DNA of 64,000 bases, taken from NCBI RefSeq assembly GCF_900142185.1, contig NZ_FQZZ01000004.1, forward strand, positions 1-64,000. Reading direction: 5' to 3'. Source of the DNA: Lutimaribacter pacificus. GTDB taxonomy: Bacteria > Pseudomonadota > Alphaproteobacteria > Rhodobacterales > Rhodobacteraceae. The translations under genes were made by a program, and so were the position numbers. This document shows, piece after piece, positions 1-64,000 of this stretch; positions within the stretch are counted from its first letter, which is position 1; each line of letters starts with the position of its first letter. Under the pieces are notes generated by a model that worked only from the letters and a program-made list of their open reading frames with translations, had not been told where the DNA came from and made no database searches.

Positions 1-137
<137 letters not shown>

Positions 138-154
138 CTACGGTGGGTGGGTAG

Positions 155-173
155 GCCGGGCATCACGCCCGGC
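155..173 (-). other. Stem-loop in fusA-tuf spacer
   Basis: A perfect 7-bp inverted repeat (GCCGGGC, five-base loop, GCCCGGC on the minus strand) starts a few bases after the fusA stop codon. A second, looser GC hairpin lies just beyond it at about 119-137. Neither is followed by a T-run, so they look like mRNA-stabilising or processing elements rather than terminators. The role is inferred. Confidence 0.5.
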
Positions 174-179
174 ATCCCG

Positions 180-2303
<2,124 letters not shown>

Positions 2304-2327
2304 TTGGCCTGATCCTTACGGTCTGAA

Positions 2328-2798
2328 TTACCAGCGGTAGTGGCTGAACGCCTTGTTGGCGTCGGCCATCTTGTGCGTGTCTTCGCGCTTTTTCACGGCA
2401 GACCCGCGCGACTGAACCGCGTCGAGCAGCTCGCCGGCAAGGCGTTCTTCCATCGTGTTTTCGTTGCGCGAGCGCGACGCCGAGATCAGCCAGCGGATGG
2501 CCAGGGCCTCGCGGCGTTCGGGGCGAACCTCGACCGGCACCTGGTAGGTGGCACCACCAACCCGGCGCGAGCGGACCTCGACCGACGGCTTGATGTTGTC
2601 GAGCGCCTCGTGGAACACCTCGACGGGGGCGCGCTTGATCTTTTGCTCGACGCGGTCGAGGGCACCGTAGACGATACGCTCGGCGACGGATTTCTTACCG
2701 TCGAGCATCAGGTTGTTCATGAACTTGGTCAGCACCCGGTCGCCATACTTGGCGTCGGGCAGGATTTCGCGTTTTTCAGCGGCGTGACGACGGGACAT
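2328..2798 (-). CDS. rpsG: 30S ribosomal protein S7
   Basis: A 156-residue S7, the primary 16S rRNA binder of the 30S head. The start [20 protein letters not shown] and the segment [20 protein letters not shown] are typical of the family, as is the length. The gene lies 12 bp after rpsL and 24 bp before fusA, so the three are almost certainly one transcript. In well-studied bacteria S7 represses its own operon by binding mRNA between rpsL and rpsG; the very short spacer here leaves little room for the E. coli-type site. Confidence 0.98.
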
Positions 2799-2810
2799 TC
2801 TGTAATCCTC

Positions 2811-3182
2811 TTACTTCGGACGCTTGGCGCCGTATTTCGAGCGGCGCTGCTTACGATCCTTGACGCCCTGGGTATCCAGAACACCGCGCAGGATGTGATA
2901 GCGCACACCGGGAAGGTCTTTCACACGGCCGCCACGGATCAGGACCACCGAGTGCTCCTGAAGGTTGTGGCTTTCGCCGGGGATGTAGCTGATGACCTCG
3001 TAGCCGTTGGTCAGGCGCACCTTGGCCACCTTCCGCATGGCCGAGTTCGGCTTTTTCGGCGTCGTGGTGTAGACGCGCGTGCAGACGCCGCGTTTCTGCG
3101 GGCACTGCTCAAGGTGCATCGACTTCGAACGTTTGACTTTGGGCTGCCGCGGCTTGCGGATCAGCTGCTGGATCGTTGGCAT
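2811..3182 (-). CDS. rpsL: 30S ribosomal protein S12
   Basis: A 123-residue S12, part of the decoding centre. The open frame extends upstream to 3227, but the start [20 protein letters not shown] at 3182 gives the family length. Lys43 (in TTTPKKPNS) and Lys88 (in GGRVKDLPG), the positions changed in streptomycin-resistant mutants, are both wild type, so the sequence predicts streptomycin sensitivity at this site. It is the first gene of the str operon, about 220 bases downstream of the likely promoter. Confidence 0.98.
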
Positions 3183-3408
3183 TGGGTCTCTTTCCCCGTC
3201 TATCAACACATGTGTCTGCGCGGGCATCCCCGCACGGTTTCCGTTTCAAACCGCCTTGTGCGTCCACAAAGCGAAAAAACCGCCATCGTTCCCATTCCGA
3301 GGTGAACGACGCGGTGGGTTTCCAGAGGATCGGAGCAGCATTAGCCCGGATCGTGTCCACTACAGTTCTGATATCGGCATAGGGGGCGACCCCGCACCGG
3401 ATGACGGG

Positions 3409-3437
3409 CGTATAGGGGGAGTCGCAGGGGTTGTCAA
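3409..3437 (-). promoter_or_regulatory. Predicted sigma-70 promoter of the str operon
   Basis: On the minus strand a perfect -35 TTGACA (complement of 3432-3437) is separated by exactly 17 bases from a -10 TATACG (complement of 3409-3414). Transcription would start near 3402, giving a 5' leader of about 220 bases before the rpsL ATG at 3182. The leader encodes no convincing protein. This is the clearest housekeeping-type promoter in the window. Confidence 0.8.
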
Positions 3438-3462
3438 CAACACCCGGCGGCACATTGCCGGA

Positions 3463-4308
3463 TCAGTCGCCGTGCAGCAATTTCAGCCACGCGGCGTTCA
3501 GCGTGTCATGCCCGATGCCGAACCGGTCGTGCAGGGTATCGGCCAGCGTGTCGGCCCGCTGCCAGGCCTCCTCGGCGTTGTGGGGGTTCGCCGATACGCT
3601 GCTGTCATTGCCGCCATGGGCGCCCCGCAAATACATCGGCACCTTGGGAAAGGTGATCGTCGGAATCCGCTTCCACAGCTGGGCATGGTTGAAATCCAGC
3701 AGGCTCCGGTCGCTTTGCGGACGCTGGTACAGCACCAGCCCCGGCGTCCAGTAACGCGTGGTCACCGGCTGGAACTGCACGCCTTCGGGCTCGGCCCGCA
3801 GGATGAAGCCGCGGTTGAAATCCAGCGCCAGCTTTCCGCCCGACCGGAACAGCGCCTTGGTGCGGGTAAAGACGTCGCGCGTGCGCGCCACGATATCCAC
3901 CGCGGCGGCATCGTCGTCGTCGAACCGGATCTCCGCCACCGCCCGGACCGAGGGATCGCGGTGGGCCAGCATCACCTCGCGGCATATCTCCTGGTGGGGG
4001 CGGCCCTCGGGGGCGTAGACCGGCACGATCTGCGGTATGTCGGCGATCAGCGCCTCGATCCGGGCGCGCACCTCGCCGGGCAGTTGGTCCCCCATCAGCA
4101 TCACGACGGTAAAATCCGGGTCGGTCTGCGCGCGCAGCGGCGGCAGCACCACATGTTCCAGGAAGAACAGCCGCAGCGCCATGCGCATCGGGTCGTAGAG
4201 CGCGGCGCGGATCGCGTCGGGCCCGCCCATGCTCTCGCGCCGGAACGCGCCGGGGGCCGAGGGGTAGCTCCACCGGCACAACCCCAGAACCTGCACCGGA
4301 ACGCTCAT
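3463..4308 (-). CDS. Putative rhamnosyltransferase-like protein (PF11316 type)
   Basis: A 281-residue soluble protein beginning MSVPVQVLGLCRWSYPSAPG. It contains features of the putative rhamnosyltransferase family: PDFTVVMLMGDQLPG, the acidic cluster EIRFDDDDAAAVDIV resembling a metal-binding DxD site, and a C-terminal HGGNDSSV segment. The enzyme would transfer a sugar in polysaccharide or surface-glycan synthesis, but the acceptor is unknown. The start at 4308 overlaps the stop of the upstream DMT transporter (ATGA), so the pair is translationally coupled. The open frame continues upstream of 4308, but that extension lies inside the transporter and is unlikely to be used. Family call moderate, substrate unknown. 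Confidence 0.7.
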   Translation of the reverse strand: MSVPVQVLGLCRWSYPSAPGAFRRESMGGPDAIRAALYDPMRMALRLFFLEHVVLPPLRAQTDPDFTVVMLMGDQLPGEVRARIEALIADIPQIVPVYAPEGRPHQEICREVMLAHRDPSVRAVAEIRFDDDDAAAVDIVARTRDVFTRTKALFRSGGKLALDFNRGFILRAEPEGVQFQPVTTRYWTPGLVLYQRPQSDRSLLDFNHAQLWKRIPTITFPKVPMYLRGAHGGNDSSVSANPHNAEEAWQRADTLADTLHDRFGIGHDTLNAAWLKLLHGD

Positions 4309-5204
4309 GCGCCGACCGTCTTGCCGCCGCGGGAAAGCTGGCGTTCGCGGTAAAGCATGAAGATGCCGCTGCCCACTACGATCGCCGCGCCCATCATCGT
4401 GACCGGCGCGGGCCAGTCGCCGAAAACCGCCCAGCCCAGCACCAGCGCCCAGATCAGCCCGGTGTATCGGAACGGCGTCACAAAGGATATCTCGCCCACC
4501 CGCATCACCATGATCGAGAACAGATAGCCGCCGAACACCATCACCGAGGCCCCGACGATCTTGAGCGCCGCGCCGCCGTCCAGCGGCACCCAGCTGTCCA
4601 CCACGCTGCCAAGGCCAAAGAACACCATGACCGCACCCGAGGTCAGGAACGTCACCAGCATCGAGGGCGTTTCGGGGCTGAGCCGGCGGGTGCACAGATC
4701 ACGCATCGTCACGAAACCGACCGCGATCAGCGCGTAAACGGAATAGAGCGTGAACCCCTCGGTGCCCGGCCGCACGATCAGCAGGACACCGCACAGCCCG
4801 ATCAGGATCGCGCTCAGCCGGCGCCAGCCCAGCGGTTCGGAAAACAGCAGTGCCGCGCTCAGCGTCACCACCAGCGGCAGCGATTGCAGGATCGCCGTCA
4901 CATTGGCCAGCGGCATGTTGAACAACGCGGTCAGAAAGAAATAGGCCGCGCCGATTTCCGCCACCAGCCGCAGCCCGACCAGTTGCCAGTCGCGGCGCGG
5001 GATGCGGCGCGACAACGCCCCCAGCCGCCAGGCCAGCAGCCCCACAAGGGCCGTCGTCAGGATGCCCCGCAGGAACAGAAGCTGGAACAGCGGCAGCTCG
5101 CCCGAAAGCGCCTTGACGAACGTGTCGTTCAGGGTGAAGGCGGCCATGCTCGCCATCATCAGAAGCGCACCCTTGAAATTGTCGGTAAATGCGGCGGCGG
5201 TCAT
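4305..5204 (-). CDS. DMT-family (EamA) inner-membrane transporter
   Basis: A 299-residue protein with about ten hydrophobic segments arranged as two EamA halves; a start signature (KGALLMMASMAAFTLNDTFV) opens the first half and VGEISFVTPFRYTGLIWALV lies in the second. It is a drug/metabolite transporter superfamily member in the inner membrane; the substrate cannot be told. The start MTAAAFTDNFK at 5204 is preferred over an upstream extension to 5276 that lacks family character. It is coupled to the rhamnosyltransferase-like gene by a 4-bp overlap and sits between rpoC and the str operon, behind the rpoC terminator. Confidence 0.85.
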   Translation of the reverse strand: MTAAAFTDNFKGALLMMASMAAFTLNDTFVKALSGELPLFQLLFLRGILTTALVGLLAWRLGALSRRIPRRDWQLVGLRLVAEIGAAYFFLTALFNMPLANVTAILQSLPLVVTLSAALLFSEPLGWRRLSAILIGLCGVLLIVRPGTEGFTLYSVYALIAVGFVTMRDLCTRRLSPETPSMLVTFLTSGAVMVFFGLGSVVDSWVPLDGGAALKIVGASVMVFGGYLFSIMVMRVGEISFVTPFRYTGLIWALVLGWAVFGDWPAPVTMMGAAIVVGSGIFMLYRERQLSRGGKTVGA

Positions 5205-5278
5205 CCGTCCTGTCCCATGGATCGCGTTGCCCCGACGAAACACCGGATCGCCGCGAAAGGAAAGCCTGCCCGCCAAGG

Positions 5279-5307
5279 AAAAGGCCCCGCACGATGGCGG
5301 GGCCTTT
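5279..5307 (-). terminator. Rho-independent terminator after rpoC
   Basis: An 11-bp perfect inverted repeat (AAAGGCCCCGC at 5280-5290 pairing with 5297-5307, six-base loop) lies 24 bp past the rpoC stop. On the minus strand the stem is followed by a short TTTTCCTT tract. It probably ends the rpoBC transcript before the DMT transporter gene. Confidence 0.75.
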
Positions 5308-5330
5308 CCGTATCATATGCCGTCAGGCGA

Positions 5331-9572
<4,242 letters not shown>

Positions 9573-9607
9573 TTTCAATTCCTTGACAGAGGGCGAAGGG
9601 GGATGAG

Positions 9608-9624
9608 GACGGGGCGTTGCCCCG

Positions 9625-9626
<2 letters not shown>
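9608..9626 (-). other. Stem-loop at the rpoB stop codon
   Basis: An 8-bp perfect inverted repeat (GACGGGGC, three-base loop, GCCCCGTC) covers the first bases after, and overlaps, the rpoB stop codon. It lies in the 52-bp rpoB-rpoC spacer. No T-run follows, so a stabilising or processing role is more likely than termination. Confidence 0.5.
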
Positions 9627-13761
<4,135 letters not shown>

Positions 13762-13900
13762 ATGTCTGGTCACCTTTCGTTTCTCATCAGACGACACGGC
13801 CGTCGGGCTCCGGCCATGCGCCCATCCGAAACAGGGGGTTCTGGATCAATTCCCGGGCGTTGTCCCACCAACGCCCTCCCGATCCGGCGAACCGCACCTT

Positions 13901-13923
13901 GGAAAACACCCCCGTTCCGGGGG
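13901..13923 (-). terminator. Attenuator-like hairpin between rplL and rpoB
   Basis: On the minus strand CCCCC, a five-base loop and GGGGG (13909-13923) are followed by TGTTTTCC, the shape of a weak rho-independent terminator. It lies about 140 bp before rpoB and 85 bp after rplL. Position and form suggest partial termination that sets the ratio of polymerase to ribosomal protein mRNA. This is inferred by analogy with the E. coli rplL-rpoB attenuator. Confidence 0.55.
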
Positions 13924-13942
13924 CCCTTGCCAAGACAGGTTC

Positions 13943-13973
13943 GGCTGGGCCCGGGATTTGCCCGGACCCAGCC
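13943..13973 (-). other. Long stem-loop in rplL-rpoB spacer (possible processing site)
   Basis: A 13-bp inverted repeat with one mismatch (13943-13955 pairing with 13961-13973, five-base loop, arms beginning GGCTGGG) lies directly upstream of the attenuator-like hairpin. There is no T-run. In E. coli an RNase III site occupies the same interval, so a double-strand processing site is a reasonable guess. Confidence 0.5.
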
Positions 13974-13986
13974 CATTCAAAAGTCT

Positions 13987-14000
13987 CCGGGTCGCCCCGG
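13987..14000 (-). other. GNRA-capped stem-loop after rplL stop
   Basis: On the minus strand CCGGG-GCGA-CCCGG begins seven bases after the rplL stop codon. The four-base loop GCGA fits the stable GNRA class, and the same design recurs in the rplA-rplJ spacer. Confidence 0.5.
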
Positions 14001-14006
14001 CGCTGA

Positions 14007-14390
14007 TTACTTCAGCTCGACTTCGGCGCCAGCTGCTTCCAGCTTGGCTTTGATGTCTTCGGCTTCGGCCTTGTCGACGCCTTCCTTGACGGCTTTGCCG
14101 CCGGCTTCGACCAGGTCCTTGGCTTCTTTCAGGCCCAGGCCGGTGATGCCGCGCACTTCCTTGATCACGTTGATCTTGGATGCGCCTGCCGACTTCAGGA
14201 TGACGTCGAACTCGGTCTGCTCTTCGGCAGCCGCGCCTGCGTCACCGCCAGCCGCCGGGCCAGCCATCATCACGGCGCCGCCAGCGGCGGGCTCGATGCC
14301 GTATTCATCCTTGAGGATGGTTTTCAGTTCCTGTGCTTCGAGAAGCGTCAGACCAACGATCTCTTCTGCGAGTTTTTTCAGATCAGCCAT
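14007..14390 (-). CDS. rplL: 50S ribosomal protein L7/L12
   Basis: A 127-residue L7/L12, the flexible stalk protein that recruits translation GTPases. An N-terminal dimerisation domain ([20 protein letters not shown]) leads into an Ala/Gly-rich hinge around residues 36-56. The C-terminal domain contains [20 protein letters not shown], the conserved factor-binding helix region. It lies 70 bp after rplJ and is followed by the attenuator region before rpoB. Length and order are normal. Confidence 0.98.
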
Positions 14391-14460
14391 TTTACTGTTT
14401 CCGTCTATCTAGATGTGTTCCAACGTCAGGCAATCGCCACGACGCGGGGTTCTGGGTTGC

Positions 14461-14979
14461 TCAAGCCGCCTCGGCCTTCTCTTCGATGGTCGAGAGGATG
14501 CTTGCGATGTTCGAAGCAGGTGCGCCAATGGCCCCGGCAATGTTCGAAGCGGGTGCGCCGATGCAGCCGACGATCGAAGCGATAAGCTCCTCGCGCGACG
14601 GCATTTTCGACACGGCTTCGACACCGGCCCGGTCCAGAGCGTTCTCGCCCATTGCACCGCCAAGGATTTCGAACTTCTTGTTCTCCTTGGCGAATTCCTC
14701 GGCCACCTTGGCTGCTGCCACGGGGTCCTCGGAATAGGCTAGAACGGTCATGCCCGACAGAAAGTCCGCAATGCTTGCGCATGGCTTCCCCTCAAGGGCG
14801 ATCTTGGCGAGCCTGTTCTTGGCAACGCGCACGGACCCGCCCGCATCACGCATACGCGCGCGCAGGTCCTGCATCTCGGCAACCGTGATCCCCGCGTAGT
14901 GTGCTACCACCACGACGCCAGAGCTTTCGAAGATCTGGCCGAGTTCGTCGACCACTTTCTCTTTCTGGGCTCTATCCAC
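14461..14979 (-). CDS. rplJ: 50S ribosomal protein L10
   Basis: A 172-residue L10, which anchors the L7/L12 stalk to 23S rRNA. The start [20 protein letters not shown] and the block [20 protein letters not shown] are characteristic. The C-terminal L12-binding region contains a tandem repeat of IGAPASNIA (codons near 14500-14570), encoded by two about 33-bp direct repeats. A 235-bp leader rich in hairpins precedes it, where L10 or L10-L12 would be expected to autoregulate. Confidence 0.97.
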
Positions 14980-15214
14980 AGTTTCACTCCAAGTTTGGGG
15001 GTTGCCCCCCGGCTCATATTTGGCGGGTCGCCCCGCCGTTCGGGTCCAGTTTCAGGGTCCCGAGGCCAGATCGCCCGAGGGGCTCACACCCGACGGTCAA
15101 TTGTCTCGATCCCCATCTCAGGAAGGAATTACAGGGCTCGCGCCCAACCCTCCGTCTCGGACAGGACAGGGCCGTTTCCGGCCCCGCCATTCAGCGGGTC
15201 GCCCCGCGGAATTC
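14980..15214 (-). promoter_or_regulatory. rplJ leader with five GNRA-capped stem-loops
   Basis: This 235-bp spacer holds no gene. Read on the minus strand it forms five hairpins whose four-base loops all fit GNRA: 15194-15207 (GCGGG-GCGA-CCCGC), 15169-15184 (GGGCCG-GAAA-CGGCCC), 15134-15145 (GGGC-GCGA-GCCC), 15022-15037 (GGCGGG-GCGA-CCCGCC) and 14997-15010 (GGGGG-GCAA-CCCCC). The first begins eight bases after the rplA stop and the last ends about 18 bases before the rplJ ATG. L10 leaders regulate this operon in other bacteria; that this array does so is inferred. Confidence 0.6.
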
Positions 15215-15913
15215 TTACTCGGTCGTGGCGTTGGCCACGTCGATCGACACGCCCGGCCCCATCGTGGAGCTGAGCGACACCTTCTTCATATAGGTGCCCT
15301 TGGCGCCGGCGGGCTTCGCACGGGCCACGGCCGCCACGAAGGCGCGGACGTTCTCGACCAGCTTGCCCTCGTCGAACGAGGCCTTGCCGACACCGGCATG
15401 CACGACACCGGCCTTTTCCACCTTGAACTGGACTTCGCCGCCCTTGGCGGCCTTGACCGCGTCGGCCACGTCCATGGTCACGGTGCCGACCTTGGGGTTC
15501 GGCATCAGGTTGCGCGGGCCCAGAACCTTGCCCAGGCGGCCGACGATCGGCATCATGTCCGGCGTGGCGATGCAGCGATCGAACTCGATCGTGCCGCCCT
15601 GGATGGTTTCCATCAGGTCCTCGGCGCCGACGATATCCGCGCCGGCTTCCTTGGCTTCATCCGCCTTGGGACCACGGGCGAAGACGGCGACGCGCACGTC
15701 CTTGCCGGTGCCGTTCGGCAGGCCGACCACACCCCGGACCATCTGGTCGGCGTGGCGCGGGTCGACGCCCAGGTTCACGGCGATCTCGATGGTCTCGTCG
15801 AATTTCGCGGTTGCGTTGCCCTTGATCAGGGCGACGGCATCCTCGACCGACAGGTTTTCCTTGCCGACAAAGGCTTCGCGGGCTGCACGGGTGCGTTTTC
15901 CGATTTTTGCCAT
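15215..15913 (-). CDS. rplA: 50S ribosomal protein L1
   Basis: A 232-residue L1, the 23S rRNA stalk protein and translational repressor of the L11 operon in other bacteria. It starts [20 protein letters not shown] and contains the signature [20 protein letters not shown]. The start lies one base after the rplK stop, so the two are co-translated. Length is normal (about 230). Confidence 0.98.
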
Positions 15914-15914
15914 C

Positions 15915-16340
15915 TTACTTCACCTCGATGCCCATGGACCGCGCCGAACCCAGAATGATCTGCATCGCGGCGTCGATATCGTTGGCGTTGAGGTCCTTCA
16001 TCTTGGCCTCGGCGATTTCGCGCACCTGCGCGACGGTCACGCTGCCCACGGTTTCGCGGCCGGGGGTCTTGCCGCCGGATTTCAGCTTGGCGGCCTTCTT
16101 CAGGTAATACGACGCCGGCGGCGTCTTGATGTCCATCGTGAAGGACTTGTCCTGATAATACTGGATCACCGTCGGGCACGGGGCGCCCGGCTCCATATCC
16201 GCCGTCTTGGCGTTGAAGGCCTTGGTGAATTCCATGATGTTGATGCCGCGCTGACCCAGTGCAGGGCCCACGGGCGGCGAGGGGTTCGCCTGACCGGCGG
16301 GCACCTGAAGCTTCAGCGTGCCGACGAGTTTCTTGGCCAT
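15915..16340 (-). CDS. rplK: 50S ribosomal protein L11
   Basis: A 141-residue L11, part of the GTPase-associated centre. The start [20 protein letters not shown] at 16340 gives the family length; the frame is open seven codons further. The proline-rich [19 protein letters not shown] and the C-terminal RNA-binding region ending [10 protein letters not shown] are intact. It is one base from rplA and 112 bp from nusG. Confidence 0.98.
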
Positions 16341-16410
16341 CTGGCCTCTCCTTCTTTCCAACAGCCCGCCGACGCGTCAGCCGGGCCTTTTCGTTGTCGT
16401 GGTCCGGTCC

Positions 16411-16426
16411 GGGCATCGCGATGCCC
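16411..16426 (-). other. Palindromic stem-loop in nusG-rplK spacer
   Basis: A perfect 16-bp palindrome, GGGCATCG and its complement, lies 26 bp after the nusG stop. It could fold with a CGCG loop. It resembles the other post-stop hairpins of this block in position but not in loop sequence. Confidence 0.4.
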
Positions 16427-16452
16427 TCGCCTCCCACGGCTCGCCACTCAGA

Positions 16453-16986
16453 TCACGACTGTTTCGTGACCTGCGTGAATTCCAGTTCGACCGGGGTTTC
16501 CCGGCCAAAAATCGACACCGACACCTTCAGGCGCTGGTTGTCTTCGTCCACTTCCTCGATCATGCCGTCGAAATCCTCGAACGGCCCGTCGTTGACCTTG
16601 ACCTTCTCGCCCACCTCGAACCGGATGAGCGTGCGCGGCGCCTCTTCGCCTTCCGCCACGCGGCCCAGGATCGCCTCGACCTCGGCGTCGCGCATCGGCA
16701 TCGGGCGGCCCTGCGGGCCAAGGAAGCCGGTCACGCGGTTGATCGAGTTGATCAGGTGATAGCCGCGGTCCGACATTTCCATCCGCACCAGGACATAGCC
16801 CGGCATGAAGCGGCGTTCGGTCGTGACCTTCTTGCCGCGGCGCACCTCGATCACTTCTTCGGTGGGCACAAGGACCTCTTCGATCTGGTCCTCCAGACCG
16901 TTCTCCGCGACGGCCTGCCTGATCTGCTCGGCGATCTTCTTTTCGAAATTCGAGAGCACGCTCACCGAATACCAACGCTTCGCCAT
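16453..16986 (-). CDS. nusG: Transcription elongation/termination factor NusG
   Basis: A 177-residue NusG that binds RNA polymerase through its N-terminal domain ([20 protein letters not shown]) and Rho or S10 through a C-terminal KOW domain ([20 protein letters not shown]). The GYVLVRMEM segment is typical. It lies between secE and rplK on the same strand, the usual order. A rho-independent terminator-like hairpin lies upstream, so it may have a promoter of its own that I could not identify. Confidence 0.97.
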
Positions 16987-17065
16987 CTTGACCTCAGCCC
17001 TTGTCCCTTCGGCCCGCTGACCGAAAAACTGTTTGATTTCCTACGCTTGCGCGCACATCCCGAAA

Positions 17066-17101
17066 CAAAAAATCGGCGTGCAACACGAATCGCCGCACGC
17101 C
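17066..17101 (-). terminator. Rho-independent terminator or attenuator between secE and nusG
   Basis: On the minus strand GGCGTGC (complement of 17095-17101), a 13-base loop and GCACGCC (complement of 17075-17081) are followed by GATTTTTTG, a good U-tract. It lies about 80 bp after secE and 80 bp before nusG. Either secE transcription ends here or read-through into nusG is attenuated. Confidence 0.75.
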
Positions 17102-17182
17102 ATTTTCGGATCAGACCTGCCTGTTACAAAGAATGTTCAGGCTTGGCAACCCTGACGGGCGGAATTTCGCGGGTTCCGGCGA

Positions 17183-17380
17183 TCAGCCGAAGACGGTCAG
17201 GACCGCCTGCAAACCCGAACGGATCAGCAAATCCGCAAGCCCGAAGAACACCGCCGTCAGCGCCGCCATGATGAACACCATGACCGTGGTCAGCACCACC
17301 TCGCGGCGGGTGGGCCAGACCACCTTGGACACTTCCGCCCGGGTCTGCTGAATGAACTGGAGGGGGTTCGCGCGCGCCAT
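17183..17380 (-). CDS. secE: Preprotein translocase subunit SecE
   Basis: A 65-residue single-span SecE, an essential part of the SecYEG channel. It begins MARANPLQFIQQTRAEVSKV, carries the conserved VVWPTRREVVLTT amphipathic segment, and has one membrane helix (about residues 29-50). The short form is normal for alphaproteobacteria. Unlike in many relatives, no tRNA-Trp or tuf gene is found directly upstream; a membrane-protein gene on the same strand is there instead. Confidence 0.96.
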   Translation of the reverse strand: MARANPLQFIQQTRAEVSKVVWPTRREVVLTTVMVFIMAALTAVFFGLADLLIRSGLQAVLTVFG

Positions 17381-17435
17381 GCCTGCACCTTTTCGATCGG
17401 ATCAGCCGCTCACATACTTGGCCGGGGCGGCGAAT

Positions 17436-18116
17436 TCAAGGGCGCGCTGCCTGTTGCGCCCGCGCCTCGTCCTGCAGCTTGTCGAAACGCTCGGCCAGCG
17501 CCTGCCGGTGGCGCTCCTCCTGGTCCTGCAGCGAATTCAGGTCGGGCAGGTAAAGCGCATCGACCGTCCCCTCGGGAAAACGGTCGAGAAACGCATCCCA
17601 GCGCAGCGCGATCCCATCGGCCCGGCGCCGCAGCCTTTCGGCCTTTTCGGGGTTGCGAGCGTGAAACCGGTTGTAAAGCCGCAAGACCCCCGCCCAGAAC
17701 CGGTCGTGACCGACCGACAGGAAGATGCCCGCGACGATCAGGGCCGGCAGCAGGACGACCGTGACCAGCAGCCAGGGCCGCAGCACCACCAGCAGCACCA
17801 GCGCGGCAAGGGCGACATGCCGCAGCGTGGGCCGATAGGCACACAGCCACGCGATCCTGTCCTGCACCGGCGCGGGCAGGCGCGGCCGCCTTGCCCCGGC
17901 CGTATCGGCAGCCCGTTCGGCAGCGCGTATCCGGTCGCTCAGACCCGCGTCGCCGGGGTCTTTCGCCGTGTCGCGGGACGCGGCGGGCGTCTTGGGCGGG
18001 ATGGCCGTCACCGGCCTTGCCCGAACGGCAGGCGGTTCCGCGCCCTCGTCGTTCAACAGCGCGCGGATCGCAAGGATATCCGCATCCGGCTCCACCCCGT
18101 TCTTTTGCTCGCTCAT
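17436..18116 (-). CDS. Conserved hypothetical membrane protein upstream of secE
   Basis: A 226-residue protein I do not recognise by name. The first about 90 residues are polar and low in order (MSEQKNGVEPDADILAIRAL...). Two adjacent hydrophobic segments follow at roughly residues 100-135. The last about 90 residues are charged and probably helical, with the heptad-like stretch LQDQEERHRQALAERFDKLQ. A GTG two codons upstream is an alternative start, but the ATG at 18116 has a GAGAGGTGG Shine-Dalgarno sequence. It ends 55 bp before secE on the same strand and may be cotranscribed with it. Confidence 0.6.
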   Translation of the reverse strand: MSEQKNGVEPDADILAIRALLNDEGAEPPAVRARPVTAIPPKTPAASRDTAKDPGDAGLSDRIRAAERAADTAGARRPRLPAPVQDRIAWLCAYRPTLRHVALAALVLLVVLRPWLLVTVVLLPALIVAGIFLSVGHDRFWAGVLRLYNRFHARNPEKAERLRRRADGIALRWDAFLDRFPEGTVDALYLPDLNSLQDQEERHRQALAERFDKLQDEARAQQAARP

Positions 18117-18138
18117 ATCCACCTCTCAACGCATCACA

Positions 18139-18160
18139 CCCGCCCTGCGCGCAGGGCGGG
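18139..18160 (+). other. Perfect 22-bp palindrome in a divergent promoter region
   Basis: The half-site CCCGCCCTGCG is followed directly by its exact reverse complement. It sits 22 bp upstream of the membrane-protein gene start (18116, minus) and about 215 bp upstream of the carboxylase gene (18376, plus) in a 259-bp divergent spacer. It could be an operator or a transcribed hairpin. I saw no clear -35/-10 pair around it. Confidence 0.5.
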
Positions 18161-18375
18161 GCGGTTCGCCCGGCAATGTCCCGGCAAAATCGGGCATTCC
18201 CGCGTCATCCTTGCGGCAAAACCGTGGCCACCACCCCCTCCCCCGGGACGTGAGGTAAAATCCATGCCGTCCAAGGGCTTGCCCTTTTCACCCCCGCGCC
18301 GCGCCGTTTTGAAATTGAGTATGCGCCGCCCGCTTCGTAACGTCGCCGCGTGCCTGTCGCAAAAGGAGGAGTGCG

Positions 18376-19995
18376 ATGTGGACCGGACCGCAACTGGGCC
18401 CCGATACGCCGGGCTATGACGACAACCGCGCCGCGATGCTGGACGCCATAGCAGAGTTGCGGGCGCTGGAGTCGCGCGCCGCCCGCAAATCCGAGGAACG
18501 CCGCGCGCGGTTTCACGAACGCGGCCAGATCACCCCGCGCGAACGGCTGGCGCGGCTTCTCGATCCCGCCATGCCGTTCCTGCGGCTGCACAGCCTCGCG
18601 GGTTATCTCGCCGACAGCGACGACCCGGAAAAATCCATCCCCGGCAGCACCTTCCTTGCCGGGATCGGCTTTGTCTCGGGCGTGCGCGCGGCCATCGTGG
18701 TGGATGACAGCGGGATCAACGCGGGCGCGCTCAGCCCGATGGCGCTGCAGGCTATGCTGTCGGTGCAGGACATCGCGCTGCGGCAGAAGCTGCCCTTCAT
18801 CCACCTGGTCGAAAGCGCGGGCGCCAACCTGATGAACTACCGGGTCGAGGATTGGGCCCATGGCGGCGCGGTGTTCCGCAACCTCGCGCGGCTTTCGGCG
18901 GCGGGCCTGCCCACCATTGCCGTGCTGCATGGCCCGTCCACGGCGGGCGGCGCTTACATGCCGGGCCTGTCGGATTACGTGATCGCGGTGCGCCCGAACG
19001 GGATGGCGGCGCTTGCTGGCGCGGCGCTGGTCCATGCGGCGACCGGCGAAAAGACCACCGACAAGGAGGTCGGCGGCGCCGAAATGCACGCCAGCGTTTC
19101 CGGCCTTGTCGAATACCTGGCCGAGAGTGACGCACATGCCATCGAAATGGCCCGCCGGGTCGTGGCACGGCTGGACTGGAACCGCGATGTAACGCCCCCG
19201 AAACCGCGCGGTTTCGCCCCGCCATCGCGCGATCTGGACGAGCTGGCCGGGATCGTGCCCGCAGATCCCAAGACCCCCTGTGACATGCGCGAGGTGGCGG
19301 CGCGGCTGGTCGACGGCTCCGCGTTCGACGAATTCAAACCCGGCTTCGGCCCCGGCACCCTGTGCCTGCAGGCGCAGATTCACGGCATCACCGTGGGCAT
19401 CCTTGCCAACAACGCCCCCATCGACCCGGCAGGCGCCAACAAGGCCACGCATTTCATACAGGCCTGCGATCAGGCCGGAACGCCGCTGGTATTCCTCAAC
19501 AACACCACCGGATACATGGTCGGCACCGAGTATGAACGCGCCGGCATGATCAAGCACGGATCGAAGATGATCCAGGCCGTGTCGAACGCGCGCGTGCCCA
19601 AGATCACGCTCTATTGCGGATCGAGCTTCGGCGCAGGCAATTACGGCATGTGCGGCATCGCCTACGAGCCCGATTTCCTGTTCGCCTGGCCCAATTCGCG
19701 TTCGGGCGTGATGGGCGGCAAACAGGCGGCCCGCACCATGAGCATGGTGGCCCGCGCCGGTGCCGCACGGCGCGGCGCCGATATCGACGAAACCCGGCTG
19801 GCCCGGCAAGAGGCCGCCATCGAGGCGCTGTTCGACCGGCAATCCAGCCCGTTCTACACCTCGGGCCGGGTGCTCGACCACGGGGTGATCGACCCGCGCG
19901 ACAGCCGCAAGGTGCTGGCCTTCTGCCTGCTGACCTGCCTTGAGGCGCGGCGGCGTGGCCTGCGGCCCAATTCCTTTGGCGTGGCGAGGATGTGA
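18376..19995 (+). CDS. Acyl-CoA carboxylase, carboxyltransferase (beta) subunit
   Basis: A 539-residue carboxyltransferase of the biotin-dependent acyl-CoA carboxylase family, transferring CO2 from carboxybiotin to an acyl-CoA. It has the paired crotonase-like domains: the first includes HGPSTAGGAYMPGLSDY, the second GSSFGAGNYGMCGIAYEPDF and the glycine-rich SGVMGGKQAARTM. These resemble methylcrotonyl-CoA and geranyl-CoA carboxylases more than propionyl-CoA carboxylase, but specificity is not proven. A perfect AAAGGAGGA Shine-Dalgarno precedes the ATG. The biotin carboxylase gene starts at its stop codon, so the two subunits are coupled. Confidence 0.88.
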   Translation: MWTGPQLGPDTPGYDDNRAAMLDAIAELRALESRAARKSEERRARFHERGQITPRERLARLLDPAMPFLRLHSLAGYLADSDDPEKSIPGSTFLAGIGFVSGVRAAIVVDDSGINAGALSPMALQAMLSVQDIALRQKLPFIHLVESAGANLMNYRVEDWAHGGAVFRNLARLSAAGLPTIAVLHGPSTAGGAYMPGLSDYVIAVRPNGMAALAGAALVHAATGEKTTDKEVGGAEMHASVSGLVEYLAESDAHAIEMARRVVARLDWNRDVTPPKPRGFAPPSRDLDELAGIVPADPKTPCDMREVAARLVDGSAFDEFKPGFGPGTLCLQAQIHGITVGILANNAPIDPAGANKATHFIQACDQAGTPLVFLNNTTGYMVGTEYERAGMIKHGSKMIQAVSNARVPKITLYCGSSFGAGNYGMCGIAYEPDFLFAWPNSRSGVMGGKQAARTMSMVARAGAARRGADIDETRLARQEAAIEALFDRQSSPFYTSGRVLDHGVIDPRDSRKVLAFCLLTCLEARRRGLRPNSFGVARM

Positions 19996-19997
19996 AC

Positions 19998-21976
<1,979 letters not shown>

Positions 21977-21980
<4 letters not shown>

Positions 21981-22777
21981 CCCTGAGCGAAGCACAGGAT
22001 TTCCTGACCGAAACCGAGGTTCTGCACAGCGCTATCGCCGATTTGCCGCAAGACGCCTTCGACACACCGACCCAGTTCAAGGGCTGGACCATCAACGATG
22101 TGCTGGTGCACCTGCATTTCTGGAACCGCGCGGCCGACATGTCGGCCAGCGATGAGGCCGCGTTTCACGACATGATCGCCCCCGTCGTCGCCTCTTTCCA
22201 GAAGGGAGAGGGGATGCGCGCGCCCGAGAACGCCGCGATCCCCGAACGCGGGCCTGCGCTGCGCAAGGCATGGATCGACCATGCCCGCGACATGGCCGCG
22301 CGCTGGCAGCAGATGGACCCAAAGGCGCGGCTGCCCTGGGCGGGGCCGTCGATGTCGGCGCGCTCGTCGATCACCGCGCGGCAGATGGAGACATGGGCGC
22401 ATGGGTTCGAACTGTTCGACGTGCTGGGGCAGACCCGCGAGGAAGGCGACCGGCTGCGCAATATCGTGGTGCTGGGCGTCAATACCTTCGGCTGGTCGCA
22501 CAAGGTGCACGGGCTGGACGTGCCCGACACGATGCCCGGGCTGGAACTGACCGCGCCCTCGGGCGCGATCTGGGAATTCGGGGACGACAGCGCCGGGCGC
22601 ATCAGCGGCCCCGCCCGCGATTTCGCCGCCGTTGTCACGCAGACCCGCGCGCTGGACGATACCGCGCTGCGCGTCGAAGGCCCGGTCGCGCGGACATGGA
22701 TGGCGCACGCGCAATGCTTTGCCGGCCCGCCGGAAACGCCCCCAGCCCCCGGCAGCCGGCACAAAAAGGACAGTTGA
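21977..22777 (+). CDS. TIGR03084-like putative metal-binding protein (DinB/MDMPI fold)
   Basis: A 266-residue soluble protein. The N-terminal half contains FKGWTINDVLVHLHFWNRAA and METWAHGFELFDVLG, whose histidines fit the metal-binding four-helix bundle of the mycothiol maleylpyruvate isomerase / DinB superfamily. The C-terminal half resembles the TIGR03084 conserved family. Proteins of this kind are often encoded beside acyl-CoA carboxylases and acyclic terpene utilisation genes, but their reaction is not known to me. It overlaps the biotin carboxylase gene by four bases and the BKACE gene starts one base after its stop codon, so all are one operon. Confidence 0.65.
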
Positions 22778-22778
22778 G

Positions 22779-23639
22779 ATGGACAAAGCGATCCTGACCT
22801 GCGCGCTGAACGGCGTGCTGACCGACCCCACCCAGCACCCGGTGCCCGTAACGCCCGAGCAATGCGCCGCCTCGGCGCGCGAGGCGATGGATGCGGGCGC
22901 GTCGGTGATCCACATCCATTACCGCCGGCAGGAACCGGGCAAGGGCCACCTGCCAAGCTGGGATACCGCGGTGGCACGGGATATCGTCGATGCGATCCGC
23001 GACGCCTGCCCCGGCATCGTCATCAACTCGACCACCGGGGTCGTGGGGCCGGAATACCAGGGGCCGCTCGACGTGCTGCGCGCGCTGCGCCCCGAGATCG
23101 GGGCCTGCAACGCGGGATCGCTCAACTACCTCAAGCTGCGGGCCAGTGGCGACTGGGCCTGGCCTCCGATGCTGTTCGACAACACGCCACAGAAGGTGGG
23201 CGATTTCCTTGACGTGATGGCGGAAACCGGCACGCGGCCCGAGTTCGAATGCTTCGACACCGGCATCGTGCGGTCGGTGGCGATGTATGTGCAAAACGGC
23301 ATGACCGACAGCGCGCAATACAACCTTGTCATGGGCGTTGCCTCGGGGATGCCGGTGGACGCGGCGCTGCTGGACTGGCTGATGGGATACCTGATCCCCG
23401 GTGCACCCTGGCAGGCCACGCTGATCGGCCGCGAGGAAATCTGGCCGGTGCACCAGAAGGCGGCCGAACTGGGCGGCATGCTGCGCACCGGGGTCGAGGA
23501 TACGTTCTACCTGCCCGATGGGTCGAAAACCCGGTCGAACGGGCAGCTGATCGAGGCGCTGGCGCGCTGTGCGCAGAACGCGGGCCGCGCCGTGGCCAGC
23601 CCGGACGAGGCGCGCGCGATACTGGGGCTGCGCGCCTAA
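22779..23639 (+). CDS. BKACE-family beta-keto acid cleavage enzyme (DUF849)
   Basis: A 286-residue TIM-barrel enzyme of the family that cleaves a beta-keto acid with acetyl-CoA to give acetoacetate and a shorter acyl-CoA. It shows the zinc-binding IHIHYR motif near residue 46 and the substrate-carboxylate region NSTTGVVGP. The conserved PEFECFDTG block also fits. The identity of the side chain accepted cannot be inferred reliably. It is the last gene of the carboxylase operon; its stop codon overlaps the stop codon of the convergent usp gene by three bases (23636-23639), leaving no room for an intergenic terminator. Confidence 0.85.
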   Translation: MDKAILTCALNGVLTDPTQHPVPVTPEQCAASAREAMDAGASVIHIHYRRQEPGKGHLPSWDTAVARDIVDAIRDACPGIVINSTTGVVGPEYQGPLDVLRALRPEIGACNAGSLNYLKLRASGDWAWPPMLFDNTPQKVGDFLDVMAETGTRPEFECFDTGIVRSVAMYVQNGMTDSAQYNLVMGVASGMPVDAALLDWLMGYLIPGAPWQATLIGREEIWPVHQKAAELGGMLRTGVEDTFYLPDGSKTRSNGQLIEALARCAQNAGRAVASPDEARAILGLRA

Positions 23640-24067
23640 CGCACCACGTAGACCGAACAGGTCGAATGCCGCACCACCCGCGCGGCGTTCGGACCCAGCA
23701 GGTAATCGCGCAGATCGGGCCGGTGCGCACCCAGAACGATCAGGTCGGCACCGCCCTGTTCGGCTGTTTCGATGATCTCGTGATAGGCGGTGCCTACACC
23801 CACCACGTGCCGCACCTTGGCGTTGGCATCGGCCCCGATGGCATCCGTCACCAGATCGTTCAGGATTTCCTTCGCATGGGCCACGGCCTTTTTCGTGTGG
23901 TCATCGCTGAAGAACCCGCCGACCACGCTCATCCCGTAATCGGGGATCACGGTGATCACGTCCAGCTGCGCGCCCTCCAGTTCGGCCAGGCGATGCGCGG
24001 TCTGCAGCACCCTGGCCTCGGCCTCGGGGCGGTTCACGTCAACGGCACAGAGAACGGTCTGGATCAT
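23636..24067 (-). CDS. Universal stress protein A family protein
   Basis: A 143-residue UspA-domain protein beginning MIQTVLCAVDVNRPEAEARV. The C-terminal GAHRPDLRDYLLGPNAARVV is the nucleotide-binding G-2x-G-9x-G(S/T)-like segment, with NA rather than the canonical (S/T)(S/T/V), so ATP binding should be checked. Its start overlaps the TRAP permease stop by four bases. UspA proteins encoded with TRAP transporters (for example TeaD in Halomonas) modulate uptake, so a role in control of this transporter is a reasonable inference. Confidence 0.85.
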   Translation of the reverse strand: MIQTVLCAVDVNRPEAEARVLQTAHRLAELEGAQLDVITVIPDYGMSVVGGFFSDDHTKKAVAHAKEILNDLVTDAIGADANAKVRHVVGVGTAYHEIIETAEQGGADLIVLGAHRPDLRDYLLGPNAARVVRHSTCSVYVVR

Positions 24068-26670
24068 GCCGGTACTCCCTCGATTGGTCTGGCGCGGCGG
24101 GATTGCATCAGGGCGATCAGGCCCATCAGCAGCAGCGCGGGGATGAAGATCAGTTCCTTCGGCAACTGGTCGTTGGGCGCGCGGACGGCGGTGATCTGCA
24201 CCGGGTCGTCGCCGTAGAAATCGAAACTCGACAGCGTATCGGACAGCGGCGTGCCGAACATCGGTTCCTCAAGGATCATCCGGTCGCCCTCGGGCGCCAG
24301 AAGCAGCCCCAGCGCATCCAGCCGCTCGGCGGCATCCGCGCCCTCGGGCACGTTCAGGACCACCGTCAGATCCTTCATTTCCAGCGTGTCGAAATCCGGC
24401 CCCGATACCACCGTGCGCAGGCTCGATCCCGCCGGCGCGTTTGCCAGCGCCTCTTCGAACTGGGCGGGTGGCACGTCGGCATAGGGCGGCTGGATCATGT
24501 CCATGAAGAAGCCCGGCCGGAACAGCGCGAAGGCGATCACCAGCATGGCCACCGTTTCCCAGATCCGGTTGCGGGTCAGGAACCAGCCCATCGTCGCGGC
24601 GGTAAAGATCAGGATGCCGATCGTGGCCACGACGAAGACGATGATGCCCTGCACCCATGTCACGTCGATCAGCAGCAGGTCGGTGTTGAAGATGAAGACG
24701 AAGGGCAGCGCCACGGTGCGCAGGCTGTAGAAGAAGGCGGTGAACCCGGTGCGGATCGCATCGCCCCCCGACACGGCGGCGGCGGCGAAACTGGCCAGCC
24801 CCACCGGCGGGGTCACATCCGCCATGATGCCGAAGTAGAAGACGAACAGGTGCACCGCGATCAGCGGCACCACCAGCCCCGACTGCGCGCCCAGCTCGAC
24901 CACCACGGCCACCATGAGCGAGGAAACGACGATGTAATTCGCCGTGGTCGGCAGCCCCATGCCCAGGATCAGCGACAGGATCGCCACAAAGATCAGCATC
25001 AGGATCAGGTTGCCGCCCGACAGGAACTCGACGAAATCGGCCATCACCTGCCCGATCCCGGTCAGCGACACGGTGCCCACGATGATCCCGGCGGTGGCCG
25101 TGGCAAGGCCGATGCCGATCATGTTGCGTGCCCCGTCGATCATGCCCACGATCAGGTCGGCCAGGCCGTCTTTCAGGCGGCCCGGCGCACCCGCCTCGCC
25201 ACGGAAAAACGCCTTGAGCGATTTTTGCGTCAGCAGGATGAAGAACAAAAGGAACGTCGCCCAGAAGGCCGAGAGGCCCGGCGACTTGCGTTCGATCATC
25301 AGGAAATAGACCAGCACGACGATGGGCAGCAGGTAGTAAAGCCCGGTCTTGTAGATCTGCGCGATGTCGGGCAGTTCCACCACCTCGGCATTGGGATCGT
25401 CGGCTTCAAGGTCGGGCGCCTGCGCCGCCAGCCAGACCAGCGCGACATAGACCACGCCCAATGCCGCCGACAGCACCCAGCCCGATCCCTCGGGCACCAG
25501 CGCCACGATCCAGCCGACGGGATATTGCGTGACGTAACACAGCCCCGCGAACCCGGCGAAGAACAGGATCATGCCGCCGATGGTGCGCCCCATCGACACG
25601 ACCTTGTTGCCAAGCGTCGGCATGTTGTTCTTCACCGCCTCGAGATGGACGATATAGACAAGCGCGATGTAGGAAATGACCGCCGGCAGGAAGGCGTGGG
25701 TGATCACCTCGAGATAGGAAATACCCACGTATTCCACCATCAGGAAGGCGGCGGCGCCCATCACCGGCGGCATGATCTGCCCGTTGACCGAGCTTGCAAC
25801 CTCGACCGAGCCGGCCTTTTCCGCGGAAAAGCCCACCCGCTTCATCAGCGGGATGGTGAAGGTGCCGGTGGTCACCACGTTGGCGATGGACGAGCCGGAA
25901 ATCAGGCCGGTGGCGGCCGAGCCGACCACCGCCGCCTTGGCCGGGCCGCCGCGCAGGTGGCCCAGCGCGCCGAAGGCCATCTTGATAAAGTAATTGCCCG
26001 CGCCCGCCTTATCCAGCAGCGCGCCGAACAGCACGAACAGGAACACGAACCTGGTCGACACCCCCAGCGCGATGCCGAACACGCCCTCGGAGGTGATCCA
26101 CATATGGCTCATCGCCTTGCGCAGCGAGGCGCCCGCCCAGCGGATCTGATCGGGCACGGCCTCGGCCGCGCCGAAAAAGACGTAAGCCAGGAAGATCAGT
26201 GCCAGTATCACCATCACCGGGCCAAGCGTGCGGTAGGCGGCGATGAACAGGAAGGCCAGCCCGGCCAGCGAAAACAGCGCATCGCTGTCATCGGCAAGCC
26301 CGCCGTTCTGGACGATCTTGTCGTAAAAGAAATAGCCGTAAAGCGCGAGATAGGCGCCGCCGACCGCCAGCACCCAGTCATACCAGGGCACCGATGTCTT
26401 GGGGGCCGAGCGGAACAGCGGATAGGCCATCGCCGACAGGAAGATCGCAAAGGCCAGGTGGATCTGGCGCGCGTTGTTGATCAGGTCGCCGGGCAGCACA
26501 TAGGGCGCCACGGGCGAGGCCAGCACCACCTGGAACACCGACCAGATCAGCGCCACCGCCGCGATGAACAGGCCAAGATTGCCGGGAACGTTGCGCGCGC
26601 CGCTGTCGCTGGCGGCGACGAGTTCCTGCAGCTCGTCTTCGTTCAGTGCGGATTTCTCTCTGTCGGACAT
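24064..26670 (-). CDS. TRAP transporter fused permease (4TM/12TM, TAXI system)
   Basis: An 868-residue inner-membrane protein in which small (DctQ) and large (DctM) TRAP permease parts are fused, as is usual for TAXI-dependent systems. It has many hydrophobic segments and the DctM signature AATGLISGSSIANVVTTGTF plus ADVTPPVGLASFAAAA. A polar insert near residues 740-820 (QPPYADVPPAQFEEALANAP...) precedes a last hydrophobic helix near the C-terminus. The start MSDREKSALNEDEL at 26670 follows a GGAGGGG Shine-Dalgarno. It probably uses the sodium gradient and the binding protein encoded upstream. Confidence 0.9.
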   Translation of the reverse strand: MSDREKSALNEDELQELVAASDSGARNVPGNLGLFIAAVALIWSVFQVVLASPVAPYVLPGDLINNARQIHLAFAIFLSAMAYPLFRSAPKTSVPWYDWVLAVGGAYLALYGYFFYDKIVQNGGLADDSDALFSLAGLAFLFIAAYRTLGPVMVILALIFLAYVFFGAAEAVPDQIRWAGASLRKAMSHMWITSEGVFGIALGVSTRFVFLFVLFGALLDKAGAGNYFIKMAFGALGHLRGGPAKAAVVGSAATGLISGSSIANVVTTGTFTIPLMKRVGFSAEKAGSVEVASSVNGQIMPPVMGAAAFLMVEYVGISYLEVITHAFLPAVISYIALVYIVHLEAVKNNMPTLGNKVVSMGRTIGGMILFFAGFAGLCYVTQYPVGWIVALVPEGSGWVLSAALGVVYVALVWLAAQAPDLEADDPNAEVVELPDIAQIYKTGLYYLLPIVVLVYFLMIERKSPGLSAFWATFLLFFILLTQKSLKAFFRGEAGAPGRLKDGLADLIVGMIDGARNMIGIGLATATAGIIVGTVSLTGIGQVMADFVEFLSGGNLILMLIFVAILSLILGMGLPTTANYIVVSSLMVAVVVELGAQSGLVVPLIAVHLFVFYFGIMADVTPPVGLASFAAAAVSGGDAIRTGFTAFFYSLRTVALPFVFIFNTDLLLIDVTWVQGIIVFVVATIGILIFTAATMGWFLTRNRIWETVAMLVIAFALFRPGFFMDMIQPPYADVPPAQFEEALANAPAGSSLRTVVSGPDFDTLEMKDLTVVLNVPEGADAAERLDALGLLLAPEGDRMILEEPMFGTPLSDTLSSFDFYGDDPVQITAVRAPNDQLPKELIFIPALLLMGLIALMQSRRARPIEGVPA

Positions 26671-26727
26671 GGGCCCCTCCGTCCCGGCGCGCTGGCCGAA
26701 AATCATTTGTTATTATGACGAAAGTCG

Positions 26728-26752
26728 CCGGGGGGCGGATACCGCCCCCCGG
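26728..26752 (-). other. Strong intercistronic stem-loop between TAXI binding protein and permease
   Basis: A perfect 11-bp inverted repeat (CCGGGGGGCGG, three-base loop, complement) begins 17 bp after the binding-protein stop codon on the minus strand. Only a very short T tract follows. It probably protects the upstream mRNA or partly terminates, giving more binding protein than permease. Confidence 0.65.
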
Positions 26753-26768
26753 GGTGGTCTGGATCAGG

Positions 26769-27737
26769 TTACTCCATCCAGCCCTTTTCCTTGTAATATT
26801 TCTCGGCACCGGCATGCAGCGGGGCCGACAGGCCGGCCGAGATCATTTCCTCGGGCTTGAGGTTGGCGAAGGCCGGATGCAGGCTCTTGAAGTCCTCGAA
26901 ATTCTCGAAGACCGAGGAGACGACCGCATAAACCGCGTCTTCGGACACCGCCGCCGAGGTCACGAAGGTCGCGCCGACACCGAAGGTGGTCGCGTCATCG
27001 GCGTTGCCGCGATACATGCCGCCCGGGATCGTCGCGGTCCGGTAATAGGGGTTTTCCTCGATCAGCTTGTCGATCGCCGGGCCCTGCACGTCCACCAGCA
27101 CGGAATCACAGGCGGTGGTGGCCTCCTGGATCGTGCCCGAGGGGTGGCCCACCGTGAAGACGATCGCATCCACCTGGTTGTCGCACAGCGCCGCCGACTG
27201 TTCCGCCGGCTTCAGCTCGGCCGCCAGGGCGAAATCGTCCGTGGTCCAGCCAAGCTCGTCCATCACGATCTCGAAGGTGCCGCGCGCGCCCGAGCCGGGA
27301 TTGCCCAGGTTGACGCGCTTGCCCTTGAGGTCGTCGAAGGTTTCGATCCCGGAATCGGCACGGGCAACGACGGTAAAGGGCTCGGGGTGGATCGAGAAGA
27401 CCGCGCGCAGATCCTCGAACGGGCCATCGGATTCGAAGTTGTCCGAGCTGCCGTTATAGGCGTGGAACTGCCAGTCCGACTGGGCCACCCCGAATTCCAG
27501 CTCGCCCTCGCGGATGGTCTTGATGTTGTAGACCGACCCGCCGGTGGACTCGACCGAACAGCGAATGCCATGCTCCTTGCGGCCCTTGTTCACCAGCCGG
27601 CAGATCGCGCCGCCGGTCGGGTAATAGACACCGGTCACACCGCCGGTGCCGATGGTGATGAACTCTTCGGCGGTGGCCGGCACCGCCAGCATCGCCGAGG
27701 CGGCAACCGCCGCGAATCCAAGCTTGATCTGTTTCAT
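26769..27737 (-). CDS. TAXI-family TRAP transporter substrate-binding protein
   Basis: A 322-residue periplasmic protein with a Sec signal peptide ([20 protein letters not shown], cleavage likely after ATAE or PATA). The mature start [20 protein letters not shown] is the TAXI family hallmark, followed by [20 protein letters not shown] and [18 protein letters not shown] proteins bind small acidic ligands such as glutamate, but the ligand here is unknown. It is the first gene of the transporter unit, downstream of the RpiR-type regulator on the same strand with a 65-bp gap. Confidence 0.92.
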
Positions 27738-27802
27738 AAGGTGTATCTCCCTTTTTTCGGTTGATGGTTGCGTTGTCGCCGGGCACCGAACGGCCCTGCA
27801 AT

Positions 27803-28666
27803 TCAGATGTCGATAACCTCTTGCAATGCGCGGCTGCGCCGTTCGATTTCGCCGATCCGCCCGGCCGTGTCCGGGCCAGCCTTGCTGGCCAGCATCGCCA
27901 TCAGCGTTTCCAGCAGGAACAGCGTGGCGACATAGGAGGTAAAGAAATTCGACCCCTCTGTCGGAACGATGAAGCCGCTTTGCGCGATTCGCAACGCCGG
28001 GCAGGCATGGCTGTCGGTGATGACCACCAGGTAAACGCCTTGCGCATGGGCCATTTCCGCCGCCCGCATCGACACCCGCGCATAAGGCGGCTTGGTGATC
28101 ACAAGCAGCGCGTCGCGTTCGTCCATATCCGCCAGCGCCGCCCCGACCGAGGCGCCCATGCGCCCCAGCTGCGTCCAGTTCGGCCCCAGGAAATTGGCCA
28201 TGTAACCCAGGTATTCCGCGATCCCGGTCGACCCCAGCGCACCCAGCAGCGCCACCTTGCGCGCACCGTGCAGGCGCGTCACCGCGGCCTCGAACCGGTC
28301 TGGATCGACCTGGGTCAGCAGCTTGTCGATATTGCCCACCGCCGCGTCGCGCGCCCGGTCCAGGTGGCCGCGCGCGCCGTCCCCGCCGGTTTTGCGCAAC
28401 CCCTCGGCGCGCGAGGCGAAACTGGCGACCTGCCGCCCGATCTGGACGCGCAGGGCATCGCGGAGATCCTCGAAACTGTCATAGGACAGCGCGCGCGCCA
28501 GCCGGCTGAAGGTGGCGGGCGCAAGGCCGCTTTCGTCCGATACGCTGCGCAGGGACCGGGTGGCGGTGTCCAGCGGGTTGGCCACCAGATAGTCACCGGC
28601 TTCGCGCAGGCGCGGGCTCAGTCGGCCATAGTTCTGGGCCAGCCTTTGCTGGAAACTCGTGTTCAA
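27803..28666 (-). CDS. MurR/RpiR-family transcriptional regulator
   Basis: A 287-residue regulator with an N-terminal HTH_6 domain ([20 protein letters not shown] around residues 38-57) and a C-terminal SIS domain ([17 protein letters not shown]; later [15 protein letters not shown]), which usually senses a phosphosugar or related ligand. It lies upstream of the TAXI transporter on the same strand and divergent from a class III aminotransferase. Four TTTCA elements in the 149-bp divergent spacer are the likely operators. The simplest model is that it controls both the transporter and the aminotransferase. Confidence 0.88.
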
Positions 28667-28719
28667 GAATGCCCCCGTCGGCGTAGCGCGATTTTTATCT
28701 CATTCTGCGCGATTCGTAG

Positions 28720-28775
28720 TGTTTCAAGTGTTTCATTTATTGTCAACGCTCGGCCCATCTGTTTCATATTTCAAC
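28720..28775 (+). promoter_or_regulatory. Predicted promoter and repeated TTTCA operators, regulator/aminotransferase spacer
   Basis: TTTCA occurs at 28722, 28731, 28762 and 28769, arranged as two pairs, three of them within GTTTCA. Between the pairs a plus-strand -35 TTGTCA (28740-28745) is 17 bases from a possible -10 TTCATA (28763-28768) that overlaps the second pair. A protein bound to both pairs would loop or cover the aminotransferase promoter. The assignment to the RpiR regulator is inferred from position. Confidence 0.5.
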
Positions 28776-28815
28776 GATCCGCATATCCGCGCGACTCAGG
28801 AACCCGGAGGCACAG

Positions 28816-30144
28816 ATGCCCAGCGCCAGCCATGTCTTTCACCGCAGCTCCCGTGCCACGCCGCCCCGCGCGGTGTCGGGCCAGGGCGTTTATCTGATCG
28901 ACGAGACCGGCAAGCGATACCTGGACGGGTCGGGCGGCGCGGCGGTGTCCTGCCTCGGCCATTCCGATGCCGACGTGATCGCCGCGATCCGGGACCAGAC
29001 CGAAACGCTGGCATTCGCGCATACCGGTTTCTTCACCTCGGAACCGGCCGAACGGCTGGCCGACCGGCTGATCGCCCACGCGCCCGAAGGTATCGAAAAG
29101 GTCTATTTCGTTTCGGGCGGGTCCGAAGCGGTGGAAACCGCGCTCAAGATGGCCCGGCAGTATTTCATCGAGATCGGCCAGCCCGGACGCACCCGCTTCA
29201 TCGCGCGGCGGCAAAGCTATCACGGCAACACGCTGGGCGCGCTGTCGGCGGGCGGCAATGCGTGGCGCAAGGCCCCCTTCGCGCCGCTGATGGCCGAAAG
29301 CCACCACATCGCCCCCTGCTATGCCTATCGCGGCCAGGAACCGGGCGAGAGCCTTGAGGAATATGGCCTGCGCGTCGCAAACGAGCTTGAGGCCGAGCTG
29401 CTGCGCCTTGGCCCGGACACCGTGATCGGGTTCATCGCCGAGACGGTGGCGGGCGCCACACTGGGCGCGGTGCCCGCGGTGCCCGGCTATTTCAAACGCA
29501 TCCGCGAGATCTGCGACCGCTACGGCATCCTGCTGATCCTGGACGAGGTGATGTGCGGCATGGGCCGCACCGGCACGCTGTTCGCCTGCGAACAGGATGG
29601 CGTCAGCCCGGATATCGTGACCATCGCCAAGGGGTTGGGCGCGGGCTATCAGCCGATCGGCGCGACGCTGTGTTCCGGCGCAATCCACGACGCCTTTGCC
29701 GAAGGCTCGGGCTTTTTCCAGCACGGACACACCTATATCGGCCACGCCACCGCCTGCGCGGCGGCGGATGTGGTGGTGGGCAAGCTGACCGATGGCGGCC
29801 TGACCGCCCGCGCGGCCGAGATGGGCGCGAAACTGGACGCCGCCCTGCGCGACCGCTTTGGTCAGCACCCCCATATCGGCGACATTCGCGGGCGCGGCAT
29901 GTTCCGCGGGCTGGAAATCGTCGCGGATCGCGACACCAGGCGCCCCTTCGCCCCGGAAAAAGGGGTGAACAAGGCGATCAAGGCCGCCGCGTTCGAGGCC
30001 GGGCTGATCTGTTACCCGATGGGCGGCACCATCGACGGGCGCGAGGGCGACCATGTGCTGCTGGCCCCGCCCTTCATCCTGACCGACGATGAACTGGGCG
30101 AGTTGGTCGACAAGCTGGACACGGCATTCGCGCAGGTGATCTGA
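28816..30144 (+). CDS. Class III PLP-dependent aminotransferase
   Basis: A 442-residue fold-type I aminotransferase of the class III (aspartate aminotransferase family protein) group, acting typically on omega-amino or beta-amino groups. It contains YFVSGGSEAVETALKMARQY (phosphate-binding region), LILDEVMCGMGRTGTLFA, and the PLP lysine in TIAKGLGAGYQPIG, Lys272. The Shine-Dalgarno GGAGG lies just before the ATG. It is divergent from the RpiR regulator and the TAXI transporter, which suggests it acts on the transported amine or amino acid. The natural substrate cannot be named. Confidence 0.88.
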   Translation: MPSASHVFHRSSRATPPRAVSGQGVYLIDETGKRYLDGSGGAAVSCLGHSDADVIAAIRDQTETLAFAHTGFFTSEPAERLADRLIAHAPEGIEKVYFVSGGSEAVETALKMARQYFIEIGQPGRTRFIARRQSYHGNTLGALSAGGNAWRKAPFAPLMAESHHIAPCYAYRGQEPGESLEEYGLRVANELEAELLRLGPDTVIGFIAETVAGATLGAVPAVPGYFKRIREICDRYGILLILDEVMCGMGRTGTLFACEQDGVSPDIVTIAKGLGAGYQPIGATLCSGAIHDAFAEGSGFFQHGHTYIGHATACAAADVVVGKLTDGGLTARAAEMGAKLDAALRDRFGQHPHIGDIRGRGMFRGLEIVADRDTRRPFAPEKGVNKAIKAAAFEAGLICYPMGGTIDGREGDHVLLAPPFILTDDELGELVDKLDTAFAQVI

Positions 30145-30218
30145 TGCAGGCCCTTCGCGGCCGGTGATCCTGCCGGGAGCGTGGAGGGCGCCCGCAACTG
30201 CACGGACCGCACGCGCGC

Positions 30219-31484
30219 TCAGGCGGCCTGTGCCCTCGCCGCCGGGTCCAGCCTGCCCGCCATCGCCGCGCTCAGCCCCACCATCACGGCGGCGGTGCCC
30301 AGAGTCAGGGCCAGCCCGCCCAGTTGATAGGTCAGCCCCGACAGCACAGTGCCCAGCAGCCGCCCGCCCGCATTGGCCATGTAGTAGAACCCCACATCCA
30401 TCGTCACGCGCTCGGCCCGGGTGAAGGCAAGGATCAGGTAGGAATGCAGCGAGGAGTTGATTGCGAAAATCCCGCCAAAGACCAGCAGCCCCGCCACCAG
30501 CGTCGCGGTCAGCCAGGGTGCGGGCCCGCCCGGCAGCGCGACGGCGGCGGTCAGCAGCGCGGGCACCACGGCCAGCGCCAGCGCCCAGCCGCGCGCGGCC
30601 CGGATCAGCGCGCCCTCACCGCGCGATTTCGCGCGCAAAACGCGCGGTGCGGCGGCCTGCACCGCGCCGTAAAGGATGATCCAGCCGGCCATGAAGCTGC
30701 CGATCAGGAAGAACGCCGCGCGGTTGCCCGCCTCGGTTCCGTCCGACAGCACGGCATAGAAATAGACCGGGATGCCCACGACGAACCACACATCACGCGC
30801 ACCGAACAGGAACACGCGCGCCGCGCTCAGCCAGTTCACATTGGCGGATTTCGAAAAGACCTCGGAAAACTTCGCGCCCTTGCGCCCGCGCGGCAGGCCG
30901 GCGGGCATGAAGGCCACCACCGCCGCCAGGATCGCGGCCAGCACCACGGCCATCGCAACGACCGAAGCGGTGAAGCCAGGACCGGCAAGCAGGGCCGCGC
31001 CCAGCAGGAAGCCCAGCCCCTTGACCGCGTTCTTCGACCCGGTCAGCAGCGCGACCCAGCGGAACAGCCCGTCGCCCTGCGCCGGGGCCAGCAGCTTGAC
31101 CGCGGATTTCGACGACATCTTGGCCAGGTCCTTGGCCACGCCCGACGCGCCCTGCACCGCCATCACATAGGCCACCGAAGCACCCACCGCCCAGCCGGGA
31201 TCGAGCTGTGCCAGCGCGATCAGCGCGACGACCTGGATGCCCAGCCCGGCATAAAGCGTCGCCGCCAGCCCGAACCGCGCCGCGATCCAGCCGGCGGAGA
31301 GGTTCGTCACCATGCCCGCGATCTCGTACAGAACGAAAAGATAGGCCAGCTGCACCGGGCTGAACCCCAGTGTGTGGAAATGCAAAAGCACCAGCATCCG
31401 CAACGCGCCGTCGGTCAGCATGAAGGCCCAGTAGGCCGCGGTGACGGCGATATAGGCAGACAGGCCCTCGGGGCGGTCGGTCAC
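30219..31484 (-). CDS. arsJ: Organoarsenical efflux MFS transporter ArsJ
   Basis: A 421-residue major facilitator protein with about 12 hydrophobic segments. The N-terminal [20 protein letters not shown] and [20 protein letters not shown] blocks match ArsJ. ArsJ exports 1-arseno-3-phosphoglycerate, made by the partner GAPDH from arsenate and glyceraldehyde 3-phosphate, giving arsenate resistance without reduction. Its start overlaps the GAPDH stop by four bases (ATGA), which supports the pairing. It ends convergently to the aminotransferase gene, with a 74-bp gap in which I see no clear terminator. Confidence 0.9.
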
Positions 31485-32479
31485 AGGCTGGCCCCCACCA
31501 TCAGCGCCACGTCGACCAGCCGGTGGGCATAGCCCGTCTCGTTATCGTACCAGGCGTAGATCTTTACCTGCGTGCCGTTCACCACCATCGTCGACGGGCC
31601 GTCCACGATGGTCGACCGGGTGTCGTTCACGTAATCGGCCGATACCAGCGGACGGGGTTCATAGCCAAGGATGCCTTGCAGCGCGCCTTGGGACGCGTCC
31701 CGGAACAGCGCGTTGACCTCCTCCGCCGTGGTTTCGCGCCCGACCTCGAACACGCAATCGGTGATCGACGCGTTCAGCAGCGGCACCCGCACGGCATGGC
31801 CGTTCAGCCGGCCGTTGAGTTCGGGATAGATCAGCGTGATCGCCGTGGCGCTGCCCGTGGTCGTGGGGATCAGCGAATTCAGCGCCGAGCGCGCGCGGCG
31901 CAGATCCTTGGCGGGTCGGTCGACGATCGTCTGGGTGTTGGTCACATCGTGGATCGTGGTGATCGAGCCGTGCCGGATACCGATGTTTTCATGGATCACC
32001 TTGACCACCGGGGCCAGGCAATTGGTGGTGCAGCTTGCCGCCGTGACGATGCGATGCTGCGCCGGGTCATAGGTGTCTTCGTTCACGCCACAGACGATAT
32101 TGGCGGTCGGGCCGTCCTTGACCGGGGCCGAAACGACCACCTTTTTCGCGCCCGCATCGAAATAGGGCGCGAGTTTCGCCTCGGTCTTGAAGGCGCCGGT
32201 GCAGTCGATCACCACGTCCACGCCATCCAGCGGCAGGTCGCCCAGGCTGCGCGTGCCGATGAACGGCAACCGGGTGCCGTCGATGGTGACGCCGGTTTCG
32301 TCATGCGAAAACGCGGCGGGCCAGCGCCCGTGCACGGTGTCGAATTCCAGCAGATGCGCGTGCATTTCGGCATCGCCCACCGCATCGTTGATCCAGGCGA
32401 TATCCGCCCCCCGTTCCAGCAGCGGGCGCAGCGCCAGCTTTCCCATCCGGCCAAGGCCGTTCACGGCATAGGTGGTCAT
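31481..32479 (-). CDS. ArsJ-associated glyceraldehyde-3-phosphate dehydrogenase
   Basis: A 332-residue GAPDH with an N-terminal Rossmann fold ([20 protein letters not shown]) and catalytic Cys150 in [11 protein letters not shown]. The ending [19 protein letters not shown] is typical. GAPDHs encoded with arsJ use arsenate in place of phosphate to make unstable 1-arseno-3-phosphoglycerate. It overlaps both neighbours by four bases (arsR-arsC upstream, arsJ downstream), so it is dedicated to the arsenic operon rather than the glycolytic copy. The ATG at 32479 is chosen over a long upstream open extension inside the preceding gene. Confidence 0.92.
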
Positions 32480-33315
32480 GCGCTTTCCTCCGAGCCGGAA
32501 CGGGCGATATCGTCCACCGCCTGTTGCAGCGATATCCGGTCGAGCGTGTCCAGCGGCAACGCGGCGAAGGCCCGGATGCGATTGGCCAGCGCGCCATAGG
32601 CCTGCTGGAAGGCCAGCGATTTCTGCGCGTCGGTGCCGGTGGCCTTGACCGGGTCTGGCACGCCCCAGTGGCCGGTGATGGGCTGGCCTTCCCATGCGGG
32701 GCAATCCTCGTTCGCGGCGCGGTCGCAGACGGTGAACACGAAATCCAGCCGCGGCGCGTCCGGGCCCTGGAATTCCGACACGTTCTTGGCCCGCAGCGGC
32801 GTCAGGTCATGGCCCTTTGCCCGCAACACGTCCAGCGCGAAGGGATCAAGCTCGGAATAGGGCCGGGTGCCCGCGGAATAGACGTTGAACCGGTCGCCCG
32901 CCTGCGCACGAAGCGCGGCCTCGGCAAAGATCGAGCGGGCGGAATTTCCGGTACATATGAACAGCACGTTGTACTTGCCCCGTGTCATGGGCAGCTCCTT
33001 TTCGCTGGAGGGGAACGGCGCGCACAGATCGGCGCGGCCGCGGCAACAATCGGTGGTCAGGAAACCGAGCATCTGTCGCATCCCCGTCATCTCGACGCTG
33101 TAAAGCAGCGATGTGCCCGCCCGCGCCTGCGTGACCAGCCCGGCCTGCGCGAGCGTCGCCAGGTAGGCCGACAGGGTGCTGGGCCGCAGCGCCAGAACCT
33201 GCGCGATCTCGCCCGCAGGCAGCCGGTCGGGATAGCGGCGCATGAGCAGCCGGAAGATCGCCAGCCGTTGGGGATGCGCCAGTGCCGAGAGGCGGGATAT
33301 GATTTCTTTTTCCAT
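32476..33315 (-). CDS. ArsR repressor fused to low-molecular-weight arsenate reductase ArsC
   Basis: A 279-residue fusion. Residues 1-100 form an ArsR/SmtB winged helix ([20 protein letters not shown] recognition region) with cysteines 90, 91 and 98 in CCRGRADLC, an arrangement like the As(III) site of Acidithiobacillus ArsR. Residues 114-245 form a low-molecular-weight phosphatase-type arsenate reductase with the C(X)5R loop CTGNSARS (Cys121-Arg127) and [10 protein letters not shown]. The last about 35 residues are a helical tail. Both parts look functional. It heads the operon; I see no Shine-Dalgarno before the ATG, and a palindrome abuts the start. Confidence 0.9.
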
Positions 33316-33335
33316 ATTTCACGAATATTCGAAAT
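33316..33335 (-). promoter_or_regulatory. Predicted ArsR operator abutting the arsR-arsC start codon
   Basis: A palindromic core CGAATATTCG (33322-33331) is flanked by ATTTC and GAAAT in inverted orientation. It begins one base before the start codon of the fusion gene. A plausible minus-strand promoter, TTGCCT (complement of 33347-33352) with ATATTC 17 bases away, runs through it and would start transcription at or very close to the ATG. Confidence 0.5.
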
Positions 33336-33408
33336 AAAGGGAGGCAGGCAAGTGAAGTTTTTGTAACGCCCCCTGTCGCACACCCCGCTTCCCGGCTAAT
33401 GTCGCGCC

Positions 33409-34587
33409 ATGACACGGACTGACGCCCCCGGCCTGAGCAATTCCGATATCGTCGCCCTGACCGAATGGCGGCGGATGCTGCACCGCCATCCCGAACTGTC
33501 GGGGCACGAGGCCGAAACCGCCGCGCGCGTGGTCGGGATGCTGCAGGACACCCGCCCAGACGGGATCGTGACCGGCCTTGGCGGGCATGGCGTCGCCGCG
33601 ACGTTCGACAGCGGCACACCCGGCCCCCATGTCATGCTGCGCTGCGAGCTGGACGCCCTCCCGATCGAGGAACTGGGCGATGTGCCCCACAAATCCACGG
33701 TGCCCGGCGTTGCCCATCTGTGCGGCCATGACGGGCATATGACCCTGCTGGCCGGCATGGCGCGGCTGCTGGGCCGGCAACGCCCGGCGCGCGGGATGGT
33801 GACGCTGATGTTTCAGCCCGCCGAAGAGGACGGCGCCGGGGCGGCCCGCGTCGTCGCGGACCCGCGTTTTGCCGGGCTGAAACCCACCCATGCCTTCGCC
33901 ATCCACAACATGCCCGGCTTTCCGCTGGGCCATGTCACGCTTGGCGACGGGCCGGTCATGTGTGCCTCGCGCGGGATGCGGGTGGTGCTGACGGGCAGGA
34001 CCGCACATGCCTCGGAGCCGGAAAAGGGCACCTCGCCCATGCAGGCGCTGGCGGCGCTGATGCCGGGGCTGGCCGCGCTTGGCCAGGGGCGGCCGGAAAC
34101 CGACCCCGATTTCGCGCTGGCCACGATCTGCCATGCGCGGCTGGGCGATCCGGCCTTCGGCGTCGCGCCCGGACTGGCAGACCTGTTCGTCACCCTGCGC
34201 AGCCTGCGCGACGACCGGATGCAACGGCTGATCGCAGACGCCGAGGCGATGGTGCAGGCGGCGGCCCGCGAAAACGGGCTGGCGGCCACGATCACCTATG
34301 AGGACGTGTTTGTGACGACCGAAAACACCGCCGGCGCCGTGAAACTGGCGCGCGCCGCGCTGGACCGGATCGGCATATCCCATGACGATACCGGCCTGCC
34401 GCTGCGCGCCTCGGAAGATTTCGGGCGGTTCGGCGGGGATTGCGAGCTGGCGATGCTGTTCCTCGGTTCGGGCACAGATCACCCGGCGGTGCATAACCCC
34501 GATTTCGACTTTCCCGACGACCTGATCCCCATCGGCACGCGGATCTTCGCGGCAATCGTGGACGAGGTGATACGCGACGACGGCTGA
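33409..34587 (+). CDS. M20-family amidohydrolase / aminoacylase-type peptidase
   Basis: A 392-residue metal-dependent hydrolase. HRHPELSGHEAET, the metal ligands CGHDGHM and the catalytic acid region PAEEDGAGA are all present, followed by the dimerisation domain beginning MRVVLTGRTAHASEPEKG. Such enzymes remove acyl groups from amino acids (hippurate hydrolase, IAA-amino acid hydrolase, N-acetyl-diaminopimelate deacetylase relatives). The substrate is not evident. It is transcribed divergently from the arsenic operon with a 93-bp spacer and precedes the formate dehydrogenase regulator; no functional link to either is visible. Confidence 0.88.
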   Translation: MTRTDAPGLSNSDIVALTEWRRMLHRHPELSGHEAETAARVVGMLQDTRPDGIVTGLGGHGVAATFDSGTPGPHVMLRCELDALPIEELGDVPHKSTVPGVAHLCGHDGHMTLLAGMARLLGRQRPARGMVTLMFQPAEEDGAGAARVVADPRFAGLKPTHAFAIHNMPGFPLGHVTLGDGPVMCASRGMRVVLTGRTAHASEPEKGTSPMQALAALMPGLAALGQGRPETDPDFALATICHARLGDPAFGVAPGLADLFVTLRSLRDDRMQRLIADAEAMVQAAARENGLAATITYEDVFVTTENTAGAVKLARAALDRIGISHDDTGLPLRASEDFGRFGGDCELAMLFLGSGTDHPAVHNPDFDFPDDLIPIGTRIFAAIVDEVIRDDG

Positions 34588-34639
34588 CAGCCACGCGCCG
34601 GATCGCTATCAATAAGGCAGGTAGCGATAGGGTTTTTCG

Positions 34640-35542
34640 ATGATACGACAGTTGGAAATGCTGCTGGCGCTGGCCAAGGAACAGCATTTCGGCCATGCCG
34701 CCGAAAGGCTGGGCGTCACCCAGCCCACCCTGTCCAGCGGGATCAAACAGCTTGAGGAGCAACTGGGCGTCAAGCTGGTGCAGCGCGGATCGCGCTATGG
34801 CGGGCTGACCCCCGAAGGACAGCGCGCGCTCACATGGGCGCGGCAGATCGTCGGCGACACAAGACGCCTGCGCGACGAGATGCGCGCGGTGCGCGAGGGG
34901 TTGTCGGGCCACCTGCGGCTGGCCGTGATCCCCACGGCGCTGACCTGGGCCGCGCGGCTGACCACCGGCTTTGCCGAGGCGCATCCGAACGTGTCCTTTA
35001 CCGTGCTGTCGCGGTCCTCGGTCGAAATCCTCGACATGCTGGAAAACCTCGATGCGGATGCGGGCATCTCGTATCTCGACAACGAACCGCTGGGCCGGGT
35101 GACTCAGGCGCCGCTTTACCGCGAGCATTACGCCCTTGTCTGCCGCCCCGATCACCCGCTGGCGGAGCGCGGTCACGTGGCATGGTCCGACATGGGCGAA
35201 ACCGGGCTGTGCCTGCTGACCCCCGACATGCAGAACCGCCGGATCATCAACCGCAACTTCATGGAGGCCGGCGTGACCCCGCGGGCGCGGATCGAAAGCA
35301 CCTCGACCATCGTGCTGACGGCCGCGGTGATCAATGGCGGGCAGGCGACGATTCTCCCCTCCGAACACGCGGCGTTCCTGGCGCAGGGCCACGACCTGAC
35401 CGTGGTGCCCATCGACGAGACCCGCGGCGCCCCCGCCGTGGGCCTGCTTGCCCCCTACCAGGAGCCGCAGACCCCGGTTCTGGCGGCACTTTTCCGTGCG
35501 GCGGGCCGGATTGCGACAGGTGAGAGTCTGCAGGCGACATGA
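34640..35542 (+). CDS. LysR-family regulator of the formate dehydrogenase operon
   Basis: A 300-residue LysR protein with an N-terminal HTH (EQHFGHAAERLGVTQPTLSS, residues 14-33) and a two-lobe effector domain. It lies directly upstream of, and in the same direction as, fdsGBA-fdhD-fdsD, as LysR regulators of this operon do in several proteobacteria. A 17-bp inverted repeat just after its stop codon is a likely binding site. A second dyad, TCGCTA...TAGCGA (34603-34627), precedes its own ATG and may serve autoregulation. The inducer is probably formate, by analogy only. Confidence 0.85.
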   Translation: MIRQLEMLLALAKEQHFGHAAERLGVTQPTLSSGIKQLEEQLGVKLVQRGSRYGGLTPEGQRALTWARQIVGDTRRLRDEMRAVREGLSGHLRLAVIPTALTWAARLTTGFAEAHPNVSFTVLSRSSVEILDMLENLDADAGISYLDNEPLGRVTQAPLYREHYALVCRPDHPLAERGHVAWSDMGETGLCLLTPDMQNRRIINRNFMEAGVTPRARIESTSTIVLTAAVINGGQATILPSEHAAFLAQGHDLTVVPIDETRGAPAVGLLAPYQEPQTPVLAALFRAAGRIATGESLQAT

Positions 35543-35557
35543 TAGATAAAATCTATC
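35541..35557 (+). promoter_or_regulatory. LysR-type operator upstream of fdsG
   Basis: GATAGAT-AAA-ATCTATC is a perfect 7-bp inverted repeat straddling the end of the regulator gene. Its inner part fits the ATAG-N7-CTAT pattern known for OxyR-type LysR proteins. A possible -10, TATAGA (35587-35592), lies 30 bp downstream with a poor -35 (CGGAAC), as expected of an activator-dependent promoter. fdsG starts at 35632. Confidence 0.6.
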
Positions 35558-35631
35558 AATCGACGGAACAACGATATTGAATGCCATATAGAGGAGGCGC
35601 AAAAGAGGCCCGTTGAGCAAGGGAGAAGCCA

Positions 35632-36123
35632 ATGCGCCAGACGGCCGCCGCCACCGTTCCCCAGCCCGCGCTGGAAGACAGCGCCACACGCATCCTGTCC
35701 AGCCTTGGCGGGCTTGAAGGTCCGTTGCTGCCGATCCTGCACGCGCTGCAGGCAGAGTTCGGTTTCGTGCCGCAACAGGCGGTGCCGCTGATCGCGGATC
35801 ACCTGAACATCAGCCGGGCCGAGGTGGCGGGCGTGATCTCGTTCTACCACGACTTCCGCGCCGCCCCGGCGGGCCGCCATGTCGTCCGGGTCTGCCGGGC
35901 CGAGGCGTGCCAGTCGATGGGCGCCAACGACCTGGCCGCGCGGCTGCAGGAAAAACTGGGCATCGGCTGGGGCGAAACCACCCCTGACGGCGCGGTCACG
36001 CTGGAGCCGGTCTATTGCCTGGGCCTGTGCGCCTGCGGGCCCGCGGTGCAGGTCGACGGCGCGCTGATGGGCCGGGCCGACATCGCGCGGATCGAGGACA
36101 TCCTGTCGGAGGCTGCGGAATGA
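35632..36123 (+). CDS. fdsG: NAD-dependent formate dehydrogenase gamma subunit
   Basis: A 163-residue NuoE-like protein carrying one [2Fe-2S] cluster. The thioredoxin-like domain has cysteines in VCRAEACQSMGA and YCLGLCACGPAVQ. It passes electrons within the soluble FdsGBA formate dehydrogenase, which oxidises formate to CO2 with NAD+. The Shine-Dalgarno AAGGGAGA precedes the ATG. Its stop overlaps the fdsB start (ATGA). It is the first gene of a complete fds operon. Confidence 0.93.
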   Translation: MRQTAAATVPQPALEDSATRILSSLGGLEGPLLPILHALQAEFGFVPQQAVPLIADHLNISRAEVAGVISFYHDFRAAPAGRHVVRVCRAEACQSMGANDLAARLQEKLGIGWGETTPDGAVTLEPVYCLGLCACGPAVQVDGALMGRADIARIEDILSEAAE

Positions 36124-37646
36124 AGATCTACCTGCCCCGCGACGCCGCCGCCCGGGCCCTGGGCGCCGACCGCATCGCCACCGCGATCCGGGCCGAGGCC
36201 GAGGCGCGCGGCATCGACATCACCCTGATCCGCACCGGCACGCGCGGCATGATCTGGCTGGAACCGCTGGTCGAGGTCGAGATCGACGGCCAGCGCCACG
36301 GGTTCGGCCCGATGCTGGCCAGCGACGTGCCCGCGCTGTTCGACGATCCCGCCACGCATCCCCGCGCACTTGGCCCGGTGGACGATCTGGACTGGATGAA
36401 GCGCCAGACGCGGCTGACCTTTGCCCGATGCGGCGTGATCGACCCGCTGTCGCTGCAGGATTACGAGGCGCATGGCGGGCTGGCCGGCCTGCGCCGCGCC
36501 ATCGCCATGACCGGGCAGGAGATCGTGGACGAGGTGAAAACCAGCGGGCTGCGCGGCCGCGGCGGCGCGGGGTTCCCGACCGGCATCAAGTGGCAGACCG
36601 TGCACGATGCCAAGGCCCCGCAGAAATACATCGTCTGCAACGCCGACGAGGGCGACAGCGGCACCTTCGCCGACCGCATGATCATGGAGGGCGACCCCTT
36701 CACCCTGATCGAGGGCATGGCCATCGCGGGCCTCGGCGTGGGGGCGACGCGCGGCTATGTCTACCTGCGCAGCGAATATCCCGACGCCATCGGGGCGATG
36801 ACCGGGGCGGTCGAAATCGCGCGCGCGGCGGGCATCCTGGGCGATGACGTTCTGGGCTCGGGCCGCGCCTTCGACATGGACATCCGCGTGGGCGCGGGCG
36901 CCTATGTCTGCGGCGAGGAAACCAGCCTGCTCAACAGCCTTGAAGGCAAGACCGGCGTGGTCCGCGCCAAACCGCCGCTGCCCGCGCTGGAGGGGTTCCT
37001 TGGCCGCCCGACGGTGGTGAACAACGTGATCAGCCTGGCGACCGTGCCGGTGATCTTCGAAAAGGGCGCGCAGCATTATGCCGATTTCGGGCTGGGCCGG
37101 TCGCGCGGCACCGTGACCCTGCAGATCGCGGGCAACGTCAAACGCGGCGGGCTGTTCGAAACCGCCTTCGGCATCAGCCTGGACGAGGTGGTGAACGATC
37201 TGGGCGGCGGCACCGCCAGCGGTCGCCCCGTCAAGGCGGCACAGGTCGGCGGGCCGCTGGGCGCCTACCTGCCGGTGTCGAAATTCGCCGCCCCGCTGGG
37301 ATACGAGGAGCTGGACGCCGAAGGCGCGCTGCTGGGCCATGCCGGCATCGTGATTTTCGACGACGGCGCGGATATGCTACAAATGGCGCGCTTCGCTATG
37401 GAATTCTGCGCGGTGGAATCCTGCGGCAAGTGCACACCCTGCCGCATCGGCGCCGTGCGCGGCGTCGAAACCATAGACCGCATCGCGCAGGGCGATGGGG
37501 CGGCGGTCGGGTTGCTGACCGACCTTTGCGAGACGATGAAAGACGGCTCGCTCTGTGCGCTGGGGGGGTTCACGCCCTTCCCCGTCATGTCCGCCCTGAC
37601 CCATTTCCCAGACGAATTCGCGCCCGCGAAGGAGGCCGCAGAATGA
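36120..37646 (+). CDS. fdsB: NAD-dependent formate dehydrogenase beta subunit
   Basis: A 508-residue NuoF-like diaphorase subunit binding FMN, NAD and a [4Fe-4S] cluster. A short N-terminal domain precedes the FMN/NAD region with SGLRGRGGAGFPTGIKW, NADEGDSGTFADR and GAGAYVCGEETSLLNSLEGK. The cluster ligands are in SCGKCTPCRIG near the C-terminus. The start MKIYLPRDAAARALG at 36120 overlaps the fdsG stop, and its end overlaps fdsA by four bases, so the three are translationally coupled. Confidence 0.95.
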   Translation: MKIYLPRDAAARALGADRIATAIRAEAEARGIDITLIRTGTRGMIWLEPLVEVEIDGQRHGFGPMLASDVPALFDDPATHPRALGPVDDLDWMKRQTRLTFARCGVIDPLSLQDYEAHGGLAGLRRAIAMTGQEIVDEVKTSGLRGRGGAGFPTGIKWQTVHDAKAPQKYIVCNADEGDSGTFADRMIMEGDPFTLIEGMAIAGLGVGATRGYVYLRSEYPDAIGAMTGAVEIARAAGILGDDVLGSGRAFDMDIRVGAGAYVCGEETSLLNSLEGKTGVVRAKPPLPALEGFLGRPTVVNNVISLATVPVIFEKGAQHYADFGLGRSRGTVTLQIAGNVKRGGLFETAFGISLDEVVNDLGGGTASGRPVKAAQVGGPLGAYLPVSKFAAPLGYEELDAEGALLGHAGIVIFDDGADMLQMARFAMEFCAVESCGKCTPCRIGAVRGVETIDRIAQGDGAAVGLLTDLCETMKDGSLCALGGFTPFPVMSALTHFPDEFAPAKEAAE

Positions 37647-40540
37647 AGGATTTCATCATCCCCGACGACCGCGACATGGGCACGCCCGCGTCGAAATCGG
37701 ATGTCATGGTCACGCTGGTGGTGGACGGTATCGAGGTCACGGTGCCCGAGGGCACGTCCGTCATGCGCGCCAGCGCCGAGGCGGGTATCCAGGTGCCGAA
37801 ACTCTGCGCGACCGACAGCCTTGAGGCGTTCGGCTCGTGCCGGCTCTGCGTGGTGGAAATCGAAGGGCGGCGTGGCACGCCCGCCTCCTGCACGACGCCG
37901 GTGGCCGAGGGCATGGTGGTGCACACCCAGTCGGGCAAGGTGCGCAAGATCCGCAAGGGCGTGATGGAGCTTTACATCTCGGATCACCCGCTGGATTGCC
38001 TGACCTGCGCCGCCAACGGCGATTGCGAATTGCAGGACATGGCCGGTGCCGTCGGCCTGCGCGACGTGCGCTATGCCGCGCCCGAGGGCGGCAACCTTGC
38101 CAACCATTTCGAGGCGCGCAACACCAGCGGCGAGGCCAATCCCGAATGGCTGCCCAAGGACGACAGCAACCCCTATTTCACCTACGATCCGTCCAAATGC
38201 ATCGTCTGCAACCGTTGTGTGCGCGCCTGCGAAGAGGTGCAGGGCACCTTCGCGCTGACGATCGACGGGCGCGGGTTCGACAGCCGCGTGTCGGCGGGCA
38301 GCTTCGGCGACGATTTCCTGAACTCCGACTGCGTCAGCTGCGGCGCCTGCGTGCAGGCCTGCCCCACCGCGACCCTGCAGGAGAAATCGGTGATCGAGCT
38401 TGGCACGCCCGACCGCTCGGTCATCACCACCTGCGCCTATTGCGGCGTGGGCTGTTCGTTCAAGGCCGAGATGCAGGGCGACCAGATCGTCCGCATGGTA
38501 CCGTGGAAACACGGCAAGGCCAATCGCGGCCACAGCTGCGTCAAGGGCCGCTTTGCCTATGGCTATGCCAGCCACCGCGACCGCATCCTGAACCCGATGA
38601 TCCGCGACAGCGTGGACGAGCCGTGGCGCGAGGTATCGTGGGACGAGGCGCTGGGTTTCGCCGCGACCCGGATGCGCGGGCTGCAACGGAAATACGGCCA
38701 GAAATCCATCGGCGTCATCACCTCGTCGCGCTGCACGAACGAGGAAACCTACCTCGTGCAGAAACTCGCCCGGGCGGTGTTCGGCAACAACAACACCGAC
38801 ACCTGTGCGCGGGTCTGCCATTCGCCCACCGGCTACGGGCTGGGCCAGACATTCGGCACCTCGGCCGGCACGCAGGATTTCGACAGTATCGAACAGTCGG
38901 ACGTGGTGATCGTGATCGGTGCCAACCCCACCGATGCGCACCCGGTCTTTGCCAGCCGCATGAAGAAACGCCTGCGCCAGGGCGCGCAGCTGATCGTGAT
39001 CGACCCGCGCCGCATCGACCTGGTGAAATCGGCCCATGTCAGGGCCGCCCACCACCTGCCGCTGCGTCCCGGCACCAACGTCGCGGTCGTCACCGCGCTG
39101 GCGCATACCATCGTCACCGAAGGGCTGTTCGACGAGACGTTCATCCGCGAACGCTGCGACTGGGATGAATTCCAGGACTATGCCGCCTTCGTCAGCGACG
39201 CCCGCCACAGCCCCGAGGCGACCGAGATGCTGACCGGCGTTCCGGCGGCAGAGCTGCGCGCGGCGGCGCGCCTGTTTGCCACCGGCGGCAACGGGGCGAT
39301 CTATTACGGGCTGGGCGTGACCGAACACAGCCAGGGCTCGACCACCGTGATGGGCATCGCCAACCTTGCCATGCTGACCGGCAATATCGGCCGCCCCGGC
39401 GTGGGCGTGAACCCGCTGCGCGGCCAGAACAACGTGCAGGGAAGTTGCGACATGGGCAGTTTCCCGCATGAACTGCCCGGCTATCGCCACGTCAAGAATG
39501 CCGATGTGCGCGAAGTGTTCGAATCCCTCTGGGGTGTCGCCATCGACCCCGAACCGGGCCTGCGCATCCCCAACATGCTGGACGCCGCCGTCGACGGCAC
39601 CTTCAAGGGGCTCTATTGCCAGGGCGAGGATATCCTGCAATCCGACCCCGACACAAAGCACGTGGCGGCGGGCCTTGCCGCGATGGAATGCGTCATCGTG
39701 CATGACCTGTTCCTGAACGAGACGGCGAATTACGCGCATGTCTTCCTGCCCGGTTCGACCTTCCTGGAAAAGGACGGCACCTTCACCAATGCCGAGCGTC
39801 GCATCAACCGCGTGCGCAAGGTCATGGCGCCGCGCAACGGCTATGCCGACTGGGAGGTGACGCAGCTTCTGGCCAACGCGATGGGCGCGGGCTGGAGCTA
39901 TACCCACCCCAGCCAGATCATGGACGAGATCGCCGCGACCACGCCCAGCTTTGCCGGGGTGGATTACGCCCTGCTGGAAGAAAAGGGCAGCGTGCAATGG
40001 CCCTGCAACGAAAGCCACCCCGAGGGCACGCCGCTGATGCATGTCGACGGGTTCGTGCGCGGCAAGGGGCGGTTCATCGTCACCGAATACGTGGCGACGG
40101 ACGAAAAGACCGGGCCGCGCTTTCCGCTGCTGCTGACGACGGGCCGCATCCTGTCGCAATACAACGTCGGCGCCCAGACCCGGCGCACCGATAACGTGGT
40201 CTGGCACGATCAGGACGTGCTTGAGATCCACCCGCATGACGCCGAAAACCGCGGTATCCGCGATGGCGACTGGGTCCGGCTGGCCAGCCGCTCGGGCGAA
40301 ACCTCGCTGCGCGTGCAGATCACCGACCGGGTCAGCCCCGGCGTGGTCTACACCACCTTCCACCATCCCGACACGCAGGCCAACGTGATCACCACCGACT
40401 ATTCCGACTGGGCCACGAACTGCCCCGAATACAAGGTGACGGCGGTGCAGGTCAGCCCGTCGAACGGGCCGTCCGACTGGCAGGAGGATTACGCCGCGCA
40501 GGCCGAACGCGCGCGCCGCATCCTGCCCGCGGCCGAGTGA
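37643..40540 (+). CDS. fdsA: NAD-dependent formate dehydrogenase alpha (molybdenum) subunit
   Basis: A 965-residue catalytic subunit. The N-terminal NuoG-like region has a [2Fe-2S] site (CRLCVVEIEG) and ferredoxin-type clusters (CIVCNRCVRACEEVQG, CVSCGACVQACPT). The molybdopterin part starts with TTCAYCGVGCSF, a [4Fe-4S] site. The molybdenum ligand is Cys392 in ARVCHSPTGYG, so this is a cysteine enzyme, not selenocysteine. It works with fdsB and fdsG in the cytoplasm to make NADH from formate. It overlaps fdsB (ATGA) and fdhD (GTGA). Confidence 0.96.
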   Translation: MKDFIIPDDRDMGTPASKSDVMVTLVVDGIEVTVPEGTSVMRASAEAGIQVPKLCATDSLEAFGSCRLCVVEIEGRRGTPASCTTPVAEGMVVHTQSGKVRKIRKGVMELYISDHPLDCLTCAANGDCELQDMAGAVGLRDVRYAAPEGGNLANHFEARNTSGEANPEWLPKDDSNPYFTYDPSKCIVCNRCVRACEEVQGTFALTIDGRGFDSRVSAGSFGDDFLNSDCVSCGACVQACPTATLQEKSVIELGTPDRSVITTCAYCGVGCSFKAEMQGDQIVRMVPWKHGKANRGHSCVKGRFAYGYASHRDRILNPMIRDSVDEPWREVSWDEALGFAATRMRGLQRKYGQKSIGVITSSRCTNEETYLVQKLARAVFGNNNTDTCARVCHSPTGYGLGQTFGTSAGTQDFDSIEQSDVVIVIGANPTDAHPVFASRMKKRLRQGAQLIVIDPRRIDLVKSAHVRAAHHLPLRPGTNVAVVTALAHTIVTEGLFDETFIRERCDWDEFQDYAAFVSDARHSPEATEMLTGVPAAELRAAARLFATGGNGAIYYGLGVTEHSQGSTTVMGIANLAMLTGNIGRPGVGVNPLRGQNNVQGSCDMGSFPHELPGYRHVKNADVREVFESLWGVAIDPEPGLRIPNMLDAAVDGTFKGLYCQGEDILQSDPDTKHVAAGLAAMECVIVHDLFLNETANYAHVFLPGSTFLEKDGTFTNAERRINRVRKVMAPRNGYADWEVTQLLANAMGAGWSYTHPSQIMDEIAATTPSFAGVDYALLEEKGSVQWPCNESHPEGTPLMHVDGFVRGKGRFIVTEYVATDEKTGPRFPLLLTTGRILSQYNVGAQTRRTDNVVWHDQDVLEIHPHDAENRGIRDGDWVRLASRSGETSLRVQITDRVSPGVVYTTFHHPDTQANVITTDYSDWATNCPEYKVTAVQVSPSNGPSDWQEDYAAQAERARRILPAAE

Positions 40541-41367
40541 GCGCGATGGGCAACCGCGCGCACAGATCGCTTTCCGGCCTGTCGGTGCAATCCGGCGGGC
40601 AGCGCGCGATCCGCCGTGCCCTGCCACAGGAGGTGCCCGTCGCGCTGGTCTTTGACGGTGTCACGCAGGCGGTCATGATGGCCAGCCCCGGCGACATCGC
40701 CGATTTCGCCCACGGCTTCGCGCTCAGCGAGGGGCTGATCGACGATCCCGGCCAGATCGCGGATTTCGAGGAGGTTGCGCATGACACCGGCATCGAAGCC
40801 CGGTTCTGGCTGCACGGCGATCGCGGCGCGGTGCTGAAGGACCGCCGCCGCGCAATGCTGGGGCCGGTGGGCTGCGGGCTGTGCGGGATCGACAGTATCG
40901 ACGCCGCGCTGCGCCCCCTGCCCCGCCTGCCCGACGACGACCTGCGCCTGTCCCGCCCCGAGGTCGCGGGCGCCACCGACGCGTTGCGCGCCCACCAGCC
41001 CCTGCACGACCGCACCCGCGCCGTCCATGCCGCGGGCTTCCTGCGGCCCGGCCAGGGCATCGTCACCGCGCGCGAGGATGTCGGCCGGCACAACGCGCTG
41101 GACAAGCTGATCGGCGCCCTGGCGCGGCAGGGCATCGACGCGAACACCGGCGCCTTCGTCATCACCAGCCGCGTCTCGGTCGACATGGTGCAGAAGACCG
41201 TGATCGCCGGCGCGCCGGTGCTGATCGCCGTCTCCGCCCCCACCGCGCTGGCCGTGGACATGGCCGAGACCGCCGGCCTGACACTCGCCGCCTTTGCCCG
41301 GGGCGACGGGTTCGACCTTTACGCCCATCCCCACCGCATCACCGCCGGAGACACCCATGTCGCCTGA
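40537..41367 (+). CDS. fdhD: Formate dehydrogenase sulfurtransferase/accessory protein FdhD (FdsC)
   Basis: A 276-residue FdhD-family protein, which binds the molybdenum cofactor and delivers sulfur needed for formate dehydrogenase activity. GPVGCGLCGIDS carries the conserved CxxC-type loop, and AREDVGRHNALDKLIG is the family signature. The start is a GTG overlapping the fdsA stop (GTGA); an ATG three codons later (40546) is an alternative. In Rhodobacter capsulatus the equivalent gene in this operon is called fdsC. Its end overlaps fdsD by 11 bases. Confidence 0.93.
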   Translation: MSAMGNRAHRSLSGLSVQSGGQRAIRRALPQEVPVALVFDGVTQAVMMASPGDIADFAHGFALSEGLIDDPGQIADFEEVAHDTGIEARFWLHGDRGAVLKDRRRAMLGPVGCGLCGIDSIDAALRPLPRLPDDDLRLSRPEVAGATDALRAHQPLHDRTRAVHAAGFLRPGQGIVTAREDVGRHNALDKLIGALARQGIDANTGAFVITSRVSVDMVQKTVIAGAPVLIAVSAPTALAVDMAETAGLTLAAFARGDGFDLYAHPHRITAGDTHVA

Positions 41368-41572
41368 GAAACTGATCATGATGGCGAACCAGATCGCCAC
41401 CTTCTTCAAATCCCAGCCCAAGGCCGACAGGGCCGAACGCATCGCCGACCATATCAACGATTTCTGGGAGCCCCGGATGCGCACGCAACTGGCCGGGCAC
41501 GTGGCACAGGGCGGCGCAGGGCTCGACCCGCTGGTCCTCGCGGCGATGGATCATATCCGCGCACCGGCCTGA
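41357..41572 (+). CDS. fdsD: NAD-dependent formate dehydrogenase delta subunit
   Basis: A 71-residue FdsD, MSPEKLIMMANQIATFFKSQ, with the ADHINDFWEPRMR block typical of the family. FdsD is a small subunit needed for full activity of the R. capsulatus-type enzyme. The ATG at 41357 lies inside the last codons of fdhD; the frame is open upstream to 41294 but only within fdhD. It is the last gene of the operon. Confidence 0.92.
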   Translation: MSPEKLIMMANQIATFFKSQPKADRAERIADHINDFWEPRMRTQLAGHVAQGGAGLDPLVLAAMDHIRAPA

Positions 41573-41641
41573 CCCCGCGGCGCCACCCGGCCCTTCATCG
41601 TTCCGGCAATACTCCGGGGTGAATTGCCCGGAACGGGCAAG

Positions 41642-41656
41642 AGGGGCAGCGCCCCT
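41642..41656 (+). terminator. Stem-loop downstream of the fds operon
   Basis: AGGGGC-AGC-GCCCCT, a 6-bp perfect stem, lies 69 bp after fdsD. There is no T-run, so it may be a Rho-associated or stabilising structure rather than a true intrinsic terminator. Confidence 0.4.
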
Positions 41657-41699
41657 GACCTCCCCCATATGCGGTGAACAAGACCACCCGAACGGCATG

Positions 41700-41731
41700 A
41701 AAAGGCCAGGCCCTTTCAAAAGGGCCCGGCC
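41700..41731 (-). terminator. Rho-independent terminator of the TakP-like TRAP operon
   Basis: A 13-bp stem with one mismatch (41704-41716 pairing with 41719-41731) lies 24 bp past the large-permease stop. On the minus strand it ends in GGCC followed by TTTT. A GGTTTTCC stretch on the other side means it could also stop transcription arriving from fdsD. Confidence 0.75.
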
Positions 41732-41754
41732 GGTTTTCCGGTCCGCGATGCCGC

Positions 41755-44400
41755 TCAGAAGTTGAGCGACAGGTCGCGGTGATCGGACTGGCAGCGCGCG
41801 AGATAGAGCGCCTGCTCGCGGCTCAGCTTGTCCTGAACCCGAACGCCCAGCGATCCGCGGATGGCGGACAGGTAGTCCTCAAGCGGCGCGCGCAGGGTCG
41901 CGGCCGCATCAGTGCGCCACTGCTCCTGCGCGGCGAAGGCGGCCAGCGCCTCCTCGTACCCGGCCATCGCCTCGTCACGCTCGCCATCACCCAGCGCCCG
42001 GCGCGCGCGCGACAGCGACCGCTTGACGTCGCGCATGCCGGCGACCTCGTCCAGGCGATCCTCGACCGCCTCGACAAGGGCCTCGCCCTCTTCGGGGGTG
42101 GCCGTTTCGATCACCTGGCGCAGCCCGTCCAGATCGGGCCTGAGCGCGGCGAACTCCTCGTTCGCGCGCAGCACCTCCAGCACCCCGGCGGCGTCTTCAT
42201 AGGCGCTGTCGGCGTTGCGGCGATACCCGTTGCGCGCGGCAAGCTCGGCATTGATCAGTTCGCTGAAGGCCGCGTAATCGTCCGGCCAGCTATCGGGGAT
42301 CGTGGCGCGCAGATCCTCGATCACGGCCAGGTCGGTTTCCAGCCGGGCCTCAAGCTCGGCCTTGCGTTCGGCCAGTTCGGGGTCGCGGATACGCTGGGCC
42401 ATGACCCTCAGATCATCCGCCTCTTCCTCGAGCCCGCGAATGTCGCGCTCGATCCGGCGCACATTGGCCAGTTTCGGGCGGAATTCGACCGCCGCCGCCC
42501 GGACCGCGCCGTAAGTGCGCCCGATCTCGTCGAGGCTGGCCAGCGCGGTTTCGGCACTGTCGAGCGCGCCGGACAGGTCGTCGGCCATATCCTCGGGCAG
42601 CACCGCCAGGTCCAGCGCGCGCAACCGTTGCAGCGCCGCCGCCTCTTCCCCGCCGGCCACCTGCCGCGCGGCATAGTCGTCAAGGCAATACTGGAACCTG
42701 GGGTTTCGCGGTGGCGGTGCGGTTTCCGACAGCAGGCTGACCCGGTTGGGCAGGTAATTCACCAGCGGCGGCAGCGCCCCCACGATCCCCAGCGCCAGAA
42801 GCTGCAACAGGATGAAGGGGATCACACCCTTGTAGATCTGCAGCGTCCGCACCGTCGCCGGCGCGACCCCCCGCAGATAGAACAACGCGAAACCGAAAGG
42901 CGGTGTCAGGAACGAGGTCTGGATGTTCAGGCCGATCATCACGCCCAGCCAGACGGCGGTGATGTTGGCCGAAGGGTCGGCCAGCAGGATCGGCGCGACG
43001 ATCGGCACCACGACCACGGCGATCTCGATGAAATCGAGGAAGAAGCCGAGGACGAAGATCACCGCCATCACTATGACGAACTTCATCCAGAACCCGCCGG
43101 GCAGCGAGTTGAGGAACTCGCGCACCAGGTCCTCGCCGCCGAAGGCGCGGAACGCCGCGGTCAGCATCGCCGCGCCCAGCAGGATGATGAACACCAGCGA
43201 GGTCGTCTTGGAGGTTTCCAGCATCACGCCCTGCAGCGTGTTGTCGATCCTCAGCGTGCGAAAGCCGCTCCAGATCAGCGCGAGGATCAGAAGGATCGCC
43301 CCCGCCGCGCCGACGGCGATGCCGGTGAAATCCTCACGGGTCGTCGCCGCCTTGATGTTCATCTCGTATTGCGACAGCGCAAAGGCGATGACCGCGATCC
43401 CGAGGATCGCCATGACCGCCGGATAATAGGTGCGCCCGTTGCCCTCATGCAGGCGATAGCCCGCCATGATCAGCGCGCCCGCCGCGCCGACGGCGCCCGC
43501 CTGGTTCACCGTGGCGATACCCGCGATGATCGAACCCAGCACCAGGAAGATCAGCGCCAGCGGCGGGATCAGCGTCAGTGCAACCCTGGCCCAGAACCGG
43601 CCATCGAACTTGCCCTCGTAATGCACCGCGGGTGCCTGGTTGGGCCGCAGCACGGCGAAGATCAGGATATAGGCCATGTAGAGCCCCACCAGCACCAGCC
43701 CCGGCACGAAGGCGCCCAGGAACATCTCGCCCGCGCTGGTCGATCCCACGTCGAATTCCGAGGGCATCGACAGCTCGCCCGTGGCGGCCTTGTGCAGCGC
43801 CTTGCGCGCGGTCGAGGCCTGGTCGGTGGCCGAGGCCAGCTGGTCGGCCAGGATGATCAGGACGATCGAGGGCGGAATGATCTGCCCCAGCGTCCCCGAG
43901 GCCGAGATCGTGCCCGTGGCCAGCGGCGCGGAATAGTTGCTGCGCAGCATCGCCGGCAGCGAGATCAGGCCCATCGCCACCACGGTGGCGCCCACGATAC
44001 CCGTGGTCGCGGCCAGCAGCGCGCCGACGAACACCACCGAGATGCCCAACCCGCCCGGCACCGGGCCGAAAAGCTGCGCCATGGTGACCAGCAGGTCTTC
44101 GGCGATCTTGGAACGTTGCAGCATCAGGCCCATGAAGATGAAAAGCGGGATGGCGATCAGCGTATCCCTCTCGACCTCCCAATAGACGCCGCGCAGGTTC
44201 AGCACCCCCGCCGACAGCCATTGCGACGGCCCGCCGGTGTGGAAATAGGCGTCCGGGTTGCCCGCGAACAGGTAGCCCGCGCCGGCAGCCAGCCCGATCG
44301 ACAGGATCGCCGCGCCGGGCAGCGCGAAGGCCACCGGATAGCCCGAACCAAGCGCCGTGGCCATCAGGAGGATCAGAACGATGAGGAAAAAGAGTTCCAT
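41755..44400 (-). CDS. TRAP transporter large permease DctM with long C-terminal helical extension
   Basis: An 881-residue protein. Residues 1 to about 560 are the DctM-type permease: FGPVPGGLGISVVFVGALLA, SASGTLGQIIPPSIVLIILA and NIQTSFLTPPFGFALFYL are signatures, and it is of the enlarged form with extra helices that pairs with TakP-like binding proteins. Residues about 570-881 are a charged, Glu/Arg/Ala-rich domain with no hydrophobic segment and many heptad-like stretches, probably a coiled coil or helical bundle. Ordinary DctM proteins are about 425 residues. It is the last gene of its operon, 15 bp after dctQ, and has a strong terminator. Confidence 0.88.
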   Translation of the reverse strand: MELFFLIVLILLMATALGSGYPVAFALPGAAILSIGLAAGAGYLFAGNPDAYFHTGGPSQWLSAGVLNLRGVYWEVERDTLIAIPLFIFMGLMLQRSKIAEDLLVTMAQLFGPVPGGLGISVVFVGALLAATTGIVGATVVAMGLISLPAMLRSNYSAPLATGTISASGTLGQIIPPSIVLIILADQLASATDQASTARKALHKAATGELSMPSEFDVGSTSAGEMFLGAFVPGLVLVGLYMAYILIFAVLRPNQAPAVHYEGKFDGRFWARVALTLIPPLALIFLVLGSIIAGIATVNQAGAVGAAGALIMAGYRLHEGNGRTYYPAVMAILGIAVIAFALSQYEMNIKAATTREDFTGIAVGAAGAILLILALIWSGFRTLRIDNTLQGVMLETSKTTSLVFIILLGAAMLTAAFRAFGGEDLVREFLNSLPGGFWMKFVIVMAVIFVLGFFLDFIEIAVVVVPIVAPILLADPSANITAVWLGVMIGLNIQTSFLTPPFGFALFYLRGVAPATVRTLQIYKGVIPFILLQLLALGIVGALPPLVNYLPNRVSLLSETAPPPRNPRFQYCLDDYAARQVAGGEEAAALQRLRALDLAVLPEDMADDLSGALDSAETALASLDEIGRTYGAVRAAAVEFRPKLANVRRIERDIRGLEEEADDLRVMAQRIRDPELAERKAELEARLETDLAVIEDLRATIPDSWPDDYAAFSELINAELAARNGYRRNADSAYEDAAGVLEVLRANEEFAALRPDLDGLRQVIETATPEEGEALVEAVEDRLDEVAGMRDVKRSLSRARRALGDGERDEAMAGYEEALAAFAAQEQWRTDAAATLRAPLEDYLSAIRGSLGVRVQDKLSREQALYLARCQSDHRDLSLNF

Positions 44401-44415
44401 ATGTCCGGCGCCCCC

Positions 44416-45414
44416 TTACTGCGTCACGGCGTCGTGGTCACGATGGCCGGGTTCGTCCCGGTAATCGGCCACGGCCTCGAACAGGTAGCTGACGAACTGG
44501 ATCAGCATGGTGATGGCGAAGATGCCGAGAAAGGCCGCCATCTGGTATTTCACGAACATGCCCACGCCGCCGGTCTGGGTGACCTCGAAATTGGCGACGG
44601 GGCTGTTGATGATCGACTGCCTGCCGTTGAAACCGACGCCCAGGATCACCCAGGCGGTCGTCATGCCCAGAAGGATCGAACCGATGGCGTTGACGAATCC
44701 CTTGGTGGTCCGCCCGAACCCGGCATAGAGAACGTCGACCCGCACATGGCCTTCGTCGAACAGCGTATAGGCCGAGGCGAACAGGAACAGCGCGGCATAC
44801 CAATAGCGCACCAGATCGCCCATCAGCGCCTGTTCATAGGAAAACACGAAGCGCGAGATCACGATCAGCAACTCGGCCAGCACGATCAGCAGCGCCAGCC
44901 AGTGAAAGCCCAAAGTGCGCGTGAACAGCCCGATCACGAAGCCCAGCACCACCAGCGGCGTGTGGATATAGGGGCCGACATCCCGCGCCCGGCCGAAGAA
45001 GCGCGCCGTGCTGTCGTCCATGAAATAGGAAAACAACGACTCGGTCCGCATGAAGGCGATGACCGCGTCGACCACGCCGACCAGCAGGACCGCCCAGAAG
45101 ATGCTGCGGATAAGGTAGCAGTTGAACCTGTGCACGCGGTCTGCATCCCAGCGCAGCGCGCGGTCGGGCGTGACCACGACGAAGGCGGCCGCGATGCCGA
45201 TGGCGGCCGCGTAGATCAGCGCATGGACCCAGCCGAGGCTGCCGCCCTCTCCGGTCAGAAGCGCGTGCGTTCCGGGGAACCCGAACGCCACGACAAGCAC
45301 GTTGTTGATCATGAAGGCCAGTAACGCGCCGAGCATCCCCCATCCGAACATGCGGATAACGGGGGCCGGCGCGCCGGTACGGGACAGGCCCGTCGGGTCG
45401 CTGAGGCTGGTCAT
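44416..45414 (-). CDS. TRAP transporter small permease DctQ, enlarged type
   Basis: A 332-residue membrane protein with about seven or eight hydrophobic segments; ordinary DctQ has four and about 170 residues. The C-terminal half (YWYAALFLFASAYTLFDEGHV onward) carries the DctQ character, including the conserved EGHVRVD segment. The N-terminal half adds extra helices, as in TRAP systems of the mannitol/chloroaromatic or TakP group. The start MTSLSDPTGLSRTG at 45414 is chosen because the upstream open frame runs into the preceding spacer. It sits between dctP and dctM. Confidence 0.85.
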   Translation of the reverse strand: MTSLSDPTGLSRTGAPAPVIRMFGWGMLGALLAFMINNVLVVAFGFPGTHALLTGEGGSLGWVHALIYAAAIGIAAAFVVVTPDRALRWDADRVHRFNCYLIRSIFWAVLLVGVVDAVIAFMRTESLFSYFMDDSTARFFGRARDVGPYIHTPLVVLGFVIGLFTRTLGFHWLALLIVLAELLIVISRFVFSYEQALMGDLVRYWYAALFLFASAYTLFDEGHVRVDVLYAGFGRTTKGFVNAIGSILLGMTTAWVILGVGFNGRQSIINSPVANFEVTQTGGVGMFVKYQMAAFLGIFAITMLIQFVSYLFEAVADYRDEPGHRDHDAVTQ

Positions 45415-45490
45415 TTTTCTCACCTGTTGCACCGGGTCCGTCCCCGCATGACGGGGCGGCGCCGGATTGCCGTTTTGTTGTTCATTCACG

Positions 45491-45515
45491 CAAAAGAGCG
45501 GGACCGCAGCCCCGC
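45491..45515 (-). other. Intercistronic terminator-like hairpin between dctP and dctQ
   Basis: On the minus strand GCGGG, an eight-base loop and CCCGC are followed by TCTTTTG. It lies 32 bp after the binding-protein stop within a 133-bp spacer. Partial termination here would give more binding protein than permease. Confidence 0.55.
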
Positions 45516-45547
45516 CCTTGTTATTATTGAGTAATTTCCGGCATGTA

Positions 45548-46636
45548 TCAGCCCAGGCCAAGCACCCGGTTGCGCTGGTTCACGAAGATGCCTTCGAACA
45601 GCGCCATGGCGTTACCGACCTCTTTGAGGTTGGCCTGGAAGGCATCGTCGATCTCCGCCGCCAGCGCCGAATGATCGCGCACCTCGGCAAAGACCTCTGC
45701 CGACGCTTCGCCGAAGCCGTCCCAGACATCGTCGTTGAAGTTGCGGACCTTGACGCCCTGCTCGTCGATCAGGCGCTGCAGGTACTGACCGTTCAGGGCC
45801 GCCGCCTCGTCGAAGGAGTTGGCGTGCTCTTCGTTGCAGGCCGCGATCAGCACGTTCTTTTCCCAGTCCGACAGCTCGCCCCACCAGCTTGCGTTCATGC
45901 CGAAGGCAAGACCGCCGCCCGGTTCATGCATCCCGCCGGTATAGTAGAACTCGGCCGCTTCATAGAACTTCATGAAGTAGTCGTTATAGGGGCCGACCCA
46001 TTCGGTCGCGTCGATCGAGCCGGATACGAGGTTCTCGTAGATCTGGCCGCCCGGCAGCGACACGGTCGAGGCGCCCAGCTTGGACATGACGTTGCCGCCA
46101 AGGCCGGGGATACGCATCTTGAGACCCTTGAAATCCTCGGGGCCCTCGATTTCCTTGTTGAACCAGCCACCGGCCTGCGTGCCGGTCGCACCACAGGGCA
46201 GCGACTTGATGCCGAATTCGCCCGACAGCTTGTCCCACAGCGCCTGGCCGTCCTTGTACTTGATCCAGGCGTTCCATTCCGTCGTGGTCATGCCGAAGGG
46301 CACCGAGGTGAAATAGGCAAAGCTGGGATGCTTGCCGACCCAGTAGTAATCGGCGCCGATATAGGCCTGGCTGTTGCCGGATGCGACCTCGTCGAACACG
46401 TCGAAGGCCCCGACCCGCTCACCGGCGGCGAAATACTCCACGTTGAAACGACCCTCGGAAATCTCTCCGATACGCTGGGCCAGGCGTTGCGCCGATGTCC
46501 CCAGCCCGGGGAAGTCGCGCGGCCAGGTCGACACGATGGTCAACTGGCGCGTCCCCTGCGCCACCGCGGGTGCGGCAAGCGCGACCGACCCTGCGCCGGC
46601 AAGTGCGGCCCCTTTCAGAAACTTACGTCTTTCCAT
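45548..46636 (-). CDS. TakP-like TRAP transporter substrate-binding protein
   Basis: A 362-residue periplasmic protein with a twin-arginine signal (MERRKFLKGAALAGAGSVAL, cleavage after AVAQ). Features shared with Rhodobacter TakP include YYWVGKHPSFAYFTSVPFGM, the ligand-contacting GGWFNKEIEGPEDFKGLKMR, and IDATEWVGPYND. TakP binds 2-oxo acids such as pyruvate; a related ligand is likely here. The start at 46636 has a GGGAGGAA Shine-Dalgarno. It heads the operon with enlarged dctQ and dctM. The twin-arginine signal implies export in a folded state. Confidence 0.9.
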   Translation of the reverse strand: MERRKFLKGAALAGAGSVALAAPAVAQGTRQLTIVSTWPRDFPGLGTSAQRLAQRIGEISEGRFNVEYFAAGERVGAFDVFDEVASGNSQAYIGADYYWVGKHPSFAYFTSVPFGMTTTEWNAWIKYKDGQALWDKLSGEFGIKSLPCGATGTQAGGWFNKEIEGPEDFKGLKMRIPGLGGNVMSKLGASTVSLPGGQIYENLVSGSIDATEWVGPYNDYFMKFYEAAEFYYTGGMHEPGGGLAFGMNASWWGELSDWEKNVLIAACNEEHANSFDEAAALNGQYLQRLIDEQGVKVRNFNDDVWDGFGEASAEVFAEVRDHSALAAEIDDAFQANLKEVGNAMALFEGIFVNQRNRVLGLG

Positions 46637-47076
46637 CTCTTTATTCCTCCCGTTAGACAGACGTTTTTCTTGGTTATTGCAATGGCCGGGGCTCCCCACC
46701 GGCAGCGCCGGTTTGGCTGGACCATGCAGGTCTTTGGTTATTGTCTCTCTCCCCGGTCATTATGAGCCGACCGTAGCAGGATCGGTGCACGGGTAAAGAA
46801 AAAGCTGCAGCCGGCGATAAAAGTGCCGCGTTTTCAGGGGACTGAGGCGGCGGCGCGCATCTGGAAAATGGTGAAAAAACAGGCGCAGATACCGCTTTTG
46901 CGTGCATCCTGCGCCGCAAGATTGCGCAAGCCCCGTCAGGAAACCGGGAAAAACGCCTGTTTCACAAACCCTTACCTGACACGTTCGATCAGAGATTGCC
47001 ATTCTCCGCCCCTGCTTTACCCTTGAGTGATGCGTGTCGCTCGTCCGCGCGCGAATCTCGGGAAACAAAACGCAGC
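46637..47076 (+). promoter_or_regulatory. 440-bp divergent spacer without genes
   Basis: This stretch separates dctP (minus) from the RND adaptor gene (plus). Two direct copies of TTGGTTATTG lie at 46670-46679 and 46734-46743, flanking a GC-rich hairpin region. A CATAAT sequence on the minus strand near 46762-46767 could be a dctP -10 but lacks a good -35. No open frame here has family character or a convincing Shine-Dalgarno. I found no clear promoter for the efflux genes. Confidence 0.4.
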
Positions 47077-48168
47077 ATGTCGATCTGGAAACAACTTCTT
47101 GTCCTGGCCGCCCTGGCCGCATTGGCCTATGGCGGCTACGAGGGCTACAATCGCTACCTCGTCCCGGCCCAGAATGCGCAGACCGATCCGCAGAAAACCG
47201 ATGACGGGCTTCCGCCCGTCGAGATCGCGCTGGCCGAAAAGCGCGTGATGCGCGACCTGGTCGAGGCCGTGGGCACCACGCGCGCCCTGCAATCGGTCGA
47301 CATCGTCCCCGAGGCCAGCGGCCGGATCGAGGAGCTGGCCTTTTCCCCCGGCCAGACCGTCGAAAAGGGTGCGGTTCTGGTGCGGCTCGACGATGCGATC
47401 GCCCGCGCCGACGTGACCGAGGCCCGCGCCCGCCTGCTGGAACGCGAGCGCGTGCTGAACCGGGTCAACCAGCTGCGCGGTTCGAACGCGGTGGCCGAGG
47501 CCACGCTCGAAGACGCGGTGGCGCGGCTGGCCGAGACGCGGGCCGAACTGGACCGCGCCGAGCAGCGGCTGGCCGAACGGGTGATCCGCGCGCCCTTTGG
47601 CGGCACCGTCGGGCTGGCCGAGGTCGATCGCGGCGCGCGGGTGGCCGCGGGCACCTTCATCGCGCGGCTGGACGATCTGAGCGAGGTCGAAATCGAATTC
47701 GCGCTGCCCGAAACCCTGTTCGCCCGGGTCGCAACGGGCCAGTTGGTCACCGCCCGCAGCGCGGCTTTTCCCGAACGCGAATTCAGCGGCCGGATCGACG
47801 CGGTGGACAGCCGGATCGACCCGGTCGGCCGGTCGTTCCGCGCCCGCGCGGTGATCCCGAACCCCGATGGCACGCTGCCGGCGGGCATGTTCATGTCGCT
47901 GGAACTGACGCTTGCCGAAACCGAACGCACGGTGGTGCCCGAAGAGGCGATCGTCTTCCAGGCCGCGGAAACCTATGTCTTTACCGTCGCGGATGGCGTC
48001 GCCGCCCGCCTGACCGTCACCACCGGCCAGCGCCGCGAGGGCTATGTCGCCATCGTGGACGGGCTTGAACCCGGACAGCCGGTCATCGTGCACGGGCTGC
48101 ACCGGGTGCGCGATGGCGGCGCGATCCGGGTGCTGAACCCCGACGAAGCCGACGGGGCGGATTCGTGA
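47077..48168 (+). CDS. RND efflux periplasmic adaptor (membrane fusion protein)
   Basis: A 363-residue HlyD/MexA-type adaptor. An N-terminal membrane anchor (LLVLAALAALAYGGYEGYNR) is followed by a lipoyl half-domain (VPEASGRIEELAFSPGQTVE), a coiled-coil hairpin near residues 100-170 rich in Ala, Glu and Arg, and the second lipoyl half (VIRAPFGGTVGLAEVDRGAR). Beta-barrel and membrane-proximal regions follow. There is no lipobox, so it is anchored by its helix. It links the downstream RND pump to an outer-membrane channel encoded elsewhere. Its stop overlaps the pump GTG start. Confidence 0.9.
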   Translation: MSIWKQLLVLAALAALAYGGYEGYNRYLVPAQNAQTDPQKTDDGLPPVEIALAEKRVMRDLVEAVGTTRALQSVDIVPEASGRIEELAFSPGQTVEKGAVLVRLDDAIARADVTEARARLLERERVLNRVNQLRGSNAVAEATLEDAVARLAETRAELDRAEQRLAERVIRAPFGGTVGLAEVDRGARVAAGTFIARLDDLSEVEIEFALPETLFARVATGQLVTARSAAFPEREFSGRIDAVDSRIDPVGRSFRARAVIPNPDGTLPAGMFMSLELTLAETERTVVPEEAIVFQAAETYVFTVADGVAARLTVTTGQRREGYVAIVDGLEPGQPVIVHGLHRVRDGGAIRVLNPDEADGADS

Positions 48169-51100
48169 CGCTCTCGGACCTGTCCGTCAGGCGTCCGGTA
48201 CTGGCCGCCGTGGCGAACCTGCTGCTGATCGTCTTCGGCGTCAGCATGTTGCGCGACGTGCCGGTGCGCGAATTGCCGGATGTGGACAACGCGGTGGTGA
48301 CCGTCACCACCTCCTATCGCGGCGCCGCCCCCGAGGTGATCGACACCGACATCACCGAAACCGTCGAAGGGGCGGTCGCCTCGATCTCAGGCATCCGCTC
48401 GATCAGTTCCGAAAGCCGGCAGGGCCGCTCGCGCGTGACGATCGAGTTCGACACCGGGCGCGACGTGGACGTGGCGGCGAACGATGTGCGCGACGCGGTG
48501 GGCCGCATCCTCGACAACCTGCCGGAAGAAGCCGACGCCCCCTCGGTCGAGAAAAGCGATGCCGATGCCGACCCGGTGATGCGGCTGGCCGTGGTGTCCG
48601 ACCGCATGACCACCGCCGAGATTACCGATTACGTCGACCGCTTCATCGCCGACCGGCTGGCGACGCTGGACGGGGTGGCCAGCCTGAACATCTATGGAGA
48701 GCGGTCCTTTGCGGTGCGGATCTGGCTGGACCGCCGGGCGCTGGCCGCGCGCAGGCTGACCGTCGCGGATGTCGAGGCGGCGCTGCTGCGCAACAATGTC
48801 GAACTGCCCGCGGGCGAGGTCGCCTCGACCACCCGGCAACTGACCGTGCGCCTGAACAGCCGCCTGCAAAGCGTCGACGATTTCCGCGACGTGGTGCTGG
48901 ACCGCGTCGCCGGCTACCCGGTGCGGCTGGGCGACGTGGCACGGGTAGAACCGGGCGTTGCCGACGATTCCACCATCGCACGCAGCGACGGGCGCGATTC
49001 GGTGGGCGTGGCAGTGCAACGCCAGAGCCAGTCGAACACGCTGCAGATCTCGAACGCGGTGCGGGCCGAGATCGACCGGATCACCCCCACCCTGCCCGAA
49101 GGCATGGAGATCACCATAGGATCGGACGACGCGCTGTTCGTCGGCGCCTCGATCCGCGAGGTGGTCAGCGCGCTGGCGGTCTCGCTTGTGCTGGTGGTGC
49201 TGGTGATCCTGCTGTTCCTGCGCTCGGCGCGGGCCACGCTGATCCCGGCGATCACCATCCCGGTGTCGCTGGTCGGGGCGTTCCTGCTGATCGGGTTGTG
49301 GGGTTTTTCGCTGAACACGCTGACCCTTCTGGCGCTGCTGCTGGCCATCGGACTGGTGGTCGACGACGCCATCGTGGTGCTGGAAAACATCCAGCGCCGG
49401 ATCGAAAACGGGGAATCCCCGCTGGTCGCGGCGGTCAAGGGCGCGCGGCAGGTGACCTTCGCGGTGCTGGCCACCTCGGCCACGCTGATCGCGGTGTTCG
49501 TGCCGCTGTCGTTCATGCCCGGACAGGTCGGGCGGCTGTTCATCGAATTCGGATGGGTGATGGCGGGCACGGTGGCGATCTCGACCTTCGTGGCGCTGAC
49601 CGCCTGCCCGGCGCTGGCCTCGAAGATCCTCAAACCCGCCAAGGCATCGGCCCCGGCCGAAGACGACGGCCCGCGCGGACCGGTACAGCGCGCCTATGCC
49701 CGCCTGCTGTACAAAAGCCTGCAGATGCCGCTGGTGGTGCTGGTGCTTGCCGGCATCGTCACCGGCGGCGCGGCACTGTTCTACGATGCGCTGCCGCGCG
49801 AACTGGCCCCGCGCGAGGATCGCGGCGTCGGCTTCATACCCCTGACCGCACCCGAGGGCAGCACCGTCGAATACACCGACAGCGCCGCCCGCGAGGTCGA
49901 GGCGCTGATGCAGCCGCTGCGTGATGCGGGCGTGATCGAATCCGTCTTCACCTTTACCGGCTGGGGCAACCGGGCCTGGCGGTCCTTTGTCGTGTTCCGC
50001 CTCGCCCCGTGGGAAGAGCGCGAGATGAGCGCCTCCGACGTGGCCGGCGAAATCGGGCCGAAGATGGCCGATGTGACGCGCGCACGCGGATTTCCCAGCA
50101 CCCCCGCCGGGCTTGGCCTGCGCGGCAACTCCACCCCGGTGCGCGTGGTGGTCAGCGGCCCCGATTTCAACAGCGTCAAGGACTGGGCAAGCGCCCTGCT
50201 GGAACGCGCCGAGCAGATCGACGGCCTCGTCAACCCCGAGCTGAACTATGAACAGAACCTGCCCCAGCTCGAGGTGCGCATCGACCGCGAACGCGCCGAC
50301 GACCTGGGGATTTCGGTCGATGCCATCGCCTCGACGATGCAGTCGATGCTGGCCTCGCGCGAGGTCACCACGTTCATCAGCCGCGGGCGGGAATACCCGG
50401 TGATCATGCAGGCCGAGGAAAGCGACCGCCGCACGCCCTCGGATATCGACAACATCTATATCCGCTCCGGCGACGGCGTAACGCTGGTGCCGCTGGGCGC
50501 GCTGGTCTCGGTGCAGGAAAACGCCGCCGCGCCGTCGCTGCGCCGGTTCGACCGGCTGCCCTCGATCCAGCTGTCGGGCGCGCTGGCCCCCGGCGCCGAT
50601 CTGGGCACGGTGCTGGACCGCATCGAAGAGGCCGCGGCCGAGATCATCCCCGCCAGCGGCAAGCTGGGATTCGAGGGGCAGTCGCGCACCTTCAAGGATA
50701 CCGCGGCCGGCGCAACCGCCGTGTTCGCCCTGGCCCTGCTGATCGTGTTCCTGGTGCTGGCCGCACAGTTCGAAAGCTTCATACACCCGCTCATCATCCT
50801 GCTGACCGTGCCCGCGGGCGTGGCCGGCGCGATCTATGCCATGGCGGCGGGCGGGCTGTCGCTGAACGTCTACAGCCAGATCGGGATCATCCTGCTGATC
50901 GGGCTGGTGGCCAAGAACGGGATTCTCATCGTCGAATTCGCCAACCAGCTCAGGGACGAGGGCAAATCGGTCCGCGACGCGGTGGTCCTGGCCGCGGTGC
51001 TGCGGCTGCGCCCGATCATGATGACGGTTCTGTCGACCGTCCTGGGCGCGCTGCCGCTGTTCCTGGCCACCGGCGCCGGCGCGGAAAGCCGCAACGCCAT

Positions 51101-51245
51101 CGGCACCGTCATCATCGCGGGGCTGACGCTCTCGGCCATCCTGATGCTGGTGGTGACGCCGGTTCTCTACGACCTCTTGGCCCGCTTCACCCGCCCCCGT
51201 GGCGCGGTGGAGAAGATCCTGGAACGCGAGTTGCAGCAGACCTGA
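48165..51245 (+). CDS. RND-family multidrug efflux pump permease
   Basis: A 1026-residue inner-membrane pump with the usual two repeats, each a first helix, a large periplasmic loop and five or more helices. Asp400 and Asp401 in LVVDDAIVVLENIQRR and the lysine in LVAKNGILIVEFANQLRDEG form the proton relay of hydrophobe/amphiphile exporters, which separates it from metal exporters. The start is a GTG overlapping the adaptor stop (GTGA). Substrates cannot be predicted. No outer-membrane factor or local regulator is in the window. Confidence 0.92.
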   Translation: MTLSDLSVRRPVLAAVANLLLIVFGVSMLRDVPVRELPDVDNAVVTVTTSYRGAAPEVIDTDITETVEGAVASISGIRSISSESRQGRSRVTIEFDTGRDVDVAANDVRDAVGRILDNLPEEADAPSVEKSDADADPVMRLAVVSDRMTTAEITDYVDRFIADRLATLDGVASLNIYGERSFAVRIWLDRRALAARRLTVADVEAALLRNNVELPAGEVASTTRQLTVRLNSRLQSVDDFRDVVLDRVAGYPVRLGDVARVEPGVADDSTIARSDGRDSVGVAVQRQSQSNTLQISNAVRAEIDRITPTLPEGMEITIGSDDALFVGASIREVVSALAVSLVLVVLVILLFLRSARATLIPAITIPVSLVGAFLLIGLWGFSLNTLTLLALLLAIGLVVDDAIVVLENIQRRIENGESPLVAAVKGARQVTFAVLATSATLIAVFVPLSFMPGQVGRLFIEFGWVMAGTVAISTFVALTACPALASKILKPAKASAPAEDDGPRGPVQRAYARLLYKSLQMPLVVLVLAGIVTGGAALFYDALPRELAPREDRGVGFIPLTAPEGSTVEYTDSAAREVEALMQPLRDAGVIESVFTFTGWGNRAWRSFVVFRLAPWEEREMSASDVAGEIGPKMADVTRARGFPSTPAGLGLRGNSTPVRVVVSGPDFNSVKDWASALLERAEQIDGLVNPELNYEQNLPQLEVRIDRERADDLGISVDAIASTMQSMLASREVTTFISRGREYPVIMQAEESDRRTPSDIDNIYIRSGDGVTLVPLGALVSVQENAAAPSLRRFDRLPSIQLSGALAPGADLGTVLDRIEEAAAEIIPASGKLGFEGQSRTFKDTAAGATAVFALALLIVFLVLAAQFESFIHPLIILLTVPAGVAGAIYAMAAGGLSLNVYSQIGIILLIGLVAKNGILIVEFANQLRDEGKSVRDAVVLAAVLRLRPIMMTVLSTVLGALPLFLATGAGAESRNAIGTVIIAGLTLSAILMLVVTPVLYDLLARFTRPRGAVEKILERELQQT

Positions 51246-51471
51246 CGGCCCACCGCTACAGGGGGCGCATCAACCGGTCCGGCATGGGGGCAGCAGGGCC
51301 CCGAACCACATTGGGCGCAATATGTCGGGGCGATCGTGCAGATCGGCGGGTAATGGCGGAGGGGATGGGTCTGGCGTCGAACGTTCTCCACACTCTAAGA
51401 CATTGTTTTTCATTAAATATTTATTTTCGCCAATGCCGATCGATCACCCGAGAAGATTCTCGCCTCGCAAT
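51246..51471 (+). other. 226-bp convergent spacer with an AT-rich patch
   Basis: This lies between the convergent pump and L-2-hydroxyacid dehydrogenase genes. It includes an AT-rich stretch (about 51398-51432) unusual for this genome and no convincing terminator or gene. It coincides with the change to the lower-G+C catabolic cluster on the right. Confidence 0.4.
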
Positions 51472-52650
51472 TCAGCACTGCGCGGCATCGGAGGTTGTCA
51501 CGCAGTCACCTGCTATGTCCGATACTCTGGTCACGCCACACAGGGCCATCGCACTCTTGAATTCATTACGATAGGCATTGAGCAGGCCAGCCACACCGGC
51601 CTCACCCCGTGCAGCCACAGCGAAGGCCCATGACCTGCCGATCAGAACACCATTCGCACCAAGCGCCCGGGCGCGGAAGACATCGAGCCCGCTGCGCACG
51701 CCGCCATCCATCAGAACCTCGGTCTTGTCGCCCACGCGCCGGGCAACCTCGGGCAGGACTGAAATGCTAGAGGCCACCCCGTCAAGCTGTCGACCGCCAT
51801 GGTTCGACACGATCACAGCATCGGCCCCGGCAGTCACGGCCGCGGTGGCATCTTCGGCCGAAAGGATGCCCTTGATGATTAGCTTGCCCTTCCAGATGCC
51901 GCGCAGCCATTCAATGTCTTTCCATGTCACCGAGGCGTCGAACTGGCTGCCGACCCATTCGCGGTACTGGGTTGGATCGGTGGCGGCAGGAACATAAGAG
52001 GCGAGATTGCCGAAAGTGTGCGGCTTGCCCTTCAGCCCAACATCCACAACCCAGGTCGGATGCGACAGATAAGAAAGCGGTCCGGCGCGCAATTTGCCCC
52101 ATACGCTGGCCCCACCGGCGATCCCGTTGCGCACGTCGCGGTAACGTTCGCCGACAACGGCAAGATCGACGGTAAAGACAAGCGTGCGCACGCCGACGCC
52201 CCAGGCGCGGTCCAGGATTTCTGTCACGATGCCGCGGTCGCGCAGCATGTAAAGCTGGAACCAGAACGGCTTATCCGAGACTGCGGCGACTTCGTCGAGC
52301 GAGCAGATCGATACCGTCGATAGCGTAAAGGGTACTCCGGCTGCATCCGCGGCACGCTTGGCCAGCACCTCGGCGCGGCGGGCCAACATACCCCCCATCC
52401 CGACAGGAGCCAGCGCGAGAGGCATGGCGCTCTCCTCGCCTGCCAGCGTGGTGGCGGTCTCAATCTCAGAGACATCCCGCATTACGCGCTGCTCGGGCAC
52501 GATTTTCGAGAAGTCTGCCATGTTCTTCGCCAGCGTGGTTTCGCCAAAAGCACCGCCATCGACATAGTCGAAAAGGAAGCGCGGCAGCTTGCGCTCGGCA
52601 ATGCGGCGGTAATCGTCGGTCGAGACGGGAACAAGGTTCATCGTAGGCAT
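51472..52650 (-). CDS. FMN-dependent L-2-hydroxyacid dehydrogenase (L-lactate dehydrogenase family)
   Basis: A 392-residue alpha/beta-barrel flavoprotein oxidising an L-2-hydroxy acid to a 2-oxo acid. FDYVDGGAFGETTLAKN is the family N-terminal signature; Lys260 (LIIKG) and the catalytic His284 in SNHGGRQLDG are present, as is the phosphate-binding LMDGGVRSG. It resembles LldD of the respiratory chain, but its setting in a dehydratase/2-oxo-acid cluster suggests a larger substrate than lactate is possible. It is the last gene of the cluster, 29 bp after the D-2-hydroxyacid dehydrogenase. An ATG at 52641 is an alternative start. Confidence 0.88.
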   Translation of the reverse strand: MPTMNLVPVSTDDYRRIAERKLPRFLFDYVDGGAFGETTLAKNMADFSKIVPEQRVMRDVSEIETATTLAGEESAMPLALAPVGMGGMLARRAEVLAKRAADAAGVPFTLSTVSICSLDEVAAVSDKPFWFQLYMLRDRGIVTEILDRAWGVGVRTLVFTVDLAVVGERYRDVRNGIAGGASVWGKLRAGPLSYLSHPTWVVDVGLKGKPHTFGNLASYVPAATDPTQYREWVGSQFDASVTWKDIEWLRGIWKGKLIIKGILSAEDATAAVTAGADAVIVSNHGGRQLDGVASSISVLPEVARRVGDKTEVLMDGGVRSGLDVFRARALGANGVLIGRSWAFAVAARGEAGVAGLLNAYRNEFKSAMALCGVTRVSDIAGDCVTTSDAAQC

Positions 52651-52679
52651 GGGATTCCTTCAGCTTTCGTGACAACCGG

Positions 52680-53621
52680 TCATCCGGTTTCTACCGGGGT
52701 CAACACCGTTCCGCTTTCCAGAAATGAAACGACATTTCCGAGCACGCATTGCGCCATGTCCATCCGGCATGCTGATGTTGCGCTGCCAATATGGGGGGTC
52801 AGCAGCACGTCTTGTCGCTCCAATAGGGCGGGAAGCACCTGCGGCTCGTCGGCAAAGACATCGAGCCCGGCAGCCCCGAGATGGCCTGCCTCCAACGCAT
52901 TGCAGAGGGCCTCTTCATCCACAATCCCGCCGCGCGCGGTGTTGACCAGCACGACGCCCTTACGCATCTGCCCAATCCGATCGGCATTGATCAAATTGCG
53001 CGTAGCCGGGACAAGCGCGGTATGGACCGAGACAAAATCGCTTTGGCCCAGCAGCTCTGCAAGATCGGGCACGAAAGTTGCGCCAAGGGCGGCTTCGGCC
53101 TCTTCGCGGCGGGTGCGGTTCCAATAGTGCACCTTCATGCCAAAGCCCCTGGCGCGCCGCGCAACCGCCTGTGCGATGGGGCCGAAACCCACCAACCCGA
53201 GGGCCTGGCCATGCACGCGAGTGCCAAGCGCGGGCGGGGCCTCTCCGGCTGACCATTTCCCAGCCCGCAGATAGCGTTCACCCTCCCCCACACGCCGCGC
53301 CGCGCCAAGGATCAGCGCAAAGGCAAGGTCGGCGGTGTCTTCGGTCACGACCGGGGTGTTTGACACCGCGATCCCGCGCGCTGCTGCAGCGGTCAGGTCG
53401 ATATTGTCCACGCCGACGCCGATGTTTGCGATCAGGCGCTGGCCTTCCGGCATGCCAGCGATGAATTCGCCATCGACCGGATCCATCGCGGTCGAGATAT
53501 GCGCCAGCGCCTCAGTCGGGATATCGGCGACGGAGGACACCCGGACAAATTCTACAGCCTCGCCGCCCGCCTCTATTCGAGGCAGGGGCAAGGGTCGTGA
53601 CAGGGTGACAATCTTGGTCAT
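52680..53621 (-). CDS. D-2-hydroxyacid dehydrogenase (NAD(P)-dependent)
   Basis: A 313-residue D-isomer-specific dehydrogenase. The nucleotide-binding GLVGFGPIAQAVARRARGFG and the catalytic triad Arg230 (VNTARGGIVDEE), Glu259 (FADEPQV) and His277 (LTPHIGSAT) are all in place. WNRTRR at residues 167-172, following the second strand, suggests a preference for NADPH over NADH. It is closest in appearance to glyoxylate/hydroxypyruvate or broad 2-ketoacid reductases. It lies 6 bp after the dehydratase gene and 29 bp before the L-specific enzyme, so both stereoisomers of a hydroxy acid could be interconverted through the oxo acid. Confidence 0.88.
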   Translation of the reverse strand: MTKIVTLSRPLPLPRIEAGGEAVEFVRVSSVADIPTEALAHISTAMDPVDGEFIAGMPEGQRLIANIGVGVDNIDLTAAAARGIAVSNTPVVTEDTADLAFALILGAARRVGEGERYLRAGKWSAGEAPPALGTRVHGQALGLVGFGPIAQAVARRARGFGMKVHYWNRTRREEAEAALGATFVPDLAELLGQSDFVSVHTALVPATRNLINADRIGQMRKGVVLVNTARGGIVDEEALCNALEAGHLGAAGLDVFADEPQVLPALLERQDVLLTPHIGSATSACRMDMAQCVLGNVVSFLESGTVLTPVETG

Positions 53622-53627
53622 GGCGTT

Positions 53628-55499
53628 TTATCCTTCTGCCGAGAGCCGTTCGAGGCGGGCCAGGCGCTCGGTATCGCGTGCGCCGCCCTTGTCGGCGGAG
53701 CCGGCCACCAGCCCGAACACCCGTAGTGCCGTTGAAATATCTCGCTGGCGCGTCACCGGTTTCCAGGCCTTGTCACCGCGTGCATTCATCTCGTCGCGGC
53801 GGCGGGCAAGCTCGTCATCGGACACGTCGAGATGTACGCGCCGGTTGGGGATGTCGAACTCGATCACGTCGCCGTCCTGAACAAGCGCGATTACCCCGCC
53901 CGAAGCCGCCTCGGGCGAGATATGGCCGACCGACAGGCCCGATGTGGCACCGGAGAAACGCCCGTCGGTGATCAGCGCGGCTTTGTCTCCAAGCCCCATC
54001 GCCTTCATCACACCGGTGGGGGTCAGCATCTCGCGCATGCCCGGCCCGCCGCGCGGGCCTTCATAGCGGATCACCACCACATGGCCCGCCTGCACGGTGC
54101 CATTCTGGATTTTCTCCAGCGCCTCTTCCATGCTTTCAGAAACGATGGCCGTGCCGCGGAACTGCCAAAGGTTATCCGGTACACCAGCGGATTTTATGAC
54201 GCAGCTATCGGGTGCCAGATTGCCGCGCAGAACTGCAAGCCCGCCGTCTTTCGTAAAGGCATGTTCGGCACTGCGGATCACGCCGTTTTCGCGGTCTGTG
54301 TCCAGTTCCTTGAAGCGGCTTGATTGCGAAAAGGCACGGATCGACCGGATGCCGCCCGGACCGGCCGAAAACAGTTTGCGCGCGTCTTCGTTGTCTGGGT
54401 TCGTGATGTCCCAATCGACGCAATAGTCGGTGACCGATTGACCCAGAACGGTCGGCACATTGCCGTTATACTTGCCAGCCTTCAGCAATTCATGCGCCAC
54501 CGCCATCACGCCACCTGCGCGGTGCATATCTTCGATGAAAACCTCGTGCGCCGAGGGTGAGACTTTGCACAGACAGGGCGTATCGCGGCTAATCCGGTCG
54601 AAATCGTCGATCGAGAAATCGGCCCCGGCTTCGCGGGCTACGGCCAGCAGGTGGAGGATTGTGTTGGTCGAGCCGCCGATCGCCATGGTCATGCGCACGG
54701 CATTTTCCAGTCCCTCGCGCGAACAGATCGAACGCGGCAGCAGGCTATCGTCGCCATCGCGGTAATGGGCTTTCGCCATGTCCACGATCCGGTGCGCCGC
54801 CTTCTTGAACAGACCCTCGCGGTCGGTATGGGTGGCCACGATGGTGCCGTTGCCCGGCAGGGCCATGCCCAATGCCTCGGTCAGGCAGTTCATCGAGTTG
54901 GCGGTGCCCATCAGCGCGCATGAACCGCAGGTCGGACATGCGGCCTCTTCCACCGCGTCGATTTCAGCCTGTGTGGCCGTCGGATCACCCGCGACATAAA
55001 TCGTGTCGATTGCATCCACGCGCTTTGTCTCGCCACGAAAGTCGAACTTGCCGCTCTCCATTGGCCCGCCTGAGACAAAGATCGTCGGAATGTTGAGGCG
55101 GTTCGCGGCCATCAGCATCGCCGGGGTAATCTTGTCGCAATTGCTTAGGCAGATCATCGCGTCGATGGCGTGGGCGTTGGCCATGTATTCGCAGGCATCT
55201 GCGATCAGGTCGCGCGAGGGCAGCGAATACATCATGCCTTCGTGCCCCATGGCGATGCCGTCATCTACCGCGATCGTGTTGAATTCTTTGGGCACGCCCC
55301 CCGCGGCGCGAATTTCCCTTGCGACAAGGCGGCCAAGGGCCTGCAAGTGCACATGTCCCGGAACCATCTCGGTGAAGGAATTGGCAATTCCAATGATCGG
55401 GCGGCCAAATTCTTCGGGCCGGGTGCCTGTGGCACGCCACAATGCACGCGCGCCCGTGTTCATCGCGCCTTGTGTCACCCGGTCAGACCTCAGTTTCAT
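53628..55499 (-). CDS. ilvD: Dihydroxy-acid dehydratase (IlvD/Edd family)
   Basis: A 623-residue dehydratase converting 2,3-dihydroxy acids to 2-oxo acids. It is of the E. coli type: the first segment reads VPGHVHL, lacking the extra cysteine of the stable [2Fe-2S] enzymes, and cluster cysteines Cys121 (CLSNCDKIT) and Cys194 (CPTCGSC) fit a [4Fe-4S] form. The E. coli CSGMFTANSM stretch is [10 protein letters not shown] here, near the substrate and cluster site. The start [20 protein letters not shown] at 55499 is standard. It lies 10 bp after the ferredoxin oxidoreductase gene. It may serve catabolism rather than branched-chain amino acid synthesis. Confidence 0.85.
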
Positions 55500-55509
55500 C
55501 TGGCTTCTC

Positions 55510-58500
55510 CTATTCTGCGGCGATCGTGCTTTGATCGGTAATGGCTGCTTTGAGCATTTCGCGGCGTTTCCCGGCGGCCTCGGCGTGGCGTTCGCGCACA
55601 TGGCCATAGCCCCGGATATATTCAGGCAGGTCCAGTAATTCGATCAGGGCCTCGGCCTTTCCTGCATCCCGGTGGGCCAACGCGAAATCGATATCAGCCT
55701 GGTAGTCGGCCAACAGTTTGCGGGCGAGTTTCGCCTCATCGTTATTGCGGAATGGGTCGAACATCGTGCCCCGCAGCCCGCGCAGACGGTTGAGCAGACC
55801 AAAGAACCGCATCGCCGTCTTGCCCTTCACAGCGCCCTTGACGGCCTTGCCGGTCTTGGGGTCGGTGCCACCATAGGGCCAGGCGCCGAAGTAGAAGGTG
55901 AGGTCCATGTCGCCTTCGAAGGTCTCGTTCAGCTGCTTGCGGAACGAGGGCTCGGAATAGAGCCGCGCGACCTCCCATTCGTCCTTGACCGCCATCAGCT
56001 TGTAAAGGCCCTTGGCCACGGCCATCACCGCAGCGTCGGGCAGGCCCGCCTTCTGAACCTCGGCCACGCGGTCGGAATAGGACTTGGCAAAACCCGCTTC
56101 CTTATAGTCAGTCAGGTTCTTCACCCGCAGCGCCAGCACGTCCTCCAGGCTCGTCGCACGATGCGTGTCCAGCAGGATCGGGGCCGTGTTGCCCGCCAGG
56201 GCGTGGGCTTCGTCCGGGGCCGCGATGGCCAGGCGGCCCAGGTCGAAAGCCTGCATGTTCTTTGGCACGGCCACACCGTTCAGCTCGATCGCGCGGTGGA
56301 TCGCCTCGAGAGACAAGGGAATGCCGCCTTGCTGCCACGCCGCCCCCATCAGGACCATGTTGGCAAAGACCCGGTCCCCCATGACCTTTTCGGCCAGTTC
56401 CTGCGCGTCAAAGGCCACGGCAGCATCGCCCAGCACACGGGTCAGACGCTCGACCTGCTCGGCACCGGAAAGCTGCCAATCGGGGTTCTTGGAGAACTCG
56501 GAGGTCGGCACCACGGTCGTGTCTGTCACGGCGACGGATTTGCCCGGGGTGAGTTTCGACAGCGCTTCGTCGCCGGCAGCCACTACCAAGTCACAGCCGA
56601 TCAGCGCATCCGCTTCACCGCTGGCAATCCGGGTGGCGCGCATATCGTCGGGGCTGCCGGCGATCTTGATATGGCTGTGCACCGCGCCGTATTTTTGCGC
56701 CAGCCCGGTGATGTCGAGGTTCGAGGAGAAGTAGCCATCCGCATGCGCCGCCACCGCGAGCGTCTGGCCCACGGTCACTACGCCCGCGCCGCCGATGCCC
56801 GAGACGAGGATCGACCACGAGCCATCGATAGGCCGCTTGGGAGGCTTGGTCAGGTGTCTGACGTCAATGCTCACATCCTTACGCTGTACCTTGCGCGGGG
56901 TGGCCCCTGTCACCGTGACGAACGAGGGGCAGAATCCTTCGACGCAGGAGAAATCCTTGTTGCAGGATGATTGGTTGATTTTACGCTTGCGGCCCAGTTC
57001 GGTCTCCAGCGGCTCGATCGCCATACAGCCCGAAATGGTGGAACAATCGCCGCAACCTTCGCAAACCTCGGGATTGATGAAAACACGCTTGTCTGGATCC
57101 ACCCACTTGCCGCGCTTGCGCAGGCGGCGGCGTTCGGTGGCGCAGGGCTGGTCGTAGATGATGACGGTGACGCCGGGCTTATCGCGCAGCTCTTTCTGCA
57201 CCACCTCGAGCTCGGTGCGCGGGTGCAGGCTGACCCCGCCAGTGATCAACGCCTTGCACTCGTATTTGTCGACCTCATCGGTGACCAGCGCGATCCGCTC
57301 CACCCCTTCGCCGCGCAACTGTGCGATCATCTGTTCCGGGCTGATCTCGCCATCATGCGGCTGCCCGCCCGTCATCGAGACAAAGCCGTTATGCAGCAGC
57401 TTGTAGGTGATGTTCACCCTGGCCGCAATGGCGGCGCGGATGGCCAGAAGGCCCGAATGGAAATAGGTGCCATCGCCCATATTGGCAAAGACATGCGCCT
57501 CATCGGTGAACGGGTACTGACCCAGCCACATAACACCCTCGCCGCCCATATGGCTGACCGAGTTCGTCTTGAGCGGGTCGCGCAGCATGGCCATCGTGTG
57601 GCACCCGATCCCGGCCAGCGCGCGGCTGCCGTCGATCACTTGGGTGGAGCGGCCATGCGGGCAGCCGGCACAGAACGACGGCGGACGGATCGCCCCACCA
57701 CCCAGCGACGGCGGCGCAGCGAGACGGTTGGGCGTGGACAGGCCGCAATCGGGGTCGGCTTCCTTGGCGATCTTGACCAGAACTTCGGTAATCTTGCCCG
57801 GGTCGATCTCACCGAAGTTGGGGAATGCACAGGCGTTCGGGTCAGCCGCATAGGCCTGACCCGAGAAGGTCTTGCCGACGATGCGGGGCGTCTGGCCCGA
57901 GCCATAAAGCGTGGCGCGGATCTGGTCTTCGAGCAGCGGGCGCTTTTCCTCGACCACGATGATCGAATCCAGCCCTTGGGCGAATTCCGTGATCACCTGC
58001 GGATCGAGAGGCCAGACCATGCCGACCTTGAGCCGCCGCACCGGCACGTTGCCGATCTTGCCATCCTGATACCCCAGCCCCGCGAGCGCTTGGCTCAGGT
58101 CTTGCCACGCCTTGCCGGCCGCGATGATCCCGATGCGGGCGTCCTCTGGCCCGTCCTGCGTGTTGAGGTTGTTGGCGCGGGCATAGGCCAGCACCTTGCG
58201 CAGCTTCACATCCCACAGAAGTTGCTCCTGAACCGGGATTGGCGTAAACGGTTTGATCGAGGTATCGGGGCCATCCATCTCAGGAATGACAATCTCGGGG
58301 CTGCCCGGCGAAACATAAACCGACCCGCCGCCTTCGACCACGTCAGTGACCAGCTTCATGCCGGTCAGCGTGCCGCTGTAACGGCTCATGGCGATGCCGT
58401 GCAGGCCCATGTCCAGAACATCCTGCACGTTGGCGGGCGCCAAGAGCGGGGCTCCGAGCGAGGCGAAGTTCAGGTCGGAATAGCAGGCCAATGTCGAGGA

Positions 58501-58971
58501 CTTAGCCCCGTGGTCATCGCCCACAAGCAGCAGCGTGCCGCCCATGGGATTGGTGCCTGCCAGATTTGCATGACGCAGCGGGTCCATCGACCGGTCCATT
58601 CCCGGCGCCTTGCCGTACCAGATGGAAAACACCCCTTCGACCTTCGCGCCGGGGAATGTGCCCACCAATTGCGCGCCCCAGGTGGCAGTGGCCGCAAGGT
58701 CTTCATTCAAGCCCGGCTGGAAATGAATGTTATGCGCCTTCAGCTCCGCCTCGGCCTGCCACAGGTTCATGTCATAGGTGCCGACGGGCGAGCCGCGGTA
58801 GCCCGAGATATACCCTCCAGTGTTCAACCCCGCGGCCGCATCACGCTTGCGCTGCTGGATCGGCAACCGTACCAGAGCCTGCATTCCAGTCATGTAGACC
58901 CAGCCTTCCTCCTGTCGGAGACGATCATCGAGCGTCATCTCAAGGCGCTTCGTTGGCACGTGCTGGGTCAT
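55510..58971 (-). CDS. Fused indolepyruvate-type ferredoxin oxidoreductase
   Basis: A 1153-residue single-chain 2-oxo-acid:ferredoxin oxidoreductase making acyl-CoA and CO2. In order it has a pyrimidine-binding/transketolase-like domain ([20 protein letters not shown]), a thiamine diphosphate domain ([19 protein letters not shown]), iron-sulfur ligands [13 protein letters not shown] and [12 protein letters not shown], a gamma-type domain ([19 protein letters not shown]), and a C-terminal region of unknown role. Such fusions are known in aerobic proteobacteria for aromatic or branched 2-oxo acids. The start [18 protein letters not shown] follows a GGAG Shine-Dalgarno. It sits between the hydrolase and the dehydratase. 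Confidence 0.9.
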
Positions 58972-58993
58972 TGGAACACTCCGTCTTAAAGGG

Positions 58994-60193
58994 TCAGGCA
59001 AGCAGGTCCGAGGTTGCAATCGGGCGCAGATAGCGGGTCATCTGCATATTCGGCGTGGTGGAAAAATACGCGATCACGAGATCGCGGCCGGGCGAGACGT
59101 AGAGGCCCTGATCCATGAACCCGCCCTTGTAGAAGTCGCCATCGGGCCAGATGCAATCCCACTGCCGGGCGTTGCCAAGCATGCTATCGTCTCCGAAACG
59201 ATCGGTGAAAACAGGGCCGTCATAGCCTTTCAGGAAAAAAGACTTGTCGCGGGTTCCGCACTGGATGCGGGCAAGCGTGGCCGCGCTGACCGCCTGTTTT
59301 GAGGAGATCATGCGCCAGCTTGGGCAGAACAGCATCCCGAACCGGGCCATATCGCGCAGCCGCGATGACACAAGCCCATGCGCTAGCGCCACCCCGTCGG
59401 GCGACTGGTGCACCTGAAGTGGCCCCTCGGCTGCGACATGGGTCCAGACAGTCTGCCGGAAAAGCTCGGCCCAGGGCAGCCCCGAGACGGCTTCGGCAAG
59501 GTAGACGAGCACTTGCGTACAAGGCGAGCCATATTCGAATTTCTCGCCCGCCGCACTCACGCGCTTGCTGGATTGAAGCACCTCGAGCAGAGTTTCGACC
59601 TTGCCGTTATGCGGCACACCGAACTCGGCCAGAAACGCACGGATGGCGTTTGAATACGGATCGGCACGCGTCTGATCGTTCTCCTCGCAGTCCATGCCCG
59701 GCGTCATGTCCATCACGTCGCGCACGGTGACGTCGCTCCAATCGGTATCGCGCAAGGCCGGGATGTAGGCGCCGATGCCTTTGGTCTCGTCGATCTGGCC
59801 GGCCTCGATCAGGTGCTCGATCAGCAGCCCGGCCATGGGTTTGGCGCAGGAGGCCCAGAGATGGGATTGTTCTGGGCTCAGGTCAGGATAGCTTTCGGCG
59901 ACGATCTTGCCGTTCTTGATCACGACAATCGCGCGCGCACCACCCTGCGGGTGGGTCAGGAAATCCCGCAGCGGCAGATTGCCGAATTCGGTTTCGGCCG
60001 TGACATCCATGATGCCGGTGATCGGGGCGGCGTCGAGCGTGGCGGGGGTATGCGCGCTGGACACGACCGCGGTCGGCATGGTTTCCGAGATGCGCGTGCA
60101 CCACCAGTGCGAAACCTCGCCGCATTCCAGCAGCTTCGGCACGCTGACTTGGGACCGCAGGCGATAGGTGCTATCGGCAGAGATGGTACGCAT
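58994..60193 (-). CDS. Beta-lactamase-fold serine hydrolase
   Basis: A 399-residue protein of the class C beta-lactamase/esterase superfamily. The nucleophile motif SxxK is Ser115-Cys-Ala-Lys118 in LWASCAKPMAG, and the tyrosine motif is probably EYGSPC. No signal peptide is visible, so it is likely cytoplasmic, which argues against antibiotic defence and for hydrolysis of an ester, lactone or amide taken up by the adjacent TRAP system. The start MRTISADSTYRLRS at 60193 has AAGGAAA upstream; an ATG seven codons earlier is less likely. It lies 30 bp after dctM and 22 bp before the oxidoreductase. Confidence 0.8.
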   Translation of the reverse strand: MRTISADSTYRLRSQVSVPKLLECGEVSHWWCTRISETMPTAVVSSAHTPATLDAAPITGIMDVTAETEFGNLPLRDFLTHPQGGARAIVVIKNGKIVAESYPDLSPEQSHLWASCAKPMAGLLIEHLIEAGQIDETKGIGAYIPALRDTDWSDVTVRDVMDMTPGMDCEENDQTRADPYSNAIRAFLAEFGVPHNGKVETLLEVLQSSKRVSAAGEKFEYGSPCTQVLVYLAEAVSGLPWAELFRQTVWTHVAAEGPLQVHQSPDGVALAHGLVSSRLRDMARFGMLFCPSWRMISSKQAVSAATLARIQCGTRDKSFFLKGYDGPVFTDRFGDDSMLGNARQWDCIWPDGDFYKGGFMDQGLYVSPGRDLVIAYFSTTPNMQMTRYLRPIATSDLLA

Positions 60194-60223
60194 GAGTATT
60201 TCCTTTCCAAACAAGCCGGTCGG

Positions 60224-61480
60224 TCACAGCAATCCCAGCGAAAGCCGGGGGATGGCAGAGATGATGATCAGGCCCAGCAACAGGATCGCGATATAGGGCA
60301 GCACCGACATCACCAGCTCGTTGAACTTCTGTTTGAACGTCACCAGCGCGACCATCAGGTTCATGCCGACCGGCGGTGTGAGATAGCCGATTTCGAGATT
60401 GACGATCATGATGATCCCGAAATGAACCGGGTGAAAGCCATAGGCCTGCGCCACAGGCATCAGGATCGGGCCAAGGATCAGGATCGCCTCGTTCGTTGTC
60501 ATGAATGCACCGACCGCCAGAAGCAGCAAGTTGATCACCACGAGGAAGGCGATCGGGTTGTCGATCCAGGCACTCACCAGGTCAACCATCTGGGCCGGAA
60601 CGCGGTATTCCGTCAGCACGAGGTTGAGTGACAGGGCAACCGCGATCAGCGGGAACAGCGCACCGCCGAGTTTCGCCGTTTCGGTGACCACGTTGAAGTA
60701 TTTCTTCAGCGTCATCTCGCGGTGGACGAAGAATTCGATCACCAGCGCATAGACCAGCGCGACAGCCGCGCTTTCGGTGGGCGAATAGTAGCCGGAATAG
60801 ATACCGCCCAGCAGGATCACCGGAAAGAGCGCGGCCCAGATCCCTTCGCGCAACGCGATTCGCAACTCGCCCCAATCCATTTTTTGCGCGGGTTGGTGGC
60901 GGTTCGCCCAGATCGCGTAACCGGTCATCAACACGATCAGCACCATGCCCGGCATGATCCCAGCAAGGAACAGATCTACGATCGAGGTCTCGGTCACCAG
61001 GCCATAGAGGATCAGCGGGATCGAGGGCGGAATGATTATCCCGAGCGTGCCGCCCGAAACCACCGTTCCCAGCGCGAAGCGGTTCGTATACCCGGCTTCC
61101 TTCATGGCGGGATAAAGCACCGATCCCACCGCGATCATCGTCACGATGGAGGAGCCGGAAATCGCCGCGAACACCGCGCAGCTGATGATCGCCGCTACCC
61201 CCAGCCCGCCACGTGTCGGCGCGGTCATCGCCCTGACAATACGCACCAGCCGCCGCGCCGCGGTGCCCTCGGTCATGATCGCACCGCACAGCAGGAAGAG
61301 CGGGACGGAGAGGATCAGCTCCTTATTGAGCGAGGTCCACATGTCCTCTACGATGTAGTCGAGATAGCCATGCCCCCAGACCATGTGCACATAGGCAATC
61401 GCCGCAAGCAGGATAACGGTGAGGGGCTGGCGCACGACCAGCAGGGCCACAACCAAGCCGAGAAGAAGGATCGCGCTCAT
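60224..61480 (-). CDS. TRAP transporter large permease DctM
   Basis: A 418-residue inner-membrane permease of normal DctM length with about 12 hydrophobic segments. SCAVFAAISGSSIVTMIAVG, GTLGIIIPPSIPLILYGLVT and LEIGYLTPPVGMNLMVAL are family hallmarks. It forms the sodium-coupled translocator with DctQ, whose stop codon it overlaps by four bases. It is followed after 30 bp by the serine hydrolase on the same strand. Confidence 0.93.
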   Translation of the reverse strand: MSAILLLGLVVALLVVRQPLTVILLAAIAYVHMVWGHGYLDYIVEDMWTSLNKELILSVPLFLLCGAIMTEGTAARRLVRIVRAMTAPTRGGLGVAAIISCAVFAAISGSSIVTMIAVGSVLYPAMKEAGYTNRFALGTVVSGGTLGIIIPPSIPLILYGLVTETSIVDLFLAGIMPGMVLIVLMTGYAIWANRHQPAQKMDWGELRIALREGIWAALFPVILLGGIYSGYYSPTESAAVALVYALVIEFFVHREMTLKKYFNVVTETAKLGGALFPLIAVALSLNLVLTEYRVPAQMVDLVSAWIDNPIAFLVVINLLLLAVGAFMTTNEAILILGPILMPVAQAYGFHPVHFGIIMIVNLEIGYLTPPVGMNLMVALVTFKQKFNELVMSVLPYIAILLLGLIIISAIPRLSLGLL

Positions 61481-62031
61481 TCTGGCAACTCCTCGCGCTC
61501 AGGGGCGCTCTGCGGCCAGATCGCAAAGGCCAGATACCGCAGCCCGGCGGAGGCAAACCCGATGGGGATAGCGGTCTGGATGATCCAGACGGGCCAGTCG
61601 AGGCCGGGCATCACTGTGCCAATGGACCGCGATGAAATTACGAAAAGCGCGCCGTAATAGGCGGTTGCAAAGAACACAGCGGCGCTGACGAGGTTGCCAA
61701 GACGGTCAACCACAAGCCCCCAACTGGCCGGAATCCATTTGAACGCGATGCGCGGCACGATCTGCGCGCCGGTCGCAACGCTCACCCCAAGCCCTGCAAA
61801 AGCGGCGATGACCAACAGGAAAAGCGCCATCTTGCCCGCGCCGTAAACACCGGTGGCCCCCATCTCCAGTCCGAGCGACCGCCCAACCGGGCCGATAAAC
61901 TCACGCCCAGCGACATCAGCGAAGATCAGGAGCCCAATCAGGCTGAAGGCGACAACGGCAATCCAGCGCTCCAGCAGGTGCCAGACATGTAGGCAGCGTG
62001 TGATATAAGCGGGTGAAGTGGGTCCGGTCAT
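61477..62031 (-). CDS. TRAP transporter small permease DctQ
   Basis: A 184-residue protein with four hydrophobic helices, including LERWIAVVAFSLIGLLIFAD and the conserved DVAGREF segment after helix one. Length is normal. It partners the adjacent DctM, which it overlaps (ATGA), and lies 68 bp after the binding protein, beyond a terminator-like hairpin. The start at 62031 has a GGGAG Shine-Dalgarno. Confidence 0.9.
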   Translation of the reverse strand: MTGPTSPAYITRCLHVWHLLERWIAVVAFSLIGLLIFADVAGREFIGPVGRSLGLEMGATGVYGAGKMALFLLVIAAFAGLGVSVATGAQIVPRIAFKWIPASWGLVVDRLGNLVSAAVFFATAYYGALFVISSRSIGTVMPGLDWPVWIIQTAIPIGFASAGLRYLAFAIWPQSAPEREELPE

Positions 62032-62045
62032 GAGGGGCTCCCGTC

Positions 62046-62085
62046 AAAAAGCGAGAGGCCGGGCATCACATCGGAAAACCCGGCC
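62046..62085 (-). terminator. Terminator-like hairpin between dctP and dctQ of the catabolic cluster
   Basis: On the minus strand GGCCGGG, a 15-base loop and CCCGGCC (62057-62085) are followed within six bases by TTTTT. It lies 14 bp after the dctP stop. As in the other two TRAP operons, it would reduce expression of the permease relative to the binding protein. Confidence 0.6.
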
Positions 62086-62099
62086 CTTTGCGAGGAAGG

Positions 62100-63104
62100 T
62101 TATGGCGCGCAGTTGGCCTTGCCTTCTTCGATTAGCTTCATGATCTGCTCGCCGTCTGCACCGTACTCGGCGGTCATTTCCGCCCAGAAAGGGGGCAGCT
62201 TGTCGCGGAAGCTCACGATTTCCTCATCGGTGACTTCGACGACCTGGCCGCCGCTCTCGATGTGCATCTGGCGCAGCACGTCCTCAAAGGCGAACACTTC
62301 GTCCATGATCTCCTTGGATGTGAACCGCTCAAGCGCGCGTTTCATCGCGGCCTGATCCTCTTCGCTCATGCGATCCATGACGCGCTGGCTCACCGCCCAC
62401 ATGCCGGGGCCGTTAGAATAGTTATACTCGGTCACAACCGGCGCGACCTTGTTCAGGCCCGACGGGATGTAGAAGGTATAGACGGTCGGGTACATGTCGA
62501 TCAGGCCAGTGGACAGAGCCGAAGCCGCTTCGCCGGGCGAGACCGGCACTGGGTTGGCGCCCATCGCGCGCCAATAGGCCGAGTTGATCTTGTTAACCGA
62601 AATGCCAACCTTGAGCCCTTTAAGCTCGTCCGCGCTGCGCACCGGGCGATCGGCCGTGAACCAGCCATTGCCAACCTCAGCCCAGGAGCCAAAATACACG
62701 CCTTTAGAGCCGAGGCGCTCGCGGATTTCGTCCGTCAGGTAGTTGTCCTGCACGCAGGCGCGCTGATCGTTGCTGTCATAGAGGCCGTAAAGCTGCATCA
62801 ACCCGATTTCCGGGGCTTGCTGCGCGCCGGCACTCACGGTGAAAAGACCCATATCGATCCGCCCACGCGCCAGCTGCGCCAGGGTGTCGTTCTCGGTGCC
62901 AAGCTGCGAGTTGAAGTAGGGCTCAACCTTGAGGCGCCCTTCGCTTTCTTCGGCAACCGCCTCGGCCAGCCGCTTGATCTGCGCGCCCCACGGAGTTTTC
63001 TCAGGAGCAACGGTCGCAAGCTTGAGAACAGTCTCGGCCTGGGCGCCGGAGGCAGTGGCCATCGCCATCAGCCCAACGACTGCAAGTGTTTTAAAGATTG
63101 CCAT
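62100..63104 (-). CDS. DctP-family TRAP transporter substrate-binding protein
   Basis: A 334-residue periplasmic protein with a Sec signal peptide (MAIFKTLAVVGLMAMATASG, cleavage after AQA). The mature part begins ETVLKLATVAPEKTPWGAQI. A carboxylate-binding arginine is expected in the segment WFTADRPVRSADELKGLKVG. Cysteines in DQRACVQDN and at the C-terminus (KANCAP) could form a disulfide. The ligand is not predictable, but neighbouring enzymes suggest a hydroxylated or oxo carboxylic acid. The ATG at 63104 has an AGGAGGAG Shine-Dalgarno. It is the first gene of the cluster, divergent from a LysR regulator. Confidence 0.88.
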   Translation of the reverse strand: MAIFKTLAVVGLMAMATASGAQAETVLKLATVAPEKTPWGAQIKRLAEAVAEESEGRLKVEPYFNSQLGTENDTLAQLARGRIDMGLFTVSAGAQQAPEIGLMQLYGLYDSNDQRACVQDNYLTDEIRERLGSKGVYFGSWAEVGNGWFTADRPVRSADELKGLKVGISVNKINSAYWRAMGANPVPVSPGEAASALSTGLIDMYPTVYTFYIPSGLNKVAPVVTEYNYSNGPGMWAVSQRVMDRMSEEDQAAMKRALERFTSKEIMDEVFAFEDVLRQMHIESGGQVVEVTDEEIVSFRDKLPPFWAEMTAEYGADGEQIMKLIEEGKANCAP

Positions 63105-63305
63105 TTTTCTCCTCCTACTCATGGCAGTTCGTAATTGGACGCAGTATCAGCAGCTTTCACCATTCAGCCCACTTTACTTTTCTAATAATAACATTCAGGC
63201 TTTGAATAATTCGGGAATCTCGTTTGAGTACAGGAAGTTGGACCTGTTGTGGGATATTCGGAACGTGACGTCACAAGACGAAGCACTCAGCAGAGTAGTT
63301 GGAAA
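63105..63305 (-). promoter_or_regulatory. Divergent dctP/LysR regulatory region
   Basis: This AT-rich 201-bp spacer contains a LysR-type T-N11-A dyad, ATTC-N7-GAAT, at 63193-63207. On the minus strand a -10-like TATTAT (complement of 63185-63190) directly adjoins it, placing the dyad over the -35 position of a dctP promoter, as for a LysR activator. A perfect 10-bp palindrome GTGACGTCAC (63265-63274) lies 31 bp before the LysR ATG and may be an autoregulatory site. Confidence 0.5.
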
Positions 63306-64000
63306 ATGCAAAACCTGACGCAGCTCCATTATTTTTGGCTCGTCGCGCGAGAAGGCAGCTTTGCACGGGCTGCAGAACTGGCGCATATTTCTCAACCCGC
63401 TCTCAGCAATGCCATCAAAAGCCTTGAACGGCGCGTCGGGTTTGTGCTGTTCGAGCGATCTGAACGTCCGATCCGGCTGACACAAGAGGCGCGATCAATC
63501 CTGAGACAGGTCGAAGCGACACTACGCGAAGCGCATAACCTCGATCAAACGCTCGAGAACCTTTCCACCGGCGAATATGGCCATATCCGCGCAGGAATGA
63601 CTGCGGTCTTTTCCACCGCTCTCGGCGGCCCGATACTGGCGGAGTGGCACAATGCGCACCCGAACGTCACGCTCGAGCTGATCATCGGGGAAACCCCGGA
63701 GCTGATCGGCGCGATGCGAGACAATACTCTCGATCTGATCGTCGGGGACACGCGCGATCTCCGGCACGACGTCGATGACCTGGGCATGACGGCGTTGCCT
63801 CCGATTCCCGGGGGCGCCTTTTGCCGCGCGGGCCATCCGATCCTGACCCTGCGCCACCCGACCGCCGCAGACCTCGCGCGCTATCGCTTTGCGGGAACGC
63901 ATTTTCCCGATGCCATCGTTGGCGCACTCGCGCGTTTTCTAGGCCGCAAGGACGGTGATCTCAGTCCGGTCATCTCGATCGACAGTCACAATATCGCGGC
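63306..64000 (+). CDS. LysR-family regulator, C-terminus cut by window edge
   Basis: An ATG at 63306 opens a frame with no stop through the window end, giving 231 complete codons. The protein starts MQNLTQLHYFWLVAREGSFA and has the LysR HTH (ARAAELAHISQPALSNAIKS) followed by the first lobe of the effector domain (HIRAGMTAVFSTALGGPILA). About 70 residues are probably missing. It is divergent from the TRAP and catabolic gene cluster and is the likely activator. The Shine-Dalgarno (GTTGGAAA) is weak. Confidence 0.92.
   Translation, partial: MQNLTQLHYFWLVAREGSFARAAELAHISQPALSNAIKSLERRVGFVLFERSERPIRLTQEARSILRQVEATLREAHNLDQTLENLSTGEYGHIRAGMTAVFSTALGGPILAEWHNAHPNVTLELIIGETPELIGAMRDNTLDLIVGDTRDLRHDVDDLGMTALPPIPGGAFCRAGHPILTLRHPTAADLARYRFAGTHFPDAIVGALARFLGRKDGDLSPVISIDSHNIA

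Follow-up and report, generated by a model that had tools for sequence, protein, structure and literature searches.

The window, by which we mean the whole 64-kb stretch of DNA analysed here, carries on its minus strand the order rplA, spacer, rplJ, rplL, Rhodo-rpoB RNA (RF03074) and rpoB. rplA (15215-15913) ends at 15215, and the adjoining rplA-rplJ spacer (14980-15214) constitutes the rplJ leader region, as indicated by the open reading frames, the fold z-score and an alignment of 111 leaders. rplJ, encoding L10, is an open reading frame with a GTG start (14461-14979), whose first 11 nt, GTGGATAGAGC, are almost invariant; the closest named rplJ is that of Lutimaribacter saemankumensis (95% identity). 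By sequence and place, GGAG at 14987-14990 is the Shine-Dalgarno of rplJ. Further along the same strand, rplL (L7/L12) lies at 14007-14390 and was recognised by its translation, and RF03074 (78.4 bits) occupies 13793-13885, between rplL and rpoB. The names rplA, rplJ and rplL were given from recognising the translations.

By gene layout, the leader sits in the 5' UTR position of rplJL, and we infer that the spacer is transcribed as the rplJL 5' UTR. The fold z-score is -3.27 (14977-15214), and conservation of this upstream region extends to 80 named relatives and 120 further genomes of the family. The latter (119 other genera and the sister species) were taken from 137 other family genomes with an rplJ match, the 17 unused ones including the five lowest-scoring rplJ matches. 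Among the 60 of 80 named loci in which rplA was located, its distance to rplJ is 800-2201 nt in 38, presumably with genes inserted between the two.

GNRA-capped hairpins of the leader

The preliminary description had reported five GNRA-capped stems in this spacer, and all five are present on the minus strand with correct coordinates. The hairpin h1 (GCGGG-GCGA-CCCGC, 15194-15207), recovered by the stem scan, lies just 3' of the rplA stop; h2 (GGGCCG-GAAA-CGGCCC, 15169-15184), found by stem scan and folding, stands directly upstream of the L10 site described below; h3 (GGGC-GCGA-GCCC, 15134-15145) is the apical hairpin of that site; h4 (GGCGGG-GCGA-CCCGCC, 15022-15037) and h5 (GGGGG-GCAA-CCCCC, 14997-15010) follow downstream, the latter after a conserved GAGCC. 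Covariation supports h3, h4 and h5. A scan for perfect stems (at least 4 bp, 4-nt loop) returned six on the minus strand of 14980-15214, five of them GNRA; the sixth has the loop CAAC and is the last GNRA hairpin in a shifted register. The additional GCGA hairpin that had been claimed after rplL is there as well, at 13987-14000.

A single loop class had been deemed unexpected by chance, and rightly so: dinucleotide shuffles of the leader gave a mean of 0.07 GNRA stems and a maximum of 2, five being reached in 0 of 2000 shuffles, and GNRA loops cap 30 of the 776 such stems on both strands of the window, the leader's five included. Among 121 leaders, 49 have no GNRA stem, 43 have one, 17 two, 9 three and 3 four or more; the five-of-five pattern is exceptional even among homologous leaders. 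Both the window and the sister species (L096) have five GNRA stems, and in the latter three of the five loops have other letters, yet all are GNRA. As for the hairpin core GGGGCGACCC, it was considered as a genome-wide repeat and ruled out, with 19 places in 4.4 Mb (three of them between 13989 and 15205) vs 17 for the reversed pattern.

A kink-turn and UAA site shared with E. coli

Alignment, covariation and a covariance model (R1) point to an L10(L12)4-type site at 15110-15169, on the minus strand, composed of an outer C-stem, a kink-turn, an inner stem, an apical hairpin and an unpaired UAA. The C-stem is formed by the 5' strand CCUGUC (15160-15165; G8, U9, C10 and C11 are invariant in 114 sequences) and the 3' strand GAUGGG (15112-15117), the latter placed by alignment and covariation. 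The 3-nt bulge CGA, followed by GA (15155-15159), lies opposite UGA at 15118-15120, and the UAA is at 15129-15131. The window's site scores 70.6 bits with R1, the window being one of the 114 training sequences of that model.

These features are widely kept in the family. The bulge strand reads CGAGA in 92 and CAAGA in 22 of the 114 aligned sites, so that C[AG]A-GA is present in 114/114; the opposite strand has GA in 109, the window among them, and UA in the other 5; the UAA is found in 106/114, again including the window. Of 121 leaders, 119 have the 5' motif UCC[AG]AGA, at a distance of 167-220 nt (median 187) upstream of the start codon. The alignment of 114 sequences (A1) omits the sister species (L096), two leaders without the 5' motif (L118, L214), two missed by the pattern (L138, L140) and two that we set aside (L110, L134). 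A second alignment (A2), of 111 leaders, omits L096, L118, L214 and seven divergent or long leaders (L188, L209-L213, L215). In L214 (genome G031), no L10 site could be recognised upstream of rplJ and the spacer is AT-rich, which would correspond to site loss or to a divergent lineage.

Covariation of the rplA-rplJ spacers had been suggested as a check on the hairpins, and compensatory changes proved abundant in both the 114 and the 111 leaders. Over the site, 92.9% of cells are paired, vs 80.7% in shuffles and 59.2% at best when the pairing is slid (n=114), and 241 cells are changed on both sides, vs 92.5 +/- 7.3 in shuffles. Most of these double changes fall in the five apical pairs and one inner pair, the outer stem showing mostly one-sided changes: all 5 apical pairs (h3) are changed on both sides, with 84.5% of cells paired, and the covarying inner-stem pair is UG in 60 sequences, AU in 33 and CG in 17. 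In the 111 leaders, 6/6 pairs of h4 (84.3% of cells paired) and 4/5 pairs of h5 are changed on both sides, and together the two hairpins hold 198 double-changed cells vs 68.0 +/- 6.2 in shuffles. A scan of all column pairs ranked the inner-stem pair first (98% paired) and recovered h3, h4 and h5, in a background of strong clade structure in which never-pairing columns still reach z 13.5.

The preliminary description had taken the leader for an L10-binding fold not of the E. coli type. The first part stands, as the fold is conserved and very probably binds L10; the second part does not, since R1, built from 114 Rhodobacteraceae sequences only, picks out the site in the E. coli rplJ leader (26.6 bits, E 4.8e-6, the next match in 5 kb reaching 7.9 bits). 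This match, which assigns the window's site to the E. coli type, was found with the search filters off; the default filters missed it. We take the E. coli site matched by R1 to be the one defined by experiment.

Of 28 loci from other families of the alphaproteobacteria, R1 also finds the site in 27 (L241 is without a match), always on the rplJ strand and ~100-290 nt upstream of rplJ, with E values from 3e-8 to 0.45, the weakest of which (0.2-0.45) rest on position. Searched with strict filters and E up to 1, 32 of 96 genomes of the class gave 35 matches, of which 26 lie just upstream of rplJ, including all 22 whose E does not exceed 0.04. In the order, R1 matched each of the 101 genomes drawn (weakest best E 2.9e-9), every one of them being listed under the window's family and some belonging to the R1 training set. 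These matches show the same predicted site running from Rhodobacteraceae through many alphaproteobacterial families to E. coli, and the leader of the window very probably carries such an L10(L12)4-type site, at which the complex would bind. According to two papers (PMC4538822; PMC10931766), a kink-turn and a UAA are the binding determinants of L10(L12)4, and the second lists the L10 region for Fusobacteria, Actinobacteria, Cyanobacteria and Chloroflexi. The literature that we searched, with few subscription papers in it, contained no description of an alphaproteobacterial L10 leader.

At E 10, the Rfam family RF00557 (gathering cut-off 44 bits) matched neither the window nor the E. coli site, and it also missed 12 relatives. 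Since it misses the E. coli site as well, its absence in the window means little. Above the cut-off it was found in 0 of 100 family genomes and 0 of 142 class genomes; the present analysis places a strong predicted L10 control site in Rhodobacteraceae, where this family had found none in those 100 genomes. The best RF00557 match in the class (G176, 41.5 bits) was a false lead, as it is not at rplJ. In a genome of another family (G226, locus L093, 1501-1613), RF00557 (25.3 bits, below the cut-off) and R1 (30.1 bits) match the same place; this alphaproteobacterial rplJ leader bridges RF00557 and the Rhodobacteraceae leader family.

The E. coli rplJL leader is alike in operon place (182 nt from rplJ vs the family median of 187), in its succession of C-stem, kink-turn, inner stem, apical hairpin and UUAA, and in being aligned by R1 over the whole length of its site. 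It differs in the second GA of most Rhodobacteraceae, which in E. coli is UA, and in the ATG start of its rplJ, the invariant GUGGAUAGAGC start being a feature of Rhodobacteraceae.

A proposed alternative pairing of the C-stem strands

Downstream of the site, GGAC (15044-15047, minus strand, in the window) is invariant in the 111/111 aligned leaders, seven divergent or long leaders being outside this alignment. It is the complement of GUCC in the 5' C-strand, and we propose it as the partner of that strand in a three-way junction. In the other families, the downstream segment consists of the complement of the 3' C-strand followed, often gaplessly, by that of the 5' C-strand, as in CCCUG-GGACAGG against CAGGG and CCUGUCC. 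Compensated variants are seen in L229 (GCCUGUUGA/UCAACAGGC), L093 (UCUUAUCUG/UGGAUAAGA), L261 (CCCGUCC/GGACGGG) and E. coli (ACGGUGA/UCACCGU and CGUC/GACG). This two-strand layout, in which one downstream segment can pair both C-stem strands, is shared by E. coli and many families of the alphaproteobacteria.

The Rhodobacteraceae have as 5' pair the two invariant sequences GUCC and GGAC, and as 3' pair ACGGG/CCCGU, with CCCGU downstream in 50 of the 72 leaders that have a GRCGGG strand vs 13.9% in shuffles. The window's own lineage differs from E. coli in that the 3' alternative partner has changed: here, the column-pair scan and folding suggest CUCGGGACCC (15055-15064, minus strand) as the alternative partner of GGG-AU-CGAG (15105-15113), and 29 of the 42 leaders that carry a GAUGGG strand have CUCGGGA[CA]C, a count made without a shuffled control.

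Scored over both strands, 29 sites in the other families reached 28.24 with their own partners vs 26.43 +/- 0.46 with swapped partners (0/300) and 22.18 +/- 0.57 with shuffled ones (0/100). As the two-strand form was defined after the restricted-interval result reported below, this test is not independent; a replicate on 15 sites not used before gave 27.73 vs 25.77 +/- 0.50 for swapped (0/500) and 22.24 +/- 0.84 for shuffled partners (0/200). A wrong-order control came close to the own scores (25.3 vs 28.2 for the 29 sites, 26.8 vs 27.7 for the 15), so that the order of the segments is only moderately supported. For the single 3' C-strand in the other families, the best match anywhere gave a null result (13.66 vs 13.11, better in 16/29) and the restricted interval a weak one (11.59 vs 10.83 +/- 0.32 swapped, 8/500).

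Within the family, the 3' C-strand alone beat letter shuffles in 115 leaders (12.44 vs 10.33 +/- 0.16) and was not distinguished from swapped partners (12.27 +/- 0.10). The two-strand swap gave 25.67 vs 25.90 +/- 0.14, with 25.66 in the wrong-order control, and an attempt to lengthen GUCC/GGAC by one pair failed (74/111 leaders vs 77.5 +/- 2.1). The within-family tests were without power or negative, and covariation does not support the alternative pairing there. Across families, that is the other alphaproteobacteria and E. coli, the predicted alternative pairing is supported by covariation, and such pairing would best explain the conserved GGAC.

The three-way junction is lower in energy in 16 of 19 sites (median -5.5 kcal/mol), the window being one of the three exceptions, in a comparison that is biased, as it used 19 of 30 sites and left out 11 with weaker or gapped matches. 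With a hand-chosen pairing, the junction of the window has an energy of -79.7 vs -75.6 for the kink-turn conformer, the unconstrained minimum being -86.2.

The chances appear to us evenly balanced that proteobacterial rplJ leaders in general are strand-exchange switches, in which one downstream segment takes both C-stem strands into a three-way junction and L10(L12)4 reverses this by closing the kink-turn. Older work on the E. coli rplJ leader may already describe an alternative pairing there. A common alternative junction, if true, would offer a concrete and testable model for E. coli-type repression, the mechanism of which is called unresolved in detail in a 2024 review, the site being far from the ribosome binding site (PMC10931766).

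Probable control of rplJL and possible role of the hairpins

In E. coli, rplJL is subject to translational autoregulation by L10(L12)4, as stated in two papers (PMC10931766, PMC4538822). We consider it probable that the leader of the window is likewise an autoregulatory 5' UTR of rplJL, with L10(L12)4 acting at the kink-turn and UAA site, control at translation and strand exchange as the switch. By analogy with E. coli and Bacillus, free L10(L12)4 would most probably bind at 15110-15169, and from homology this binding would lower rplJL expression when ribosomal RNA is scarce. Bound L10 would keep the outer C-stem of the kink-turn closed; without L10, both C-stem strands would pair one downstream segment and form the three-way junction. 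This strand exchange would be the step most likely to act as a switch, in a direction that we infer. Control would most likely be exerted at translation, because on the sense strand no U-tailed terminator was found from the site to rplJ.

Ensemble folding of 118 leaders, free vs with the site closed, showed no consistent change at the Shine-Dalgarno (unpaired 0.35 vs 0.37; exposure up in 21 leaders and down in 14), and its occlusion by simple folding was dropped as unsupported. In the window, closure of the site exposes the Shine-Dalgarno (0.32 to 0.68), the opposite of repression by simple occlusion. In the free fold of the window, the Shine-Dalgarno CUUGGA is paired to the kink-turn strand UCCGAG, and GGAUAG in codons 2-3 to CUGUCC; this would make L10 an activator, and no such trend is seen in the family.

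The start of rplJ itself, GTG GAT AGA GC (14969-14979, minus strand), is exact in 198 of 201 sequences, with AGA in 120/120 and GAT in 118/120 genera. Six genes of the window, rplJ one of them, use AGA for only 4 of their 143 Arg codons, and its invariance despite this rarity suggests a constraint at the nucleotide level inside the coding start; it also suggests that this start takes part in an RNA contact.

Instead of acting at translation, L10 binding could favour a terminator in the leader, that is transcription attenuation as in Bacillus. According to PMC4538822, the Bacillus subtilis rplJL leader uses the same recognition determinants, kink-turn and UAA, within overlapping, mutually exclusive helical structures. 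However, a consensus scan of the minus strand from the L10 site to rplJ detected nothing resembling a terminator hairpin, and what comes after h5 is AAAC and the Shine-Dalgarno rather than U, which makes attenuation unlikely here. RF00557 also differs on this point, as in the Rfam alignment it ends in an intrinsic terminator, and none was found in the leader of the window. Another reading gives the GNRA loops themselves a function: docked into receptors, they could shape the leader into a compact tertiary structure for L10 binding or RNA processing. Five loops vs 0.07 expected would suit such a function, as would the loops of the sister species, altered in letters and still GNRA, and the general enrichment of rplJ leaders in this loop class: 121 leaders hold 119 GNRA stems (mean 0.98) vs 0.037 per shuffled leader, and the 80 named relatives have 0.61 per leader vs 0.05 in an equal stretch of rplJ. 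Loop conservation, on the other hand, is not what the homologous hairpins display, except partly at h5: GNRA is in the majority there (60/116 genera) and in the minority at h2 (15/119), h3 (24/114) and h4 (23/116), the remainder being UNCG (29/119 at h2), other tetraloops, triloops and longer loops. These shares cover h2 to h5; h1 was judged by eye in other leaders, among those listed. Moreover, it is not the loops that hold the conserved letters, but the kink-turn, the UAA, GGAC, GAGCC and the start region. We therefore regard a function of the loops as such as very improbable, and the best explanation is that they are not the recognition element, with only h3 belonging to the L10 site as its apical part.

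UNCG stems are enriched as well (0.19 per leader vs 0.024 in shuffles, 121 leaders), and together with the GNRA enrichment this indicates that stable tetraloops are favoured in the leader family; the GNRA hairpins would then be stable, covarying leader stems whose loops tend towards stable tetraloops. Tentatively, h1, h2, h4 and h5 might serve mainly in the stability or processing of the rplKA-rplJL-rpoBC transcript. Such a role is consistent with the stable GC-rich hairpins found between rplL and rpoB as well, with the UUCG hairpins that other genera have in place of h2, and with the 0.38 GNRA stems per equal (235 nt) stretch near the rplL end in the 80 named relatives, vs 0.05 in the rplJ coding sequence; stable tetraloops are perhaps favoured in the rplL-rpoB spacer too. 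It would leave the kink-turn, the UAA, GGAC and the invariant rplJ start unexplained, and, being compatible with L10 control, it does not exclude the autoregulatory reading that we prefer. Stems are easy to find in GC-rich sequence, and the hairpins might then be chance products of the spacer. We give this practically no credence, as the fold z-score and the shuffle test argue against it and the covariation in 114 and 111 leaders already refutes it.

A few observations concern the surroundings of the site. In several relatives (L013, L016, L023, L049 and L057 are the loci of these observations), a UUCG hairpin with a U tract (e.g. AAAGCGTGCGATTCGTCGTGCGCTTTATTT) lies a few bases upstream of the L10 site, and may represent a terminator or else the start of the rplJ leader; in 56 of 119 genera, GATTCG lies no more than 45 nt ahead of the site. 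On the other side of rplL, the minus strand of the rplL-rpoB spacer (13886-14006) has, besides the GCGA hairpin at 13987-14000, a long hairpin at ~13943-13974 and, just ahead of RF03074, a GC hairpin at ~13901-13926 that ends in a GUUUU tail. This last one might partially terminate transcription between rplL and rpoB, and was not among the sites listed by the terminator scan.

RF03074 is, like the rplJ leader, a cis element of this operon; it matches nowhere else in 10000-20000 and is therefore not the rplJ leader. Finally, RF02858 (Arrc08), filed as an Actinobacillus sRNA, left the leader of the window unmatched at E 10 and matched the E. coli rplJ leader (L216, 2837-3078) with 36.9 bits, its cut-off being 219; from this match, the Actinobacillus member is probably a gammaproteobacterial L10 leader.
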